From NCBI RefSeq assembly GCF_000716335.1, contig NZ_JOBL01000099.1, positions 57,974-121,973 of the forward strand: a stretch of DNA of 64,000 nucleotides, read 5' to 3'. The notes beneath the pieces were generated by a model that did no database searches, was not told where the DNA came from, and worked only from the letters and a program-made list of their open reading frames with translations. The position numbers and the translations under genes are program-made. This DNA comes from Streptomyces sp. NRRL S-118 (GTDB taxonomy: Bacteria; Actinomycetota; Actinomycetes; Streptomycetales; Streptomycetaceae). This document shows, in pieces, positions 1 to 64,000 of the stretch (its first letter is position 1; each line of letters starts with the position of its first letter).

Positions 1-351
1 ATCGGCCCCGTCGGCCGCATCGGCCTCAGGTGCCCCGGTGGAACCGGGAGCCCCGGCGGTCCCGGCAGCCCCGGTGGTCACGGGAGCCCCGCCGCTCCCG
101 GAAGACGCGGCGGTCCCGGGAGCCCCATCCGCCCCCTCAGCAGCATCGGCCGCACGAGATGCGGCGGTCCCGGAAGACCGGGAGGTCCCCGAGGCCCCTG
201 CGGCCTCCGAGGTCTTGTCCGCGGGAGCCGGGGCGGCCGGGGCCGGCGGGGTCCCCGGTGCGGCGCCGGGCGCCGAGGGGGAGGCCTGCTCGGTCGCGCC
301 GGCCGCGTCCGCGGCCGCCGCCGCGGGGTCGTCGTTCGCCCGTACGCCCAT
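1..351 (-). CDS. N-terminal part of a low-complexity protein downstream of folD (DUF3017-type by context)
   Basis: Only the first ~117 codons are present; the gene runs off the left edge. The start ATG (349-351) has a purine-rich site (GGAAGAGGACG) just upstream and lies 32 bases after the folD stop, so the two are probably co-transcribed. The visible part begins MGVRANDDPAAAAADAAGAT and is nothing but Ala/Gly/Pro/Ser/Thr-rich sequence with repeated GxPGT-like blocks; no domain is visible. In Streptomyces the gene after folD usually encodes a small DUF3017 membrane protein, often with a disordered N-terminus, so I infer that family from position only. The membrane part that would prove it lies outside the window. 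Confidence 0.55.
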   Translation of the reverse strand, partial: MGVRANDDPAAAAADAAGATEQASPSAPGAAPGTPPAPAAPAPADKTSEAAGASGTSRSSGTAASRAADAAEGADGAPGTAASSGSGGAPVTTGAAGTAGAPGSTGAPEADAADGAD

Positions 352-383
352 GGGGATCGTCCTCTTCCGGTTCGTTCGGTGGC

Positions 384-1256
384 TCAGCCGGCGGTGGAGC
401 CCGCGGCCGCGGCCCGCTCCGCCGCCTCGACGACGTTGACCAGCAGCTGCGCGCGGGTCATCGGACCGACGCCGCCCGGGTTGGGGGCGCGCCACCCGGC
501 GACCTCGTCGACGCCCGGGTGGACGTCACCGAGGATCTTGCCGTCGGCGTTCCGGCTGACGCCGACGTCCAGGACGGCGGCGCCCGGCTTGATGTCCTCG
601 GGCTTGATCAGGTGCGGCACGCCCGCCGCGGCCACGACGATGTCCGCACGCCGCAGGTGCGCGGCCAGGTCACGCGTACCGGTGTGGCACTGGGTGACCG
701 TCGCGTTCTCGGACTTGCGGGTGAGCAGCAGCGGCATCGGGCGGCCGATGGTGGTGCCGCGGCCGACGACCACGACCTCCGCGCCGCTGATCTCGACGCC
801 GTGCGCGCGCAGCAGCGTGATGATGCCGTTGGGCGTGCACGGCAGCGGGGCGGGCTCGTTGAGCACGAGGCGCCCGAGGTTCATGGGGTGCAGCCCGTCC
901 GCGTCCTTGGCCGGGTCCATCAGCTCCAGGATGCGGTTCTCGTCGATGCCCTTGGGCAGCGGCAGCTGCACGATGTACCCCGTGCAGGACGGGTCCTCGT
1001 TCAGCTCGCGGACGACCGCCTCGATCTCCTGCTGCGTGGCGGTGGCGGGCAGTTCCCGCTGGATGGAGGCGATGCCGACCTGGGCGCAGTCGCGGTGCTT
1101 GCCCGCGACGTACTTCTGGCTCCCCGGATCGTCACCGACCAGGATGGTGCCGAGGCCGGGGGTGATGCCCCGCTCCTTCAGGGCCGCCACGCGGGCGGTC
1201 AGGTCGGACTTGATCGCGGCTGCGGTGGCCTTGCCATCGAGAATCTGGGCGGTCAT
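384..1256 (-). CDS. folD: Bifunctional methylenetetrahydrofolate dehydrogenase / methenyltetrahydrofolate cyclohydrolase
   Basis: Cytosolic enzyme interconverting 5,10-methylene-THF, 5,10-methenyl-THF and 10-formyl-THF with NADP(H), supplying formyl groups for purine synthesis. The 290-residue length is normal. The N-terminal catalytic domain carries the substrate-site segment [18 protein letters not shown] with its catalytic Lys (KH in place of the usual KK), and the family signature [13 protein letters not shown] follows. The Rossmann domain contains [17 protein letters not shown] and the C-terminal signature [17 protein letters not shown]. The frame stays open to 1514, but homology begins at [16 protein letters not shown]; that ATG has GAGGA upstream, so I place the start at 1256. 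It pairs functionally with purN and purH 1-3 kb away, both of which use 10-formyl-THF. Confidence 0.97.
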
Positions 1257-1491
1257 GTGCCCATCCTCGCGGATGAACCCGCCCGTGTTCCAATTCGCCC
1301 GCGCCTGGAGGAACAGCAGGTTGCACTTGCACAACACCTGTGGAATCCGACTGGACAAAAAGTCGACGATACGACGACGATGAGCGGCGCAGTGCCGCGG
1401 GCAGTGCCGGGGGGCAAAACCGCTCAATACATGTGAAGTTCCTCCGCTCGGACCGCGTCGTCCCCGCATCATCAACGGAGGAACCCCAGCC

Positions 1492-2082
1492 ATGAGTTTC
1501 GGCGACCCGAACAACCCGTATGGGCAGCCCCAGGGCCAGCCCCAGCAGCCCGGCTACGGCTACCCGCAGCAGGGCCAGCCCCAGCAGCCCGGTTACGGCT
1601 ACCCGGCCGCCCCGCCCCCGCCGGCGTACGGCGGCGGTTACCCGGGTGGCGCGCCGATGTCGATGCCGGGCCTGATGCAGACGTCCCGCGTGCTGCTCTT
1701 CATCGTCGCGGGCCTGCAGATCATCGGCGGCATCATCGCCGCGATCGCCATCGCGGCCGCGCAGGACGTCGCCAACTCGGCGGGCGTCGGCGAGGAGACC
1801 GGTGTCCTCGCCGGTCTCGGCTTCTTCATCGTCCTGATCCTGCTCGGCTTCGCCGTGTGGGCCATCATCCTGGGCGCCAAGTTCTCCAAGGGCGGCAACG
1901 GCGTCCGCGTGGCGACCATCGTCTACGCCGCGCTGTTCATCCTGCTGAGCCTGGGCAACTTCGCCGGCGGCACCGCCAGCTCGGCGGTCGGCGGCATCAT
2001 CGGTCTCGCCATCGGCGGCATCATCCTCGCCTCCATGGTCAACAGCAGCGCCACCGCCTGGTTCAACCGCCCGCGTTACTGA
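1492..2082 (+). CDS. Four-TM membrane protein with Gln/Pro/Gly/Tyr-rich N-terminus
   Basis: 196 residues; the ATG follows GGAGG (spacing about 10). Residues 1-60 are cytoplasmic low complexity with repeats of the type [15 protein letters not shown]. Four hydrophobic segments follow: residues ~62-86 ([20 protein letters not shown]), ~105-127, ~138-156 and ~163-182 ([17 protein letters not shown]). This layout, a disordered PQG-rich cytoplasmic tail and a small four-helix membrane domain, is common in Streptomyces proteins of unknown function. It is transcribed divergently from folD across a 235-base spacer and ends at a strong bidirectional terminator shared with purH. I do not recognise a specific function. 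Confidence 0.85.
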
Positions 2083-2118
2083 GCGGCGACGCGCGGAATC
2101 TCCCGCGCACCACGTACG

Positions 2119-2162
2119 AAGGCCGCGGCCCCACCGCTCAACAGCGGTGGGGCCGCGGCCTT
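2119..2162. terminator. Bidirectional rho-independent-type terminator
   Basis: A perfect 20-bp inverted repeat (arms 2119-2138 and 2143-2162, loop CAAC) lies between the convergent membrane-protein gene and purH. The arms begin with AA and end with TT, and the hairpin is symmetric, so it can stop transcription from both sides. Confidence 0.85.
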
Positions 2163-2178
2163 CGGCGTACCGGGCGCG

Positions 2179-3732
2179 TCAGTGGAAGAAGTGGCGCGTG
2201 CCCGTGAAGTACATCGTCACGCCGGCGTTCCTCGCCGCCTCGACGACCTGCTCGTCACGGACCGAACCGCCGGGCTGCACCACGGCCTTGACGCCCGCGG
2301 CGGTGAGGATCTCCAGACCGTCGGGGAACGGGAAGAACGCGTCCGACGCGGCGTAGGCGCCGCGCGCCCGCTCCTCGCCGGCCCGCTCCACCGCCAGCTT
2401 GGCGCTGTCGACACGGTTGACCTGGCCCATGCCGACGCCGACGCTCGCGCCGTCCTTGGCGAGCAGGATCGCGTTGGACTTGACGGCGCGGCAGGCGCGC
2501 CAGGCGAACGCCAGCTCGGCCAGCTCGGCCGGGGAGAGGGCCTCGCCGGTGGCGAGGGTCCAGTTCGCCGGGTCGTCGCCGTCGGCCTGGAGGCGGTCGG
2601 TGACCTGGAGCAGGGCGCCGCCGTCGACGGGCTTCACCTCGACGGGGGCGGCGGGGGCGCCGGGGGCGCGCAGCACGCGGATGTTCTTCTTGCGGGCCAG
2701 GATCTCGACGGCGCCGTCCTCGTAGTCCGGCGCGACGATCACCTCGGTGAAGATCTCGGCGACCTGCTCGGCCATCGCGACCGACACCGGCCGGTTGACG
2801 GCGATGACACCGCCGAACGCGGACAGCGGGTCGCAGGCGTGCGCCTTGCGGTGCGCCTCGGCCACGTCCGCGCCGATCGCGATGCCGCACGGGTTGGCGT
2901 GCTTGATGATCGCGACGCAGGGCTCGGAGTGGTCGTACGCGGCCCGGCGCGCGGCGTCGGTGTCCGTGTAGTTGTTGTACGACATCTCCTTGCCGTGCAG
3001 CTGCTCCGCCTCGGCGAGGCCGCCCGTGCCGTCGACGTACAGCGCGGCGCCCTGGTGCGGGTTCTCGCCGTAGCGCAGGACGTTCTTGCGGCTGTACGTG
3101 GCACCGAGGAAGTCCGGGAAGCCGCTGTCGTCGGCCGCGGCGTAGTCGTCGGCGAACCAGGAGGCGACGGCGACGTCGTACGCGGCGGTGTGCTGGAACG
3201 CCTCGGCGGCGAGGCGCTTGCGGGCGGTCAGGTCGAAGCCGCCCGACCTGACGGCCTCCAGGACGTCCCCGTACCGCGCGGGAGAGGTGACGACCGCGAC
3301 GGAGGGGTGGTTCTTGGCGGCGGCGCGGACCATGGACGGGCCGCCGATGTCGATCTGCTCGACGCACTCGTCGGCGGTGGCGCCGGAGGCGACGGTCTCC
3401 CGGAACGGGTACAGGTTCACCACGACCAGCTCGAACGGCTCCACGCCCAGCTCGGCGAGCTGCGCGCGGTGCGCGTCCAGGCGCAGGTCGGCGAGGATTC
3501 CGGCGTGCACGCGCGGGTGCAGGGTCTTGACGCGGCCGTCCAGGCACTCGGGGAAGCCGGTGAGCTCCTCGACCTTGGTGACCGGGACCCCGGCCGCGGC
3601 GATCCTGGCGGCGGTGGAGCCGGTGGAGACCAGCTCGACGCCGTTCTCGTGCAGCCCGCGGGCGAGCTCCTCCAGCCCCGTCTTGTCGTAGACACTGATC
3701 AACGCGCGACGGATGGGCTTATTCACCGACAT
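2179..3732 (-). CDS. purH: Bifunctional AICAR formyltransferase / IMP cyclohydrolase
   Basis: Catalyses the last two steps of de novo IMP synthesis: formyl transfer from 10-formyl-THF to AICAR, then ring closure. At 517 residues it is the usual length. The N-terminal MGS-like cyclohydrolase domain starts [20 protein letters not shown] and includes [10 protein letters not shown] and [14 protein letters not shown]. The transformylase domain contains [16 protein letters not shown] and the catalytic [11 protein letters not shown] signature. The ending [11 protein letters not shown] is a variant of the usual TGxRHFRH tail. I chose the ATG at 3732 (MSVNKPIRR) because homology starts there; a TTG six codons upstream would also read in frame. 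It overlaps the end of purN by 14 bases, so translation is probably coupled. Confidence 0.97.
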
Positions 3733-4345
3733 GAACCTTTCGTCCCTCAATGCGGTAGCCGTGCCGGGCCAGGCGCCCCACGACCTCGACGAGCAGCTTG
3801 CGCTCGACTTCCTTGATGCGCTCGTGGAGGGCGGCTTCGCCCTCCTCCGTGTCCTCCTCCACCACCTCGACCACGCCCTGGGCGATGATCGGGCCGGTGT
3901 CGACGCCGTCGTCGACGAAGTGGACGGTGCATCCGGTGACCTTCACACCGTGCGCGAGCGCGTCGCGCACCCCGTGAGCACCGGGAAAACTGGGCAGGAG
4001 CGCGGGGTGGGTGTTGACGATCCGCCCGCCGTACCGGCCCAGGAACTCCTTGCCGAGGATCTTCATGAACCCGGCGGACACGACGAGGTCCGGCTCGTAC
4101 GCGGCCGTCGCCTCGGTCAGCGCGTGGTCCCACTCGTCGCGGGTGGCGTAGTCCTTGACCCGGCACACGAAGGTGGGAAGCCCGGCGCGCTCGGCCCGCT
4201 CCAGGCCGGCGATGCCGTCGCGGTCGGCTCCGACGGCGACGACCTCCGCTCCGTATGCCCGGGGGTCGTCACCGATGGCATCGAGCAGGGCTTGCAGATT
4301 CGTCCCCGACCCGGAGACCAGGACGACGAGGCGGGCGGCAGCCAC
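3719..4345 (-). CDS. purN: Phosphoribosylglycinamide formyltransferase
   Basis: Transfers the formyl group of 10-formyl-THF to GAR in step 3 of purine synthesis. 208 residues. The start is a GTG at 4345 with AAGGAG seven bases upstream; the frame is open further back but that part has no homology. Family features: [19 protein letters not shown] at the N-terminus, the phosphate-binding region, SAGFMKILG, the catalytic Asn/His block [19 protein letters not shown], and the Asp-containing [15 protein letters not shown]. It is the first gene of a purN-purH operon; its promoter must lie in the 273-base spacer shared with the divergent gene at 4619. Confidence 0.97.
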
Positions 4346-4618
4346 GGGGGTAACTCCTTGTTTGTGTGGTCCTACGAATGAATCGCGCCCCTCGACACGG
4401 GGAACCCTACGAACGAGCCGACCGTCAGCAACGATACCGGCACACCAGGCCGCCCCCACGGGACGGGGGCGGAGGCGGGCGGTAGCGTCTGGGGAGGGAG
4501 CCGTCCGCCGACGGACGGATACGACGACACGAGACCCACGGGGTACGGAGACACGGACGCACGGACGTGCGGACGTGCGGCCGTACGGACGGGGGTCTGA
4601 GGGGAAGACGTTCACCAG

Positions 4619-5371
4619 ATGCCGGACCGCCGACGCCAGTCCACGCAGTCCACGGACGAGAACAATCCGTTCGCGCCGCCGCCCGAGGGCCGGCCGGACC
4701 AGCCGTGGCAGCCGCGCCGCGCCGAGAACGACGGCGCCGACGGCGACGACCAGGGCGCCGACGACGCCGGGGGCCGCGACCGCCCGGAGCGGCCGGCCTG
4801 GGGCAGCCAGTGGAGCCCGCGGCAGCCGGGCCGTTCCTCCGGCGGCTTCGGCGCCCGCCCCAACAGCGACCAGCAGGGCGGCGCGAGCGGCGGCCAGCAG
4901 GGCCCCGCCCTGCGCTGGGACCCGACGGACCCGGCCCAGCGGCGCGCCCGCTACGCGCTGCTGTCGGGCATGTGGGGCTTCTTCTTCGCTATCTTCGACT
5001 TCCCCGAGATCGCCCTGCTCCTGGGTGCTCTGGCCCTGTACTGGGGCATCAGCTCGCTGCGCGCCAAGCCCGGCACCGCCGCCGGGCGGGGCGGTACGGC
5101 GGCCGCCCCGGCCGCCACCACCCCGGGATCCGGCCCGGCGCCGTCAGCGGCACCGGCCGCCGGCGGCAGCCGTCCGCAGCGCACGGCCGCGGTGAGCGGT
5201 CTGGTCACCGCGGTCCTGGCCCTGACGATCGTGGCGGTGACCTTCACGGTCCAGCTCGCCTACCGCGACTACTACGCGTGCGTGGACGACGCCCTGACCA
5301 GGACGGGCCAGGTCTCCTGCAACGAGCTGCTCCCCGCGCCGCTGCGCGGCGTCTTCGGCGTCAAGGAGTAG
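4619..5371 (+). CDS. Two-TM membrane protein with long disordered N-terminus
   Basis: 250 residues. Residues 1-105 are polar and disordered (rich in Gln, Gly, Asp, Arg, Pro). A hydrophobic segment at ~118-148 includes FDFPEIALLLGALALYWGIS, an Ala/Pro/Gly linker follows, and a second TM sits at ~195-217 (GLVTAVLALTIVAVTFTVQL). The short C-terminal tail has two Cys (YACVDDALTRTGQVSCNELL) and is probably outside the cell, where they could form a disulfide. The RBS before the ATG is weak. It is divergent from purN and convergent with the DUF6350-type gene, a neighbourhood conserved in Streptomyces as I recall it. Function unknown. Confidence 0.8.
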   Translation: MPDRRRQSTQSTDENNPFAPPPEGRPDQPWQPRRAENDGADGDDQGADDAGGRDRPERPAWGSQWSPRQPGRSSGGFGARPNSDQQGGASGGQQGPALRWDPTDPAQRRARYALLSGMWGFFFAIFDFPEIALLLGALALYWGISSLRAKPGTAAGRGGTAAAPAATTPGSGPAPSAAPAAGGSRPQRTAAVSGLVTAVLALTIVAVTFTVQLAYRDYYACVDDALTRTGQVSCNELLPAPLRGVFGVKE

Positions 5372-5428
5372 CCCGGCGCGGCCCGCGCGTCACCGTTTCC
5401 TCGTCACGGGGATCCGTCACCGTTCCCG

Positions 5429-7138
5429 TCACCGGGACACGTCACCGGGTTCCGGCGCCGGGCCGTCGGTTCCGGCGGCCGCATCGGCACGGTCCTCTCC
5501 GGTGCCGTCCGCCTCTCGGGGGGTGCCTTCCGGAGTGCCCTCGGTGGCGTCGTCGGTTGCGCCTCCGGTGACGTCCTGGGCGGGGACGGACGCCTCCGGC
5601 GGACCGGCGTGGTGGGACACGGAACCGGGAGCGCCGGCCTCCGGAGCGGGCGCGGTGCCCGGCGGAGAGGCGGGCGGAGTGGCGGGCGCTGCGCAGCCGT
5701 CACCCTCCCTCACCTCCGTCAGCTCCGTCACCTCCGTCACCGTCAGGAAGTCGTCCTCCCAGGCCGCCGGCAGCAGACCGTACGGCTCGGGGGACCGATC
5801 CGCGTCGGGGGTCCGCGCCGCATCGCCCGGCCCGGAGGGAGCGAGCGGTTCACGCGGGCCCGGAGGAACCGGGATGCCCGGCACCTGCGGAACGGGCGGG
5901 AGACCGGGCGGGACGCGATCCTCCGCCGCCGCGTCCGGCGCGGGACCGGGCGACCGCAGGCGCCACCAGCGGAGCATCAGCGCGCCCGGGACGCCCACCA
6001 CCGCGGTCCACCCCAGCGCGGCGGCGCCCACCCGCCACCACACGGGACCGAACTCCGCCAGCCGCCCGGATCCCAGCGGCCCCCCGGCAGCCGCGGCCAG
6101 CGCCGCCGCGCCCGCCGCGCAGAGCACCGCCGCGGCCGACGCCGTCACCATCGTCTCCCGTACGCCCCGCACCGCTGCCGCCCGCCCGGTGAACCAGGCG
6201 GCCGCCGCCCCCGCCAGCACCGGCACCACCACCGCCGCCCAGTGCGGCCAGCTCCCGCGCCCGGCCGCCGGCAGCGCGGCGAGCAGCGGGAAGACGGGTA
6301 CGGCCGGGTCGCCCACCACCGCGAGCGGTGTGGCCACCGCGCCGGTGCCGAGCGCGAAGCCGGGGCCGAGCCCGTACGCCGCGCCCCACACCGCCGCGTT
6401 CGGCAGCAGTGCGAGGGCCAGCAGCAGCACCGCGATCCGTCCGGCCCAGGCGTCGGACAGGCTCAGGAACGCCTGCTGCGCCGCGCCCGCGTGCCACACC
6501 AGCGACACCGCCACCAGCAGCGCTCCCCCGCCGACCAGCGTCACGATGGCGGCCGCCGCGGCGCGTACCGCCACACGCGCCCGGGACCGGGCGAGCTCCA
6601 CGCGGAGCCGCTCCGGCACCCACCCGGGCAGGGGCCCCGCCGGGCACCCGTTCGCCGTCCAGGCGCCGGCGGCCGCCGAGAGCGCGACGACGGCCGGGAG
6701 GTGCAGCGCGGCACTGAGGAGGTCGGGAGCGAGCGGCCCGCCGAGCGCGTAGCAAGCGGCTCCCGCGCCGACGGCCGTGTACCCGGCGATCACTCCGCAC
6801 ACCGTGCTCCCCGCGGCACCGCTCGTCCCGTCGCGGGAGGTCCGGTACGCCAGCCAGGCCGGAAGGGCGAGCAGCAGCATCGGGACGACGCCGACCGGCA
6901 CCGGCGCCGCGGCGGGCGAGGGCCCGGCCCGCAGGAGCTCCGTGCCGTGGGCGAGGAGCCACACGCCGGCGGCGACGTGCAGCACTCCCTCCGGCCCCCG
7001 GTCCGGGTACGGGGAACTGATCCACATCACCATCACCAGGACGGTGACGGAACCGAGCCCGAGGCCCGCGGCGAGCGCACCCCGCAGACAGCAGGCGGTC
7101 GTGCGGGACAGGGCGGTCACGGCAGTCGCGCGAGTCAC
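5429..7138 (-). CDS. DUF6350-type polytopic membrane protein
   Basis: About 569 residues from the proposed GTG start at 7138. The first ~400 residues contain ten or more hydrophobic helices, starting with [20 protein letters not shown] and the motif [20 protein letters not shown]. The latter is typical of the actinobacterial DUF6350 family, some members of which are annotated as cell-division-linked PerM-like permeases. After the last helix ([13 protein letters not shown]) comes a ~170-residue Pro/Glu/Thr-rich cytoplasmic tail. The start is uncertain: the frame stays open to a TTG at 7204, and no strong RBS is visible at either place. It is divergent from the HTH/sigma-like gene. Confidence 0.8.
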
Positions 7139-7263
7139 GACGCCATGCTGCCAACGACACGCGCTTTCTCTGCGTAACCGCCGATTGACCGCTGTGTCGC
7201 TCAATATACGTTTATGTACTTTTTCGTCGAGTGCAGTGTGTGTGCCGCCGCGGGGGTCCGCCC

Positions 7264-8781
7264 ATGACCCAGAGCACCAGCACCCGCTCCGCGCCGCCGC
7301 TCCCGTCCCCCAAGGAGCGGCGACGACTGCGTGAGGCGAGATCCATGAGCGAGAGCCAGGTCGCCGAGGTGCTCGGGGTCACCCGGGCGACCGTGCGCTT
7401 GTGGGAGACGGGGCGAGCGGCCCCGCGGGGCCGAAAGCGCGAGGCGTACCTGAAGCTGCTGAAGGCGCACGAAGCCGCCGCGTCGCCGTCGCGTCCGACG
7501 CACAAGTCCCCGGCGAAGGCCAAGGCCCGGCCGAAGGCCAAGGCCCGGCCGGCCGCGACCGCCACCCCTGACACCTCCGCACCCCAGGAGCCGGAACGGG
7601 AGGAGCCGCGGGAGGAACGTGGACAGGAGCGGCCTCCGGAGCCGGAGCAGTCACCGGAGCCGGAGCAGGAGCAGTCCCGGGGGCCGGAGCAGCCGCCGAA
7701 GCCGGAGGCGGAAGAGGCCGAGCACCCGGCGCCGTCCGAGGCGCAGGAACAGGCGGACACCGAGGAACTGGTGGAGGGGGAGGCACCGGAACAGACGGAC
7801 ACGGAGGACCCGGCCCAGGCGGAAACACAGGAACAGACGGGCACCGAGGACCCGGACGAGGAACCGGCGCAGGAACAGACATCGGCCGAGGAACCGGCGC
7901 GGGAGGATCCGGCGCAGGAGGCGGAGCGCGCGGAGCCGGCCGCGTCGCACTCCGTACCGCAGGCCCGGAAGGCCGCGCGGCCCGGGACGCCCGCCGACGC
8001 GTTCGACGCGCTGTACGGCCGCGCCGCCCCGGTCCTCGTCCAGCAGGCGTTCCTGCTGACCGGCCGGCGCCGGCTCGCCCGCGAGGCCGTCGAGCACGCC
8101 TTCCACCACGCCTGGGAGCGGTGGCCCCGGGTCGCCGTCGACCCGGACCCGGCGGGCTGGGTGCGGGCGGCGGCCCACGCGTACGCCCTGTCCCCGTGGC
8201 ACCGGGTCCGCCCCGCGCACCGGCACCCCGACCCCCCGACGACGGACCGCGCCGCCCGGGAGCTGCGTGGTGCCGTACTGGACCTGCCGCCGCCGTACCG
8301 CCGCGCCCTGCTGCTCTACGACGGCCTCGGCTTCGACCTGCCGGACACGGCCGCCGAGCTGGAGGCGAGCACCCCGGCCGCCGCGTACCGCGTCCTGCAC
8401 GCCCGCGCCGCCGTCGCGGAGCGGATCCCGGAGCTGAGCGATCCCGCGGCTCTCCACGAGCGGCTGGCCGGGTTGCTCGCCCATGGCCCGACGATGGTGC
8501 TGGCGACGGCCCGTACCGTCCGCACGCGCAGCGAGCGCCGCGCCAGGGGCCGGACCCGCACGGCCTTCGGGCTCACCGCGGTCATCATCGGCGCGACCGC
8601 GTTCACGCTGACCACCGCGCCGACCCGGTACGAGCCACCGCTGGCGCCGGGCGTGGCGATCCGCGGCGTACCGGTCCTCAGCGGGCCGCAGCGGCTGACC
8701 CCGCAGGACGAGCACCTCCGGGACGCGCTGCGGGCCAGGCCCTTCACCGGCCCGCCGCGCCTTCTGCCGGACACCCGCTGA
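7264..8781 (+). CDS. HTH / acidic linker / sigma-70-like / TM fusion protein
   Basis: 505 residues. Residues ~15-65 form a compact XRE/Cro-like HTH ([20 protein letters not shown]). Residues ~75-95 are Lys/Ala-rich and ~100-230 extremely acidic, with EDPAQ/EQT repeats. Residues ~245-390 look like an ECF sigma factor or SigJ-like core: [20 protein letters not shown] and [16 protein letters not shown] resemble region 2, and [20 protein letters not shown] plus [20 protein letters not shown] resemble region 4.2. A single TM near ~435-452 ([15 protein letters not shown]) puts the last ~50 residues outside. It could be a membrane-tethered regulator; whether it binds RNA polymerase is not evident. 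The ATG at 7264 is chosen over an in-frame ATG 33 bases upstream because homology-like sequence starts here. Confidence 0.82.
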
Positions 8782-8817
8782 GACGTGGACGTACACGGGC
8801 GGAGGACGCGGACACGC

Positions 8818-8858
8818 CGAAGGGCCCGCCCCCGGACTATCCGGAAGCGGGCCCTTCG
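8818..8858. terminator. Terminator between convergent genes
   Basis: A 12-bp perfect inverted repeat (8818-8829 with 8847-8858, CGAAGGGCCCGC and its complement) sits between the HTH/sigma-like gene and the 3' end of sucD, and can serve both strands. Confidence 0.8.
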
Positions 8859-8924
8859 GTGCTGCTCAGGCGGCCGGCCGGTTCGGCCGTCCATCCGGTT
8901 CAGCCGTTCAGCCGTTCAACTGGT

Positions 8925-9809
8925 TCAGCCCGCGAGGATCGCGCGCGCCAGCTTGGCCGTCTCGGTCGGCGTCTTGCCGACCTTGACGCCTGCGGCCTCG
9001 AGGGCCTCCTTCTTCGCCTGCGCGGTGCCGGACGAACCGGACACGATCGCACCGGCGTGGCCCATCGTCTTGCCCTCGGGGGCGGTGAAGCCCGCGACGT
9101 AGCCGACGACCGGCTTGGTGACGTTGGCCTTGATGAAGTCGGCCGCCCGCTCCTCCGCGTCGCCGCCGATCTCACCGATCATCACGATCAGCTCGGTGTC
9201 GGGGTCGGCCTCGAAGGCCGCGAGCGCGTCGATGTGGGTGGTGCCGATGACCGGGTCGCCACCGATGCCGACGGCGGACGAGAAGCCGATGTCGCGCAGC
9301 TCGTACATCATCTGGTAGGTCAGCGTGCCGGACTTCGACACCAGACCGATCTTGCCGGGCTTGGTGATGTCGCCCGGGATGATGCCGGCGTTGGACTGGC
9401 CCGGCGTGATCAGGCCGGGGCAGTTCGGGCCGATGATGCGGGTCTTGTTGCCCTTGGACTTCGCGTACGCCCAGAAGGCGGCGGAGTCGTGGACCGCGAT
9501 GCCCTCGGTGATGACGACGGCCAGAGGGATCTCGGCGTCGATGGCCTCGACCACGGCGGCCTTGGCGAAGGCCGGCGGCACGAAGAGGACGGAGACGTTG
9601 GCGCCCGTCTTCTCCATGGCCTCGGCGACCGTGCCGAAGACGGGGATCTCGTGGCCGTCGATGTCGACGGTGGTGCCGGCCTTGCGCGGGTTGACGCCAC
9701 CGACGATGTTGGTGCCGTCACCGAGCATGAGCTTGGTGTGCTTCATGCCCGTGGCACCGGTCATGCCCTGGACGATGACCTTGCTGTCCTTGTCGAGGAA
9801 GATAGCCAT
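8925..9809 (-). CDS. sucD: Succinyl-CoA synthetase (ADP-forming) alpha subunit
   Basis: 294 residues. With SucC it converts succinyl-CoA, ADP and Pi to succinate, CoA and ATP in the TCA cycle. The CoA-binding domain has [19 protein letters not shown] and [20 protein letters not shown]. The ligase domain has [20 protein letters not shown]. The phosphorylated His lies in [18 protein letters not shown]. It begins with ATG ([15 protein letters not shown]) and follows sucC after 23 bases, so it is the distal gene of a sucCD operon. It ends at a hairpin shared with the convergent HTH/sigma-like gene. Confidence 0.97.
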
Positions 9810-9832
9810 GGTGTGTCTGTGACCTCGTCCCT

Positions 9833-11011
9833 TTACTTCGCAGCCGCGAGCTCGGCGGCCTTGTCGGCCGCGCCGTCCATGGTGTCCACGCGCTGCACCA
9901 GCGGGTGGTTGGCGTCCGACAGGATCTTGCGACCCAGCTCCGCGTTGTTGCCGTCGAGGCGCACGACCAGCGGCTTGGTGACCTCTTCGCCCCGCGAGGA
10001 CAGCAGGTTCAGGGCCTGGACGATGCCGTTGGCGACCTCGTCACAGGCGGTGATGCCACCGAAGACGTTGACGAAGACGGACTTGACGTCGGGGTCCCCG
10101 AGGATGATCTCGAGGCCGTTCGCCATGACCTCGGCGGAGGCGCCACCGCCGATGTCGAGGAAGTTGGCGGGCTTCACGCCGCCGTGGGCCTCACCGGCGT
10201 ACGCGACGACGTCGAGGGTCGACATGACCAGACCCGCGCCGTTGCCGATGATGCCGACCTGGCCGTCGAGCTTGACGTAGTTGAGGCCCTTGGCCTTGGC
10301 GGCAGCCTCGAGCGGGTTGGCTGCGGCCTTGTCCTCGAGCGCCTCGTGCTCCGGCTGGCGGAAGTCGGCGTTGGCGTCCAGGGACACCTTGCCGTCGAGG
10401 GCGATGATGTCACCGGAGGCGACCTTGGCCAGCGGGTTGACCTCGACGAGGAGGGCGTCCTCGGCGACGAAGGTCTTCCACAGGGTCACGAGGACCTCGG
10501 CGACCTTCTCGGCCACGTCGGCCGGGAACTGCGCCTGGGCGACGATCTCGCGGGCCTTCTCGATCGAGACGCCGTCGTTGGCGTCGACCGGGACCTTCGC
10601 CAGCTTCTCGGGCGTCGTCGCGGCGACTTCCTCGATGTCCATGCCGCCCGCGACCGAGGCCATGGCCAGGAAGGTGCGGTTGGTGCGGTCGAGGAGGTAG
10701 GAGACGTAGTACTCCTCGACGATCTCCGGAGCGGTCTCGGCGATCATCACCTTGTGGACCGTGTGGCCCTTGATGTCCATCCCGAGGATGTCCGTCGCGC
10801 GGGCGACGGCCTCGTCCGGCGTGGCGGCCAGCTTGACGCCACCGGCCTTGCCGCGGCCGCCGACCTTCACCTGCGCCTTGACGACCGACTTGCCGCCAAG
10901 ACGCTCAGTGGCCTCGCGCGCCGCCTCAGGCGTGTCGATGACTTCACCGGCCAGCACCGGTACACCGTGCTTGGCGAAGAGGTCCCTCGCCTGGTACTCG
11001 AACAGGTCCAC
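9833..11011 (-). CDS. sucC: Succinyl-CoA synthetase (ADP-forming) beta subunit
   Basis: 392 residues from a GTG start ([19 protein letters not shown]), with AAAAGGGACG upstream. The ATP-grasp domain includes [19 protein letters not shown], and the C-terminal ligase domain includes [19 protein letters not shown] and [20 protein letters not shown]. The frame is open for 27 codons upstream, but that stretch is unlike any SucC. First gene of the sucCD operon. The 293-base upstream spacer holds a candidate Crp site (11207-11220), which would fit carbon-dependent control of a TCA-cycle gene. Confidence 0.97.
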
Positions 11012-11206
11012 GCGCGTCCGTCCCTTTTCTGGTGATCGCGGTTCGTTGTCTGCGTGGGCGTGCCGCGCGCCCGACTGACGGGCGGAGGGCAACGTGACTG
11101 CGCTGTCACAGGGGAGGCGTACACGGTGTCCGTGGACGCGGCATGTCCGTCTCGCAGGTTATCCCCGTGGGACCGAGGTCCCTAAATCACAGATCACACC
11201 CAAGCG

Positions 11207-11220
11207 GTGATACCTGTCAC
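11207..11220. promoter_or_regulatory. Candidate Crp-type operator upstream of sucCD
   Basis: GTGATACCTGTCAC is a near-perfect dyad. It fits the form GTG-N6-GNCAC reported for S. coelicolor Crp and resembles the general CRP half-site TGTGA/TCACA. It lies about 200 bases upstream of the sucC start in the only non-coding stretch that can hold the sucCD promoter. Sequence match only; no promoter could be placed with confidence. Confidence 0.35.
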
Positions 11221-11235
11221 AGACAAGGACCTCCG

Positions 11236-11268
11236 ACGGGCGGCCCCACCTGCTGTGAGACCGCCCGT
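11236..11268 (-). terminator. Possible terminator after the secreted repeat protein
   Basis: An 8-bp stem (11236-11243 with 11261-11268, ACGGGCGG and its complement) with a 17-base loop lies 36 bases beyond the stop of the minus-strand gene at 11305. The stem is short and no T-run follows, so this is a weak call. Confidence 0.3.
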
Positions 11269-11304
11269 TGCTACGGATTTCGTACGTCTTTCGTACGTAC
11301 CGGA

Positions 11305-12225
11305 TCAGCCGCCGTAGGGGAGGTAGTCCGGGGTCACCGATCCGGCCGTGCCCTGGAGCCCGGTCACGGCGTTCGCGGAGAGCGGCTGGACGTCGGCGGT
11401 CACGTGCGAGACGACGGCCTGGCCGAACGACTGCACGTCACCGGTGACGCCCTGCGCGAACGGCTGGACCTCGCCCGTCACGCCGTACGCCAGCCCCGTG
11501 GCGCTGCCCCCGACGCCCTGGGCGACGGGTTCGACCTGGTCGGCGACGGCCTGGACGACCGGCCGCACGGAGCCGGTGACGCCGTCCGCGAACGGCCGGA
11601 CCTCACCGGTCACGCCAGACGCGAGCGGCTGGACGTCCGAGACCACACCGCCCGCGAAGGGCTGCACGTCGGAGACGACGCCCTGGGCGAGGGAGCCGGC
11701 GTCGCCGACGGCCTGGCCCGCGACCGGGAGCACGCCGGCGACGGCCCGGGCGGCGACGGGCGGCAGCACGTCCTGGGCGACGCCGTCCAGGATCGGGGTG
11801 GCGGTACCGGCCGGGTCGTCCTTCAGTTCGTGGGCGAAGGAGTCCAGTGGACCGAAGAGGTAGTCGATCTCCGCGGTGGCGGTGTGCGCCGCGCCCTCGA
11901 CGGCCGGGGCGGCGACGCCCTGGACGTGCTGCACGTCGGCACGGGCGTCCTGCGCCACGTCCTGGACGGTGCCGCGGGCCGTGCTCTGCACCGGGGAGGT
12001 GGCGGCGGTCGCGGCGGACGCGTCGGAGACGACGTCCTGGCGGACGGCGCCGGCCGTGTCCTCGACCGTGCCGGCCGTGTCCTCGGCGGCGTCGACCACC
12101 TTGTCGGGCGTCGACAGCGGGACGGAGACGGACACCTCGCTCGCGTTGGCGGCCGCGGTGCCGATGGCCCACATACCGGTGGCGGTGGCGGCGACGGCTA
12201 TGGAGCGGCGGATGTTCTTGTTCAT
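11305..12225 (-). CDS. Secreted repeat protein with Sec signal peptide
   Basis: 306 residues. A Sec signal peptide is clear: MNKNIRRSI, then a hydrophobic core AVAATATGMWAIGTAAANA and probable cleavage after ANA. The mature protein lacks Cys. Residues ~45-130 are Ala/Val/Asp-rich. The C-terminal ~130 residues consist of imperfect 10-12-residue repeats built on GVxGxVQPFA (GVVSDVQPFAGG, GVVSDVQPLASG, GVTGEVRPFADG, GVTGSVRPVVQA, GVTGEVQPFAQG, GVTGDVQSFGQA). The hydrophobic spacing would suit a beta-structured or amphipathic surface layer. Similar secreted proteins occur in Streptomyces without known role. The next gene upstream (12347-13417) has a related composition, so the two may act together. 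Confidence 0.85.
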   Translation of the reverse strand: MNKNIRRSIAVAATATGMWAIGTAAANASEVSVSVPLSTPDKVVDAAEDTAGTVEDTAGAVRQDVVSDASAATAATSPVQSTARGTVQDVAQDARADVQHVQGVAAPAVEGAAHTATAEIDYLFGPLDSFAHELKDDPAGTATPILDGVAQDVLPPVAARAVAGVLPVAGQAVGDAGSLAQGVVSDVQPFAGGVVSDVQPLASGVTGEVRPFADGVTGSVRPVVQAVADQVEPVAQGVGGSATGLAYGVTGEVQPFAQGVTGDVQSFGQAVVSHVTADVQPLSANAVTGLQGTAGSVTPDYLPYGG

Positions 12226-12346
12226 GGGTGTGTCGATTCCTTCGAATTCCGTGGGCACGTGGCGCGGCCGGCGCACGTGCGTGGTGACGGCGGGCAGACC
12301 TGTCCCGCCCCCGCGCGGCAGGTCCGGGGCGAGGGGAAGGTCTGCC

Positions 12347-13417
12347 CTAACCGGGGAATTCGAGGACGTCGTGGGGCCGGTCGCGGAGGGGCGCCGCGGT
12401 CGCGGGCAGCCCGGCGCCGCGTACGGGGCCGGGGTGCGGAACCGACGCCGCCGTCACGGCGTGCTGGTCGGCCGCCCGTGGCGAACCGCCGTCGCCGGCG
12501 CAGCCGGGTGTCCGACCTCCGGCGCCGCCCCACGGGGCGGGCACCACGGGTGTGGGGGCGGAAAGCGCCGGGGCCCGCTCGCCCCGCGTACGGACGGAGC
12601 CGGAGCCACCGTCACCGGCGTACGGCCGCACCGCGGCGGCGCTCGTACGGGCCGGAGCGGACCGGTGCGCATCCGCCTGCGGGGCGGCTGCGGCCCGCGG
12701 GTCCGTGCCGGCACCTGCCGCCTCGGCCGGTGCGTCGGCACCGGCGACGGCGGACGCTCCGGGAAGCACGGGCAGCAACCCGGGGGGCGTGGGGTGCCCG
12801 GCCGGGTCCGGTACGGCTCCGGCGACTCCCTGGAGCAGACCCCCCACGACATCGCCGGCACCGGATACGACGGCACCGGTCACGGCAGCGGAGACGGTGG
12901 TGACTGTTCCGGTGACCGGCGGGAGCACCCGCCCGGCGGCCGGCCGCACGACGGACTCGGCCACCGGCCCGGTGACGGGCCCGGCGGACTGGACCGACTG
13001 AGCCGACTCGGCCGACCTGACCGGCTGGACCGGCTGGACCGGCTGGACCCACTCGGCCGACCGGGCCGACTCACGCACCGTCTGTGCGGCGTGAGCGGCG
13101 GTACCGCCGGCTGACTCGCGTGTGTCACGCGCCGCTTCGGGTGCCGTGTGCCGCGTCTCCTGGACCTGCCGGTCCTGAAGCTGCTCGCGGGTGACCGCCG
13201 GCTCGGGGCTCTCCGCCGCGTACGCCCGGCCTCCGCAGAGGAAGCCCAGCGCCAGCAGGCCGCCGAGGAACAGCGCGATGCCCAGGGCCCGCGCGGCGGC
13301 CGTGCGGTGCGCGGCCACCGGTACCAGGTGTCGCCGCGCACGCCGCCGGGCCGCTCCGCGCACCGTGCGCGGGGCGGCAGCCGGCAAGGCAGCCAATGCT
13401 GCTGCGACGGCGGTCAC
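12347..13417 (-). CDS. Signal-peptide-bearing low-complexity protein
   Basis: 356 residues from a GTG at 13417 with GGGAGG upstream. The Arg-rich N-terminus (RTVRGAARRRARRH) is followed by a hydrophobic segment GIALFLGGLLALGFLCGGRA at residues ~45-65. It ends in GRAYAAES, so either cleavage after AYA or a membrane anchor is possible. The rest is Ala/Pro/Val/Gly-rich with a WVQPVQPVQPVRSAESAQSV repeat and a block of PVTGPVAESVV-type sequence. No conserved domain is recognised. Overall composition and the 121-base gap suggest a functional pairing with the secreted repeat protein downstream. It is convergent with nothing and lies just upstream of the 3' end of the VWA gene on the same strand. 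Confidence 0.72.
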   Translation of the reverse strand: MTAVAAALAALPAAAPRTVRGAARRRARRHLVPVAAHRTAAARALGIALFLGGLLALGFLCGGRAYAAESPEPAVTREQLQDRQVQETRHTAPEAARDTRESAGGTAAHAAQTVRESARSAEWVQPVQPVQPVRSAESAQSVQSAGPVTGPVAESVVRPAAGRVLPPVTGTVTTVSAAVTGAVVSGAGDVVGGLLQGVAGAVPDPAGHPTPPGLLPVLPGASAVAGADAPAEAAGAGTDPRAAAAPQADAHRSAPARTSAAAVRPYAGDGGSGSVRTRGERAPALSAPTPVVPAPWGGAGGRTPGCAGDGGSPRAADQHAVTAASVPHPGPVRGAGLPATAAPLRDRPHDVLEFPG

Positions 13418-13514
13418 GGTGTTCGGGGCCTCCCAGGTCGCGGAGTCGTCGTTCGAATCCGCGTACGGCGCGACGATGCTTGCACGAGCCTCGGGGGGTG
13501 ACGCAAGTCCTGCG

Positions 13515-14678
13515 TTACTGATGGGTCACCATGTCCGGTATGGGCAGTGGGCGTTTCTCGATGGCGGCTGCCATGACCTCCGGGAAGTGGTCGGGCGTGC
13601 AGGCGAACGCGGGCGCGCCCAGCGCGGCGAGCGCGGCCGCGTGCTCGCGGTCGTACGCCGGCGCCCCTTCGTCGGACAGCGCGAGCAGGGCGACGAACTG
13701 CACTCCTGACGCTTTCATCGCCGCCACGCGCTTGAGCATCTCGTCGCGGATCCCGCCCTCGTAGAGGTCGCTGATCAGGACGACGACGGTGTCGGCGGGG
13801 CGGGTGATCCGCGACTGGCAGTAGGCCAGCGCCCTGTTGATGTCGGTGCCGCCGCCGAGCTGGGTGCCGAAGAGGACGTCGACCGGGTCGTCGAGTTGGT
13901 CGGTGAGGTCGACGACGGCGGTGTCGAAGACGACGAGCCGCGTCGCGATCGACCGCATGGACGCCAGCACCGCGCCGAACACCGAGGCGTACACGACCGA
14001 CGCCGCCATCGAACCGGACTGGTCGATGCACAGGACGACGTCCTTCGTCACGGACTGCGAGGCCCGTCCGTATCCGACCAGCCGCTCCGGCACCACGGTG
14101 CCGTACTCCGGGAGGTAGTTGCTCAGGTTCGCCCGGATCGTACGGTTCCAATCGATGTCCCGGTGGCGCGGCCGGCTGACGCGCGCGCTGCGGTCCAGCG
14201 CGCCGGTCAGCGTGGCGCGGGTCCGGGTGGCGAGCCGCTTCTCCAGGTCCTCGACGACCTTGCGGACGACGGCACGGGCCGTCTCCTTCGTCGTCTCGGG
14301 CATCGCCTTGGTGAGCGACAGCAGCGTGCCGACGAGGTGGACGTCGGCCTCGACGGCTTCCAGCATCTCCGGTTCCAGCAGCAGGGCGGACAAGCCGAGC
14401 CGGTCGATCGCGTCACGCTGCATGACCTGGACGACGGAGCTCGGGAAGTACGTGCGGATGTCACCGAGCCAGCGCGCGACGGACGGTGCCGACGCACCGA
14501 GTCCCGCCGAACGGTCCCGTCCGGCGCGGTCCTGGCCGCCGCCCTCGCCGTACAGGGCGCCCAGCGCGCCGTCCATGGCGGCGTCCGTCCCGGTGAGCGT
14601 GCGGCCGGTGCCGTCGGCCGCTCCGCCGCCGAGCACCAGCCGCCAGCGCCGCAGCCGCTCGTCCTCACGGTCGCTCAT
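13515..14678 (-). CDS. VWA domain protein, YehP-like, partner of a MoxR AAA ATPase
   Basis: 387 residues. The C-terminal half is a von Willebrand A domain with a complete MIDAS: DQSGSM in VVLCIDQSGSMAASVVYAS, the Thr in GGGTDINRAL and the Asp in VVVLISDLYEGG. The N-terminal half is helical and family-specific (RWLGDIRTYFPSSVVQVMQ, DWNRTIRANLSNYLPEYGT). Its ATG overlaps the stop of the DUF5682 gene (ATGA, 14675-14678), so translation is coupled. The order AAA ATPase, DUF5682, VWA corresponds to E. coli yehL-yehM-yehP. Proteins of this kind are thought to present substrates to MoxR ATPases; no substrate is known here. The frame stays open to 16424 but that stretch is antisense-like GC-frame noise. 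Confidence 0.93.
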   Translation of the reverse strand: MSDREDERLRRWRLVLGGGAADGTGRTLTGTDAAMDGALGALYGEGGGQDRAGRDRSAGLGASAPSVARWLGDIRTYFPSSVVQVMQRDAIDRLGLSALLLEPEMLEAVEADVHLVGTLLSLTKAMPETTKETARAVVRKVVEDLEKRLATRTRATLTGALDRSARVSRPRHRDIDWNRTIRANLSNYLPEYGTVVPERLVGYGRASQSVTKDVVLCIDQSGSMAASVVYASVFGAVLASMRSIATRLVVFDTAVVDLTDQLDDPVDVLFGTQLGGGTDINRALAYCQSRITRPADTVVVLISDLYEGGIRDEMLKRVAAMKASGVQFVALLALSDEGAPAYDREHAAALAALGAPAFACTPDHFPEVMAAAIEKRPLPIPDMVTHQ

Positions 14679-17110
14679 CGTCCCGCCCCCACCCGCTCGT
14701 CGTTCTCCACGCCGTCCCCGCCATTCCCGGCGTCCCCGCCGTTCGCGCCATCTCCGCCGTCCCCGGCTTCCGGGTCGCCCGTGCCGAGCAGCAGCCGTAC
14801 GAGCGGCACCACCGCGTCCGCCCGCGCCTCGTCCAGCCCCGGGCCGAATCCGGGCGCGCCCGGCTGGACGGTGCCTCCCCCCGTCGGGGCACCGGCCGCC
14901 GGGCCGCGCCGCACCAGCTCGCCCAGGGTGCGCCGGACTCCCGGTTCGTACGTCCCGAACGTCCGTCGCAGCAGCGGCAGGACGTCGGTGAACGCGTCCG
15001 CCGGGACTCCGGTCAGCCAGGCGTCGACCAGGCCGAGCAGCCGCTCGTCGTGGACGAGAAGCATGCCGCCGCCGGAAGAGCCGGAGGCGCCCGGGCCGCC
15101 GCCGACGAACCCTTCGATCCAGGCGGCCGCCTCGCCCGGCGGCGTCCCGGGCGAGAGGGCGAGCCCCATCAGCCGGGCGGCCTCGTCCTCGGCGAGCCGC
15201 CCGTCGTCCAGCAGCAGGCGGGCGGCCCGCCCGCGGATCACACCCGGGACGCTGTCCCGGCCGGTGAGCGCGCGCAGGACGGCGCTCCAGCGGGCGGTCA
15301 CCTCGTCGCCGTCCGGGAGGAGCCGGATCGCGGTGTGGACGCCGTCGAGGTGACCGCGCATCCCGGCGGCGCCGTCCGCGTCGAGGCCGGTGCACGCGGG
15401 CGGCAGGCCGACGCATATGCGCAGGGCGAGCCCGGTGGCGACCCCGGCGAGCGCGGCCGTGTCGGTGGACCGCACGTCGCCGTACCGCAGGGAGCGGGCC
15501 AGCGCGGGCAGCGCCTGGGCGAGGTGACGCACGTCCGCGTCGAGCGCGGCCCGGTCGGCGAGGGCCCGCATCACCACGGGCAGCGCGTCGGGCAGCGCGG
15601 CCAGCAGGCACCGCTCGGCGAGGGCGGTGACCTCCGCGAGGGCGGTCGCCGACACCGCCTCGGTCTCCGCCTTGGCGGTGGCGGCGGCGAGGACCGTGGT
15701 GCCCCACACGCCGGCCTCGGCGACCCGCACGTGCAGCTCCGGCTGCCAGCGCAGCCGCCAGCTCTCCCGGAACGTGCCCGTGCTGCCGCGGCCGGTCACC
15801 GGCTCGCCCCAGGCGACACCCAGCAGCCGGAGCCGGTGCAGCAGCCGGCTGCGCTCCGCGTCCGTCTCCTTGCGCAGGTCGAGGTCGAGTTCCCGCTCCA
15901 GCGCCTCCGGCCTGAGGCGCAGCGTGCGCTGGAGCCGGGTCAGGTCGCGCTGCAGGGGCACGGCGGGCGCGGTGTCCGGCACCTCGCCGAGCGCGTCGCC
16001 GACGATCAGGCGGTCCCTGATGAGGTCGAGCGGCACCTCGGAGCCGTCGCACATCACCGCCCGCACGGCGTCCATCGTCTCGGTGAGCCCGGCGACCGGA
16101 CGGCCGCGCAGCGCGGCGAGCGTCCCGGCGAGCCGTACGGCCTCGATGACATGGGCGGAGGAGACGATCCGGTCCTCCTCGCGCAGCAGGCCGGCGATCC
16201 TCGTCAGCCAGCGCTCGACGGGCCGGTCCGGCGCGCTGAACAGGTGCCCGTACCAGCCGGGTGAGTCGATGCCCGCGCCGTACCCGCTGTGGCGTGCGAG
16301 CCGCCTGTGCGTCCAGGGCACCCAGGTGATCTCGGTCTTCACCTTGGGCAGGCCCTTCAGGAGGGCCCGGTCCGCGGTGGCGGTGGTCCTCGCGGCCAGC
16401 GCGGGCACGTGCCAGGCGCCGCACACCACGGCCACGCCGTCGCCGTACGTCTTGCGGGCGGCGCGCAGCTGGAGCCGCATGTACGCCTCGCGGATCAGGT
16501 CGCGGGGATGGCCGCCGTGCCCGTACGCCTCGCGCAGCGCCGTCATGGCCTCGGCGAGGCCGGTGAACACCGCGACGGGGTCACCGTCCCGGCCGCCGTC
16601 CGGGGGGCCGTGGCGTGCGGAGACCGGGCCGCGGTGCTCGACGACGTCCTCCCACCAGCGCTCCGGGTCGTCGTACCCGGCGGTCTCGGCGAGCACCGCC
16701 AGGGGGTCGACCCGTACGCCGTCGGCCTCCTCCTCGTCGCCGTCCCCCCAGGTGGGGTCGGCCGCCATGGCCAGCGAGTGCGTGGCGGGCAGGTCGATGA
16801 AGCGGACGGGCACGCCGTGGTCGAGCGCCCAGCGGACGGCGACCCACTCCGGCGAGAAGTCGGCCAGGGGCCAGAAAGCCGCCCGGCCGGGGTCGTCCAC
16901 GGCGTGTGCGAGCAGGGCGACGGGCGGCCGCATGTGCTCGTCAGCGGCGAGCGGGAGCAGCGCGTCGCCCTCGGGCGGGCCTTCGACCAGTACGGCCGGG
17001 GGCTTCGCCGCGTCCAGCGCGGCCTTGACCGCGCGGGCCGATCCCGGCCCGTGGTGCCGCACGCCGAGCAGCAGTGCTTCCCCGGCGGGCGTCCGTCCCG
17101 CCCGCGTCAC
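14675..17110 (-). CDS. DUF5682 family protein (YehM-like)
   Basis: 811 residues from a GTG at 17110 that overlaps the ATPase stop by four bases (GTGA). The N-terminus reads LLLGVRHHGPGSARAVKAAL and ILVEGPPEGD-like VLVEGPPEGDALLPLA, typical of DUF5682 and reminiscent of the TraB/ChaN-like fold of Glu/His-containing enzymes. Further on come FIDLPATH, YMRLQLRAARKTYGDGVAVV and CGAWHVPAL. The middle and C-terminal thirds are helical repeats, ending in a Gly/Asn/Asp-rich tail. Whether it is an enzyme is not known. It is the middle gene of the coupled AAA-DUF5682-VWA operon, and this gene order argues for a three-protein complex. Confidence 0.9.
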   Translation of the reverse strand: MTRAGRTPAGEALLLGVRHHGPGSARAVKAALDAAKPPAVLVEGPPEGDALLPLAADEHMRPPVALLAHAVDDPGRAAFWPLADFSPEWVAVRWALDHGVPVRFIDLPATHSLAMAADPTWGDGDEEEADGVRVDPLAVLAETAGYDDPERWWEDVVEHRGPVSARHGPPDGGRDGDPVAVFTGLAEAMTALREAYGHGGHPRDLIREAYMRLQLRAARKTYGDGVAVVCGAWHVPALAARTTATADRALLKGLPKVKTEITWVPWTHRRLARHSGYGAGIDSPGWYGHLFSAPDRPVERWLTRIAGLLREEDRIVSSAHVIEAVRLAGTLAALRGRPVAGLTETMDAVRAVMCDGSEVPLDLIRDRLIVGDALGEVPDTAPAVPLQRDLTRLQRTLRLRPEALERELDLDLRKETDAERSRLLHRLRLLGVAWGEPVTGRGSTGTFRESWRLRWQPELHVRVAEAGVWGTTVLAAATAKAETEAVSATALAEVTALAERCLLAALPDALPVVMRALADRAALDADVRHLAQALPALARSLRYGDVRSTDTAALAGVATGLALRICVGLPPACTGLDADGAAGMRGHLDGVHTAIRLLPDGDEVTARWSAVLRALTGRDSVPGVIRGRAARLLLDDGRLAEDEAARLMGLALSPGTPPGEAAAWIEGFVGGGPGASGSSGGGMLLVHDERLLGLVDAWLTGVPADAFTDVLPLLRRTFGTYEPGVRRTLGELVRRGPAAGAPTGGGTVQPGAPGFGPGLDEARADAVVPLVRLLLGTGDPEAGDGGDGANGGDAGNGGDGVENDERVGAGR

Positions 17111-18297
17111 GCCGAGACCTCCCTGCACGCGCGGTAGAAGTCCTTCCATCCGTCCCGCTCGCGGACGACCGTCTCCAGGTACTCCTGCCAGATGACGTGG
17201 TCCGCCGCCGGGTCGCGGACGACGGCGCCGAGGATCCCGGCGGCCACGTCGCCGGGGCGCAGCACGCCGTCGCCGAAGTGGGCCGCGAGTGCGAGGCCGT
17301 TGGTGACGACGGAGATGGCCTCGGCCGTGGACAGTGTCCCGGAAGGGGACTTGAGCTTGGTGCGGCCGTCGGCGGTGACGCCGTCGCGCAGCTCGCGGAA
17401 GACGGTGACGACCCGCCGGATCTCGTCGATACCCTCCGGTGCGGCGGGCAGGTCGAGGGAGCGGCCCATCTGGTCGACGCGCCGCGAGACGATGTCGACC
17501 TCGGCCTCGGGGGTCGCGGGCAGCGGCAGGACGACGGTGTTGAAGCGGCGGCGCAGGGCGCTGGACAGGTCGTTGACGCCGCGGTCGCGGTCGTTCGCCG
17601 TGGCGATCAGGTTGAAGCCCCGTACCGCCTGGACCTCCTGTCCCAGTTCCGGGATGGGCAGCGTCTTCTCGGACAGGATCGTGATGAGCGTGTCCTGCAC
17701 GTCGGCGGGGATGCGGGTGAGCTCCTCCACGCGGGCGGTCATGCCGTCGGCCATGGCGCGCATCACCGGGCTGGGCACCAGCGCGTCGCGGCTCGGACCG
17801 TGGGCGAGCAGCCGGGCGTAGTTCCACCCGTAGCGGATGGCTTCCTCGGGGGTGCCGGCGGTGCCCTGCACGAGCAGGGTGGAGTCCCCGCTGACGGCCG
17901 CGGCGAGGTGCTCGGAGACCCAGGTCTTCGCGGTGCCGGGCACGCCGAGGAGGAGCAGGGCGCGGTCGGTGGCGAGGGTGGTGACGGCGACTTCGACGAT
18001 GCGGCGCGGTCCCACGTACTTCGGTGTGATGACGGTGCCGTCGGGCAGGGTGCCGCCGAGCAGATAGGTGGCGACGGCCCAGGGCGAGAGCCGCCAGCGG
18101 GCCGGGCGGGGCCGGTCGTCCGCCGCTGCGAGCGCCGCGAGTTCGTCCGCGAACGCGTCCTCTGCGTGCGGCCGCAGGGCCTCGCCACCGGTCTCCCCGA
18201 GCTGGCCCGTGCGGCTCCCCCCGCTGGTGGCCGCGGCGCCGTGGGCGCCCTGCGCCGGGGTGTTCGCGATGGCTTCGGTCGTTTCGGGCACGGTCAT
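17107..18297 (-). CDS. MoxR-type AAA+ ATPase, YehL subfamily
   Basis: 396 residues; ATG with GGAGGGGG five bases upstream. After a ~60-residue variable N-terminus comes the AAA+ core. Walker A is LLLLGVPGTAKTWVSEHLA. The Walker B segment is atypical, as in YehL-like proteins (RVEELTRIPADVQDTLITIL, without the usual LLDE). Sensor 1 is FNLIATANDRDRG and the Arg-finger region LSSALRRRFNTVVLPLP. The C-terminal lid ends in QEYLETVVRERDGWKDFYRA. It heads the operon with DUF5682 and VWA genes. MoxR ATPases act as chaperone-like machines, often with VWA partners that bind Mg2+ through a MIDAS. Confidence 0.93.
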   Translation of the reverse strand: MTVPETTEAIANTPAQGAHGAAATSGGSRTGQLGETGGEALRPHAEDAFADELAALAAADDRPRPARWRLSPWAVATYLLGGTLPDGTVITPKYVGPRRIVEVAVTTLATDRALLLLGVPGTAKTWVSEHLAAAVSGDSTLLVQGTAGTPEEAIRYGWNYARLLAHGPSRDALVPSPVMRAMADGMTARVEELTRIPADVQDTLITILSEKTLPIPELGQEVQAVRGFNLIATANDRDRGVNDLSSALRRRFNTVVLPLPATPEAEVDIVSRRVDQMGRSLDLPAAPEGIDEIRRVVTVFRELRDGVTADGRTKLKSPSGTLSTAEAISVVTNGLALAAHFGDGVLRPGDVAAGILGAVVRDPAADHVIWQEYLETVVRERDGWKDFYRACREVSA

Positions 18298-18408
18298 GGA
18301 TCCCCCTCCGGATCGTGTGCGACCGGGTGTGGGATCCACCGTGCACCATGCCACTGACAATCGACCGTTTCCGCAGGTGGAGGGCGGAAACGGCCGATCG
18401 GGGGAGCG

Positions 18409-18831
18409 TCAGCCGGCCATCGGTGAGAGCGCGTTGCAGCCGGCCGCCGCGGCGACGCCCTTGCCCGACTTCTCGTCGAGGACCTTGCCCTTGTGCGTGA
18501 TCTTGCAGGAGACCTCGGAGCCGTTGACGTCGACGGCCACCGGCATGACGAGCGGGGCCTCGATACCGCGCAGCTTCACCGTCTTCTTCCACGGCAGCGC
18601 CGGCTTCTGCACCGATTCCAGCTTCGGGTTGGTGGCGTCACCGCCGCCGGCGTTGTACTCGATGGAGTCGATGCCCTTGCCGTCGACCTCGTACGTGACC
18701 TCGTACTCCTCGTTCACGGCCTTGTCGACCTGCTTCGTCGCCTCGTCGGCGACACCGGAGCAGGCGCCGAGAGCGAGCGCGAGCCCGCCGGCGATGACCG
18801 TCGAGACGACGGAGCGGCTGATGCGGTTCAT
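18409..18831 (-). CDS. Lipoprotein, MmpS-like
   Basis: 140 residues. The signal peptide MNRISRSVVSTVIAGGLALA ends in a lipobox LGAC, so Cys is the lipidated residue and the protein is membrane-anchored outside the cell. The mature domain YEVTYEVDGKGIDSIEYNAG with a later WKKTVKLRGIEAPLVMPVA resembles the MmpS/transport-accessory fold, where an EYxxGGG-N pattern is usual. Two further Cys (EVSCKITHKG, AAAGCNAL) probably form a disulfide. No MmpL partner is nearby, so it is likely stand-alone, as many Streptomyces members are. It is divergent from the SWIM gene and lies on the same strand as the MoxR operon, upstream of it. Confidence 0.82.
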   Translation of the reverse strand: MNRISRSVVSTVIAGGLALALGACSGVADEATKQVDKAVNEEYEVTYEVDGKGIDSIEYNAGGGDATNPKLESVQKPALPWKKTVKLRGIEAPLVMPVAVDVNGSEVSCKITHKGKVLDEKSGKGVAAAAGCNALSPMAG

Positions 18832-18962
18832 GGGTACCCCCCGGGGCGAGTTGACTGACATGCGCAGGCAACAGTAAAAGGGGGGCAAAGTCAACTGGCT
18901 TATGGCGCAACGACATTGCAGGTCAGGGCCGATTGTCAGTGGTGGGTCCTACCGTCGTGAGC

Positions 18963-20336
18963 ATGAATCAGCAGGGGGTGCGCTGGACGGCGGAACAGGT
19001 GCTGGCCCTGGCTCCTGACGACGCCTCGCGCAAAGCGGGCAGCAGACTCGGCGCGGCCGGGCCGTGGTCGGAGGCGGGCAGCGGCGGCGGGGGCGCCGTG
19101 TGGGGTCTGTGCAAGGGCAGCGGGAGCAGGCCGTACCGGACGGTCGTCGACACCACCGGCCCGGCGTTCCATTGCAGTTGTCCGAGCCGCAAGTTTCCGT
19201 GCAAGCACGCGCTGGGGCTGCTGCTGCTCTGGTCGTCGGACGAGCGGGCCGTGCCGGACACCGCCGGCGCCGACGTGCCGCAGTGGGCCGAGGAGTGGCT
19301 CGCGGGGCGCCGTGCCCGCGCCGCGGGCGGCGCAGAAGGGGACGCCGCCGGAGGCCCGGCCGCCAGGGCCGTGGACCCCGAGGCGGCGCGGCGCCGGGCC
19401 GCCCGGCGTGCCGCGCGCATCACCGCGGGGGCGCAGGAGCTGGAGCAGCGGCTGGCGGACCTGCTGCGCGGCGGGCTCGCCTCCGCCGACCGGTCGGGAT
19501 ACGGGCTGTGGGAGGAGACCGCGGCCCGGATGGTCGACGCGCAGGCGCCCGGACTGGCCGGGCGGGCCAGGGAGCTGGGCGCGATACCCGGATCGGGTCC
19601 GGGCTGGCCCGTGCGGCTGCTGGAGGAGTGCGCGCTGACGCACCTGCTCGGCCGGGCCTGGCTCGGCATCGAGCGTCTGCCGGCGCCGCTCGCGGCGACC
19701 GTCCGCACCCGCGTCGGGCTCACCGCGCCCGCCGGCGGCCCGGCGGTACGCGACCGCTGGACGGTCCTCGCCCAGTACGACACGTGGGACGGCAAACTGA
19801 CCACGCGCCGCATCTGGCTGTACGGGCAGGGCAGCGGGCGCACGGCGCTGTTGCTGTCCTTCGGGGCCGCGGGCCGGGCGCCGCAGCTGGCCCTGCCCGT
19901 GGGCGTCGTCGTCGACGCCGAGGTCACACCGCACGCGGGCGCCGGGCAGCTGCGGGCGGAGCTCGGCGAGCAGTTCTCCGCGCCCGTCCCGGCCGCCGGC
20001 CCGCCGCCGGGCGGCACGGCCGCCGACGCCCTCGCCGCGTACGGGCACGCGCTGCGGGAGGACCCGTGGCTGGAGTCCTGGCCGGTCACGCTCTCCGACG
20101 TCGTACCGGTGCCGTCGGGGGACGGCGGCTGGCAACTGGCCGATGCCCGCGGAGCCGGTGCGGAGGGGGCCGCCCTGCCGGTCGCCGCCGCAGCGCTCGG
20201 CCGGGCCGGCCTGTGGCGGCTGGTCGCCCTGTCCGGCGGCGGCCCGGTCACCGTCTTCGGCGAATGCGGGCACCGCGGCTTCACACCGCTCGCCGCGTGG
20301 GCCCCGGACGCGCCCGAGACCGTCGCGCTGACCTGA
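18963..20336 (+). CDS. SWIM zinc-finger protein (YehQ-like)
   Basis: 457 residues. The SWIM motif CxCx(n)CxH is visible at residues ~60-80 (FHCSCPSRKFPCKHALGLLL), preceded by a typical strand RPYRTVVDTTG. The rest is Ala/Arg-rich and helical, with a central domain containing LLEECALTHLLGRAWLGIER and LTTRRIWLYGQGSGRTALLL. I took the ATG at 18963; an in-frame start 30 bases upstream cannot be excluded, and no good RBS is seen, so the mRNA may have little or no leader. SWIM proteins bind DNA or protein. The gene is divergent from the lipoprotein and MoxR operon. E. coli yehQ encodes a SWIM protein beside yehLMP, which supports one shared system. Confidence 0.9.
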   Translation: MNQQGVRWTAEQVLALAPDDASRKAGSRLGAAGPWSEAGSGGGGAVWGLCKGSGSRPYRTVVDTTGPAFHCSCPSRKFPCKHALGLLLLWSSDERAVPDTAGADVPQWAEEWLAGRRARAAGGAEGDAAGGPAARAVDPEAARRRAARRAARITAGAQELEQRLADLLRGGLASADRSGYGLWEETAARMVDAQAPGLAGRARELGAIPGSGPGWPVRLLEECALTHLLGRAWLGIERLPAPLAATVRTRVGLTAPAGGPAVRDRWTVLAQYDTWDGKLTTRRIWLYGQGSGRTALLLSFGAAGRAPQLALPVGVVVDAEVTPHAGAGQLRAELGEQFSAPVPAAGPPPGGTAADALAAYGHALREDPWLESWPVTLSDVVPVPSGDGGWQLADARGAGAEGAALPVAAAALGRAGLWRLVALSGGGPVTVFGECGHRGFTPLAAWAPDAPETVALT

Positions 20337-20351
20337 CGTACGGAGGACGCC

Positions 20352-21947
20352 ATGACCACCACCACATCCTGGGACGACCTCGTCACCTGCGCGCTGCTCG
20401 GCACCGAGCGGCGCGCGCCGGGCGCCGACGTCATGGCCGCCGCGGACGGCAAGGACGCGTCCGAGGCGCTGCTGGACGCCGCCGCGCTGCACACGGTGCG
20501 GCGCAGGGCGGGCCTCCTCCCGGCACCCGCCGTGCCCGCCGCCGCGCGGCCCGAGCCGGCCCCGCACGATCCTCGGCCGCCCGTACCGGAAGCGGCCCGG
20601 CGCCGGCTCGCCCAGCTCCTCGCCGACCGGTCCGGCCCTTCGCAGGGCGGCGGCCGGCGCGGCGCCGCGCCCGACCTCACCGAACTGCTGCCGCAGTGGC
20701 TCGCGGCGGCGAACGAGCGCGGGTACCGGGCGCCGGCGTCCCTGCTGCCCGCCCTGCTCGACACCGCCCGGGCCCGCACCGACCTCCGGCCGCAGGCGCT
20801 GGCTTTCGCCGGGCCGCGCGGGCTGTGGCTGGCCCGGCTCAACCCGGAGTGGAGATTCGCCCTGCGCGGCGCCTCCGCCGGTGCCGCGCTGCCCGCGCCC
20901 GAGGACGCCGAGGCCGTGCGGCGACTGTGGGACGAGGGGCTGTTCGCCGAACGGGTCGCCCTGCTGGGGGCGGTACGCGCCCACGACCCTCAGGCCGCGC
21001 TCACCCTGCTGTCCTCGACCTGGCCGACCGAGCGGGCCGAGGACCGGCTGATGTTCCTCGACTCCCTGCGCACCGGTCTCTCCGACGGCGACGAGGCGTT
21101 CCTGGAGCAGGCCCTCACCGACCGCAGCCGCAACGTCCGCGCCACGGCGGCCGAGCTGCTGTCCGCGCTGCCGCGGTCGGCACTCGCGGGCCGCATGGCC
21201 AACCGGGCCGCGTCCTGCATCAGCCTCGACCGCACCGGGCCCGCCGCCATGATCTCCGTCGAGGCGCCGCACGAATGCGACGCGGGCATGCAGCGCGACG
21301 GCGTCGTGCCCCACCCGCCCGCCGGCCGCGGCGAGAGGTCGTGGTGGCTGGGCCAGCTGATGGAGGCCGCACCGCTGCGCGTATGGCCGGCGCGGCTCGG
21401 CGGGCGCACGCCCGACGAGATCATCGCGCTGCCCGTCGCCGACGACTGGCGCGACGAGCTGCACGCCGCGTGGTGCCGCGCCGCGGTCCGGCAGCGCGAC
21501 GCGGCCTGGTCCCGCGCGCTGCTGGGCCCGCCGGCCACGCCCCCGGCATCGCTGGCCGAGCGGTCGCAGTTGCTGTCCACCCTCACCGCGGACGAACGGG
21601 CCGCGTGGGTCGCCGACTTCATCGCCGCGCACGGCCTGTCGGAGGCGTTCCAGCTCCTCGGCGTCTGCGCGGTGCCCTGGGCGGAGCCGCTGGGCCGCGC
21701 GGTGGTCGACGCGCTGGACATCGCCCGCGACGCCGGCAGCTACCCGTGGAGCTTCAGCGGCGTGATGGGCCTCGCGGAACGGTGCCTCCACCCGGACGAG
21801 GCGACCCGCCTCGAAGTCCTGACGGCCATACCGGACGAACCCGAGGGCGCGTCTCCCGGCGCGGGCGGCTACTGGTCGGAAGCCTTCCAGCGCCTGGTCG
21901 CCACGCTCCGCTTCCGCGCCACGATGCACGCGGAACTGGCTTCGTGA
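20352..21947 (+). CDS. DUF5691 family protein (HEAT-like helical)
   Basis: 531 residues; ATG with GGAGG seven bases upstream and only 15 bases after the SWIM gene, so they form an operon. It starts WDDLVTCALLGTERRAPGAD, which is the characteristic DUF5691 opening. The middle contains HEAT-like helical pairs, for example QALTDRSRNVRATAAELLSA. Later sequence includes WWLGQLMEAAPLRVWPARLG and LHPDEATRLEVLTAIPDEP. No catalytic motif is seen. Its conserved company with SWIM, MoxR, DUF5682 and VWA genes implies a structural or adaptor role in the same machinery. Confidence 0.9.
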   Translation: MTTTTSWDDLVTCALLGTERRAPGADVMAAADGKDASEALLDAAALHTVRRRAGLLPAPAVPAAARPEPAPHDPRPPVPEAARRRLAQLLADRSGPSQGGGRRGAAPDLTELLPQWLAAANERGYRAPASLLPALLDTARARTDLRPQALAFAGPRGLWLARLNPEWRFALRGASAGAALPAPEDAEAVRRLWDEGLFAERVALLGAVRAHDPQAALTLLSSTWPTERAEDRLMFLDSLRTGLSDGDEAFLEQALTDRSRNVRATAAELLSALPRSALAGRMANRAASCISLDRTGPAAMISVEAPHECDAGMQRDGVVPHPPAGRGERSWWLGQLMEAAPLRVWPARLGGRTPDEIIALPVADDWRDELHAAWCRAAVRQRDAAWSRALLGPPATPPASLAERSQLLSTLTADERAAWVADFIAAHGLSEAFQLLGVCAVPWAEPLGRAVVDALDIARDAGSYPWSFSGVMGLAERCLHPDEATRLEVLTAIPDEPEGASPGAGGYWSEAFQRLVATLRFRATMHAELAS

Positions 21948-22511
21948 GCCTGCCCGCCCCACCAGGGGAGGGCGACGGTGGAGGGCGACGGCAGCGGAGC
22001 GTGGGGGTGTGGTCGCCCATGGAACGACCGACCTCGCGCGAAGCGCGGGGACCGAGAGTCCGACCGCCCCCACCGAAGCCGCCGGCACCCGCCCCGCGCC
22101 CACCGGAGCGAAGCCCCGGCCCGGCCGCCGGGGGCGGCGCCGCAGAGGAAGAACCGGACCGGACAACCCGGGGCCGGAAGATGCCGTGCCGAAAGGAGGC
22201 GCTGCGGAACGTGCAGGACTGCACAGCACCCGCCACCGGACGCCATCGGGCTGGAAGGAACCGGAGCCGCACGCCGCACGCGCCGGTACGGACCCGGAGT
22301 CGCCCCGCGGCGGAAGCGCACGGCATCCGGACCGGACGGCACCGGCGCCGGACAGCCATCACGACCCGGCACCACCCGACGGCACCACGAACCGGACGGC
22401 ACCACGAACCGGACGGCACCACGAACCGGACGGCACCACGAACCGGACGGCACCACGAAACCGGACGGCACCGGAGCCGGAGGGTCCGGAGCCCGAAGGC
22501 CCCGGGGGCGG
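21948..22511. other. 564-base gene-free stretch with tandem repeats
   Basis: No ORF here has a credible start, RBS or domain; the long open frames are all shadows of GC-rich sequence. It holds the 17-bp tandem array listed separately and a shorter GGAGGGCGACGG doublet near 21966-21993. The stretch lies between the 3' ends of the convergent DUF5691 and icmB genes, so it needs no promoter; no classical terminator hairpin was found. Confidence 0.7.
22381..22466. repeat. 17-bp tandem repeat, five copies
   Basis: The unit GGCACCACGAACCGGAC is repeated exactly four times (22381-22448); a fifth copy carries one extra A (22449-22466). Degenerate partial units flank it on both sides. The unit length is not a multiple of three, so it is not a coding repeat. 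It sits between convergent genes. Confidence 0.95.
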
Positions 22512-22925
22512 TCACACGTCGCTGGCGACCCGGACGTTGGCGTTGACCCAGTCGACGATCGACGCCGTCGTCGCGCCCGGCGTGAAGATCTCCGCCACAC
22601 CCTTCTCCTTCAGCGGCGCGATGTCCGCGTCCGGAATGATCCCGCCGCCGAAGACCTTGATGTCCTCCGCGTCCCGCTCCTTGAGGAGCTCCAGGACCTT
22701 CGCGAAGAGCGTGTTGTGCGCGCCCGAGAGGATCGACAGGCCGATCGCGTCCGCGTCCTCCTGGATCGCCGTGTCCACGATCTGCTCCGGCGTCTGGTGC
22801 AGGCCGGTGTAGATGACCTCCATACCGGCGTCACGCAGCGCCCGCGCGATCACCTTGGCCCCGCGATCGTGGCCGTCGAGACCCGGCTTGGCCACCACCA
22901 CGCGGATCGGACCGGTCACACCCAT
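22512..22925 (-). CDS. icmB: Cobalamin-binding small subunit of an acyl-CoA mutase (isobutyryl-CoA mutase type)
   Basis: 137 residues; ATG at 22925 with GGAGG upstream. It consists only of a B12-binding domain: DxHxxG in [18 protein letters not shown], the SxL motif in [14 protein letters not shown], and the GG motif in [14 protein letters not shown]. The size equals that of IcmB, the small subunit that, with a large catalytic subunit encoded elsewhere, interconverts isobutyryl-CoA and n-butyryl-CoA. The same small domain can also serve other B12 mutases, so the partner is inferred. It is convergent with the DUF5691 gene and divergent from the lipase. The large subunit is not in this window. 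Confidence 0.85.
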
Positions 22926-23282
22926 CACTGCCTCCACATGCGTCCCCCGTACCTGATCCCGGGGAGGTGAACGAACGTTATCGACAGCATCCCGCACGCT
23001 GCCGTTTCACGGTGCAGAGCGAGGGGGAAATCACACGTGGGACATGTTCGCCGCGTGTCGCGCCCGCCCGGAGCGGCCCCTCGGCCGTCGGCGGGGCGGT
23101 CGCGAGGGGAGCCGCACCGCATCGCCGCACCACATCGCTGCGCCACGCCGCCGCACCACGCCGCCGTACCGCCCCCGTGCCGCGGGGCCGCCGCGGCACG
23201 GCGCCGGGGCAGGGCGCCCCACGAGGGCATACGGGGGACCGAGCCGTGCCTCGCGTGCCGGTTCGGGAGGTCGAACTCGGCC
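22926..23282. other. 357-base divergent spacer between icmB and lipase
   Basis: The central ~120 bases are a simple, degenerate CGCCGCACCAC-like run (around 23105-23180) that keeps several frames open; none has a believable start. Promoters for icmB and the lipase gene should lie here, but I cannot assign -35/-10 elements. Confidence 0.5.
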
Positions 23283-24044
23283 ATGAGGCTCATCGCGCTG
23301 TTCAAGGCCACCGCCCTGGAGCTGGCCGTCCTCGCCTGTCATCTGGTCCTCTACCCCACCGGTATCGCCCCGGAACGGCGTCCCGGCCCGGCCGGGAGGC
23401 GCGCCACCGGGCGGCCGCCCGTGGTGCTGCTGCACGGGTTCATCGACAACCGCTCCGTGTTCGTCCTGCTGCGCCGCTCGCTCGCCCGGCACGGCCGGAA
23501 GCACCTGGAGTCGCTCAACTACTCCCCCCTCACCTGCGATCTCCGCGTCGCCGCGGAGCTGCTCGGCCGGCACGTCGAGGACATCTGCGCCCGCACCGGG
23601 CACCACGAGGTGGACGTCGTGGGGCACAGCCTGGGCGGTCTCATCGCCCGGTACTACGTGCAGCGGCTGGGCGGCGACCGGCGCGTACGGATCCTGGTCA
23701 CGCTGGGCACACCGCACGCCGGCACCACCGTCGCCCCGCTCGCCGGTGCGCATCCCCTGGTGCGCCAGATGCGTCCGGGATCGACCGTCCTGCGGGAGTT
23801 GAGCGAGCCCGCACCGCGGTGCCGTACGCGCTTCGTCAGTTTCTGGAGCGACCTCGACCGGATCATGGTCCCCGTCGAGACGGCGCGCCTGGATCATCCC
23901 GACCTGATCGTGCAGAACATCCGGGTCACCGGCATCGGCCACCTCGCGCTGCCCGTCCACCCCGCGGTCGCGGCCGAGGTGCGCCAGGTGCTCGAGTCCG
24001 ACGAGCCGACCGCCGGAACGGTGGATTCCGTGTCCGTGGCGTGA
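23283..24044 (+). CDS. Alpha/beta-hydrolase, secreted or membrane-anchored lipase-like
   Basis: 253 residues. The N-terminus MRLIALFKATALELAVLACH is a signal peptide or signal anchor. The hydrolase core follows: PVVLLHGFIDNRSVFVLLRR (oxyanion strand), the nucleophile elbow VDVVGHSLGGLIARYYVQR, GTPHAGTTVAPL, a likely acid in FWSDLDRIMVP, and the catalytic His in TGIGHLALPVHP. This is the bacterial triacylglycerol-lipase/PGAP1-like pattern. A GGGAGG lies ~11 bases before the ATG. The gene is divergent from icmB and is followed by a separately promoted M23 peptidase. The substrate cannot be inferred. Confidence 0.88.
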   Translation: MRLIALFKATALELAVLACHLVLYPTGIAPERRPGPAGRRATGRPPVVLLHGFIDNRSVFVLLRRSLARHGRKHLESLNYSPLTCDLRVAAELLGRHVEDICARTGHHEVDVVGHSLGGLIARYYVQRLGGDRRVRILVTLGTPHAGTTVAPLAGAHPLVRQMRPGSTVLRELSEPAPRCRTRFVSFWSDLDRIMVPVETARLDHPDLIVQNIRVTGIGHLALPVHPAVAAEVRQVLESDEPTAGTVDSVSVA

Positions 24045-24103
24045 CCTCGCCACCCCTTCTATCGAACGGATTTCGAACGTACGGCCAAGGCTCTGTGTGC
24101 ACT

Positions 24104-24117
24104 CCGCCGAAAGGCGG
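24104..24117 (+). terminator. Small GNRA-loop hairpin after the lipase gene
   Basis: CCGCC-GAAA-GGCGG, 60 bases past the lipase stop. The stem is short and has no T-run, so it is a weak terminator candidate. Confidence 0.3.
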
Positions 24118-24157
24118 CTGAATGCCCGTTTCCCGCAAGCCCAAACTTCCCGGAAGA

Positions 24158-24187
24158 TTGTCGCTTGCGCGTACCGCCGGGTACAGT
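24158..24187 (+). promoter_or_regulatory. Candidate sigma-70-type promoter for the M23 peptidase
   Basis: TTGTCG (24158-24163), an 18-base spacer, then TACAGT (24182-24187). Both resemble the HrdB consensus TTGACA/TAnnnT. A start ~7 bases further would give a ~75-base leader before the GTG. Confidence 0.45.
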
Positions 24188-24269
24188 CGCGCCCACGCTT
24201 TCCCCTCTGGGTCCCCCTTCCGGAACCGTGCCCAGACCTGGTCCTGCTGCCGAGGCGAGAGAGAAGTTG

Positions 24270-25667
24270 GTGAACGACCAGCACCCCCACGCCGGGTACG
24301 TCGGAGACGACGCCCTCACCACGGGCAGCTACAGCACTGGCAGTTACACCACGGGCACGTACGACACCGGCAGTTACGAGACCGGCAGCTTCGCGACCGA
24401 CCCGCTCTTCGGCACCCTCCCCGGGACCGAGACCTGCAACGGCGGGTACCAGACCGGGTATCAGACCGGCTACCAGACCGGATACCAGACCGGCTACGCC
24501 CACCACAGCGGCCAGTACGACAGCACGCAGTGGACCGGCGAGACGACCGGATACGTCGAGTACTCCGAGCACACCGGCCAGTGGGACGCGAGCGTCTGGA
24601 ACGGCAACAGCCAAGCGCAGTACGACACCGGCGCGTACGACGCGACCGCCTGGCACTACGCCCCCACCGAGACCTACGTCCCGGAGCAGTACGACTACGC
24701 GGCCACCGCGGACGCGTCGGGAGTGGAGTCCCTGCCGGACGAACCCGAGCCGCTGGTCACGCCGGAGCTTCAGGAGTCGCTGGAGCCGGCCGTCGAGCCG
24801 GGGCCGGAGGCCGAGCTCGAGCCGGAGCCGGAGCCGGAGTTCGCAGCGCAGCACGAAGCCATGACGGTGACCGCCCCCGTGGTGGCCGCCCCGCGCCCCG
24901 CCCGCCGCGCCGGATCGGGCGGCAGCCGCGGCCGGCGCCGTACCCCCGCGAAGCGTTCCGCGCTCCTCACCGTCGCGGTGCCGTCCGCCTGCGTGATGGG
25001 CGTCGCCGGAATCGCGGCCGCCTCGGTCAGCGGTCTCACCGAGGAGGCGAAGCCCGAGGCCAAGCCGGTCACCGCCGCCGACACCGCCTCGGTCCAGACG
25101 GTCGCCGCGAACAGCGCCCTGGACACCCAGCTCGCCGCGCTCAGCGCCGACGCCCGTGACTTCGGCGACCGCGCCAGCCGCACCCAGGAACGCATCGACC
25201 TCAAGGCCCGCCAGGAGGCGGAGCGCAAGAAGCGCGAGGAGGAGGCCGCACGCCGGGAGGCGCTGCGCCCCAAGTTCGCGCTGCCCGTCCAACTGCACCA
25301 GCTCAGCGCGCAGTACGGGCAGGCCGGCGTCAACTGGATGTCGCTGCACACCGGTATCGACTTCCCCGTGCAGTACGGCACGCCGGTGATGGCCGCCACC
25401 GACGGCACCGTCCGCACCCAGTGGAACAGCGCCTACGGCAACATGGCGATCGTGACCGCCAAGGACGGCACCGAGACCTGGTACTGCCACCTCAGCAGCA
25501 CCAAGTTCCGCTCCGGCGAGGTCAAGGCCGGTGAGGTCATCGCGTACTCCGGCAACTCCGGCAACTCCACCGGTCCGCACCTCCACTTCGAGGTCCGGCC
25601 GGGCGGCGGCTCCGCCATCGACCCGCTCCCGTGGCTGCGCAGCCACGGCCTCGACCCGACGAGCTGA
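24270..25667 (+). CDS. M23 family metallopeptidase with Tyr/Gly/Thr repeat N-terminus
   Basis: 465 residues from a GTG. The cytoplasmic N-terminal ~230 residues carry Tyr-rich repeats: GSY(S/T)TG units first, then four consecutive GYQT units, then an acidic block with PEPEPE runs. A TM segment follows at ~233-258 (LLTVAVPSACVMGVAGIAAA). Next comes a charged coiled coil (RTQERIDLKARQEAERKKRE). The C-terminal LytM domain has Zn ligands H and D in LHTGIDFPVQYG, then YCHLSST and HLHFEVRPGG. It should cut peptidoglycan cross-bridges outside the membrane. The long repetitive cytoplasmic part is unusual for an M23 enzyme. It is convergent with pcrA. Confidence 0.93.
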   Translation: MNDQHPHAGYVGDDALTTGSYSTGSYTTGTYDTGSYETGSFATDPLFGTLPGTETCNGGYQTGYQTGYQTGYQTGYAHHSGQYDSTQWTGETTGYVEYSEHTGQWDASVWNGNSQAQYDTGAYDATAWHYAPTETYVPEQYDYAATADASGVESLPDEPEPLVTPELQESLEPAVEPGPEAELEPEPEPEFAAQHEAMTVTAPVVAAPRPARRAGSGGSRGRRRTPAKRSALLTVAVPSACVMGVAGIAAASVSGLTEEAKPEAKPVTAADTASVQTVAANSALDTQLAALSADARDFGDRASRTQERIDLKARQEAERKKREEEAARREALRPKFALPVQLHQLSAQYGQAGVNWMSLHTGIDFPVQYGTPVMAATDGTVRTQWNSAYGNMAIVTAKDGTETWYCHLSSTKFRSGEVKAGEVIAYSGNSGNSTGPHLHFEVRPGGGSAIDPLPWLRSHGLDPTS

Positions 25668-25892
25668 CGGACACCGGGGTTCCCGTCCCGGGAACCGCCC
25701 CCGGCCGGGAGACCGTTCCGCCGGGGAAACCGCCCCGCCCAGGAGACCACCCCCGCCCCGCCCGGAAGCCTCCCCCGCCCGGTCAACCGCCCGCACGGAA
25801 ACCTCCCCCGCCCGGGGGACCGTCCCCGCACGGTCACCGTCCCGCGCGGGAACCGGGCGAGGCCGCCCGGGTCAGGGCCCCCCGGGGCCGGG

Positions 25893-28340
25893 CTACAGCT
25901 TCTCGACCGGCGCGTACCGCAGCAGCAGGCGCTTGGGCTTGTCGTCCCCGAAGTCGATCGTCGCCTGGGCGTCCGCGCCCGCGCCCGTCACGGCCATGAC
26001 GGTCCCGAGCCCGAACTGGTCGTGCGTCACCCGGTCCCCGACCGCCAGCGAGATCACCGGCTTGTCCGTCGTACGCCGCGTGGCGAAGCCCGACGGGCCG
26101 GAACGGGACCGGGAGGACGAGAGCGAGGAGGTGATCCCGGCGGCCGGACCGCTCGCCGGCTTCGCCATCGCGCCGGTGCGCTTCCACTCCAGGTGCTGGG
26201 CGGGAATCTCCTCCAGGAACCGCGAGGGCGGGTTGTAGGAGGGCTGCCCCCACGCGCTGCGCATGGACGACCGGGTGAGGTAGAGCCGCTCGCGGGCGCG
26301 CGTGATGCCCACGTACGCCAGGCGCCGCTCCTCCTCCAGCTCCTTGGTCTGGCCGAGGGCACGCATGTGCGGGAAGACGCCGTCCTCCATGCCGGTGAGG
26401 AACACCACGGGGAACTCCAGGCCCTTGGCGGTGTGCAGCGTCATCAGCGTGATGACGCCGGAGCCCTCCTCGTCCTCGTCCGGGATCTGGTCGGAGTCGG
26501 CGACCAGCGCGACCTGCTCCAGGAACTCCGCCAGGGTGCCGGGCTCCTCGCCGCGCTCCTGCTCGAACTCCAGCGCCACGGCGGCGAGCTCCTGCAGGTT
26601 CTCGATGCGGGTCTCGTCCTGGGGGTCCGTGGAGGCCTGGAGCTCGGCGAGGTATCCGGTGCGCTCGAGCACCGCCTCGAGGACCACGGCCGGTCCGGCG
26701 CCGGACTCGGCGATCGTCCGCAGCTCGTCCAGGAGCGTGTTGAACCGCTTCACGGCGTTGGCCGAGCGCGCCGCCATGCCGTAGGCCTCGTCGACGCGCC
26801 GCAGCGCCTGCGGGAAGGTGATCTTCTCGCGGAGCGCCAGCGCTTCGACCATCGCCTCGGCGCGCTCACCGATACCGCGCTTGGGCACGTTGAGGATGCG
26901 GCGCAGCGGGACGCTGTCCTCCGGGTTGGCCAGCACGCGCAGGTAGGCCAGGACGTCCCGGACCTCCTTGCGCTCGTAGAAGCGGACGCCTCCGACGACC
27001 TTGTAGGGCAGTCCGACCCGGATGAAGATCTCTTCGAAGACACGGGACTGGGCGTTCGTGCGGTAGAAGACGGCGACGTCACCGGCCTTGGCCTCGCCCG
27101 CGTCCGTCAGCCGGTCGATCTCGTCGGCGACGAACTGTGCCTCGTCGTGCTCGGTGTCCGCGACGTACCCGGTGATGCGCGAGCCGGCGCCGGCGTTCGT
27201 CCACAGGTTCTTGGGGCGGCGGCTCTCGTTGCGCTCGATCACCGCGTTCGCGGCGGAGAGGATCGTCTGGGTGGAGCGGTAGTTCTGCTCCAGCAGGATC
27301 GTGGTGGCGTCCGGGTAATCCTCCTCGAACTGGAGGATGTTGCGGATGGTCGCGCCGCGGAAGGCGTAGATCGACTGGTCGGCGTCACCGACGACGCACA
27401 GCTCCGCCGGGCCGAGGTCCTCGTACCCGGTGCCCACCAGCTCGCGCACGAGCGTGTACTGGGCGTGGTTGGTGTCCTGGTACTCGTCGACGAGGACGTG
27501 CCGGAAGCGGCGGCGGTAGTGCTCGGCGACGTCCGGGAACGCCTGGAGCAGGTGGACCGTCGTCATGATGATGTCGTCGAAGTCCAGGGCGTTGGCCTCG
27601 CGCAGCCGCGCCTGGTACATCCGGTACGCCTCGGCGAGGGTCTTCTCGAACCCGTCGGCCGCCTGGTCGGCGAAGGTCTCCTCGTCGATCAGCTCGTTCT
27701 TCAGGTTGGAGATCTTGGCGCTGAACGACTTCGGCGGGAACTTCTTCGGGTCCAGGTCCAGGTCGCGGCAGACCAGCGCCATCAGCCGCTTGGAGTCGGC
27801 GGCGTCGTAGATCGAGAAGGACGACGTGAAGCCGAGCCGCTTGGACTCGCGGCGCAGGATGCGGACGCACGCGCTGTGGAAGGTCATCACCCACATGGCG
27901 TTGGCGCGCGGTCCGACGAGCTGCTCGACGCGCTCCTTCATCTCGCCGGCGGCCTTGTTGGTGAAGGTGATCGCCAGTATCTGGCCCGGGTGGACGTTCC
28001 GCGTGGCCAGCAGATGGGCGATGCGGTGGGTCAGCACCCTGGTCTTGCCGGACCCGGCACCGGCGACGATGAGCAGCGGTGAGCCGGTGTGGACGACGGC
28101 CGCGCGCTGCTGGTCGTTCAGCCCCTCCAGCAGCGCTGCGGGATCGACGACGGTGCGCGGCGCGCCGTCGCGGTGGTACGCGTCACGGGCCGGGGGCACG
28201 TCGAAGCGATCCCCGAAGAGGTCGTGCGGAACCTCCTCCGGGGCCGGTCGGTGGTCCTCGGAGTCCTCCGGGGGCGGCGGCTCCTCCGAGGTGTGGTTCC
28301 GGAGGTCCGCCAGGAAGCTGTCGTCAAAGAGGCTGCTCAT
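25893..28340 (-). CDS. pcrA: ATP-dependent DNA helicase PcrA (UvrD/Rep family)
   Basis: 815 residues; SF1A 3'-5' helicase used in repair and replication restart. After a ~70-residue acidic N-terminus come the Q-motif (LNDQQRAAVVH), Walker A (IVAGAGSGKTRVLTHR, residues ~91-106), LAITFTNKAAGEMKERV, VDEYQDTNHAQYTLV, VGDADQSIYAFRGA, LEQNYRST, LMTLHTAKGLEFPVVF and YVGITRARERLYLT. The C-terminal ~55 residues (VGDRVTHDQFGLGTVMAVTG) form the Tudor-like domain that in PcrA binds RNA polymerase. The RBS before the ATG is weak. It is convergent with the M23 gene across a C-rich 225-base spacer that holds a 20-bp imperfect repeat at 25763-25782 and 25796-25815. Confidence 0.97.
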   Translation of the reverse strand: MSSLFDDSFLADLRNHTSEEPPPPEDSEDHRPAPEEVPHDLFGDRFDVPPARDAYHRDGAPRTVVDPAALLEGLNDQQRAAVVHTGSPLLIVAGAGSGKTRVLTHRIAHLLATRNVHPGQILAITFTNKAAGEMKERVEQLVGPRANAMWVMTFHSACVRILRRESKRLGFTSSFSIYDAADSKRLMALVCRDLDLDPKKFPPKSFSAKISNLKNELIDEETFADQAADGFEKTLAEAYRMYQARLREANALDFDDIIMTTVHLLQAFPDVAEHYRRRFRHVLVDEYQDTNHAQYTLVRELVGTGYEDLGPAELCVVGDADQSIYAFRGATIRNILQFEEDYPDATTILLEQNYRSTQTILSAANAVIERNESRRPKNLWTNAGAGSRITGYVADTEHDEAQFVADEIDRLTDAGEAKAGDVAVFYRTNAQSRVFEEIFIRVGLPYKVVGGVRFYERKEVRDVLAYLRVLANPEDSVPLRRILNVPKRGIGERAEAMVEALALREKITFPQALRRVDEAYGMAARSANAVKRFNTLLDELRTIAESGAGPAVVLEAVLERTGYLAELQASTDPQDETRIENLQELAAVALEFEQERGEEPGTLAEFLEQVALVADSDQIPDEDEEGSGVITLMTLHTAKGLEFPVVFLTGMEDGVFPHMRALGQTKELEEERRLAYVGITRARERLYLTRSSMRSAWGQPSYNPPSRFLEEIPAQHLEWKRTGAMAKPASGPAAGITSSLSSSRSRSGPSGFATRRTTDKPVISLAVGDRVTHDQFGLGTVMAVTGAGADAQATIDFGDDKPKRLLLRYAPVEKL

Positions 28341-28465
28341 CGCCTATCGAGTCTAGGCGGCCCCACTGACAGCCGTGGCCGAACGGCCTCCGTCACCTTC
28401 GGTTACCATTACCGGACAGTAGCCGCAAGGTCACGAAAATGTATCCGACATATCGAACATCATCC

Positions 28466-28495
28466 TTCACAGCACCGCCACAGGTTGGCTAGCGT
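28466..28495 (+). promoter_or_regulatory. Candidate promoter upstream of the c-di-AMP riboswitch
   Basis: TTCACA (28466-28471), an 18-base spacer, then TAGCGT (28490-28495). A start near 28502 would place the riboswitch at the very 5' end of the mRNA. Confidence 0.4.
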
Positions 28496-28519
28496 GCCTG
28501 CCCAAGCGGACCGTCCCCT

Positions 28520-28696
28520 CATCGGCGAACCACGCCGATCGGCCGCCCACGCCGCATCCGCCCTCCCCGCCATGGGAGTTCGGAACCGGGAACCCACTCT
28601 GCACCGTGGGGTGAATCGGCCGTATCAGCGGACCGTAGGGCACCTTCCGTTCGCCCGAACCCGCCGGCTGACCCGGTAGGCGGTCCACGGAAGGAG
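28520..28696 (+). promoter_or_regulatory. ydaO/yuaA-type c-di-AMP riboswitch
   Basis: The leader of the NlpC/P60 gene contains the conserved ydaO elements in order: CGGGAACCCAC (28587-28597), GGGGTGAATCGG (28608-28619), CCGTAGGGCACCTTCC (28633-28648), CCCGAACCCG (28654-28663) with CTGACCCGGTAGGCGG (28668-28683), and a closing GGAAGGAG (28689-28696). This is the arrangement seen before rpfA and related cell-wall hydrolase genes of Streptomyces. In the known examples, bound c-di-AMP turns expression off. The 3' strand of the element includes the Shine-Dalgarno AAGGAG, so control could act at termination or at ribosome access. The 5' boundary is approximate. Confidence 0.88.
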
Positions 28697-28705
28697 ATGC
28701 CGGCC

Positions 28706-29902
28706 TTGGCGTCGCATCGCAAGCCGCGCAGCCGCACCACCCGCACGTTCGGTACGAGCTCCCCCGCCGTCGGGGTCACGACGGCCGCCATCGCCTCGGT
28801 CACCACCCTGCTGTCCGCGCAGTCCGCCGGCGCCGCGCCGGGCCGCCCGTCGGTCGAAGAGGTGGAGAGGAAGGTCGACGACCTCTACCGGCAGGCCGGT
28901 ACCGCGACGCAGCAGTACAACAAGGCCCAGGAGGCCGGCGAGCAGCAGCGCACGGGTGAGGACGTGCTCGACGAGGCCGCGAAGCGTACGCGGGCGCTGA
29001 ACGAGTCCCGCCGCGTGCTGGGCGCCTACGCGGCGGCGCAGTCCCGCTCGGGCGGTGCCGGCCCGTCCGCGGCCCTGCTCCTCACGGACGCCCCGCAGCC
29101 GTTCGCCGACCGGGCGCGGCTGACGGGGCGCACCGCCGAGCAGCGGCGCGAGCAGGTCACCGAGCTCCGGACGCAGCAGGCCGACGCGGCCGGACAGCGG
29201 GCCGAGACGAACGAGCGGCGAGCAGCGGCCACCGGGCAGCCGGCCGAGACGACAAGGAGCCCGGAGGCGCTCCCCGACTCCCAGGCGTCGCTGCAGGCCG
29301 GCAAGGAGGCGGTGCAGCGGAAGCTGGCCGAGGCGCGCGCCCTGCTGGCGCGGCTGACGGCCGAGGAGCGCGCGCGCCTGGAGCGGGGGCGCGGGGCGGA
29401 CGCCCGGCACCCGGCCGAGGGGAAGGCGTGCGCCGCGGTGGAAGCGGCCCGCGAGCACCAGGAGCAGGAGCACCAGGAGCACCAGGACCCGCGGCCGGCT
29501 CAGGGGGAGCCGGGCTGGACCGGCGGCGCCGGTGCGGCCGACAGCGGCTACACCGCCAAGGCGGACAAGGTGCTGGCCTTCGCCCGCGCCCAGATCGGCA
29601 AGCCGTACGTCTGGGGCGCCACGGGCCCCAGCTCGTACGACTGCTCCGGGCTGACCCAGGCCGCGTGGAAGGCGGCGGGCGTCGATCTCCCGCGCACCAC
29701 CTGGGAGCAGGTCGAGGCCGGCACGCCCGTCGCCTTGGAGGACCTGCGCCCCGGCGACCTGGTGTTCTTCTACGACGACATCAGCCACGTGGGCATCTAC
29801 CTGGGCGACGGCATGATGATCCACGCGCCCGAGCCCGGGGCGAACGTCCGCGAGGAGTCGATCTACTACCTGCCGGTCCACGGCAGTGTGCGCCCGGCCT
29901 GA
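28706..29902 (+). CDS. NlpC/P60 cell-wall hydrolase under riboswitch control
   Basis: 398 residues. I start it at the TTG at 28706 (reading ASHRKPRSRT), nine bases after AAGGAG; an ATG at 28697 directly abuts the RBS and is implausible. Similar proteins begin (M/V)ASHRRPK. An N-terminal signal segment (VGVTTAAIASVTTLLSAQSA) leads to a coiled-coil region (VEEVERKVDDLYRQAGTATQ) that may regulate the enzyme. Basic, Glu-rich linkers follow. The C-terminal domain has the catalytic Cys in YDCSGLTQAAW, His in ISHVGIYLGDG and a third polar residue in MIHAPEPG. It cleaves peptide stems of peptidoglycan. The 31-kb paralogue lacks the riboswitch. Confidence 0.93.
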   Translation: MASHRKPRSRTTRTFGTSSPAVGVTTAAIASVTTLLSAQSAGAAPGRPSVEEVERKVDDLYRQAGTATQQYNKAQEAGEQQRTGEDVLDEAAKRTRALNESRRVLGAYAAAQSRSGGAGPSAALLLTDAPQPFADRARLTGRTAEQRREQVTELRTQQADAAGQRAETNERRAAATGQPAETTRSPEALPDSQASLQAGKEAVQRKLAEARALLARLTAEERARLERGRGADARHPAEGKACAAVEAAREHQEQEHQEHQDPRPAQGEPGWTGGAGAADSGYTAKADKVLAFARAQIGKPYVWGATGPSSYDCSGLTQAAWKAAGVDLPRTTWEQVEAGTPVALEDLRPGDLVFFYDDISHVGIYLGDGMMIHAPEPGANVREESIYYLPVHGSVRPA

Positions 29903-29976
29903 GCCGTCCCGCTCCCGAGCCCCGGCCCCCGACCGGAGCTTGCCCGGCCCCGGGGGCCCGGCCACGGCTGCCCGGG

Positions 29977-30016
29977 CGGCGGGGGCTCAGGTCCAGCGGC
30001 GGGGGCTCAGGTCCAG
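29977..30016. repeat. 20-bp tandem duplication across a stop codon
   Basis: CGGCGGGGGCTCAGGTCCAG occurs twice head to tail (29977-29996 and 29997-30016). The second copy contains the stop and last three codons of the minus-strand gene at 30007, so the first copy is a duplicated 3' end just outside the coding region. Confidence 0.95.
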
Positions 30017-30360
30017 AGCGTCGCGATGAAGGTGTTGGCGACCGTCAGCCCGCCGACGGCCCCGAACAGCCCCTTCTCCACCCGCTCCTCGTCCCGCTTG
30101 ACGTAGACCAGGCCCAGGATGACGACCAGGATCGCCAGCTTCACGCCGATCTTGATGTTGTTCACGGTCTGGTCGTCCGCCTGGTTCAGCCCCACCAGTG
30201 CCACGCCGGTGATCAGCATGGTCAGCGCGCCGTGCAGCATGGCGGGCGTGAAGCGCGCCGTACCCGCGCCCATGGCCTTCATCTGGGTCAGGAAGCCGCC
30301 CAGGAGGGAGGCGATGCCGATGATGTGCAGCGCGACGAAGACATTGATGAGTACGTCCAT
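30007..30360 (-). CDS. Small four-TM integral membrane protein
   Basis: 117 residues from MDVLINVFVALHIIGIASLL; a longer open frame upstream (to 30384) has no RBS advantage. Hydrophobic segments lie at ~3-25, ~45-63 (MLHGALTMLITGVALVGLN), ~73-92 (IKIGVKLAILVVILGLVYV) and ~98-115. A charged loop (KRDEERVEKG) separates the last two. The pattern is that of small actinobacterial membrane proteins of unknown role, sometimes placed near cytochrome-b-like or DUF families. It is convergent with the first NlpC/P60 gene and divergent from the second, which may be incidental. Confidence 0.82.
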   Translation of the reverse strand: MDVLINVFVALHIIGIASLLGGFLTQMKAMGAGTARFTPAMLHGALTMLITGVALVGLNQADDQTVNNIKIGVKLAILVVILGLVYVKRDEERVEKGLFGAVGGLTVANTFIATLWT

Positions 30361-30646
30361 GGGCCGGAGCCTAACCGCGGCCATAGCACGCGCTTCCGGT
30401 CAGGGTTGCCTCATTCGTCGCATCGGTCACGGCTGATACGGAATAAGGGATTCCAGGCGCAGTGCCCTCCCCGCTTCCCGACCCGGAACTCTCACCTGCG
30501 GCCAATAACGGTCACTCTCCCCCACCCCCGTGACGCCCGGGATTAGCGTCCTCCCCCAGGTGGCCGGCTCTCCCCACCGCCGTCTCCCTACTCCCGGGCG
30601 GCAGCCGGCCACCCCGCCGACGTACCGACGGGAAGGGACCGCCCCC

Positions 30647-31723
30647 GTGGCAGCGCACCGCAGACCGAGACAGCGCCCGCCGAGCGGATCGGCGGCCGGC
30701 CGCACCGCCGTCATCCTGGCGCTCACCGGGGCGGCCACCGCCACCGCCTTCGAGGGCGCCGGGCACGCCGATCCCCGCCTCACCCCCGCTCAGGTCAAGG
30801 CTCGGGTGGACCGGCTCTACCAGGAGGCCGAGGAGGCCACCGAGCGGTACAACGGCGCGAAGGAGAAGGCCGACGAGGCCCGCGCCTCCCTCGACACCCT
30901 GCGCGACGAGGCCGCCCGCCGCACCGAGCGCCTCAACGCCGCCCGCAACGGCCTGGGGTCGATCGCCACCGCCCAGTACCGCGACGGCGGACTCGGTCTC
31001 GGACCGGTCCTCCAGCTCGCCCTCTCCGCCGACCCGGACAGGTACCTCGACAGCGCCGCCTTCGCCCGGCTGGCCGGCGACCGCCAGGCCGACGCGGTCG
31101 CCGCGGTCCGCCACGAGCTGACCGGGATCGCGCAGGTACGGGCCGAGTCCGGAGGGCACCTGCGGGAACTGGAGGCCCGCCGGGCGGAGCTGAGCCGCCA
31201 CAAGTCCACGATCCGGGGCAAGCTCACCGCCGCCGAGAAGCTCCTCGCCCGGCTCACCGCGGCCGAGCGCGCCCGGTACGCCGACGGCGTCGGCGCGGAG
31301 GCCGGGGCCGGCGACCGGACCGGGGAACGCGCCACGCGCGACACCGCCCCGCGCGGCCCCGTCCGGGCGCCGAACGCACGCGCCGCTCAGGCGGTCTCGT
31401 ACGCGTACGGCGCTCTCGGCAAGCCGTACGTGTGGGGGGCGACCGGGCCGTCGGCCTACGACTGCTCGGGCCTGACCCAGGCCGCCTGGCGCTCCGCCGG
31501 GGTCTCCCTGCCGCGCACCACGTACACCCAGATCAACGCCGGGCAGCGCATCCCCCGCTCCGCACTCGCTCCTGGTGACCTGGTGTTCTTCTACTCCGGC
31601 ATCAGCCACGTCGGCCTCTACATCGGCGGCGGCAGGATGATCCACGCCCCTCGGCCCGGCGCGCCCGTACGGATCGCCCCGATCGACGAGATGCCCTGGG
31701 CCGGGGCGACCCGGTTCGCGTAG
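30647..31723 (+). CDS. NlpC/P60 cell-wall hydrolase, paralogue without riboswitch
   Basis: 358 residues from a GTG with GGAAGGGACC upstream (opening V-AAHRRPRQRPP, matching its paralogue). A signal segment TAVILALTGAATATAFEGAG is followed by a long coiled coil (VKARVDRLYQEAEEATERYN; KEKADEARASLDTLRDEAAR). The catalytic domain has Cys in AYDCSGLTQAAWRSAG, His in ISHVGLYIGGG and MIHAPRPGAP. The 286-base region upstream shows none of the conserved ydaO blocks. The two paralogues share domain order and start sequence, so they are probably an old duplication that has diverged in control. Confidence 0.93.
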   Translation: MAAHRRPRQRPPSGSAAGRTAVILALTGAATATAFEGAGHADPRLTPAQVKARVDRLYQEAEEATERYNGAKEKADEARASLDTLRDEAARRTERLNAARNGLGSIATAQYRDGGLGLGPVLQLALSADPDRYLDSAAFARLAGDRQADAVAAVRHELTGIAQVRAESGGHLRELEARRAELSRHKSTIRGKLTAAEKLLARLTAAERARYADGVGAEAGAGDRTGERATRDTAPRGPVRAPNARAAQAVSYAYGALGKPYVWGATGPSAYDCSGLTQAAWRSAGVSLPRTTYTQINAGQRIPRSALAPGDLVFFYSGISHVGLYIGGGRMIHAPRPGAPVRIAPIDEMPWAGATRFA

Positions 31724-31846
31724 CCGCCGGACGCTCGTCACCGCGCGGCTGCACACGGCCGCAGCCACAACCGCGCCCGGCGGCCGCAGCCACAGCCCGG
31801 TCCGAGCCCGGCGGCCGCGACCGCAGCCCGGTCCGGTCCGGCGCCG

Positions 31847-33088
31847 CTACCGGCGCGTGCGGGAGGAGGCCGGCACCTCACCGGCGTGACCACCCACGAG
31901 GTGCCCTCCGGCGCCGGCCCCGAAGTCCTCGTCGCCGCCTGTGCCGCCGCCCCCGCCGGTGTACGGGCCGTTGTCCGCCGGGGCCTCGCGCATCCGCATC
32001 GTCAGCCACTCGAAGACGGACGGCACCTCCCGTACCCAGGTGCTCGTACGGTGGCCGCCCGATACCTGGCGCACGTCGATCCGGGTCGGCGGCCGGGAGA
32101 CGCCCCTCAGGTCCAGGCCCTGCTGGTACCCGTCGCGCCCGTCCCCGGTGAACAGCATGGTGACCGGCGGCGGCACCGGCGCCGCCTTGAGCATGTTGAG
32201 CGGGTTGTGGTCGTGCCGCAGCCGCGGGTCCCTGCCGGTGAGCGACGACGCCTCGGCGCCCGGGTCGTTGTAGCCGGACATGCTGATCGCGTAGCCGTAC
32301 CGGTCCGGGTGCGCGACCGTCAGCTTCGCGGCGCAATGCGCGCCCGCCGAGAAGCCGGCGACGGCCCACCCGTCGGGCGTGTCGACCGCGCGGAAGGTGT
32401 CGATGACCATCTTGCGCACATCGACGCTCAGCCACGACTCCGCGTTGACCTTGCCGGGGATGTTGGCGCAGCCGGTGTCGGTGTCGCCGAGCAGCGTGGA
32501 CCGCGGGGAGACCAGGATGAAGGGGGCGACCTTGCCCTCCCGCATGAGCGGCTCCAGCTGCTCGCTCGCGTGCAGGCTTCCGAACCAGGACTTCGGTGAG
32601 CCGGGGAAGCCGGAGAGCAGCTCGACGACCGGGAACTTCCTGTCCCGGTAGGCCGGGTCGTGGTACTGCGGCGGCAGCCACACGTACACCTCCGCCTCCA
32701 CCCCGGAGATCCGGCCCTTCAGGGTGGTGCGCTGCACGCCGCTGCCCAGGGCGGGGTCGTCCACGGCCTCGAAGGGCTGGCGGACCTTCGGCAGGTCGGC
32801 GACGCGCCGGCCGCCCGTGCCGTCGGGGCCGAGGTCGATCGCGGAGTCGACGTGGTCGGTGGTGCCGAACAGGTCACCCCAGCTGTCGTACAGGGTGTTG
32901 GTGTTGTTCACCGCGACGAACACCACCAGGATCGCCGTGAACTGGGCGAACGCCACCATGCCCAGCCGGGCCGCGCCGCGCACGACGGCCGGGCCCCGCA
33001 GGCGGGTCCACAGGGCCAGCGGCAGGAGCACGGCGACCACGGCCAGGACGATCGCGGTCACGAAGAAGGGCGTACCCGTCAGGCTCAT
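31847..33088 (-). CDS. Membrane-anchored esterase of the antigen 85/mycolyltransferase fold
   Basis: 413 residues. Two N-terminal TM helices (FVTAIVLAVVAVLLPLALW at ~8-26 and FAQFTAILVVFVAVNN at ~45-62) place the enzyme outside. The esterase_D/Fbp-like domain reads VYVWLPPQYHDPAYRDRKFP, VVELLSGFPGSPKSWFG, a nucleophile elbow VAGFSAGAHCAAKL (GxSxG), and a His in VSGGHRTSTWVREVPSVFEW. The C-terminus is a Gly-rich tail. In mycobacteria this fold attaches mycolates; Streptomyces has none, so the natural substrate here is unknown. No purine-rich RBS is visible before the ATG, and a GTG one codon upstream is an alternative start. Confidence 0.88.
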   Translation of the reverse strand: MSLTGTPFFVTAIVLAVVAVLLPLALWTRLRGPAVVRGAARLGMVAFAQFTAILVVFVAVNNTNTLYDSWGDLFGTTDHVDSAIDLGPDGTGGRRVADLPKVRQPFEAVDDPALGSGVQRTTLKGRISGVEAEVYVWLPPQYHDPAYRDRKFPVVELLSGFPGSPKSWFGSLHASEQLEPLMREGKVAPFILVSPRSTLLGDTDTGCANIPGKVNAESWLSVDVRKMVIDTFRAVDTPDGWAVAGFSAGAHCAAKLTVAHPDRYGYAISMSGYNDPGAEASSLTGRDPRLRHDHNPLNMLKAAPVPPPVTMLFTGDGRDGYQQGLDLRGVSRPPTRIDVRQVSGGHRTSTWVREVPSVFEWLTMRMREAPADNGPYTGGGGGTGGDEDFGAGAGGHLVGGHAGEVPASSRTRR

Positions 33089-33228
33089 CACGGACAGTAG
33101 GAGGGGCCCGGGGCCGCGCGGGTTGCCACGGTTATGTACCGGTTACCTCACATAGGCCCCGGCTGCCCCTCAGGGCACCCGGGCCCCGGGAACACCGTCG
33201 GACGCGCGGCGGTGCCCCCGGGACGGCG

Positions 33229-33924
33229 TCAGACGAGGCGGCGGGCCGTCGCCCAGCGGGTCAGCTCGTGCCGGTTGGACAGCTGGAGCTTCCTGAGTAC
33301 CGCCGAGACGTGCGACTCCACCGTCTTCACCGAGATGAACAGCTGCTTGGCGATCTCCTTGTACGCGTAACCACGTGCGATCAGCCGCAGGACCTCGCGC
33401 TCCCGCTGGGTGAGCCGGTCCAGGTCCTCGTCGACGGGCGGTGCGTCCGTCGAGGCGAAGGCGTCCAGCACGAAACCCGCCAGCCGCGGTGAGAACACCG
33501 CGTCACCCTCCTGGACACGGAAGATCGAGTCGACCAGATCGGTCCCGGTGATCGTCTTGGTGACGTATCCCCGGGCGCCGCCCCGGATGACGCCGATGAC
33601 GTCCTCGGCCGCGTCCGAGACGGACAGCGCCAGGAAACGGACCGGGCGCTCGGTGTCCGCCATCAGCGGCGCGCAGCGGCGCAGCACCTCGACGCCACCG
33701 CCGCCCGGGAGGTGGACGTCGAGGAGGACGACCTCGGGGCGGGTCGCGGTGATCACGCCGACGGCCTGGTCGACGTCGGCCGCCTCCCCGACCACCTCGA
33801 CCCCGGTCGTCTCGGTCCGGCCGATCTCGGCCTGGACCCCGGTGCGGAACATCCGGTGGTCATCGACGAGCACCACCCGTACCCGCCGCCCGCTGTCCAC
33901 CGCAGCCGTCGTCTCCTCGGTCAT
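33229..33924 (-). CDS. NarL/LuxR-family response regulator
   Basis: 231 residues. The receiver domain (VRVVLVDDHRMFRTGVQAEI) has the phospho-acceptor Asp in VVLLDVHLPGGGGVEV, the Ser/Thr switch in FLALSVSD and Lys in GYVTKTITG. The C-terminal GerE/LuxR HTH is LTQREREVLRLIARGYAYKE then IAKQLFISVKTVESHVSAVL. Its ATG overlaps the stop of the histidine kinase by four bases (ATGA), so the pair is co-translated. It should activate or repress genes in response to the PspC-containing kinase, possibly including the divergent PspC gene at 35550. Confidence 0.95.
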   Translation of the reverse strand: MTEETTAAVDSGRRVRVVLVDDHRMFRTGVQAEIGRTETTGVEVVGEAADVDQAVGVITATRPEVVLLDVHLPGGGGVEVLRRCAPLMADTERPVRFLALSVSDAAEDVIGVIRGGARGYVTKTITGTDLVDSIFRVQEGDAVFSPRLAGFVLDAFASTDAPPVDEDLDRLTQREREVLRLIARGYAYKEIAKQLFISVKTVESHVSAVLRKLQLSNRHELTRWATARRLV

Positions 33925-35198
33925 GCGTCCGCCCTCTCCATCTCGAGCTCCACTTCGGTGCCGTCCCCGGGCACCGACCGCAGCCGCGCGGTGCCGCCGT
34001 TTCGCTGCATCCGGCCGATGATCGATTCTCGTACGCCCATCCGGTCCCCGGGCACCGCGTCCAGGTCGAAACCCGGCCCTCTGTCCCGTACGGACACGAA
34101 GACCGTACGGCCCTCGACCTCCGCGTACACCTGTACGGCCCCACCCGCGCCACCGTACTTGGCGGCGTTGACCATCGCCTCGCGCGCGGCCTGCAGTTGC
34201 GCGGTCAGCTTCTCGTCCAGCGGGCAGTCGCCGACGACCACCACCTCCAGGGGCACGCCGTGCTTGTCCTCCACTTCGGCGGCGGTCCGCTTCACGGCCT
34301 CGGCGAGCGTCTCCGGCTCCTCCTCCTCGTCCTTGCCGGTGCCCTCCGGCTTGTACAGCCAGTTGCGCAGCTCCCGCTCCTGCGCGCGGGCGAGGCGGCG
34401 GACCTGGCCCGGGTCGTCGGCGTTGCGCTGGATCAGGGTGAGGGTGTGCAGGACGGAGTCGTGGACGTGCGCGGCGACCTCGGCGCGCTCCTGGGCGCGG
34501 ATGCGCATCGTGCGCTCCTCGGAGAGGTCCTGCGACATCCGCACCAGCCAGGGCCCGGCGAGCAGGGCTATGCCGGCCAGGACGGCTATCGCGGCGGTGA
34601 GCGCGGTGCCCAGCTGGGCGGCCGAGCCGCGCACCACCATGAAGACGGTCAGGCCCATGCCGACGAGCGCGACGCCGGCCACCCCGCGCGCCAGCTGGAA
34701 CAGGCGCTTGCTGCGGCCGGACTCCGTCCAGCGGGCCCGGCGGGCATTGTCCGCCTGGCGCCACACCAGGACCACGCCGACACCGACGAGCAGGATGGGC
34801 CAGACGTAGCGGTTGGCGTCGCCGCCCAGATCGACGTTGCTGACGAAGACGGCGGCGCCGATCATCAGCGCGATGAGGGCGACGGTCTGCCCCTTGTCCG
34901 GCTTGCGGAGCCGGCGGCGGCCGTCGGCGGTGGTCTCGAAGACCGAGCGCGGCTCGGCGGTCCGGCCGCCGACGCCGAGCGGGACGACGATCCAGAAGAC
35001 GGCGTACAGCAGCACGCCGAGGCCGTCGGCCAGGAACAGCGCGAAGAAGACCAGCCGCACCCAGATGACGGGCAGCCCGAGGTGGCCGGCGAGCCCGCGT
35101 GCGACACCGCCGAGCATCCGCCCGTCGGCGCTGCGGTACAGCTTGCGCAGGGGCGGTTCGTCGGTCTCGGGCGGGCGGACGCGGGCGGCGACTGGCAT
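33921..35198 (-). CDS. Histidine kinase with N-terminal PspC domain
   Basis: 425 residues. Residues ~20-85 are a PspC domain (RKLYRSADGRMLGGVARGLA, VRLVFFALFLADGLGVLLYA, IVVPLG). Further TM helices follow at ~100-120, ~128-146, ~180-198 and ~203-222. The kinase core is HisKA_3 type: phospho-His in EVAAHVHDSVLHTLTLIQ. The ATPase part has N-box EAMVNAAKYG, G1 SVRDRGPGFDLD and G2 DRMGVRESIIGRM. The start is MPVAARVRPPE at 35198; upstream in-frame sequence is unlike the family. PspC domains sense membrane stress in other bacteria, so envelope stress is a reasonable but unproven signal. Confidence 0.93.
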   Translation of the reverse strand: MPVAARVRPPETDEPPLRKLYRSADGRMLGGVARGLAGHLGLPVIWVRLVFFALFLADGLGVLLYAVFWIVVPLGVGGRTAEPRSVFETTADGRRRLRKPDKGQTVALIALMIGAAVFVSNVDLGGDANRYVWPILLVGVGVVLVWRQADNARRARWTESGRSKRLFQLARGVAGVALVGMGLTVFMVVRGSAAQLGTALTAAIAVLAGIALLAGPWLVRMSQDLSEERTMRIRAQERAEVAAHVHDSVLHTLTLIQRNADDPGQVRRLARAQERELRNWLYKPEGTGKDEEEEPETLAEAVKRTAAEVEDKHGVPLEVVVVGDCPLDEKLTAQLQAAREAMVNAAKYGGAGGAVQVYAEVEGRTVFVSVRDRGPGFDLDAVPGDRMGVRESIIGRMQRNGGTARLRSVPGDGTEVELEMERADA

Positions 35199-35549
35199 GG
35201 TCCGATCGTCACACGCCGCCGGGCGCCCGGACATCAGGGTCGGCCCCCTACTCGCCCCTGAGACCCCGCGGACGGGACGGACAACCGGACCCCGGCCAGC
35301 CGCGGACGCGGTCGCGGCCGCAGTCGCGGGGAGGGCGTCCCGCGATGGCCGGGGAGGACGTTTCGCAGGTGCCGCGGAGGACGGTCGCCGGTGGCGCGGC
35401 GACATCGGACCGCCGGTGCGAGGAACGCGGCATCAGCCAGGCGGAGCCGGAAACACCGGCACCGGGCCAGGCGGTGTGGGGGAAGGATCAGGGAACGGCC
35501 AGGGTCATCCCGGGTGCCACCCGGGCGCGCCGGCCGCCACCATGGACGC
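35199..35549. other. 351-base divergent promoter region between the PspC kinase and PspC protein
   Basis: No gene is supported here. It must contain the divergent promoters of the two PspC genes and is where an autoregulatory operator for the LuxR-type regulator would be expected, but I could not pick out a convincing palindrome or -10/-35 pair. Confidence 0.5.
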
Positions 35550-36863
35550 ATGACGAGCACGCCGCCCGCTCCGCCCGCCTCCGAGGAGGCCCGGCGGACA
35601 CCCGCCGCCCATCCTCCGCTGCGCCGCTCACCGCGGCACAAGCTGGTGGCCGGGGTGTGCGGCGGGCTCGGACGCCACTTCGACCTGGATCCGGTGATCT
35701 TCAGGGTCGTGATCGGCGTGCTGGCCGTGACCGGTGGTCTGGGTCTGGTCTTCTACGGCTTCGCCTGGCTGGTGATCACGTCGGAGGGCGAGGAGGAGAA
35801 CGAGGCGCGGAGGCTGCTCTCGGGCCGGGTGGAGGGGGCGTCGCTCACCGCGGTGCTGATGGCCCTGGTCGGCTGCGGGCTGTTCCTGTCCATGCTGGGC
35901 AGCAGCGGCACGATCTCCTTCGCGCTGCTGGTGGTGATAGCCGTGAGCGGCGCGTCCGTGTGGTCGCAGCGGCGCAGGCTCGCCGTCGACGCCGAGGTGC
36001 CGCTGGACCCGGCGGCGGCGCACGCGGCCGCCGAGGCACCGCCGGAGACGCAGGCGCCGCCGCCCCCGGCGGCCCCGTCGTGGTGGCGGGACCCGATCAT
36101 CAAGGACGGTACGACCGGGCCGGTCGCGCTCGGTTACCTGTGGGGGCCCGAGGACGCGGTGGGCGTGGAGGACGCGCTGCTCGGGCGCCGTGGCAGGGGC
36201 GCCCGGGCGCCGGTACCGCCCGCCGCCCGCGGCCCGCGCTCCCTCGGCGGGCCGGTCCTGCTGCTGGCCCTGCTGGCGGGCGCGCTCGGGACGAGCCTGC
36301 CGTGGGGGACGCAACCGCTCGGTACGTGTCTGCAGACGGGGCTCGCCTGCGCATTGGGGGTATTCGGGCTCGGCCTGGCGGTGAGCTCCTTCCTCGGCCG
36401 GACCGGCCTGGGCACGATCTTCATGACGGTGATCACGGCGGTGCTGCTGGCGGGCGCGTCGCTGATACCCCGGCAGATCGGCACGGAGTGGGTGCGTGCC
36501 GAGTGGCGGCCGGCCACCGTCGCGGATGTGCGGCCGCGGTACGAACTGGGCACCGGGGTGGGCACGCTGGACCTGTCCCGGCTGGCCGTGCCGCCCCGGC
36601 AGTCCGTGCGCACGGCCGCCGAGATGGGCGCCGGGCAGCTCAAGGTGGTGGTACCGGCGGACGTGACGGTGCGGGTGCGTGCCGAAGTGGCGCTCGGCGA
36701 CGTGCGGCTGCCCACCGACCCGGCGGGCGACATCGACATCGCTCCGGGCCGGGAGACGACGCGTACGATCGCGCCTCCCCGGGGCACGACCCCGGCGGGC
36801 ACGCTGGAGTTGACCCTCGACATGGCACTCGGACACGTGGAGGTCACCCGTGCTGCTTCATGA
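35550..36863 (+). CDS. PspC domain membrane protein
   Basis: 437 residues. The N-terminal PspC domain is RHKLVAGVCGGLGRHFDLDP followed by VIFRVVIGVLAVTGGLGLVF, with further TM helices at ~97-115 and ~120-138, then an Ala/Pro linker. A second membrane block (~240-310) includes GPVLLLALLAGALGTSLPWG. The C-terminal ~120 residues resemble the beta-solenoid-like DUF2154/LiaF domain (GAGQLKVVVPADVTVRVRAE, VALGDVRLPTDPAGDIDI). The architecture PspC plus LiaF-like domain is that of actinobacterial envelope-stress proteins. It is divergent from the PspC kinase and overlaps the start of the next gene by 14 bases. Another ATG at 35542 is out of frame. Confidence 0.92.
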   Translation: MTSTPPAPPASEEARRTPAAHPPLRRSPRHKLVAGVCGGLGRHFDLDPVIFRVVIGVLAVTGGLGLVFYGFAWLVITSEGEEENEARRLLSGRVEGASLTAVLMALVGCGLFLSMLGSSGTISFALLVVIAVSGASVWSQRRRLAVDAEVPLDPAAAHAAAEAPPETQAPPPPAAPSWWRDPIIKDGTTGPVALGYLWGPEDAVGVEDALLGRRGRGARAPVPPAARGPRSLGGPVLLLALLAGALGTSLPWGTQPLGTCLQTGLACALGVFGLGLAVSSFLGRTGLGTIFMTVITAVLLAGASLIPRQIGTEWVRAEWRPATVADVRPRYELGTGVGTLDLSRLAVPPRQSVRTAAEMGAGQLKVVVPADVTVRVRAEVALGDVRLPTDPAGDIDIAPGRETTRTIAPPRGTTPAGTLELTLDMALGHVEVTRAAS

Positions 36864-37113
36864 GTTCCGTCCGGGCCGGCTGGTGGCGGGCGCGACCGCC
36901 ATGACCATCGCCGTGCTGTACGCCGGTGACGCCGCGGGGTCCTGGCGGACGCCGTGGTACGCCGTGGTGCCGCTGCTCTGCGGCGGGCTGTGGCTGGCGG
37001 CGACGGCGACCTGGGTCGCCTACCGGATGCGGCGGCGGCGCGCGGCGAGGGCCGCGTCGACGGAGAGCACGGACGCCCCGGCGAGCACCAGCGGCAGCCA
37101 CGCCATGAGGTAG
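36850..37113 (+). CDS. Small two-TM protein coupled to the PspC gene
   Basis: 87 residues from a GTG at 36850 that overlaps the PspC protein's last codons (LLHEFRPGRLVAGATAMTIA). TM helices lie at ~10-27 and ~35-58 (WYAVVPLLCGGLWLAATATW), followed by a basic RRRR cluster and a Ser/Thr-rich tail ending in ASTSGSHAMR. I recall closely similar small proteins after PspC genes in Streptomyces, including that tail. Unusually, its last 94 bases are antisense to the 3' end of the convergent DoxX gene. Function unknown; probably acts with the PspC protein. Confidence 0.75.
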   Translation: MLLHEFRPGRLVAGATAMTIAVLYAGDAAGSWRTPWYAVVPLLCGGLWLAATATWVAYRMRRRRAARAASTESTDAPASTSGSHAMR

Positions 37114-37547
37114 GCGAGGTCGTTGCCGTAGTAGTACGGGTCGGACTGCCAGCTCACGGTCAGCCACAGGCTCAGCGAGATGAACGCGCCGCCGGCCGCG
37201 GCGAGCCGCGCGAACAGCCCGGCGAGGGTGCCGAGGCCCACGGCCAGCTCACCGAAGGCGATCGCCTGCCCGAACGCCTCGGGGTTCTTGAGGGCCAGGT
37301 CGACGAGCCACGGCACGGCGGAGGAGTCGCGCACGGAGCGCATGAGCTCGCCCACCGATCCCGTGCCGGACGCCGCCATGAAGCGCTCGTCGGTCAGCTT
37401 GTCGAGCCCGGCGTAGACGAACGTGACGCCGAGGAAGATCCGCAACGGGAGCAGGGCGTAGCGCGAGGCGGTCGCCCGCAGGCCGCCCCGCGGCTCGTCG
37501 CCGACGGTCCCGTGGCCCGCCCTCGGCCGGTACGTGTGCCCACCCAT
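37020..37547 (-). CDS. DoxX family membrane protein
   Basis: 175 residues; ATG at 37547 with GGAGG seven bases upstream. Four TM helices are visible: LLPLRIFLGVTFVYAGLDKL (~37-56), AFGQAIAFGELAVGLGTLAG (~95-115), RLAAAGGAFISLSLWLTVSW (~118-137) and LAYLMAWLPLVLAGASVLSV (~146-165). The FVYAGLDKL and AFGELAVGLG motifs are typical of DoxX/thiosulfate-quinone-oxidoreductase-like proteins. The frame is open far upstream (to 37832) but only low-complexity sequence is added. Its last 94 bases overlap the convergent small TM gene. The role in Streptomyces is not established. Confidence 0.9.
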   Translation of the reverse strand: MGGHTYRPRAGHGTVGDEPRGGLRATASRYALLPLRIFLGVTFVYAGLDKLTDERFMAASGTGSVGELMRSVRDSSAVPWLVDLALKNPEAFGQAIAFGELAVGLGTLAGLFARLAAAGGAFISLSLWLTVSWQSDPYYYGNDLAYLMAWLPLVLAGASVLSVDAALAARRRRIR

Positions 37548-37620
37548 CGTCCGCCTCCGCCCATGGCTCCGAGGGAACGATTGTCGCTCCCCGGCCGCAC
37601 CCGGGGATACGCAGGCGCGT

Positions 37621-37678
37621 CCGATCGCGTTCAACCCGATCGCGTCGATCCGATCGCGCTCAACCCGAACGCGTCGGT
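37621..37678. repeat. 29-bp imperfect direct repeat
   Basis: Two adjacent 29-base units (37621-37649 and 37650-37678) built on CCGATCGCGTTCAACCCGA; they differ at only a few positions. It lies in the spacer between the starts and ends of DoxX and the caspase-like gene. Confidence 0.9.
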
Positions 37679-37717
37679 CGGCGCGTCGGAACACGAGCGG
37701 CCCCCGGGCCGGCCGGC

Positions 37718-37756
37718 GCACGGCCGCGACCGGGTCGGGCCAGGTCGCGGCCGTGC
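37718..37756 (-). terminator. Terminator hairpin after the caspase-like gene
   Basis: A perfect 14-bp stem (37718-37731 with 37743-37756) with an 11-base loop starts three bases beyond the stop codon of the minus-strand gene ending at 37759. No clear T-run follows. Confidence 0.65.
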
Positions 37757-37758
37757 GG

Positions 37759-40700
37759 TCAGTCCATCGGCCCCGGGGACCGCGGCACGAGCTCCCACGC
37801 CCGCCGCACGGCTGCCGCGACATCCGGAACATCCATGCCGAGGTCCTTCAGCCGCGCGGCGACGGTGGTGACGTCGGTGCGCAGGCGGTGCGCGGCGACG
37901 AGCAGATGCTCCAGTCCGACGGTTTCGTCGAGCGGCAGCACGTCGCCGTGGACGGCGGCGTTCTCCTGGAGCAGGAGCATGTCCCGCTCCCTCGGGTGCT
38001 CGTCGGGATACACGGCGTCCTGCAGCGTCAGCCCGGCGGCGCGCATCCGGTCGGCCGTATCGAGCACGGTGCTGTTGCTCTGGTTCGCGGTGGTCCATAC
38101 GTGCGCCGCGGGAACGAGGCCGTTCTCCAGGACGTCCTCCACCCACGCGTCCCGGCCGCTCAGCCGGAGGAGAAGGGCGTCCTCGGCGACGGCGGAGAAG
38201 ACGGTGTCCCTGCCGAAAACCTCGCAGCCCAGCTCCAGCAGCCGGTTCCTGACCGCGCCGACGGACATCCCCATCTCCCTGGCCTTTTCCACGACGTGCT
38301 GCGTGGACACGGGCAGGTCCGGCGGCAGCCATCTCCGCCGCCTGTCGTAACTGTGGCTCAGCAGGCAGAGATCCTCGTCGGCCGGAGCCTCCCACGTGCC
38401 ACCGGGCGGCTCCGGTACGTGCAGACCCCGCACGCGCAGCCGCTCGGCCGTTTCCTCCATGGTCCAGCCCTTGTCCGCGGACACACAGAGCAGGTGGGCG
38501 AGGGGCACCACGGGCCCGGTGTCCCCCGGTCCGTACGGGATCCACGGCACCGAGAGCCGCATCTCCTCCTGGAGTCCGAACCACTCGGGCTCCGGACCGG
38601 GAACGGGGTCGACCGTCATGCCGAGCTCGACCAGCAGGGCGCGGGCCTTGACCACCGTGGTGCCGAGGCGCGCGGCGCAGACGGCGACATGGGCGAGCGG
38701 GACGGAGCGCCGCGGATCGAGTCCCCGGCGGCTCCGGCCTTCACCGACCGTCACCTGTGTCAGGAGCACCTGGTCGTCGTTGCGGAGCGTGGCGGGGAGG
38801 ACCTGATCGGGCACCTGGACGGACAACGACCGCAGCCGGTCCCTGACCTCGCTCAGCGACGCGTCCGTCTGGGCTGCCAGCACGTGCAGGTCGAGAAGCG
38901 TCACCGGAAGGTTGAGGTCGAGGGGGGAGCCGTCGTACAGCGGAAGCGTGAGCAGCTCGGCATGGTCCGGCACCGGACCCTCGTCCGGCATCCCGGGCAC
39001 CTCGTAACCATGTGCCTGGAGGAGGAGTGCCGCCTCCCGGGGGGTGCTGGAGTTGAGCCTTGCCAGCCGGTGGACGAAGGGCAGTCCGGCCGCGCGGCGG
39101 CCGTTCCGCTCGTCCGGCAACGGACTGGGCCACCTTCCCGATGCGGCCGAGACGTCGTCGGGCCCGGGAAGCTCCCCCTGCGCCTCGAACACCGCCCGGA
39201 CGTCCGGAATGCTCATTCCGGTCTCCTTGGCGGCGGCGACGATGTGCGCCGCCCGGTCGGAACTCCGCCCGGAGACGTGCACCCATGGCGGGGTGCCGTT
39301 CAGCTGGCGGCTCAGGAGCCGCCGCAGGGTGATCGCCTCAGCGCTTTCCGGGGCCCGCAGCGCCTCGCACGGGCGGACGTCCAGACCAAGGTCCTCCAGC
39401 AGGTCCAGGATCTCGGCGGGCGACAGCTCGGTGCCGTCGAGCGCCTTCAGGACGTGCCGTGCGCTGACCCGCTCACCGGGGGCGAGGTAGGGGAACCGGC
39501 CGTCGGCGTCCGTGCTCAGGACGATACGAAGGGAGGTCAGCGGCACATCCGTGACCGGCAGCCGGTGGCGCGGGGGCCAGCCCAGCTCGTCGAGCCGGGC
39601 GATGACCCACTCGTACGCCTCGTGCAGTTCTTCGGCGTAGTCGAGCAGTGCCCCGGGCAGGGGCTCACGGTCCCAGGTCACACCGCCGGGGCCGCTGTCG
39701 AACCCGAGGACGACGCTGTCCGACGGCAGCGCCGGCCGCAGCACCGCCGTGGTGAGGTCCGGCGGGCAGAGCTCCTCGCCCAGCGCGGCGCGCACGTCGT
39801 CGGCGAAGTGTGCGACGAGCCGCCAGAGCAGGATGTGCTCCGGCATCGTCGGGCTCCACGTCGCCTCGTACGTGCGGCCTGATCGCGAGGTGAAACCGCG
39901 GAGCCAGCTGTTCCGGAGCTCACGGTCCCCCGCGAAGTAGCCCGTCCGGGCCATGTCGATGACAGCGCCGTCCAGCTCCCGTTGCGCCCGGCGCGCGATG
40001 AGCCCCTCCACCACGGCATCCGCCAGCCTGGGAGCCGTCCGCGTGATGTCTCCCAGCCACCGCTCGGTGCACACCTCGCTCTCCGCGAGCCGGTTCGCCG
40101 ACTGCTTCCTGCGCAGGAGGGCGAAGACGGTGCTCGTGACGTCGTCGACGACGCGGCGGCGGTCCACGGACAAGCGGGGTGCGCGCGGGTCCCCCTCGCC
40201 TTTGATGGCCTTCCCCTTGAGGTTGATCACCGCACCGCGCACGTCCATCTTCTCGGCGACGCGCCGCTCCCCGGTGCGGCGGTCGGTGGTGAACCAGCAG
40301 CCGTCGACGGCGATGCCGTCCACGAGCAGCGCTCCGCCCTCCTCGCACCAGAAGACCTCAGCCTTGTCGTCGGCGACGACGGCGCCGCCGGCGGAGAGGG
40401 CGGGGTGGGGACCGGTGTTGAGCCGGCTGCGGTACTCGCCCGGGAGCCAGGTGTCCTCGTCCGCGGGTCCGTTCACCGGCCGGTACCAGGCCTCCGTGTG
40501 GAACTCCGCGACGCCCAGGACCGAGCGCAGCACCTGCACGCAGGACAGGTCCGTGGCGTCCTCCCTGAGCCACCAGCGCACCCGCGTTCCGCAGGGGTCG
40601 TCGCAGAAGGCGGTCTCCTCCTCGCTGGTGGTCACCTGGAAGAGGTGGTCGGGGCCGGCGATCGCGACCTTGAGCAGGGGCCCCTCGTCACGCCGGGAGT

Positions 40701-42915
40701 CGGACTTCCGGGTGGTGATCTCCACTTCGTCGGCGAGCATGAAGTAGCTGAGCACGCCGATCCCGAAGCGGCTGTTCTCCTGGAACGGGATGCCCAGGTC
40801 CTCCCAGATCTGCCGCTCCTCCTGGAACGACGGGAGATCGGCCAGCCGGACGCCGCCCTGGGCGAACGCCTGCAGCAGTTCGACGCGCCCCATGCCCGAG
40901 CCGTTGTCGACGCACTCCAGGTACATCCGGTTGCCTTCGACGCCCTGGGAGACGGTGATGCGCCCCGCCCAGGTCCGCTCGTAGCCCCGCTCCATGGCCA
41001 GGCGTTCCTGCCGCGCCCACCGGACGCGGCACGCGTCCATGGCGTTCTGGTACAGCTCCCGCAGGGCGAAATGCCGCTCCTGGTACAGCTGCTCCCCCAC
41101 CAGCAGTTCGCGCACCTTGGTCCCGTCGAGCTCGAACCGCCGCACGACCGGCAGGAACCTGGGCCGGCCCGACTCGGGGTCCTGCACCGGCCGCACCTCG
41201 ACGTCCGACGCGCGCAGCGGCAGGCCGGACAGCTGCCGCCGGTCGAGGTCGCCGCACAGCAGCCGGTCCAGAGTCGTCACGTGCTCCTGGAAGGCGGCCA
41301 TCAGCGCGGGGTAGTCGCAGGCGGCCCGCAGCCGCACGATCCCGCCCGAGGCGTCCCCGGCGGACGGGATGATCCATTCCGCCTCGCCGACCGCCCGGCG
41401 GACGTGGGCGAGGCCGATCCGGTCGGTGCCGCCGATGTGCTCGACGAGCACCACCGGCAGTTCGTCGGTGTCCAGCGCCATGATCTGCGCGGCGCACAGC
41501 AGCGGCCCCACGACCTCCAGGCGAACCTCCGGGTCCGTGCCGTCCGACGCGCTCCCGAGCAGGTCGGTCAGCACCTCGCCGCCGTGCTGCATCACCTGGA
41601 ACAGCCGGCCCATCCGCTGGCTGGTGCACAGCTCGGTCAGTTCGTCGGTGCTCCGCAGCATGCGCCGCATGAAGGTGGAGCACTCGCTCGTGTGCCGGTG
41701 GAAGTCCCCCGGCCTGGCGTGGGTCCGGTGGGTGACCCACGCCGTGACGACGTCCCGGTCCCGCCTGCGCCGCCGCGCGTCGACGGTGGTGTCGGTCTGC
41801 CGCCGCAGTCGCGGGTACGAGGACCACTCGTCGGCCAGGTCCCGGTCGGCGCGCGACACCAGCTTGACCCGGAAGCCGTGGTACAGCGCGGGGGCCAGCG
41901 CGAGCAGCGCCGCCTCGGCCGCCGAGAAGCGCACCTCCCGCGGCAGGGCGCGGATCAGCTCCGACAGCCGGCTCGCCGCCCGCTGGTCGGCCTCCCAGTC
42001 GAGCCACGGGTCGTCCTGCACCCGGGGCGGGACCTGTTCCAGCCAGGTGCGGAGGTTGCCGATCACGGTCAGCACCTCGTCGCGGTACGCCTCGGCCTCG
42101 GCCCGGTCGTCCACCCGGCGCCACGCCTCGTGGTCGCGTATCCGCTGCTCGCGCACGCGGTGCGGCTGCTCGCGGACGGGCAGCAGCGGGAAGAGCCGGC
42201 CGCAGGATCCCTCGCCGAGGGCGGGCCGCTGCGGCGGCAGGGGGTGGGGCTGCCGGGCGCCGATGTCGGCCATCGCGTCGGCCAGCCGCCCGGTGAGGGC
42301 CTCGCCGCGGAGGTCCCCACGGGCATCGGCCAGCACCTCCCGCAGCGCCTGGGTGAAGAGGCTGTAGCGGCCCCCCGGGGCGCCTTCGGTCCCGCCGACG
42401 GCGGCCTGTTCCGCCGGTTCGCAGGCCATCAGGAAGCCGAGCTTGTCGGTGCCGCGCGGGGCGTCGTACAGCGGCCCGCCGGCGGCGCTGTCGAGCGGGT
42501 CCCTGTCGCGGCAGGCGTCGACGACGAAGAGGACCTTCTCGGCTCGGCCGGCGTTGACCGGGTCGCCCCAGCCGTCGTCCAGGTCGACGTTGGTCTGCTT
42601 CAGCGTCTTGATCCCGCCCGCCGACGAGGGGACCGAGTCCGCTCCGGCGAACCAGTGCTTGCCGCCGTACTCGAACCCGTGGCCGCTGAGGTAGACGACG
42701 AGGTGCTCACCACGCCGGCCGCTGTCGATGAAGGACTCGATGCGCCGGATCAGTTCGGCGGACGTGGGATCGTCGCAGCCGCTGTCCGGATCGATCTCGT
42801 ACCCCTGGTCGGCGAGGGCCTCGGCCACCTGCGCGTACTCGTCGCGGAGGTAGGCGAGGCCCGGCCAGTTCTCGTAGGCGGGGACGAAGAGCAGGAGTGC
42901 GCGGTGGGCCCCCAT
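37759..42915 (-). CDS. Caspase-like peptidase fused to HSP90-type ATPase and C-terminal repeats (putative conflict-system protein)
   Basis: 1718 residues, by far the largest gene here. Residues 1-210 form a caspase/peptidase C14 fold: MGAHRALLLFVPAYENW opens it, the catalytic His79 is in VVYLSGHGFEYGGKHWF, and Cys135 in VLFVVDACRDRD. Residues ~230-560 are helical, with no known domain. Residues ~615-760 form a GHKL ATPase of HSP90 type: E620 and N624 in LRELYQNAMDACRV, D670 in ECVDNGSGMG, and GIPFQENSRFGIGVLSYFML. Residues ~1130-1710 hold about nine similar helical units ending LGxxVP (for example RDRLRSLSVQVPD, RLRVRGLHVPE, RLKDLGMDVPD). I infer an ATP-gated peptidase that triggers defence or cell death; the target is unknown. 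The small gene upstream is six bases away. Confidence 0.88.
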   Translation of the reverse strand: MGAHRALLLFVPAYENWPGLAYLRDEYAQVAEALADQGYEIDPDSGCDDPTSAELIRRIESFIDSGRRGEHLVVYLSGHGFEYGGKHWFAGADSVPSSAGGIKTLKQTNVDLDDGWGDPVNAGRAEKVLFVVDACRDRDPLDSAAGGPLYDAPRGTDKLGFLMACEPAEQAAVGGTEGAPGGRYSLFTQALREVLADARGDLRGEALTGRLADAMADIGARQPHPLPPQRPALGEGSCGRLFPLLPVREQPHRVREQRIRDHEAWRRVDDRAEAEAYRDEVLTVIGNLRTWLEQVPPRVQDDPWLDWEADQRAASRLSELIRALPREVRFSAAEAALLALAPALYHGFRVKLVSRADRDLADEWSSYPRLRRQTDTTVDARRRRRDRDVVTAWVTHRTHARPGDFHRHTSECSTFMRRMLRSTDELTELCTSQRMGRLFQVMQHGGEVLTDLLGSASDGTDPEVRLEVVGPLLCAAQIMALDTDELPVVLVEHIGGTDRIGLAHVRRAVGEAEWIIPSAGDASGGIVRLRAACDYPALMAAFQEHVTTLDRLLCGDLDRRQLSGLPLRASDVEVRPVQDPESGRPRFLPVVRRFELDGTKVRELLVGEQLYQERHFALRELYQNAMDACRVRWARQERLAMERGYERTWAGRITVSQGVEGNRMYLECVDNGSGMGRVELLQAFAQGGVRLADLPSFQEERQIWEDLGIPFQENSRFGIGVLSYFMLADEVEITTRKSDSRRDEGPLLKVAIAGPDHLFQVTTSEEETAFCDDPCGTRVRWWLREDATDLSCVQVLRSVLGVAEFHTEAWYRPVNGPADEDTWLPGEYRSRLNTGPHPALSAGGAVVADDKAEVFWCEEGGALLVDGIAVDGCWFTTDRRTGERRVAEKMDVRGAVINLKGKAIKGEGDPRAPRLSVDRRRVVDDVTSTVFALLRRKQSANRLAESEVCTERWLGDITRTAPRLADAVVEGLIARRAQRELDGAVIDMARTGYFAGDRELRNSWLRGFTSRSGRTYEATWSPTMPEHILLWRLVAHFADDVRAALGEELCPPDLTTAVLRPALPSDSVVLGFDSGPGGVTWDREPLPGALLDYAEELHEAYEWVIARLDELGWPPRHRLPVTDVPLTSLRIVLSTDADGRFPYLAPGERVSARHVLKALDGTELSPAEILDLLEDLGLDVRPCEALRAPESAEAITLRRLLSRQLNGTPPWVHVSGRSSDRAAHIVAAAKETGMSIPDVRAVFEAQGELPGPDDVSAASGRWPSPLPDERNGRRAAGLPFVHRLARLNSSTPREAALLLQAHGYEVPGMPDEGPVPDHAELLTLPLYDGSPLDLNLPVTLLDLHVLAAQTDASLSEVRDRLRSLSVQVPDQVLPATLRNDDQVLLTQVTVGEGRSRRGLDPRRSVPLAHVAVCAARLGTTVVKARALLVELGMTVDPVPGPEPEWFGLQEEMRLSVPWIPYGPGDTGPVVPLAHLLCVSADKGWTMEETAERLRVRGLHVPEPPGGTWEAPADEDLCLLSHSYDRRRRWLPPDLPVSTQHVVEKAREMGMSVGAVRNRLLELGCEVFGRDTVFSAVAEDALLLRLSGRDAWVEDVLENGLVPAAHVWTTANQSNSTVLDTADRMRAAGLTLQDAVYPDEHPRERDMLLLQENAAVHGDVLPLDETVGLEHLLVAAHRLRTDVTTVAARLKDLGMDVPDVAAAVRRAWELVPRSPGPMD

Positions 42916-42921
42916 CCCGGC

Positions 42922-43293
42922 TCAGCCGGCCGTGCGGCTGTCGGGCGCCTGGAACACCAGGGTGATGGCTCCCTTGCCCTGCACCTCGCTGGTGCCGATG
43001 AGCTGGAAGCCGCCCTTGGCGGACACCTCGAAGGAGACCTGCACCTCGCGCAGCGGGAACGCCGAGCCGGGCTCGGCGACCCGCTCGAAGATCTCGCGCA
43101 GCGCGGCGACGTTCCTCTCCACGCTCTCCCGGAACCGCTCCGTGGCCACGGACACGGCGGCGACGTCACGCACCCCGCGCCGGCCCTTGAAGACGACCTC
43201 GGCCGAGGAGTCGACGCCCTCGCCGTCGACGAGGATCTCCAGCTCACGCGCCGGCCGCACCGGCTTCCTGTCGTCACCGCTGTACACCGTCAT
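42922..43293 (-). CDS. Small beta-rich protein linked to the caspase-like gene (Pepco/Trypco-like)
   Basis: 123 residues, ending six bases before the caspase-HSP90 gene, so co-transcribed and probably co-translated. Sequence features: an N-terminal segment ELEILVDGEGVDSSAEVVFK, a helix (ERFRESVERNVAALREIFER) and a C-terminal strand series LREVQVSFEVSAKGGFQLIG then GKGAITLVFQAP. The layout, a helix followed by alternating-polarity strands with a KGGFQ/KGxITL rhythm, resembles the small proteins named for co-occurring with peptidases (Pepco, Trypco2) in predicted conflict systems. The family assignment is from pattern memory and is the least certain part. It may bind or restrain the peptidase. 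Confidence 0.75.
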   Translation of the reverse strand: MTVYSGDDRKPVRPARELEILVDGEGVDSSAEVVFKGRRGVRDVAAVSVATERFRESVERNVAALREIFERVAEPGSAFPLREVQVSFEVSAKGGFQLIGTSEVQGKGAITLVFQAPDSRTAG

Positions 43294-43385
43294 GCCGTGC
43301 CCACGTTCCCTTCGTCGACGTCATCGTCCCGACCCTGGCGATCGTACGGAGACCGGCCCAACTTCCGCCGGAAAAACGGAGGTTG

Positions 43386-43697
43386 TCATGCCGTCACATC
43401 GATGACCATCCGGTTGGTCACCGCTCCGGACGCGGTGACGACCTGGACGTCGGTCCAGCCCGGCGCCACCTCCCGCGGGACGGTGATCAGCGGCGCCAGC
43501 AGCCCGCCGTGCGCCCGGTGCAGGTGGGCGGCCCCGGTCAGCAGGACGCCCATGACCGCCGCGGCGGCGGCAGCGGTGACGCGGGCCGCCGTCCAGCCCG
43601 CGTCACCGGTCCATGCGGCCGCCGCCTGCCCCAGGACCATCAGCGCGACGGCGCCCCACACCGCGTACGCGTGCGGCGGCGGACGGAGTGCAGCCAT
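43386..43697 (-). CDS. Two-TM protein with C-terminal soluble tail (possibly 3' part of a frameshifted gene)
   Basis: 103 residues from an ATG at 43697. TM helices: AVWGAVALMVLGQAAAAWTG (~11-30) and AARVTAAAAAAVMGVLLTGA (~35-54). The tail, LLAPLITVPREVAPGWTDVQ then VVTASGAVTNRMVIDVTA, looks beta-stranded. The start is doubtful: the only purine-rich sequence (GAGG) is one base from the ATG. The frame overlaps the end of the 88-residue ORF upstream by 58 bases, and that ORF has a good RBS. The two may be one gene broken by a single-base slip at the CCGCCGCCGC run near 43675-43684. Either way a membrane component sits 92 bases upstream of the caspase-associated pair, on the same strand. Confidence 0.55.
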   Translation of the reverse strand: MAALRPPPHAYAVWGAVALMVLGQAAAAWTGDAGWTAARVTAAAAAAVMGVLLTGAAHLHRAHGGLLAPLITVPREVAPGWTDVQVVTASGAVTNRMVIDVTA

Positions 43698-43906
43698 GCC
43701 TCGCGCAGCGCGGGCACCCGTTCGGTCACCACCTGCGCGGAGCGGGTCAGCTCGTCGGACACCCAGCGCCGCGACGCGCCGTCCGGTATGCCCCGGCCCG
43801 CGGCGAGCTCGTCGCGCCGGGCTCCGAAGGCGGCCACCGCCCGCCGGTGCTCCTCGCGTGCCTCGTGCGTGCAGCAGCCGCACCGCCTCGCCTCGCGCAC
43901 CGCCAT
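43640..43906 (-). CDS. Small Cys-containing helical ORF (possible 5' part of the membrane gene)
   Basis: 88 residues; ATG at 43906 with GGAAGGGG six bases upstream, the best RBS in this neighbourhood. It begins MAVREARRCGCCTHEAREEH, with a CxCC-H cluster that could bind metal. It continues as amphipathic helix (EEHRRAVAAFGARRDELAAG; SDELTRSAQVVTERVPALRE) and then ends in an Arg-rich, unfolded-looking tail (SVRRRTRTRCGAPSR). That tail is what one expects after reading into a wrong frame. If the slip is corrected, a helical cytosolic domain would lead straight into the TM helices of the next ORF. It is probably the first gene of the caspase/HSP90 operon. Confidence 0.55.
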   Translation of the reverse strand: MAVREARRCGCCTHEAREEHRRAVAAFGARRDELAAGRGIPDGASRRWVSDELTRSAQVVTERVPALREAWLHSVRRRTRTRCGAPSR

Positions 43907-44072
43907 GCGGGCCCCTTCCCATGTCTCGACACCCGACAAGGAAAAGGAATTCTTTCGTACGAACGATCGCGCACACACCTCTCGCCGGAGTGAAAGGCGG
44001 CCCCGCGAATTGACCCGGGACATTGACGCCCGCCGCGCGCGGCGGCGCCGCGACTCGTCGCCGGACCCGGTA

Positions 44073-44945
44073 TCAGTCGAGGCTCGTGGGCGCGCCGGTC
44101 CGCCGCCACAGCGGCTGGAAACTCACCCACGCCGCCAGGTCGCTCCCGAGCTGCTCGCGCGTCGCCACCGCGTCCCGGTGCGCGATCGGCACCGTCCTCC
44201 CCGCCGCCCGCGCGGCCAGCTGCACCTGGGCGCACCGCTCCATCGAGATGAACCACCAGGCCGCCGCGTCGACCGAGTCGCCGACCGTCAGCAGCCCGTG
44301 GTTGCGCAGGATCACCGCCTTGCACCCGCCGAGCGCGGCGGCGATCCGCCGCGCCTCCCCCGTGTCCACGGCAACACCCGTGTACGCGTCGTACAGCACG
44401 TGGTCCTCGTAGAAGGCGCACGCCTCCTGCGTGAGGGGCTCGAGCAGCTCGCCGAGCGCGGCCAGCGCCCGCCCGTACGGCGAGTGCGCGTGCGCGACGG
44501 CGACCAGGTCGGGCCGGGCCCGGTGGACCTCGGCGTGCACCGCGAAGGCGGCCTGGTTGACGCGCTCGCCGCCCTCGACCACCTGACCGTCGCCGTTGAC
44601 GAGGACCAGGTCCCGGCCGGTGAGCCCGGCGAGCGGCGCCCCGAAGGGGTTGACCCAGAAGCAGTCGGGCAGCTCGGGGTCGCGCGCCGTGATGTGCCCG
44701 GAGACGCCGTCCTCGTACCCGAACCGCGCGAAGATCCGCAGCGCTCCCGCCAGCCGTTCCTTGCGGTGGGCCCGTTCGCCGGCGGCCGACTCGTGGCGGG
44801 GCGGCAGCGGGAAGGGGAGCCGCTCGACCGGTACGGGTGCGACCGGCCGCGGAGCGACCGGTGCGGGTCCCGTCGGTGCGGGTCCCGTCGGTGCGGGTCC
44901 CGTCGGTGCGGGGGGTACGGCTGTCGGCTCCGGGGGCTCGGCCAT
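44073..44945 (-). CDS. Class II aldolase/adducin family protein
   Basis: 290 residues. Residues 1-45 are a Pro/Ala/Thr-rich leader containing PTGPA repeats; the domain starts at ERLAGALRIFARFGYEDGVS. It has GHITARDPELPDCFWVNPFG and the Zn-ligand His in DLVAVAHAHSPYGRALAALG. A third His lies in GCKAVILRNHGLLTVGDSVD. Members with this pattern include L-fuculose-phosphate aldolase-like enzymes and adducin-type proteins of unknown substrate. This one resembles the Streptomyces group annotated only as class II aldolase. It stands alone between the conflict-system genes and guaA; no pathway partner is adjacent. Confidence 0.9.
   Translation of the reverse strand: MAEPPEPTAVPPAPTGPAPTGPAPTGPAPVAPRPVAPVPVERLPFPLPPRHESAAGERAHRKERLAGALRIFARFGYEDGVSGHITARDPELPDCFWVNPFGAPLAGLTGRDLVLVNGDGQVVEGGERVNQAAFAVHAEVHRARPDLVAVAHAHSPYGRALAALGELLEPLTQEACAFYEDHVLYDAYTGVAVDTGEARRIAAALGGCKAVILRNHGLLTVGDSVDAAAWWFISMERCAQVQLAARAAGRTVPIAHRDAVATREQLGSDLAAWVSFQPLWRRTGAPTSLD
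44859..44903. repeat. 15-bp in-frame tandem repeat
   Basis: CGGTGCGGGTCCCGT three times in a row, with a partial fourth copy. It encodes the PTGPA repeats of the aldolase N-terminus. Being a multiple of three, copy-number change would not break the gene. Confidence 0.95.
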
Positions 44946-44990
44946 GGCGGGACGTTACCGCCGGTCACCGCCACTGGCCAGACATACGAC

Positions 44991-45025
44991 GAAGCCGCCG
45001 TCCCCGCTCGGGGGACGACGGCTTC
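44991..45025 (-). terminator. Terminator after guaA
   Basis: A 15-bp stem (44991-45005 with 45011-45025, one G-U pair) with a 5-base loop, 15 bases past the guaA stop on the minus strand. Confidence 0.75.
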
Positions 45026-45040
45026 AGGTCCGGGAGGGGA

Positions 45041-46624
45041 TCACTCCCACTCGATGGTGCCCGGCGGCTTGCTGGTGACGTCCAGCACCACGCGGTTGAC
45101 GTCCCGCACCTCGTTGGTGATGCGCGTCGAGATCCGCGCCAGCACGTCGTAGGGCATGCGCGTCCAGTCCGCCGTCATCGCGTCCTCGGACGAGACGGGG
45201 CGCAGGACGATCGGGTGGCCGTAGGTCCGCCCGTCACCCTGGACGCCCACGCTGCGCACATCGGCGAGCAGGACGACCGGGCACTGCCAGATGTCGCGGT
45301 CGAGACCGGCTGCGGTGAGCTCCTCGCGGGCGATCGCGTCGGCCTCGCGCAGCAGGTCCAGGCGCTCCTTGGTGACCTCGCCGACGATCCGGATACCGAG
45401 ACCCGGGCCGGGGAACGGCTGCCGCTGGACGATCTCCTCCGGCAGGCCCAGCTCCGCGCCGACCATCCGGACCTCGTCCTTGAACAGCTTGCGCAGCGGC
45501 TCGATCAGCTTGAACTCGAGGTCCTCGGGGAGCCCACCCACGTTGTGGTGGGACTTGATGTTGGCGGTGCCGGTGCCGCCGCCCGACTCGACCACGTCCG
45601 GGTAGAGCGTGCCCTGGACGAGGAACTCCACGGGGTGGTCGTGCGGCGCCTCGGCCACGATCTCGGCCTGAGCCTGCTCGAAGACCCGGATGAACTCCCG
45701 GCCGATGATCTTGCGCTTCTCCTCGGGGTCGGAGACCCCGGCGAGCGCCTTCAGGAACCGCTCCTGCGCGTCGACGACCTTGAGCTGGACGCCGGTCGCC
45801 GCCACGAAGTCCTTCTCGACCTGCTCGGTCTCGCCCTTGCGCATCAGGCCGTGGTCGACGTACACGCAGGTCAGCTGGGAGCCGATGGCCTTCTGGACGA
45901 GGGCCGCCGCGACAGCGGAGTCGACACCGCCGGACAGGCCGCAGATGGCGCGCTTCTCGCCGACCTGCGCGCGGATCGCCTCGATCTGCTCCTCGATGAC
46001 GTTGCCGGTGGTCCAGTCGGGACGCAGGCCGGCGCCGCGGTAGAGGAAGTGCTCCAGGATCTGCTGGCCGTGCGTGGAGTGCATCACCTCGGGGTGGTAC
46101 TGCACGCCGTACAGCTTCTTCTCGTCGTTCTCGAAGGCCGCGACCGGCACGACGTCCGTGGACGCGGTGACGGTGAAGCCCTCGGGCGCGGCGGAGCAGG
46201 CGTCGCCGTGCGACATCCACACCGGCTGCTCGGCCGGGGTGCCCTCGAAGAGGGTCGAGGAGGTCTTGGAGACGTGCAGCGGAGTACGGCCGTACTCGCG
46301 CGCACCGGTGTTGTCGACGGTGCCGCCGAGGGCCGTGGCCATCAGCTGGAAGCCGTAGCACATGCCGAAGACGGGGACGCCGGCCTCGAAGATCTCGCGG
46401 TCGAGCTGCGGCGCGCCCTCCTCGTACACGGAGGACGGGCCGCCGGAGAGGATGATCGCCTTCGGGTTCTTGGCCAGCATCTCGGCCACCGGCATGGTGG
46501 ACGGGACGATCTCGCTGTAGACCCGGGCCTCACGGACGCGACGGGCGATGAGCTGGGCGTACTGCGCGCCGAAGTCGACGACCAGTACGGCGTCGGGCGC
46601 GGCAGCGGGATTCGCTGATGACAC
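45041..46624 (-). CDS. guaA: GMP synthase (glutamine-hydrolysing)
   Basis: 527 residues from a GTG at 46624 with GGAAGG eight bases upstream. It converts XMP to GMP using glutamine and ATP. The class I amidotransferase domain has [16 protein letters not shown], the nucleophile Cys89 in [13 protein letters not shown], and the His/Glu pair in [14 protein letters not shown]. The PP-loop domain has [20 protein letters not shown]. The C-terminal dimerisation domain includes [37 protein letters not shown] and [17 protein letters not shown]. The frame is open 60 codons upstream without homology. It is divergent from the chorismate mutase leader and ends at a strong hairpin. Confidence 0.97.
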
Positions 46625-46735
46625 TACGGCGGCCTTCCGGCGGAGGAGGGGTCTGTATGTCGATTCTACCGGCGTGGCCGGCGCACCCTTCGTCTCACCA
46701 TCCGAACCCGCACCGGCCCCGCCCGGCGGATGGTC

Positions 46736-46741
46736 CATACT
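46736..46741 (+). promoter_or_regulatory. Candidate -10 element for the chorismate mutase transcript
   Basis: CATACT, close to TATACT, ends six bases before the leader-peptide ATG. A start about seven bases downstream would fall at or next to that ATG, giving a leaderless leader peptide. No clear -35 is seen. Confidence 0.35.
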
Positions 46742-46747
46742 GGCCGC

Positions 46748-46819
46748 ATGCACAAGCTCCCGACCTTCGCGTTTACCTATGGCACCGGCCCGTCCGGCTG
46801 CCATGGTCGTGCTGCTTGA
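46748..46819 (+). CDS. Leader peptide with Phe/Tyr codons, attenuator of chorismate mutase
   Basis: A 23-codon ORF beginning [11 protein letters not shown] and ending in TGA. Phe, Phe and Tyr codons cluster within five codons (46766-46780), the end products of the branch opened by chorismate mutase. No Shine-Dalgarno precedes it; with the CATACT element it may be translated from a leaderless mRNA. A strong terminator hairpin follows 20 bases after its stop, and 46786-46792 (CGGCCCG) can pair with 46849-46855 in the 5' part of that hairpin. This is the layout of classical attenuation: stalling at scarce Phe/Tyr would favour the alternative structure. Predicted from sequence only. Confidence 0.6.
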
Positions 46820-46839
46820 GCATCTGACAAGCGACTTCC

Positions 46840-46880
46840 CAGGCGCCCCGGGCCGACAAGGTCCGGGGCGCCTGTCGTTT
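46840..46880 (+). terminator. Attenuator terminator upstream of chorismate mutase
   Basis: A perfect 12-bp stem (46840-46851 with 46863-46874) and 11-base loop, followed by TCGTTT. It lies between the leader peptide and the chorismate mutase gene (ATG 46934), so it terminates or permits transcription into that gene. Confidence 0.7.
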
Positions 46881-46933
46881 CCCGGCCCGCGTCACCGCCC
46901 GGGGCACCGCCCACCCAGCGAGGAGCCCCCGCC

Positions 46934-47221
46934 ATGACCGCAGTCCACACCGACAAGACCGGCGCCCGCACCGACGAGGCGGCCGAGGTGATCACCGGCG
47001 CGCGTGAGCGCATCGACGCGCTCGACGACCGGATCATCGGCCTGATCCAGGAACGGATGGCCGTCTCGGCCGTCATCCAGGAGGCCCGTATCTCCTCCGG
47101 CGGCCGCCGCGTGAACCTCGCGCGCGAGATGGAGGTGCTGGCGCACTACCGGTCGGCGCTGGGCAAGCCGGGCACCTCGCTGGCGATGACGATGCTGGAG
47201 CTGTGCCGGGGCCGGATCTGA
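46934..47221 (+). CDS. Chorismate mutase (AroQ class)
   Basis: 95 residues; ATG after AGGAGC. An all-helical AroQ-type domain that rearranges chorismate to prephenate for Phe and Tyr synthesis. Key positions: Arg in ITGARERIDALDDRIIGLIQ, Arg/Val in ERMAVSAVIQEARI, the segment RVNLAREMEVLAHYRSALGK and a final LELCRGRI. The length and lack of a fused prephenate dehydratase fit the small secondary chorismate mutases of actinobacteria. It stands alone downstream of the Phe/Tyr-codon leader and terminator described here, so its expression is probably tuned by charged tRNA-Phe/Tyr. Confidence 0.93.
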   Translation: MTAVHTDKTGARTDEAAEVITGARERIDALDDRIIGLIQERMAVSAVIQEARISSGGRRVNLAREMEVLAHYRSALGKPGTSLAMTMLELCRGRI

Positions 47222-47329
47222 GTTCGGGCGCGCTCTCACCCGTACGGCGCGTGACCGCACCGCACCGGGCTTCGTTGGATCGGTTGTCCGTGTCAGCCAG
47301 GGGCGGGCCGAAGAAACCACGCGTGGCTC

Positions 47330-47382
47330 CGCTGGAGCGTGTGGCACACCCCTCGGGTGTGTCGTGGGACCTCGCTCCAGCG
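47330..47382. repeat. Nested inverted repeat
   Basis: An outer 10-bp stem (CGCTGGAGCG 47330-47339 with 47373-47382) encloses an inner 7-bp stem (CACACCC 47345-47351 with 47355-47361). A palindrome CCACGCGTGG lies just to the left (47317-47326). It could be an RNA element, a protein site or a terminator for the chorismate mutase mRNA, which ends 108 bases earlier. Confidence 0.6.
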
Positions 47383-47427
47383 TGCGTGACCGGACGGCAG
47401 GGGACAGCAGCCCGGTCACCCGAAAAA

Positions 47428-47461
47428 GCGGTCGGCTCCGGGGACGCCCGGAGCCGACCGC
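47428..47461. terminator. Strong hairpin, terminator-like
   Basis: A perfect 15-bp stem (47428-47442 with 47447-47461) with a 4-base loop, preceded by GAAAAA. Symmetric; could end transcription from either side. Confidence 0.65.
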
Positions 47462-47593
47462 ATCCGGCCGGACGGTCCCCCGTCCCGTCCGCACCCCACA
47501 TCTCCACACCGGCTCACCGAGCGGCGCCCCTCCTCCCCCTCCGCGCCGCCACTCCCGGCACCGGCGCCGCCCCTGACGCCGCTGCCGACGACC

Positions 47594-47629
47594 AAGGGCC
47601 CCGCGGTACGGGACTACCGCGGGGCCCTT
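47594..47629. terminator. Strong hairpin, terminator-like
   Basis: A perfect 15-bp stem (47594-47608 with 47615-47629, starting AAGGG and ending CCCTT) with a 6-base loop. It lies at the 3' side of the integrase remnant (minus strand), whose frame stops at 47614 inside it. Confidence 0.7.
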
Positions 47630-47714
47630 GCGCGTCGCTCGCCACTGTCCAGAGTGGGCCGATCGACCCGACCAACCTCAGCCGTCCCTTCACCATGCTC
47701 AATGTCCCCACTGC

Positions 47715-48020
47715 ACTGCCACGAGATGCCTGAGGCCTTCCGCTCTCGTTGCTGCTGCTCGCGGTGAAGCTTCAACGAGCAGAGGAAACGGGCGGGCAGG
47801 GCGATGCGGCGCTCGGAGGCCCGCGTCTTGGTGGGCAGCGTGGTGAGCCCGCCTGCGCTGGTGCGTTGGAGTGTGCGGCGGATGGCGGCGGTGCCCGCGT
47901 CGAGGTCGAGGTCTTCCCAGCGCAGGCCGAGGAGTTCACCCTTGCGGAGTCCGGTGCGGAGGGCGACTTCGTACAGCCGGTCGGCGCGGGCTGCTTCGAG
48001 GAACTGGCGGGCTTCGCGGC
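47715..48020 (-). pseudogene. Tyrosine-recombinase (phage integrase) remnant
   Basis: About 100 codons in one frame match the middle of an integrase catalytic domain: REARQFLEAARADRLYEVAL, the first catalytic Arg in TGLRKGELLGLRWEDLDLD, then the beta strands TAAIRRTLQRT and TKTRASERRIALP. The N-terminal SAM-like domain is missing. So is everything after this block, including the HxxR and the Tyr nucleophile; downstream sequence is unrelated. It is therefore a fragment of an inactivated integrative element. It lies in the only gene-poor stretch of the window, which suggests an old insertion and deletion. Confidence 0.8.
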
Positions 48021-48244
48021 TGCGGTGAGCGGACGGAAACGCAGTCCACCGACGCCGCTGCAACAACCAGCCACACCCGCGTGACGCAGGCCACATAAAG
48101 ATTCTGTCAGCTCCCGTACAACCGTTCCCACCCGCCACAGGTCATGCATGCGGAACCAACGGCCCCGCCTGTGACCCCACCACGGGAGACGGCCCCCCAC
48201 GCTCCGTGCCGCTGGATGCGGTACGCCAGACCATGAGGTCTTGA

Positions 48245-49345
48245 ATGAAGCTTCGCCGCGCCATGGCGGTCGCCGCCGCGACCGCCGTCATCGCTCCTGC
48301 CGCCTTCCTGGCGGCTCCGGCCGCGTACGCGACGGAAGGCACCACCAGCACGACCTCCTCCGGCACCACCGAGGGCCAGGGCTCCACGACGCCGGACACG
48401 ACGACGCCCGACACGACGACTCCGGACACGCCGGAGACCTCGGACGACACGAAGCCCGCCGAGGGCACCGACCCGGCGGACGACGCCGAGCCGGCGGCCG
48501 AGGGCGACAAGCCGGCCGACGACACGAAGCCCGCGGAGGGCGACAAGCCCGCCGACGAGAAGCCGGCCACGGACGACAAGCCGGCGGCCGAGAAGCCCGC
48601 CGAGGACGCGGAGCCCGGCAACGAGGAGATGCCGCCCTACTGCGAGGAGCTCGACGAGAGCTTCCAGGAGGCGGCCCTCGAGGCCGAGATCTCTGGGCTC
48701 CCCGGCAAGATCGTCGCCGGCAGCGGCTGGGAGGAGTTCACCCTCACCGTCTCCAACAAGGGGAAGGTCGACCTCAAGGAGGTCGTTCTCTACGCCGAGA
48801 TCGAGAACTACGAGCTCGATCCGTCCAAGTTCCTCAGCCCGTACGTCGACCTCCAGTTCCGCCTCCCGGACACCGGCGAGTGGGTCACCATCGGTGACAA
48901 GGAGCTGGCCGGCGACTACTTCTGGAGCGTCGAGACCATGAAGTCGAACGACTTCGTGAAGGCCGACCTGCGTGTCAGCATCGACAAGAACGCTCCGGCC
49001 GGTGACAGCTACAGCTTCGGTTCCGGTGCTTACCTGGGCGACGTCAAGGGCCAGGAGTGCATCGCCGAGACCGGCACCGAGATGGACTTCACCGTGCTGA
49101 AGCCGGGCTCCAGCAACCCTGACCCGGGCGAGGCGAAGCCGGGCGAGGGCAAGCCGGAGGGGAAGCCCGGCCCGGACACCAAGCCGCAGGGTGAGGCCAA
49201 GCCGCTGCCCGTCACCGGCAACCTCGCCGAGACCGGATCGTCCTCGATGCTGCCGACCATCGGCCTCGCCGGTGGCATCGCCATCGTCGCCGGTGCCGGT
49301 GTCGTCTTCGCGCTGAAGCGCCGCAACGGCGGCTCCGCCGCGTAA
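48245..49345 (+). CDS. LAETG sortase substrate, cell-wall-anchored protein
   Basis: 366 residues. Sec signal peptide: MKLRRAMAVAAATAVIAPAA with cleavage likely after AYA. A Thr/Pro/Asp repeat (TTPDTTTPDTTTPDT) and a Lys/Pro/Ala/Glu block (KPADEKPATDDKPAAEKPAE) form a stalk at residues ~30-130. A beta-sandwich-like domain runs ~135-290 (WEEFTLTVSNKGKVDLKEVV) with two Cys (MPPYCEELDE, KGQECIAETG). The C-terminal sorting signal is NLAETG, a hydrophobic helix (LPTIGLAGGIAIVAGAGVVF) and the KRR tail. LAxTG is the class E sortase motif of Streptomyces. GAGG lies six bases before the ATG. The ligand is unknown. Confidence 0.93.
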   Translation: MKLRRAMAVAAATAVIAPAAFLAAPAAYATEGTTSTTSSGTTEGQGSTTPDTTTPDTTTPDTPETSDDTKPAEGTDPADDAEPAAEGDKPADDTKPAEGDKPADEKPATDDKPAAEKPAEDAEPGNEEMPPYCEELDESFQEAALEAEISGLPGKIVAGSGWEEFTLTVSNKGKVDLKEVVLYAEIENYELDPSKFLSPYVDLQFRLPDTGEWVTIGDKELAGDYFWSVETMKSNDFVKADLRVSIDKNAPAGDSYSFGSGAYLGDVKGQECIAETGTEMDFTVLKPGSSNPDPGEAKPGEGKPEGKPGPDTKPQGEAKPLPVTGNLAETGSSSMLPTIGLAGGIAIVAGAGVVFALKRRNGGSAA

Positions 49346-49363
49346 GCGGTACCACGGACACGG

Positions 49364-49397
49364 GAGGCGCTGCGCTCGGAGGGGGGTGCAGCGCCTC
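49364..49397. terminator. Terminator between convergent genes
   Basis: 10-bp perfect stem (GAGGCGCTGC 49364-49373 with 49388-49397), 14-base loop, between the sortase-substrate gene and the GMC oxidoreductase. Confidence 0.75.
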
Positions 49398-49409
49398 TCG
49401 CATGTGCGG

Positions 49410-51260
49410 TCACGGCTTGGGCGGGACCGCCGGGATGCCGAGGAACGGGAGCTTCAGGGCCCCGAAGGCTTCCGCCGGGACCGCCGGGGACTTGGGCTCG
49501 ACCGGGGCCAGGCGTTCGTACGCGACGCCCTGCGCCGGGCGGGGGTCCTCCTCGCCCTTGTTGGGCCAGAACGACATGGCCCGCTCCGCCTGCGCCGTGA
49601 TGGTCAGGGACGGGTTCACCCCGAGGTTCGCGGAGGCGGCCGCGCCGTCGACGACCGAGATCCCCGGGTGGCCGTAGAGGCGGTGGTACGGGTCGATGAC
49701 GCCGTCCTCCGCGGACGCGCCGATCACACAGCCGCCCAGGAAGTGCGCGGTGAGCGGGGTGCCCATGAGCTCGCCGACGTTCGAGCCGGCGAAGCCGTTG
49801 ATCTCCTCGGCCAGCAGGGACGCGGCGCGCGTGCCCTCGGGGATCTGCTTCGGGTTGGGAGCGCCGTGGCCCTGGCGGGCGGTGAGCAGGCCCTTCCCCA
49901 GGCCGTCCCGCTTGCGGTACGTGGTCAGCGAGTTGTCCAGCGACTGCATGACCAGCCCGATGATGGTCCGTTCCGACCAGCGCCGGTTGGACAGCGAGCG
50001 CATCGTCAGCAACGGGTGGCGGGCCACGTTGCCCAGCCAGGCCCGCACCCGCCGCTCCGCGTACGGCACCTGGAGGATGGACAGCGAGCCCATCGCGTTG
50101 GAGCCCTTGCCGTAGCGGACCGGCTCGATGTGGGTGTTGGCGTCCGGGTGGATCGACGAGGTGATGGCCACGCCCTGCGTGAAGTCCACCCGGCGGTGGC
50201 CGTGGCGCTTGCGGTAGCGGCGATCGGTGGTCTGCGAGCCGACCAGGGCCTCGGAGTTGGTACGGGTGAGCTCGCCGAGGCGGGAGGAGACCCGCGGCAG
50301 CTTCCCCTCGTCCTTCATCCGGTGCAGCAAGGTCTGCGTGCCGTACGTGCCCGCGGCGACGACCACGTACCGGGCCCGCAGCGTCCGCGGCGCGGACTTG
50401 CGGCGGCGGTGCGTGGGGACGGTCGAGACGGCGTAGCCCCGGCCGGAGGGTGCTTCCGTGATGGCGGTGACCGTGGTCATGGGGTGGATGACGGCCCCGG
50501 CCTTCTCGGCGAGGTAGAGGTAGTTCTCGGTGAGGTTGTTCTTCGCGCCGTGCCGGCACCCCGTCATGCACTCGCCGCACTCGGTGCAGGCGCGGCGGGA
50601 CGGGCCCGCGCCGCCGAAGTAGGGGTCCTCGACCTGCTGCCCCGGCTTGGCCTTCGCCGTGCCGTCGGCGTCCTTGCCGTCGCCGAAGAAGACCCCGACG
50701 GGCGCCAGGTGGAAGGTGTCGCCGACGCCCATCGCCTCGGCGGCGGCCTTCAGGTGCACGTCGGAGGGGGTCATGGTCGGGTTGAGCCGTACGCCGAGCA
50801 TGCGCTTGGCCTGGTCGTAGTACGGGGCCAGCTCCGCCTGCCAGTCGGTGATGGACGCCCACTGCTTGTCCTGGAAGAACGGCGCGGGCGGTACGTAGAG
50901 GGTGTTGGCGTAGTTGAGGGAGCCGCCGCCGACCCCGGCGCCCGCCAGCACCATCACGTTGCCGAGCAGGTGCACGCGCTGCAGCCCGTACAGGCCGAGA
51001 GCCGGGGCCCACAGGTAGTTGCGCAGGTCCCAGGAGTTCTTGGGGAGCGTCCGGGAGGTGAAGCGGCGGCCGGCTTCCAGGACGCCGACGCGGTAGCCCT
51101 TCTCGGTCAGGCGCAGGGCCGAGACCGAGCCGCCGAAACCGGAGCCGATGACGACGACGTCGTAGTCGTACTCGTGGTCGTCGTCACCGGGGACGTGGCC
51201 GGCGACGTGCGTGGCGTCGTCGGTGTCGGTCGGTTTTTGGGCAGGGGGGACCTGGGACAT
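49410..51260 (-). CDS. GMC-family FAD oxidoreductase with ferredoxin-type Cys cluster
   Basis: 616 residues from ATG 51260 (GAGGAG upstream). The FAD site is DYDVVVIGSGFGGSVSALRL; then LAGAGVGGGSLNYANTLYVP, typical of cholesterol-oxidase-like GMC enzymes. An insert at ~205-225 carries CTECGECMTGCRHGAKNNL, the C-x2-C-x2-C-x3-C spacing of a 4Fe-4S ferredoxin. The C-terminal GMC domain has HFLGGCVIGASAEDGVIDPY and VDGAAASANLGVNPSLTITA. It is not secreted (no signal). It probably oxidises an alcohol or hydroxysteroid-like substrate and may pass electrons through the cluster. It lies 79 bases downstream of the dehydrogenase gene, probably in one operon, so alcohol-to-acid oxidation via an aldehyde is possible. 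Confidence 0.9.
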   Translation of the reverse strand: MSQVPPAQKPTDTDDATHVAGHVPGDDDHEYDYDVVVIGSGFGGSVSALRLTEKGYRVGVLEAGRRFTSRTLPKNSWDLRNYLWAPALGLYGLQRVHLLGNVMVLAGAGVGGGSLNYANTLYVPPAPFFQDKQWASITDWQAELAPYYDQAKRMLGVRLNPTMTPSDVHLKAAAEAMGVGDTFHLAPVGVFFGDGKDADGTAKAKPGQQVEDPYFGGAGPSRRACTECGECMTGCRHGAKNNLTENYLYLAEKAGAVIHPMTTVTAITEAPSGRGYAVSTVPTHRRRKSAPRTLRARYVVVAAGTYGTQTLLHRMKDEGKLPRVSSRLGELTRTNSEALVGSQTTDRRYRKRHGHRRVDFTQGVAITSSIHPDANTHIEPVRYGKGSNAMGSLSILQVPYAERRVRAWLGNVARHPLLTMRSLSNRRWSERTIIGLVMQSLDNSLTTYRKRDGLGKGLLTARQGHGAPNPKQIPEGTRAASLLAEEINGFAGSNVGELMGTPLTAHFLGGCVIGASAEDGVIDPYHRLYGHPGISVVDGAAASANLGVNPSLTITAQAERAMSFWPNKGEEDPRPAQGVAYERLAPVEPKSPAVPAEAFGALKLPFLGIPAVPPKP

Positions 51261-51339
51261 GGACTCTCCTCGTACCAAAAGGTGCTGAAACGGGCGGTCG
51301 CCGGGGGCGTGCGGCGGCTCCGGGCTCCTGGCGGCGCCC

Positions 51340-53022
51340 CTAGCGGAAGCGGAGCGCCTTCATCAGCCGCAGGCTGCGGCTCATGAACTCCGCGTACTTC
51401 TCGTCGTCCATGCCGAACGAGGGCGCGAGCGGCATCAGCCGCTGCTGCGCCACCGTCTGGGCCTCGGTGTACTTGAGGATGCCCTCGGAGCCGTGCCGGC
51501 GGCCGAGCCCGGAGTCCTTCATGCCGCCCATGGGCGACTGGACGCTGCCGTACGCCGGGGCGTACCCCTCGTTGATGTTGACCGTGCCGGTGCGCAGCTT
51601 CGCGGCGATCTCGTGGCCGCGGCGGCCGTCCTTCGTCCAGACGCTGGCGTTGAGGCCGTACGCGGTGGCGTTGGCGCGCTCCACGACCTCGTCCTCGTCC
51701 CTGAAGCGGTAGAGGGAGACGACCGGGCCGAAGGTCTCCTCGGCGCACACCGCCATCGGCTCCTGGACACCCTCCAGGATGGTCGGCTCGTAGAACAGCG
51801 GGCCGATGTCGGGACGGGCGACGCCGCCCGCGACGACCGTGGCGCCCTTGGCGACGGCCTCCTCGACGTGCCGGGTGACGGTCTCCAGCTGCCGCTCACC
51901 GACCAGGCAGCCCATGTCGGCGCCGTACGCGAGGGAGTTGCCGAGCCGCATCGCCTTCGTACGGGCGGCGAAGCGCTCCACGAAGTCGTCCGCGATCGAC
52001 TCGTGCACGTACAGCCGCTCGATGGAGATGCAGAGCTGTCCGGCGGAGGAGAAGCAGGCGCGGACGGCGCCCGCGGCGGCCTTCTCCACGTCCGCGTCGT
52101 GGAGGACCAGCATGGCGTTCTTGCCGCCCAGTTCGAGGGAGACGCCGACCAGCCGGGCGGCGGCGCCCTGGGCGACCTCGCGGCCGGTGCGGGTGGAGCC
52201 GGTGAAGGAGACGTAGTCGGCGTGCTTGACGACCTCGGGGCCGACGACCGGGCCCTCGCCGAGGACGACCTGGAAGACCTCCGCCGGGAGTCCGGCCTCC
52301 ACGAGGAGGTCGCGGGCCCACAGAGCGGTGAGCGCGGTCTCGGTGTCGGGCTTCATGACGACCGCGTTGCCGGAGACGAAGGCGGGCAGCGCGTCGCCGA
52401 CGGACAGCTCCAGCGGGTAGTTCCAGGGCGCTATCTGGCCGACGACCCCGCGCGGCTGGCGCAGCTCGGTCACCTTGGTGAGCGTCGGCACGACACCGGT
52501 GTGGCGCTTCGGCTTCAGGTACGCGGCGGCGCGGCGGCCGTAGTGGCGGGCGGCGACGGCGACGGCCTGGACCTCCTCGTGGGCGTGCAGCCTCGCCTTG
52601 CCCGTCTCCAGCTGGATCAGGTCGAGCACCTCGGCCTGCCGCTCCAGCACCAGGTCGTGGAAGCGCAGCAGGACGGCGGCGCGGGCGCGCACCGGCATCG
52701 CGGCCCATACGGGCTGGGCGGCACGGGCCCGCGCGAACGCCTCGGCGACGTCCTCGGGCGTGGACTCCGGCAGCTCCGCCAGCTGCTTGCCGGTGAACGG
52801 CGAGTGGTTCGCGGTCCGGCCGGAGCCGACGACTCCTCGGGTGAGCTGGGCGACCACCTCGGGCGTGACCACGTCGGCGGCGGTGCGCGCACCGGCCGGG
52901 GCGGGCGCCACCGGGTTCGTACCGATCGGCTTCGCACCGTCCGGCTTCGTACCTGCGGGGGCAGCGGGGGCGGTCTGCGCGTTCGTCGTGGAGCCTGCCG
53001 TGGAGTCCGTCGTGTCGGTCAT
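51340..53022 (-). CDS. Succinate-semialdehyde dehydrogenase (NAD(P)+)
   Basis: 560 residues. An Ala/Pro/Gly-rich N-terminal extension of ~45 residues precedes the aldehyde dehydrogenase fold. Features: GQIAPWNYPLELSVGDALPA, FTGSTRTGREVAQGAAARLV, catalytic Glu in SLELGGKNAMLVL, catalytic Cys in ACFSSAGQLCISIERLYVH, EETFGPVVSLYRF, and the C-terminal YGSVQSPMGGMKDSGLGRRH. The overall pattern matches the actinobacterial GabD2 group, usually named succinic semialdehyde dehydrogenase; substrate assignment is by family. It lies upstream of the GMC oxidoreductase on the same strand. ATG start with a 103-base spacer from the kinase genes. Confidence 0.9.
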   Translation of the reverse strand: MTDTTDSTAGSTTNAQTAPAAPAGTKPDGAKPIGTNPVAPAPAGARTAADVVTPEVVAQLTRGVVGSGRTANHSPFTGKQLAELPESTPEDVAEAFARARAAQPVWAAMPVRARAAVLLRFHDLVLERQAEVLDLIQLETGKARLHAHEEVQAVAVAARHYGRRAAAYLKPKRHTGVVPTLTKVTELRQPRGVVGQIAPWNYPLELSVGDALPAFVSGNAVVMKPDTETALTALWARDLLVEAGLPAEVFQVVLGEGPVVGPEVVKHADYVSFTGSTRTGREVAQGAAARLVGVSLELGGKNAMLVLHDADVEKAAAGAVRACFSSAGQLCISIERLYVHESIADDFVERFAARTKAMRLGNSLAYGADMGCLVGERQLETVTRHVEEAVAKGATVVAGGVARPDIGPLFYEPTILEGVQEPMAVCAEETFGPVVSLYRFRDEDEVVERANATAYGLNASVWTKDGRRGHEIAAKLRTGTVNINEGYAPAYGSVQSPMGGMKDSGLGRRHGSEGILKYTEAQTVAQQRLMPLAPSFGMDDEKYAEFMSRSLRLMKALRFR

Positions 53023-53125
53023 GGGGGCGAGGGTATTCGGAATGACACCCGCGCGGTACCCGCCGGTAACAGCTTTTCACCGACCACTCACACCACGCCA
53101 GTGAACGCTGGCAAATAAGCCCTGA

Positions 53126-55657
53126 TCAGGGCTGCCGCACCCGGAACGAGTCCAGCACGGTGTCGAAATGGCGCTTGAGCTCATCGAGGCGCGCGAGCGG
53201 CGCCGAGACCCACACGCTGTACGTCCGGCCGCCCTCGTCCCAGCAGATGTCGTACGTGCGCCGGGGGCCGCCCTGCGCTCCCCGGGCGGCAGGGAAGCCG
53301 TCCCAGGTGAACTCGCGCAGCGCGGCGGGCAGACCGTTGTACGTGGTGGGGGTGACCTTCGCCGCGCGGTAACCGGGGTTGTCGACCGGGCCGTCGGCAT
53401 GGGAGCGGCGCATGGCCGCGAGCGGGCCGCCCGTGACGGGCTGCCCGATGCGGACACCGATCCGCACCGCCCGGTCGGGCGACATGTAGTAGACGCGCTT
53501 GCCGTCGGTGCTGCGGAGGTACCCCTCGGGGACGATCAGCGAGAAGCCGCCCGGGTCCACGACGGCTCGGTACCCGGCGGGAACCGGCGTGGACCGGGTC
53601 GGGGCGGGGGCCGGGGCCGGATTCCGGGTCGGCGAAGGGGCGGGGGCGGGGGCGGCGGAGGACGTGGGTCTCTCCTGGGGGGAGGCGGTGACCGTCGTCA
53701 CGGGCGGCACGGCGTGGCTGCCGCCGCGGTTGTTCACGAGGTCCTCGCGCACGAGGAGCAGGGCCGCCCCGCCGGCCCCGGCAAGGGCGGCGGCGAGCAC
53801 GACGGCGGCGATGACGGGAGTGCGTGCCGGGCTCCGCGCCGGCTGCGTACGGGTCCGGGTGGTGGGGGACGTGGCGGCAACGGCGGCCGTGGCCGCGGTC
53901 GTTCCTGCCGCGACTCCCGCGGTGGCGGCCCTCACGGCGGCCACCGTCGCGGCGTCGGCCGCGGCCGCGGCGGCCCCTGGGCCTGGTCCGGGTCCGGGTC
54001 CGGGTCCGGAAGAGGATGCGGTCGGCGCCGGCGCGGTGGGCTCGGTCGGGTCGCGGGGGTCGGCGGGGGCGGACGGTACGGACGGGGGTGCCGGTGCCTG
54101 CGGCGTGGCCCGGGTGGACGGCGCGTACGGAGCGGACGGAGCGGACGGATGTGATGGGCCGGCCGGTGACGACGGGTCCGACGGGGTGGCCAGGGCAGTC
54201 GGGTCCGGAGGGGCGGACGGGTCCGGAGGGGCGGACGGAGTGGGCGCGGCGGATGACGGCGGCGGGGCGGGGGCGGCCGGTGACGCGTACGGGCCGTCAG
54301 AGGCCGGGCCGGCCGCGGTCGCGGCGTCGTCGTCGTACGGCGCACGAGGTCCGTACGGCCCGTACGGCTGGTACGGCCCGTACGGTTCGTACGACTCGTA
54401 GGGCTCGTACGTTTCGGAGGAATCAGGGGGCTCGTGCGCCCGCGACGACTCGGAGGCCCCGTACGGCTCCTGTCGCTGCGAGCGCCGGGACGGCCAGGGG
54501 AGCGAGGAACGCGCGGAGCGCCCGGACCTCTCGGGCCGCTCGGGGTCCGGGGGGCGCCGCGATGGCGGGAAGTGCTGGGACTCCTGCTGCTCCTGGGATG
54601 ACGGATGGTCCTGGGACCGCTGATGCTCCTGCCCGGCGTCCTGGGACGGCTGCCGGCCCCGCGGCGACGACTCCTCCGGCTCGGAGGCGGCTCTGGGCGC
54701 GCGGTTCCACCGGTACCGCTGGCCCCCGCGATCCCTGCGGCCGGCCCGGCCGGCACGACCGGCGCGCTCGGAACGGTCGGCGCGCTCGGAACGGTCGGGG
54801 CGGTCGGCGTCGGGGCGGTGCCCGGGGTCCGGCCGGTACAGCGGGGTCGTCCCCGTGACGACGTACGCCTCCAGCAGCCGCTCCGCCTCCGCCGCGCGCA
54901 TCCTGCGCTCCGGGTCGCGCTCCAGCAGCGCCCGTACGACGGGGAGCAGCGGTCCGGCCGCCGCCGGTGTCCTGACGTCCTCCTCGACGACCGCGTGCAG
55001 CACGCCGCCCAGCGAGTCCCGGTGGAACGGCGACTGGCCCGTCAGCGCCGCGCACAGCAGCGCGCCCAGCGACCACAGGTCCGTCTCCGGCCCCGCCTGC
55101 GCGCCCTGCATGCGCTCGGGGGCGGTGTACTCGGGGGAGCCGACGAACATCCCCGCCTCGGTGAGCGTCGTCGCACCTGCCAACTGTGCGATGCCGAAGT
55201 CGGTGAGGACGACCCGCCCGGTGCCGTCCTCCAGCAGGACGTTGGCCGGCTTGAGGTCCCGGTGCAGCACCCCCAGGGCGTGCGCGGCGCGCAGCGCGCC
55301 CAGCAGGGCGAGTCCGATGCGCGCCGCCTCCGTCGCGTCGACCGGGCCCCGGAGCGCCAGCAGTTCGGCGAGGGAGACGCCCTCGACCAGCTCCATCACG
55401 ATGTAGGGGGTGCCGTCCTCCTCGACCACGTCGTGGACGCAGATGACGTTCGGGTGGTGCACGCGGGCGACGGCACGTGCCTCACGCAGCGAGGAGTGCG
55501 GGGCGGTGCCGGCGTCGACGTGGATCTCCTTGACGGCGACGCGGCGGCCGAGCAACTCGTCGAACGCCCGCCAGACGGTTCCCATGCCGCCGCGGCCGAG
55601 CCGGGATTCGAGCCGGTAACGACCGGCGATCCGCCGCTGCTGTCCCAGTCCGGACAC
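53126..55657 (-). CDS. Membrane Ser/Thr protein kinase, array copy 1
   Basis: 843 residues from a GTG with AGAGGGGATG upstream. The Hanks kinase domain (~12-270) is complete: GRGGMGTVWRAFDELLGRRV, VAVKEIHVD, HRDLKPANVLLEDGTG, DFGIAQL and GSPEYTAPERMQG. A ~340-residue Pro/Ser/Tyr-rich linker follows, then a TM near ~640 (VIAAVVLAAALAGAGGAALL). The extracellular domain of ~140 residues begins PAGYRAVVDPGGFSLIVPEG. There are no PASTA repeats. This ectodomain recurs in the three neighbouring kinases. It is last in the minus-strand kinase series; 27 bases separate it from copy 2. Confidence 0.94.
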   Translation of the reverse strand: MSGLGQQRRIAGRYRLESRLGRGGMGTVWRAFDELLGRRVAVKEIHVDAGTAPHSSLREARAVARVHHPNVICVHDVVEEDGTPYIVMELVEGVSLAELLALRGPVDATEAARIGLALLGALRAAHALGVLHRDLKPANVLLEDGTGRVVLTDFGIAQLAGATTLTEAGMFVGSPEYTAPERMQGAQAGPETDLWSLGALLCAALTGQSPFHRDSLGGVLHAVVEEDVRTPAAAGPLLPVVRALLERDPERRMRAAEAERLLEAYVVTGTTPLYRPDPGHRPDADRPDRSERADRSERAGRAGRAGRRDRGGQRYRWNRAPRAASEPEESSPRGRQPSQDAGQEHQRSQDHPSSQEQQESQHFPPSRRPPDPERPERSGRSARSSLPWPSRRSQRQEPYGASESSRAHEPPDSSETYEPYESYEPYGPYQPYGPYGPRAPYDDDAATAAGPASDGPYASPAAPAPPPSSAAPTPSAPPDPSAPPDPTALATPSDPSSPAGPSHPSAPSAPYAPSTRATPQAPAPPSVPSAPADPRDPTEPTAPAPTASSSGPGPGPGPGPGAAAAAADAATVAAVRAATAGVAAGTTAATAAVAATSPTTRTRTQPARSPARTPVIAAVVLAAALAGAGGAALLLVREDLVNNRGGSHAVPPVTTVTASPQERPTSSAAPAPAPSPTRNPAPAPAPTRSTPVPAGYRAVVDPGGFSLIVPEGYLRSTDGKRVYYMSPDRAVRIGVRIGQPVTGGPLAAMRRSHADGPVDNPGYRAAKVTPTTYNGLPAALREFTWDGFPAARGAQGGPRRTYDICWDEGGRTYSVWVSAPLARLDELKRHFDTVLDSFRVRQP

Positions 55658-55684
55658 GGCACATCCCCTCTGCTTGCGCCGAGG

Positions 55685-57589
55685 TCACTCCTCGGCGGGA
55701 CGCCAGCCGCGCAGCACGGTGTCGAACTGCTTCCGAGTGGTCGTCCAGTCCTCGGCCGGAGACGACATGTACAGCGCGTACTCGGTTCCGTCGTCCGTGT
55801 AGTACACCTGGTCGATCGCGTGCCGCTTCCCCGGATGGTCCTTGGTCTCCACCCAGGTGAACTCCCACAGACAGGATTCCAGTTGATCACGGAACGTGTT
55901 CGCTTGCAGCTGCTTCCGTGCATACTGGGGCAGCCGTTTCTTGAGCCCTTTCTCGATGTCGAGCATGTGCAGGCACGGGGTTTCGAAGTCCGGTGCCGGA
56001 TCCTTGCTGATCCGGATGCGGTGGCGGCCGTTGTCGGGGGTGTAGTCGATCTGGTTGCCGTCCAGGCGGCGCTTCCACCCGCGCGGCACGAAAAGGCTGA
56101 AACCCTCCGGATCCTTGACGCGTTCCCAGCCGTCCGGCACGGACGTGGCCACCGAAGGATCACCGGTCGAGGTCCGGCCCGACGGGTCGCCCGCGAGCGT
56201 GCCGTCGCCGCCGTACAGCGTCACGACGAACCCCGCGGCGCTGCCGACGACGGCGGCGAGCGTCACGACGAGAGCGGCCATGCGCCACCGGGGCACGCTC
56301 CCCGCGTCCTTGCCCGTCGCGGTCGCGGCGGGAGCGGCGCCTGAGGCCGGAGAGGCCCCGTGGGCGTGTGCGTCGTCCGCGGCAGCCGCGCCCGCGCGAG
56401 CATGGCCCCCGTCGGCGGAGCTGCCGCGAGCGGCGGCCCTGCCGGAGCCGGAGGGCCCGCCCGCGTCACCGCCGGCCGCCTTCGCCTTCCGGGCCCCGCC
56501 TGCCGCCCCCTTCCCCGTGCTGCCTGCTCGGACCGCTCCGCTCGCTTCGGCGTCGGCGTCGGCGTCGGCACCGGCGTCGGCTTCGCCATCGGCGCCCGAA
56601 CCGGTGCCGGTCCGGGCCTTGCCGGGGCCGGAGGCAACGCTGTCATGCCGCGTCGAGGCGCCCGCGTCCTCCAGGACCTTCGTCGCCGCCGTACGGTCGG
56701 CCTCGTCCACCCGCTGCGTCGGCACGTACGCCTGGGCCGCGGCCGGCGTGCGGCCCTCCATGGCCTCCAGCAGCATGCGCTCGGTCTCCGCGGCGTCCGG
56801 GCGGTCCGCCGGGTCCTTGCGCAGCAGCGCGGTGATGACGGGCTCCAGCGCCCCGGCGTACCGCGCCGGTTGGGGCTCCTCCGTCACCACGGCCTGCATG
56901 GTGCTGATCGGCGACGAGCGGCGGAAGGGCGAGGTGCCCTCCACCGCCGCGTACAGCGTGGCTCCCAGCGACCACAGGTCGGATGCGGGCCCGGGGCGGC
57001 CGCCCCGTACCCGCTCGGGCGCCAGGTAGTCGATGGACCCGACGAGTTCTCCGGTACGGGTGATGGTCGAGTCGCCCTCGATGGCGGCGATCCCGAAATC
57101 GGTGAGCAGCACCCGGCCGTCGCGAGCCAGCAGGACGTTGCCGGGCTTGACGTCGCGGTGGAGCACCCCGGCGGCGTGCGCGGCCCGCAGCGCGCCCAGC
57201 ACGTGCAGTCCGATGCGGGCCGCCTCGCGCGCCTCGATACGGCGGTTTTCGGCCTCCTTGGCGGCGTCGGCGAGGGAGGGACCGTCGACGTACTGCATGA
57301 CGATCCAGGGGCGGGCGTCGTGCTCCAGCACGTCGTGGACGGTGACGACCCCGGGGTGGCTGATGCGGGCGGCGGCGCGCGCTTCCTTCTGTGTACGGGC
57401 GTGCAGGACGACCCGGTCCGCCTCGGAGACGTACTTGCCCGCCGTCAGTTCCTTGACGGCGACGGTCCTGTGCAGGACTTCGTCATGGGCGCGCCAGACC
57501 TTGCCCATGCCACCGCGACCGATGCTTTCGGCCAATCTGTATCGCCCGGCCAGTACCAGACCCGCAGCCGTGTCCTTGGAGTGTTCCAC
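55685..57589 (-). CDS. Membrane Ser/Thr protein kinase, array copy 2
   Basis: 634 residues from a GTG at 57589. Complete kinase domain (~12-275): GRGGMGKVWRAHDEVLHRTV, VAVKELTAG, LHRDVKPGNVLLARDGRVLL, TDFGIAAIEG and GSIDYLAPERVRG. An Ala/Gly/Asp-rich linker contains a DADADADAE run. The TM (MAALVVTLAAVVGSAAGFVV) is at ~430-450. The ectodomain GWERVKDPEGFSLFVPRGWK has two Cys (FETPCLHMLD, QLESCLWEFT), likely a disulfide. Close in sequence and design to copy 1, and probably in the same transcript (27-base gap). Confidence 0.94.
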   Translation of the reverse strand: MEHSKDTAAGLVLAGRYRLAESIGRGGMGKVWRAHDEVLHRTVAVKELTAGKYVSEADRVVLHARTQKEARAAARISHPGVVTVHDVLEHDARPWIVMQYVDGPSLADAAKEAENRRIEAREAARIGLHVLGALRAAHAAGVLHRDVKPGNVLLARDGRVLLTDFGIAAIEGDSTITRTGELVGSIDYLAPERVRGGRPGPASDLWSLGATLYAAVEGTSPFRRSSPISTMQAVVTEEPQPARYAGALEPVITALLRKDPADRPDAAETERMLLEAMEGRTPAAAQAYVPTQRVDEADRTAATKVLEDAGASTRHDSVASGPGKARTGTGSGADGEADAGADADADAEASGAVRAGSTGKGAAGGARKAKAAGGDAGGPSGSGRAAARGSSADGGHARAGAAAADDAHAHGASPASGAAPAATATGKDAGSVPRWRMAALVVTLAAVVGSAAGFVVTLYGGDGTLAGDPSGRTSTGDPSVATSVPDGWERVKDPEGFSLFVPRGWKRRLDGNQIDYTPDNGRHRIRISKDPAPDFETPCLHMLDIEKGLKKRLPQYARKQLQANTFRDQLESCLWEFTWVETKDHPGKRHAIDQVYYTDDGTEYALYMSSPAEDWTTTRKQFDTVLRGWRPAEE

Positions 57590-57685
57590 TTGCCCCCGCC
57601 CGTTGCTCAGGAGGCCAAGGTTACGGAGGGTGGTGACCGGGGCGAAACCTCGGGGGCGCCACGGAGACCTCTCCGTGATGCGGAC

Positions 57686-60526
57686 TCAGCGGGTGACGCG
57701 GTAGGCGGTGACGGCCTGTTCGTAGATTTCGGTCACCTTGTCCCGCTGGCCGTCCGGGCCGATGACCTGGATGACGTGGTAGCGGCCGTCGACCACGAGG
57801 GCGAGGTTACGGACGTACACCTCACGGCCGTTGGTGTCCTGCCAGGTGAACTGACCCTCCGCCATCACCTGCTGTCCGACGTCGACGCGGCGCATTCCGG
57901 TGACGGACGCCCAGGAGGAGTCGCGCCACGGCTGCAGCTCACGCTCCTTGGAGCGCTGGTACTCCAGGGGGTCGCTGCCGTTGGCCTGCACGGTGTCACG
58001 GCCGGGGACGACGACGAGCGCGTAGTCACCGCCCGTATAGCGGACCTGGCCCACGTCGTTGATGGGGCTGCGCCGCCACGTCGCGTCCACACCGATCCGG
58101 AACCCCTCCGGGTCCTCCTTCAGCACGTAACCGGCGGCCAGGGCGGGCGCGGTCGGCGTGTCGGCGTTCGGTGAGGGAGCCTGGCTGGCCGGCCCGGTGG
58201 CCGAGGCGGTGGGCCGGGACGGGGCGGTGGGACCGGTCGTCCCCGGGGCGGTGGCGGGCGGCTGCGGGGCACCATGGCCGCTCGGCCGGCGGTCCTCCGT
58301 CCCGGCCTTGGGCATGAACAGCACGGCGTACGCCACGGCCGCGGCCAGCGCGAGCAGGATGACGATCAGGAGCGTTCGCCCGAGCGCCTTGGGTGCCCGG
58401 CCGACAGCGGGCGCCCGGGGGTGTTCCCGGGGGACGCCCGTGTGCTCCCGGGCCGCTCTCGGCCCGCGGGCGGGCTTGGGCTTCTTGTGGCGGTGGCGCC
58501 CCTGGACGGCGGCACCGCCGCGCCTCTTGCGCACCAGTTCGCCGCGGCGGCGCACGATGGGCAGCCGGGTGTCGTCGACGACGGACGGCATCGGGACGAC
58601 GGCGGTGCCCGCGTCCGGCTCCGGCGCCGAGCGGATGAGCGAGCGCAACCAGCCGCGCAGTTCCTCGAAGTCGGGGCGCTCGGTGGGGTCCTGGCGCAGC
58701 AGCGACTCGACCACGGGGCGCAGCGGGCCGCACTCCTCCGCGTACGCGGGCGGCTCGGCGCACACCATCTGCACCAGCTCGGCGGCGCTCTCCTCGGGGT
58801 ACGGCGCGTGCCCCTGCACGGCGCGGTAGAGGAGCGCGCCGAGCCCCCACAGGTCGGTGGCGGGAGTGATGGGCGGTGCGAGCTGCCAGTTGCCGTGCAC
58901 GGGACCGGCCTGCTCGGGGGCCCACCGCTCGGTGACGGCTCCCACGACGGCGATCCTCGTCTGGCGGGCGCGCTCGGCCGCCAGCGGTGTCGCGGGACCG
59001 CGGTACGGGGCGGCGGGACGCCCGGCCGCGACGACCTCGTCCCAGCTGCCGGAGCCTGCTGCGTGACCGGACTCGCCACCGGATCCGGGATCGGACCCTG
59101 TACCGGGGCCGGGGCCGGATCCGCGGCCGGTTGCCGGCTCCCGCGTCTGCCCGGGCACGCGCGCGTGGCGCTGGGCGTCGGCCTTGAGCGCGGCGGGGTA
59201 GGCGGGGACCGGGCGCCGGTCGACACCGCTCCCGGACCCGGACCCGGCGCCGTGACCGGAGCCGCGTCCGGGGGTTCCGCCGGCCGGTACGGGGCCGTGG
59301 TCCGGGCCGTCGTGCCACGTGCCGGTCAACAGGGCGCGCGGCGCCTCGCCGTCGTGGCCGCCGTCCTCGTCCTCGTCCTCGCCCTCGGTCTCGTCGTAAC
59401 CGCCGTCGTAGGCGGGCTGGGCGGGTGGCTGGATCCCGGGCCGGGGCCACGGGTTCTGCTCGTACCCGGCGGGCAGGGTCCCCCCGGGCGGCAGGGCGGC
59501 GGCGGCACCGGCCTCGTCGGCGCGGGCGGCGGCGCGCACTCCGGCGCGGTACGCGGCGATGGCCCCCGCCCGGGGTGACCGCACGTCCACCGCGGAGGAC
59601 CTGCCCGGGTCCGCGCCGTACGCGTCCGACGCGGCCTCCGCATCCGCCGCGTACCGGTCGGGCCCGTGCTGATCCACCCCGTAAGGGCCGGAGGAGTCGG
59701 TTCCGTACGGGCGTGTGCCGTACGGCAACGCGGGGCCGGCCCCCAGGGCCGGGCCACGGCCGGAACCGGTGCCCGGATCGCCGTGGTCGTCCGGATCGCC
59801 GTAGCCGTCCGGATCGATGTCCGGGCCGGCGCCGGGGCCGGCTTCCGCCCGCTCGGTTTCGTCGTCCGGCTGCGGCACCGGCACGTAACCGCACAGCGCC
59901 TCTTCCGCCGCGCCCGCCGCGAGGCCCGTCAGGACGACCCGCCCGTCGTCGCAGACGAGCACCGTGCGGGCGGTGATGTTGCGGTGCACCCAGCCGTGCG
60001 CGTGCAGGGCGCGCAGGGCGGTGAGCACGTCCGAGCCGATCTCCGCGGCCCGGTAGGGGTTCAGCGGGCGCTCGGCGAGCAGGGCCGCCAGCGGGCGCGC
60101 GGCCACCAACTCGCTCACTATCCAGAGCGATCCCGCCTCCGCGAACACGTCGAAGACCTGGTCCAGGCGCGGGTGGTCCGGGATCTGGGCCGCGGCCTGT
60201 GCGGCCTCGATGGCCCGCCGAACGGCCGGGTCACTGGGCCGCCGCGTGGTCCGTCCGGCCGCCGCCCTGCGCGGCGCCGCTGCCGTCGACGTGTGCCCCG
60301 ACGCGCCGGAGGAACCGTACGTACCGTACGTACCGGCCGTACCGATCGCCCCTTCGGCGTCCAGCACCTCGGCGTCGACGACCTCCGGCAACGGCAGCTG
60401 CCGGATGAGGACCTCCTGCCCGCTGTAGGTGTCGAAGGCGCGCGTCTCGACGAGTTCGTACTCGTCAGAGGGCGGCAAGGGCAGGCGGTAGCGGTCGGCG
60501 AGCACCCTCCCCGCATAGTCGTCCAC
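57686..60526 (-). CDS. Kinase-like protein with degenerate active site (pseudokinase), array copy 3
   Basis: 946 residues from a GTG with GGGGAGG upstream. The N-terminal kinase fold is recognisable (SLWIVSELVAARPLAALLAE; WGLGALLYRAVQGHAPYPEE) but the catalytic set is gone. There is no G-rich loop; VAVK is replaced by QEVLIRQLPLP; HRD reads HRN in GWVHRNITARTVLVCDDGRV; and DFG reads TGLA. A very long Gly/Pro/Asp/Tyr-rich insert (~230-480) interrupts the domain. A TM near ~715-735 (LLIVILLALAAAVAYAVLF) leads to the same ectodomain type (LKEDPEGFRIGVDATWRR). It may bind ATP weakly or not at all and act as a scaffold or regulator of the three active kinases beside it. Confidence 0.92.
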   Translation of the reverse strand: MDDYAGRVLADRYRLPLPPSDEYELVETRAFDTYSGQEVLIRQLPLPEVVDAEVLDAEGAIGTAGTYGTYGSSGASGHTSTAAAPRRAAAGRTTRRPSDPAVRRAIEAAQAAAQIPDHPRLDQVFDVFAEAGSLWIVSELVAARPLAALLAERPLNPYRAAEIGSDVLTALRALHAHGWVHRNITARTVLVCDDGRVVLTGLAAGAAEEALCGYVPVPQPDDETERAEAGPGAGPDIDPDGYGDPDDHGDPGTGSGRGPALGAGPALPYGTRPYGTDSSGPYGVDQHGPDRYAADAEAASDAYGADPGRSSAVDVRSPRAGAIAAYRAGVRAAARADEAGAAAALPPGGTLPAGYEQNPWPRPGIQPPAQPAYDGGYDETEGEDEDEDGGHDGEAPRALLTGTWHDGPDHGPVPAGGTPGRGSGHGAGSGSGSGVDRRPVPAYPAALKADAQRHARVPGQTREPATGRGSGPGPGTGSDPGSGGESGHAAGSGSWDEVVAAGRPAAPYRGPATPLAAERARQTRIAVVGAVTERWAPEQAGPVHGNWQLAPPITPATDLWGLGALLYRAVQGHAPYPEESAAELVQMVCAEPPAYAEECGPLRPVVESLLRQDPTERPDFEELRGWLRSLIRSAPEPDAGTAVVPMPSVVDDTRLPIVRRRGELVRKRRGGAAVQGRHRHKKPKPARGPRAAREHTGVPREHPRAPAVGRAPKALGRTLLIVILLALAAAVAYAVLFMPKAGTEDRRPSGHGAPQPPATAPGTTGPTAPSRPTASATGPASQAPSPNADTPTAPALAAGYVLKEDPEGFRIGVDATWRRSPINDVGQVRYTGGDYALVVVPGRDTVQANGSDPLEYQRSKERELQPWRDSSWASVTGMRRVDVGQQVMAEGQFTWQDTNGREVYVRNLALVVDGRYHVIQVIGPDGQRDKVTEIYEQAVTAYRVTR

Positions 60527-60661
60527 GACGCCTCCCCACGAACGTGCTGTCCCCCCGGTCCCACAGATCGTACGTAACCGTCATATTCGGTCAATGCTCG
60601 TACAGTTATTCACCGATCCGGCTTCGTACGGTCCACGAGCTCTCACGATACGTGGCCCTGG

Positions 60662-63600
60662 TCAGTCCTTGGGGCTGAACGTCGCGAACGCCGTCTTCCG
60701 CAGCGTCGTGCACTCCGCGCCGTCCCACTCGTCGGACTTGCAGGTGATCATGATCGAGTAGCCGTGCTGGGCGTCGACCTTGAATCCCCTGTTGAGGACC
60801 CATACCCGCTGACCGGCCTGGTTGCGCTCGAATTGCCAGTCGGCGACGGTCGGGTAGCCGTTGTAGTCGACCTTCTTGATGCCGTGGTGCGTGTAACCGC
60901 TGCTGGTGGCGGCCACGGCGGCCTGGGCGGCGGTCCACGCGGCGGCGGCGTCTTCCTTGGGGCTGCCGTTGAAGTCGACCTGCACCCGCGGGAACCCGCC
61001 GTTCACGCTGAATATCCCGCCGGAGTTCTGCCCGGCTACGCCGGTCATGCGGAAGTTCGACGGCATGGCCATGGAGAAGTGGAACCGGTCGTTCGTGACC
61101 ATCGTGTAGCCCGGCGGCAGGGCGGCGCCGTTGCCGGTGCCGCCGGAGGCCTTGCCGGTTCCGTCGCCGGTTCCGGTGGTGGTCCCGGTGCCGGTGCTCG
61201 CGCCGCCGTTCTGCTGCCCGCCGGTGCCCTGGTCCCCGCCGCTCGCCCCGGCGCTCTGTCCGCCGGAGCCGGGCTGGGCTCCGCCCTGCGCCGCGCCTCC
61301 GCCCTGCTGCTCGCCCTTCCCCTGGTCGCCGCCGGTCGCGCCTGCGGACGCCGCCTTGTCGCCCTGGGCCGTGCCCTTGCCGTTGGCGCCCGGCTTGTCG
61401 TCCCCGCCGAAGGCGAAAGCCAGGACCGCGGCGACCACCACGAGCACCGCCACCACCGCGATGACGACGAGCGTGCGGCGCGGCACCACATCCGTGAGCG
61501 GCGCCCGCACCGGCGCCTGAGCGCTGGACTTCGGCTGCACCGGCGGCTTCGGCCCGGTGTCCTGCTTGGCGGCGGCGTTACGCACGGAGCGGAGGGCGCC
61601 GCGCACCCGCTCGGCCGCCGCGTCGGCCGCTTCCCTGGCCTTCTCGGCCGGCGCCGGCGGCAGCGGCACCACGCGCGTGGCCTCCGGCGACGGCTCCGGT
61701 ACCGGCGGCACGACGGGCGGCTCGGGCGTGTGGATCACGTCGTCGAGCAGCACCCGGGCGCCCGCGTCGTCGAGCCGCTTCACGGGATCCTTGTGCAGCA
61801 GGCCGTAGATGACCTCCTCCAGCGGCCCCGCGTTCTTCGGCGGGTCGAGCTGCTCGGTCATCACGGCGGTCAGCGTCGCGATGGCGGAGCCCTTGTCGTA
61901 CGGAGGGCAGCCCTCCACGCACGCGTAGAGCAGGCCGCCCAGCGACCACATGTCCGCCGCCGGCCCCGGCTTGTGGCCGCGGGCCCGCTCCGGCGAGATG
62001 TACGAGGGCGCGCCGACGAGCATGCCGGTGGAGGTGATGGACGGGTCGCCTTCCACCTGGGCGATGCCGAAGTCGGTGAGGACGACACGCCCGTCGTCCG
62101 AGATGAGCACGTTGGACGGCTTCACGTCACGGTGGAGGATGCCCTCGCGGTGTGCGGAGCGCAGCACGTCGAGGATGGCGAGCCCGACCTCGGCGGCGCG
62201 CCGGGGCGTCAGCACGCCGTCCTCGCGGATGACGTCGGCGAGCGACTTGCCCTCGATGAGCTCCATGACGATCCAGGGGCGATCGTCCTCGTCGACGACG
62301 TCGTAGACCGTCACCGCACCGTTGTTACGGATCCGCGCGATCGCCTTGGCCTCGCGGAGGGTACGCGTGATGAGGCGGCGCTTCTCCTCCTCGTCGATGC
62401 TGCTCGGGAAGCGGAGCTCCTTGACGGCGACGGTCCGGCCGAGCGTCTCGTCCACGGCCCGCCAGACGGTGCCCATGCCGCCGCGTCCGAGCACCGCACC
62501 AAGCCGGTACCGCCCGGCCAGCAGCCTCCCTTCGGTCGTCGTGGTCGTCGCGGCGGCGCCCGCCGAACGGCCGGCCGAGGGGGCGCCAGCAGAGGCCCGG
62601 TCCCGGCCGGTACCGCCGACCGGACCCTTCCTGCCGGTGCCGGCGCCAGGGCTGCCGGTACCGGTGCCGGTGCCGGAAGCCGCCGGAGCGGCTGGGGCGG
62701 CCGGAGCGGCGCCGGCTTCGGAGCCGGAACGGCCCGTGCCGCTGGACGTCGGCTTCTTCAGCGTCGCGCCGGGAGGCGAGCCCGCCGACTGCCCGGCGTC
62801 CTCCCGGCCCTTGCCCGTCCGAGCCCCGGGCACGGCGGGCTTGGCAGCGGAAGCCGCTGCGTCGGAACCGGACGACTCGGGCGATGCGGGTGCGGCAGAA
62901 GAGGTGGGTGCGGCAGGCGAGGCGCCGCCGTTACGCGTCCCCGACCGGGCCGCGGGAACCGGGGGCTGCGCGGCCGACGCGGCCCGCCCGCCCTGTTCGC
63001 CGCTCTTCTCGTCGCTCTTCGTACCGCCGTGCTCCACACCGCTCCCGGCGACGTCCGCTCCGGCGTCGCCGTCCCGCTCGGCGTCGCTCTTCACATCACT
63101 CCGGGCATCACTCTTGGCGTCACGCTTCTCGTCGCTCTTCACGCCGCTCTTCGCGCCACGCTTCCCGTCGCTCTTCACGTCGCTCTTCGCGGCGTCCGCT
63201 CCGGCGGTCCCGTCCCGCTTCACGTCCTGCTCGACGCCCGACTCCACGGCCGCACCCTCGCCCGTCCTGACATCGGACTTCCCGTCCGGTCCTGCGACCG
63301 GCGAGACGCCCACCCCGTGATCCGACGTACCGCCCGGACGGCTCCCCGCACCGGCCGACGCTCCGTCAACCACCTCGCCGGCCCGTCGGGCTTCCGGCGT
63401 CGCGCTCGACACGACTCCGGCCTTCGCACCCGGCGCCGCGTCCCGCTCAGCCTCCGACGCTGCCTCCGACCCTGCCTTCGAGCCGACATCCGCTCCGGTC
63501 TTCGATCCGGTCTTCGATCCGGGGTTCGGCCCGGACCGGGACCCGGCTCCGGCCGCTCCGGACGTGGCATCGGCCCCGGCCACCGACCCGGCCTCGGGCT

Positions 63601-63730
63601 CGCCATCAGACGCGGCACCGGGCTCGACAGGGGGCTGCACGGCCGGCTCCCCGTCCGGTCCGGTGCCCGACTTCATGGCGTCCCGCTGAGGTTCCCGCGC
63701 CGCGTCCCGCGACTGCTCCGCTCCCGACAT
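60662..63730 (-). CDS. Membrane Ser/Thr protein kinase with long repetitive N-terminus, array copy 4
   Basis: 1022 residues from ATG 63730 (AGAGGGGACG upstream; the longer frame to 63814 adds nothing). Unlike its neighbours, the kinase domain is internal. Residues 1-~385 are low complexity with Lys/Ser/Asp repeats (KSDVKSDGKRGAKSGVKSDE) followed by Ala/Pro/Ser/Gly stretches. The kinase (~395-660) is complete: GRGGMGTVWRAVDETLGRTV, VAVKELRFP, LHRDVKPSNVLISDDGRVVL, TDFGIAQVEG, GAPSYISPERARG. The TM at ~755-778 (TLVVIAVVAVLVVVAAVLAF) precedes a Gly/Gln-rich stalk and the ectodomain (PPGYTMVTNDRFHFSMAMPS). It heads the kinase array and is divergent from a secreted protein gene. Confidence 0.93.
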   Translation of the reverse strand: MSGAEQSRDAAREPQRDAMKSGTGPDGEPAVQPPVEPGAASDGEPEAGSVAGADATSGAAGAGSRSGPNPGSKTGSKTGADVGSKAGSEAASEAERDAAPGAKAGVVSSATPEARRAGEVVDGASAGAGSRPGGTSDHGVGVSPVAGPDGKSDVRTGEGAAVESGVEQDVKRDGTAGADAAKSDVKSDGKRGAKSGVKSDEKRDAKSDARSDVKSDAERDGDAGADVAGSGVEHGGTKSDEKSGEQGGRAASAAQPPVPAARSGTRNGGASPAAPTSSAAPASPESSGSDAAASAAKPAVPGARTGKGREDAGQSAGSPPGATLKKPTSSGTGRSGSEAGAAPAAPAAPAASGTGTGTGSPGAGTGRKGPVGGTGRDRASAGAPSAGRSAGAAATTTTTEGRLLAGRYRLGAVLGRGGMGTVWRAVDETLGRTVAVKELRFPSSIDEEEKRRLITRTLREAKAIARIRNNGAVTVYDVVDEDDRPWIVMELIEGKSLADVIREDGVLTPRRAAEVGLAILDVLRSAHREGILHRDVKPSNVLISDDGRVVLTDFGIAQVEGDPSITSTGMLVGAPSYISPERARGHKPGPAADMWSLGGLLYACVEGCPPYDKGSAIATLTAVMTEQLDPPKNAGPLEEVIYGLLHKDPVKRLDDAGARVLLDDVIHTPEPPVVPPVPEPSPEATRVVPLPPAPAEKAREAADAAAERVRGALRSVRNAAAKQDTGPKPPVQPKSSAQAPVRAPLTDVVPRRTLVVIAVVAVLVVVAAVLAFAFGGDDKPGANGKGTAQGDKAASAGATGGDQGKGEQQGGGAAQGGAQPGSGGQSAGASGGDQGTGGQQNGGASTGTGTTTGTGDGTGKASGGTGNGAALPPGYTMVTNDRFHFSMAMPSNFRMTGVAGQNSGGIFSVNGGFPRVQVDFNGSPKEDAAAAWTAAQAAVAATSSGYTHHGIKKVDYNGYPTVADWQFERNQAGQRVWVLNRGFKVDAQHGYSIMITCKSDEWDGAECTTLRKTAFATFSPKD

Positions 63731-63891
63731 GCGTCCCCTCTGCGATCCCTGAATCCTCGCCCGCGCCTGCCGCTTCCCGCGCGATGCGGTAACCCGCCCT
63801 GGAAGAGCGTCCATTGTCCCTCACTCCGGGACCGGCGGTTCTCCCGGGTCCTGCGTGCGTCAGGATGGCCCCCGAGGAAGGGACACGTGCC

Positions 63892-64000
63892 ATGCGAACG
63901 ACCAGGATGCGACGGGCTGTCGTGCTGGTCACGGTTCTCCTCGGAGCGGGCGTCCAGTCCTTCTCGGGGGCCCCCTCCCCCCCACCCCCCCCCCCCCCCC
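63892..64000 (+). CDS. Secreted protein, 5' fragment cut by the window end
   Basis: Starts MRTTRMRRAVVLVTVLLGAG after GAGGAAGGGA, an excellent RBS. The sequence is a typical Sec signal peptide (basic n-region, hydrophobic core, then VQSFSGAPS). After that the frame runs into a homopolymer of C and the window ends. The identity of the mature protein cannot be told. It is divergent from the fourth kinase gene, with a 161-base spacer that must hold both promoters. Confidence 0.6.
   Translation, partial: MRTTRMRRAVVLVTVLLGAGVQSFSGAPSPPPPPPP
63971..64000. other. C homopolymer at the window end
   Basis: The last 30 bases are almost pure C (two interruptions). This is probably where an assembly stopped or polished poorly, so length and reading frame here should not be trusted. 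Confidence 0.7.

Follow-up and report, generated by a model that had tools for sequence, protein, structure and literature searches.

The window analysed here is a stretch of 64,000 nucleotides from Streptomyces sp. NRRL S-118, and it carries on its minus strand a cassette of two genes, a small one for Pepco and a large one for a protein that joins a caspase, an HD-type domain, an Hsp90-type ATPase and a set of wHTH repeats. Pepco comes first, and its stop codon is separated by 6 bases from the large gene's start codon. The features of the locus are as follows (residue numbers are those of the large protein):

42922..43293, minus strand: Pepco gene, 123 residues, first of the cassette (Pfam E 2.5e-16)
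37759..42915, minus strand: gene for the 1718-residue caspase / iHD-CE / Hsp90-type ATPase / wHTH-repeat protein (open reading frame, Pfam, full-length homologues)
42175..42915, minus strand: caspase domain (Peptidase_C14, paracaspase-like), residues 1-247 (Pfam, fold, conservation)
42679-42681, minus strand: H79, caspase dyad
42517-42519, minus strand: D133, two residues before C135
42511-42513, minus strand: C135, caspase dyad
41188..42147, minus strand: iHD-CE, predicted inactive HD-type domain, residues 257-576 (Pfam E 1.2e-38)
40546..41133, minus strand: GHKL/Bergerat ATP-binding domain, residues 595-790 (NCBIfam, profile and structure-model matches, conservation)
41056-41058, minus strand: E620, ATP site
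41044-41046, minus strand: N624, ATP site
40906-40908, minus strand: D670, ATP site
40078..40545, minus strand: Hsp90-type middle domain, residues 791-946 (structure-model matches, conservation)
40159-40161, minus strand: R919, invariant, corresponding to the catalytic arginine of Hsp90 as judged from alignment ends
37828..39537, minus strand: eight wHTH-HSP90_Na-assoc repeats, residues 1127-1696 (Pfam and a custom repeat model)
37618..43384, no strand: stretch inserted relative to the empty site of L117, a genome of the same genus (blastn)

A preliminary description had placed a caspase, an Hsp90-type ATPase and repeats within one 1718-residue protein, and all three are real by Pfam, NCBIfam, fold and conservation. 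Every module scores above its Pfam cut-off except the ATPase, which falls below its own, and the cassette contains the whole Pfam set of PF24401 (iHD-CE), PF24410 (wHTH-HSP90_Na-assoc), PF24393 (Pepco) and Peptidase_C14. Full-length homologues are 37-91% identical to the large protein, the nearest named relative at 90% and the next at 57%, and relatives are already catalogued over their full length as 'caspase family protein' or 'wHTH domain-containing protein'; by sequence the protein is a further divergent member of a listed family, not a new kind. PADLOC 2.0.0 gave only its generic caspase model for the large protein (E 4.7e-4) and no match for Pepco. When the query is compared with homologues of 37-57% overall identity, the GHKL part is 55-67% identical and the 100-residue blocks from residue 1111 on are 19-62% identical, the last of them being kept better than the other repeat blocks (38-62%), while the linker between caspase and iHD-CE (206-256) diverges as much as the repeats (20-42%). 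The residue conservation given below refers to 55 aligned rows, the query among them; 44 have the caspase domain and none is TIR-fused.

Peptidase_C14 matches residues 6-201 (E 4.1e-8; 33.6 bits against a cut-off of 21.4), where the preliminary description had expected it, and the His79/Cys135 pair that it had named is kept in all 24 full-length sequences with a caspase domain (query included). H79, D133, C135 and R136 are invariant in the 44 caspase rows, and D25, the second candidate acidic residue, varies. Since a PDB sequence search with the caspase part alone gave no significant peptidase (metacaspase at E 0.11, MALT1 at 0.32, and a designed repeat protein as the top row at E 0.0016), the assignment rests on Pfam and the fold. 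An acidic residue two positions before the cysteine selects Arg or Lys in MALT1 and metacaspases, human caspases having Gln there, and because D133 lies at what we take to be the MALT1 basic-specificity position, the predicted cleavage is most likely after Arg or Lys. The source genome has three more caspase-family matches, on contigs C51, C1 and C26, where the open frames are 293, 684 and 1175 residues long.

The domain that follows matches iHD-CE with 133.8 bits (cut-off 27), and much of the same stretch is matched by HD-CE at the lower score of 57.8 bits. The '-CE' family names are said to have been coined in a NAR paper of 2023. D302, R312, E334, H493 and C533 are conserved in this region, and a search of the conserved columns of residues 257-576 in all 55 rows found no adjacent His-Asp pair. 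A second enzyme of HD type was ruled out as a candidate on this lack of a conserved HD dyad; iHD-CE is, as far as the alignment can tell, a dead HD domain that would act as a connector between peptidase and ATPase.

The ATPase was recognized by NCBIfam as Hsp90 over residues 603-795 (E 2.5e-12), and the HATPase_c_3 match at 616-741 lies under its Pfam cut-off. A profile built from 21 family members finds E. coli HtpG structures (E 1e-13), while the scores with the HtpG equivalog models of NCBIfam are far below their cut-offs (46 against 455 bits, and 39.1 against 371). E620 and N624, both singled out beforehand, are present in 55 of 55 rows, as are G674, G718, G720 and R919; D670, the third, is present in 54. 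The catalytic arginines of Hsp90 proteins are R380, R402, R417 and R392, and those GHKL proteins that have an arginine in the middle domain form closed dimers with ATP bound. Here a Bergerat ATP site is followed by a middle domain with an arginine, the place of which is judged from alignment ends, and this part of the protein is a predicted N-plus-middle Hsp90-type ATPase with nucleotide-binding residues and, with the same reliance on alignment ends, a putative trans-acting arginine. The Hsp90 matches listed stop at model residues 936-969. No Hsp90 C-terminal dimerisation domain was recognized in the structure model, which stops before residue 1201, so dimerisation would have to have another source.

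The C-terminal part consists of eight stretches matching wHTH-HSP90_Na-assoc (E 2e-52; 175.8 bits against a cut-off of 23), and a custom repeat model likewise gives eight units within residues 1127-1696. wHTH repeats are often nucleic-acid binders, so it could be supposed that the eight units bind foreign DNA or RNA and that the ATPase reads out the binding, as in restriction-linked GHKL proteins. This we consider improbable: the name Pfam gives to the repeats, the weak similarity that the GHKL part shows to restriction enzymes of the BbrUII type (E 0.018) and the McrB/McrC-type neighbours of a relative in Azospirillum all point towards it, but the repeat blocks are much less alike among homologues than the GHKL part is. 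Repeat divergence can also reflect weak constraint instead of a sensor role.

Pepco scores 60.6 bits against a Pfam cut-off of 27. Its association with the large gene was followed in 79 loci, the best-scoring of 362 relatives in genome contigs, a sample that leans to close relatives and in which some contigs are cut. Of the 28 in which custom profiles recognized a caspase domain, 22 have Pepco as the immediately preceding gene in the same orientation; none of the 51 others, which have the ATPase and repeats without a recognized caspase, has it there. The six exceptions are varied: EACC1 takes the place of Pepco in L028 (E 1.7e-17) and L067 (E 1.4e-10), L037 and L075, from Frankia, are fused to TIR and their caspase is dead, and neither Pepco nor EACC1 was found directly upstream of the caspase gene in L007 and L036. 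Plasmid relatives were also followed; of the 15 listed among 114 plasmid records, 10 are annotated as HtpG/Hsp90 and 3 have no annotation, and those pursued were two copies in Azospirillum and a partial relative in Streptomyces collinus. The two Azospirillum brasilense copies share a megaplasmid, one (L129) with Pepco upstream (Pfam E 5e-19) and the other (L115) with no Pepco match. Directly downstream of the latter are McrB-like AAA and McrBC genes (L115 10554-14238; PF10117 E 1.4e-30). The S. collinus relative, on plasmid pSCO1 (L116 1212-6173), is a GHKL protein of 517 residues; trypco2 and fxsT genes lie some 3 kb away, and an IS481 transposase is near. Another plasmid, of Streptomyces, has Pepco (Pfam E 1.7e-16) followed by a caspase protein of 527 residues in which the iHD, GHKL and repeat profiles match nothing. 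From this pair and the counts above, Pepco goes with the caspase and not with the Hsp90 part. Trypco1 is also matched by 10 of 23 Pepco members at E values up to 1, the best being 2.8e-4. Given this kinship and the pairing with the caspase instead of the ATPase, the most likely role of Pepco is to bind the caspase domain, as an inhibitor or as an activating adaptor. Its fold model is of low confidence (pLDDT 68.6), with no PDB match at E <= 0.001. The preliminary description had treated the large protein as a system on its own, and the evidence indicates instead a two-gene cassette with Pepco.

No conserved third neighbour was seen in the 35 largest gene clusters listed, save for the shared synteny of close relatives, the clustering having used a simple gene caller that missed the core gene at some loci. 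In one locus (L016 13908-14495) a stand-alone HD domain gene (Pfam HD, E 1.3e-11) follows a caspase-less core, and similar Actinomadura loci have a gene within about 20 bases after several caspase-less cores, probably genus synteny.

A caspase-like stretch could be compared in 83 rows, drawn from 52 of 121 proteins, 28 loci and 3 plasmid loci, with some proteins doubled. The His, Asp and Cys are all in place in 78 of these and not in the other five: L037 and L075 have lost the Cys, and P0106, P0117 and P0120 both His and Cys. All five are TIR-fused, and a sixth TIR-fused row, P0068, retains the three residues. The caspase thus appears usually to be dead where a TIR was added, which is the trace expected if effectors are swapped on an unchanging core. 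Outright substitution of TIR for caspase in P0106, P0117 and P0120 was considered and rejected, as the caspase-like stretch remains and has lost its catalytic residues. The caspase of the window has an intact dyad and no TIR. In a tree built by a quick method from the ATPase part (80 rows; one of the 79 loci omitted as too short and two rows added), caspase presence switches at least 4 times, 2 of these being forced by starred branches. Six Streptomyces-type rows, the window's among them, form a starred clade.

The sequence comparisons and models give the domain content, the intactness of the active sites, the pairing of the genes and the exchange of modules, and the function that these suggest is that of a two-gene conflict cassette, for immunity or regulated death, in which Pepco partners a receptor-effector protein activated by a clamp; we would place this reading about midway between right and wrong. 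The divergent repeats, alone or with Pepco, would recognize a cue of infection or damage, and the cue would allow ATP to bind to the Hsp90-type module, which would shut into a dimeric clamp. This would pair two N-terminal effector domains and switch the peptidase on by proximity. The active peptidase would then cut a pro-effector or a protein of the host, with Arg or Lys the most likely residue ahead of the cut, whereupon the cell would stop growing or die. Caspases and TIRs are activated by clustering, and STAND/NLR ATPases are the nucleotide switches of apoptosome-like receptors. A broader proposal is tentative and leans towards being wrong: the Hsp90-type clamp would not be a chaperone here but would serve an immune receptor of bacteria as its nucleotide switch, in a STAND/NLR-like role, and ATP closure triggered by the wHTH repeats would dimerise exchangeable N-terminal death effectors, either a caspase or a TIR with the caspase left dead. 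The dead caspases of the TIR-fused relatives support effector exchange and add nothing about the clamp. The same domain facts would also suit the opposite polarity, the one suggested in the preliminary description, with the ATP-bound Hsp90-type module and iHD silencing the caspase until ATP loss or a cue releases it, and a pseudo-enzyme lock would fit the position of the dead HD domain, flanked by the peptidase and the ATPase; caspase-for-TIR exchange on one core is easier to picture through clustering than through a lock shaped to one active site, and an inhibitory clamp is in our estimation unlikely. Because 51 of the 79 relatives have no recognized caspase, the ATPase-repeat core may serve a separate function.

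The genomic setting speaks against a conflict cassette. The single iHD-CE, HD-CE and Pepco matches of the source genome are all here, along with one of its four caspase-family matches, and the order at the site is guaA, aldolase, an uncharacterised gene, the cassette (Pepco and large gene), DoxX, PspC, histidine kinase and response regulator. The locus is in a housekeeping neighbourhood, and a defence-island or prophage setting, the context proposed for checking in the preliminary description, was ruled out, the scanned neighbours being housekeeping genes or matching no family. A phage collection gave one weak match, to the GHKL part only. A further point against the conflict reading is the set of six caspase loci without adjacent Pepco, among them L007 (S. 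fulvorobeus), where an orthologue of the large gene is at the window's site and no Pepco was recognized; L127 has the orthologue with Pepco at that same chromosomal site. The aldolase is present in 32 of 37 genus genomes searched, and the cassette is absent from the site in all 10 aldolase-bearing genomes inspected (L117-L126), three of which (G004, G023 and G026) have an iHD-CE gene elsewhere. The flanks align with L117 as far as 37617 and again starting at 43385, and in L117 the two matches are 134 bases apart. Flanking genes were sought in L008, L009 and L011, of the same clade, and none were found. Such a one-site pattern may reflect an old insertion with repeated loss, or repeated insertion at one site. 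At about 43389-43918 on the minus strand, the uncharacterised neighbour gene looks broken relative to a 413-residue copy in L117 (3188-4426), with a middle stretch missing and a frame change, from decay or a sequencing error. Further off (53126-60526, minus strand), three consecutive long open reading frames open with motifs that by eye are glycine-rich and kinase-like.

A core-chromosome site adjoining guaA and a PspC/LiaF-like envelope-stress two-component set, shared by large-gene orthologues in two other Streptomyces, could instead indicate a regulated protease of development or envelope stress that cuts a host protein and is not defensive. This appears quite improbable: all 10 same-genus genomes that lack the cassette have the PspC set in this position, so the two are uncoupled; iHD-CE is patchy in the genus (28 of 150 genomes, the window genome counted); and Pepco, EACC1 and TIR, the partner modules of the relatives, are conflict-system components, in keeping with the kinship proposed in the preliminary description. 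With its conserved active sites, tight two-gene cassette and empty sites in related genomes, the locus is directly testable in Streptomyces. If the clamp reading were true, it would represent a second ATPase solution, beside STAND/NLR, for turning a sensed threat into caspase or TIR clustering, and a signalling role for Hsp90 folds.

Among the literature matches listed, which cover few subscription journals, there was no paper on the caspase/iHD-CE/Hsp90-type/wHTH layout, in line with the preliminary statement that no member of this exact layout had been studied experimentally, and the layout is not described in the parts consulted of PMC8195603, PMC10907252 and PMC11090510. HtpG/Hsp90 chaperones share with the large protein the fold of the N and middle domains and the ATP-site residues, but it scores below their equivalog cut-offs, is fused to other domains and has no recognized Hsp90 C-terminal domain. 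The nearest experimental precedent is the Canu caspase-nuclease system (PMC12799240), in which a MALT1-like bacterial caspase, likewise in an operon, switches on a nuclease and gives protection against phage. Ig-like domains and a pro-nuclease are part of Canu and neither was recognized in the window cassette, no nuclease was found among the scanned neighbours (some neighbouring open reading frames match no family), and the text of the Canu paper lacks the terms Hsp90 and HATPase. The nearest described plan is the EACC1-caspase two-gene system (System 4 of PMC7159879), mostly of actinobacteria, which like the cassette has a small 5' gene and a 3' gene with an N-terminal caspase and a variable C-terminal module. 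The text of that paper does not use the term Hsp90. The large protein scores 33.8 bits with the EACC1-associated caspase model (cut-off 140), and the window has Pepco, not EACC1, in the place where two relatives (L028 and L067) have EACC1 itself. Pepco is in turn akin by sequence matches to the Trypco1 adaptors of trypsin-based conflict systems; Trypco pairs with trypsins (PMC7159879), and here Pepco pairs with caspases.
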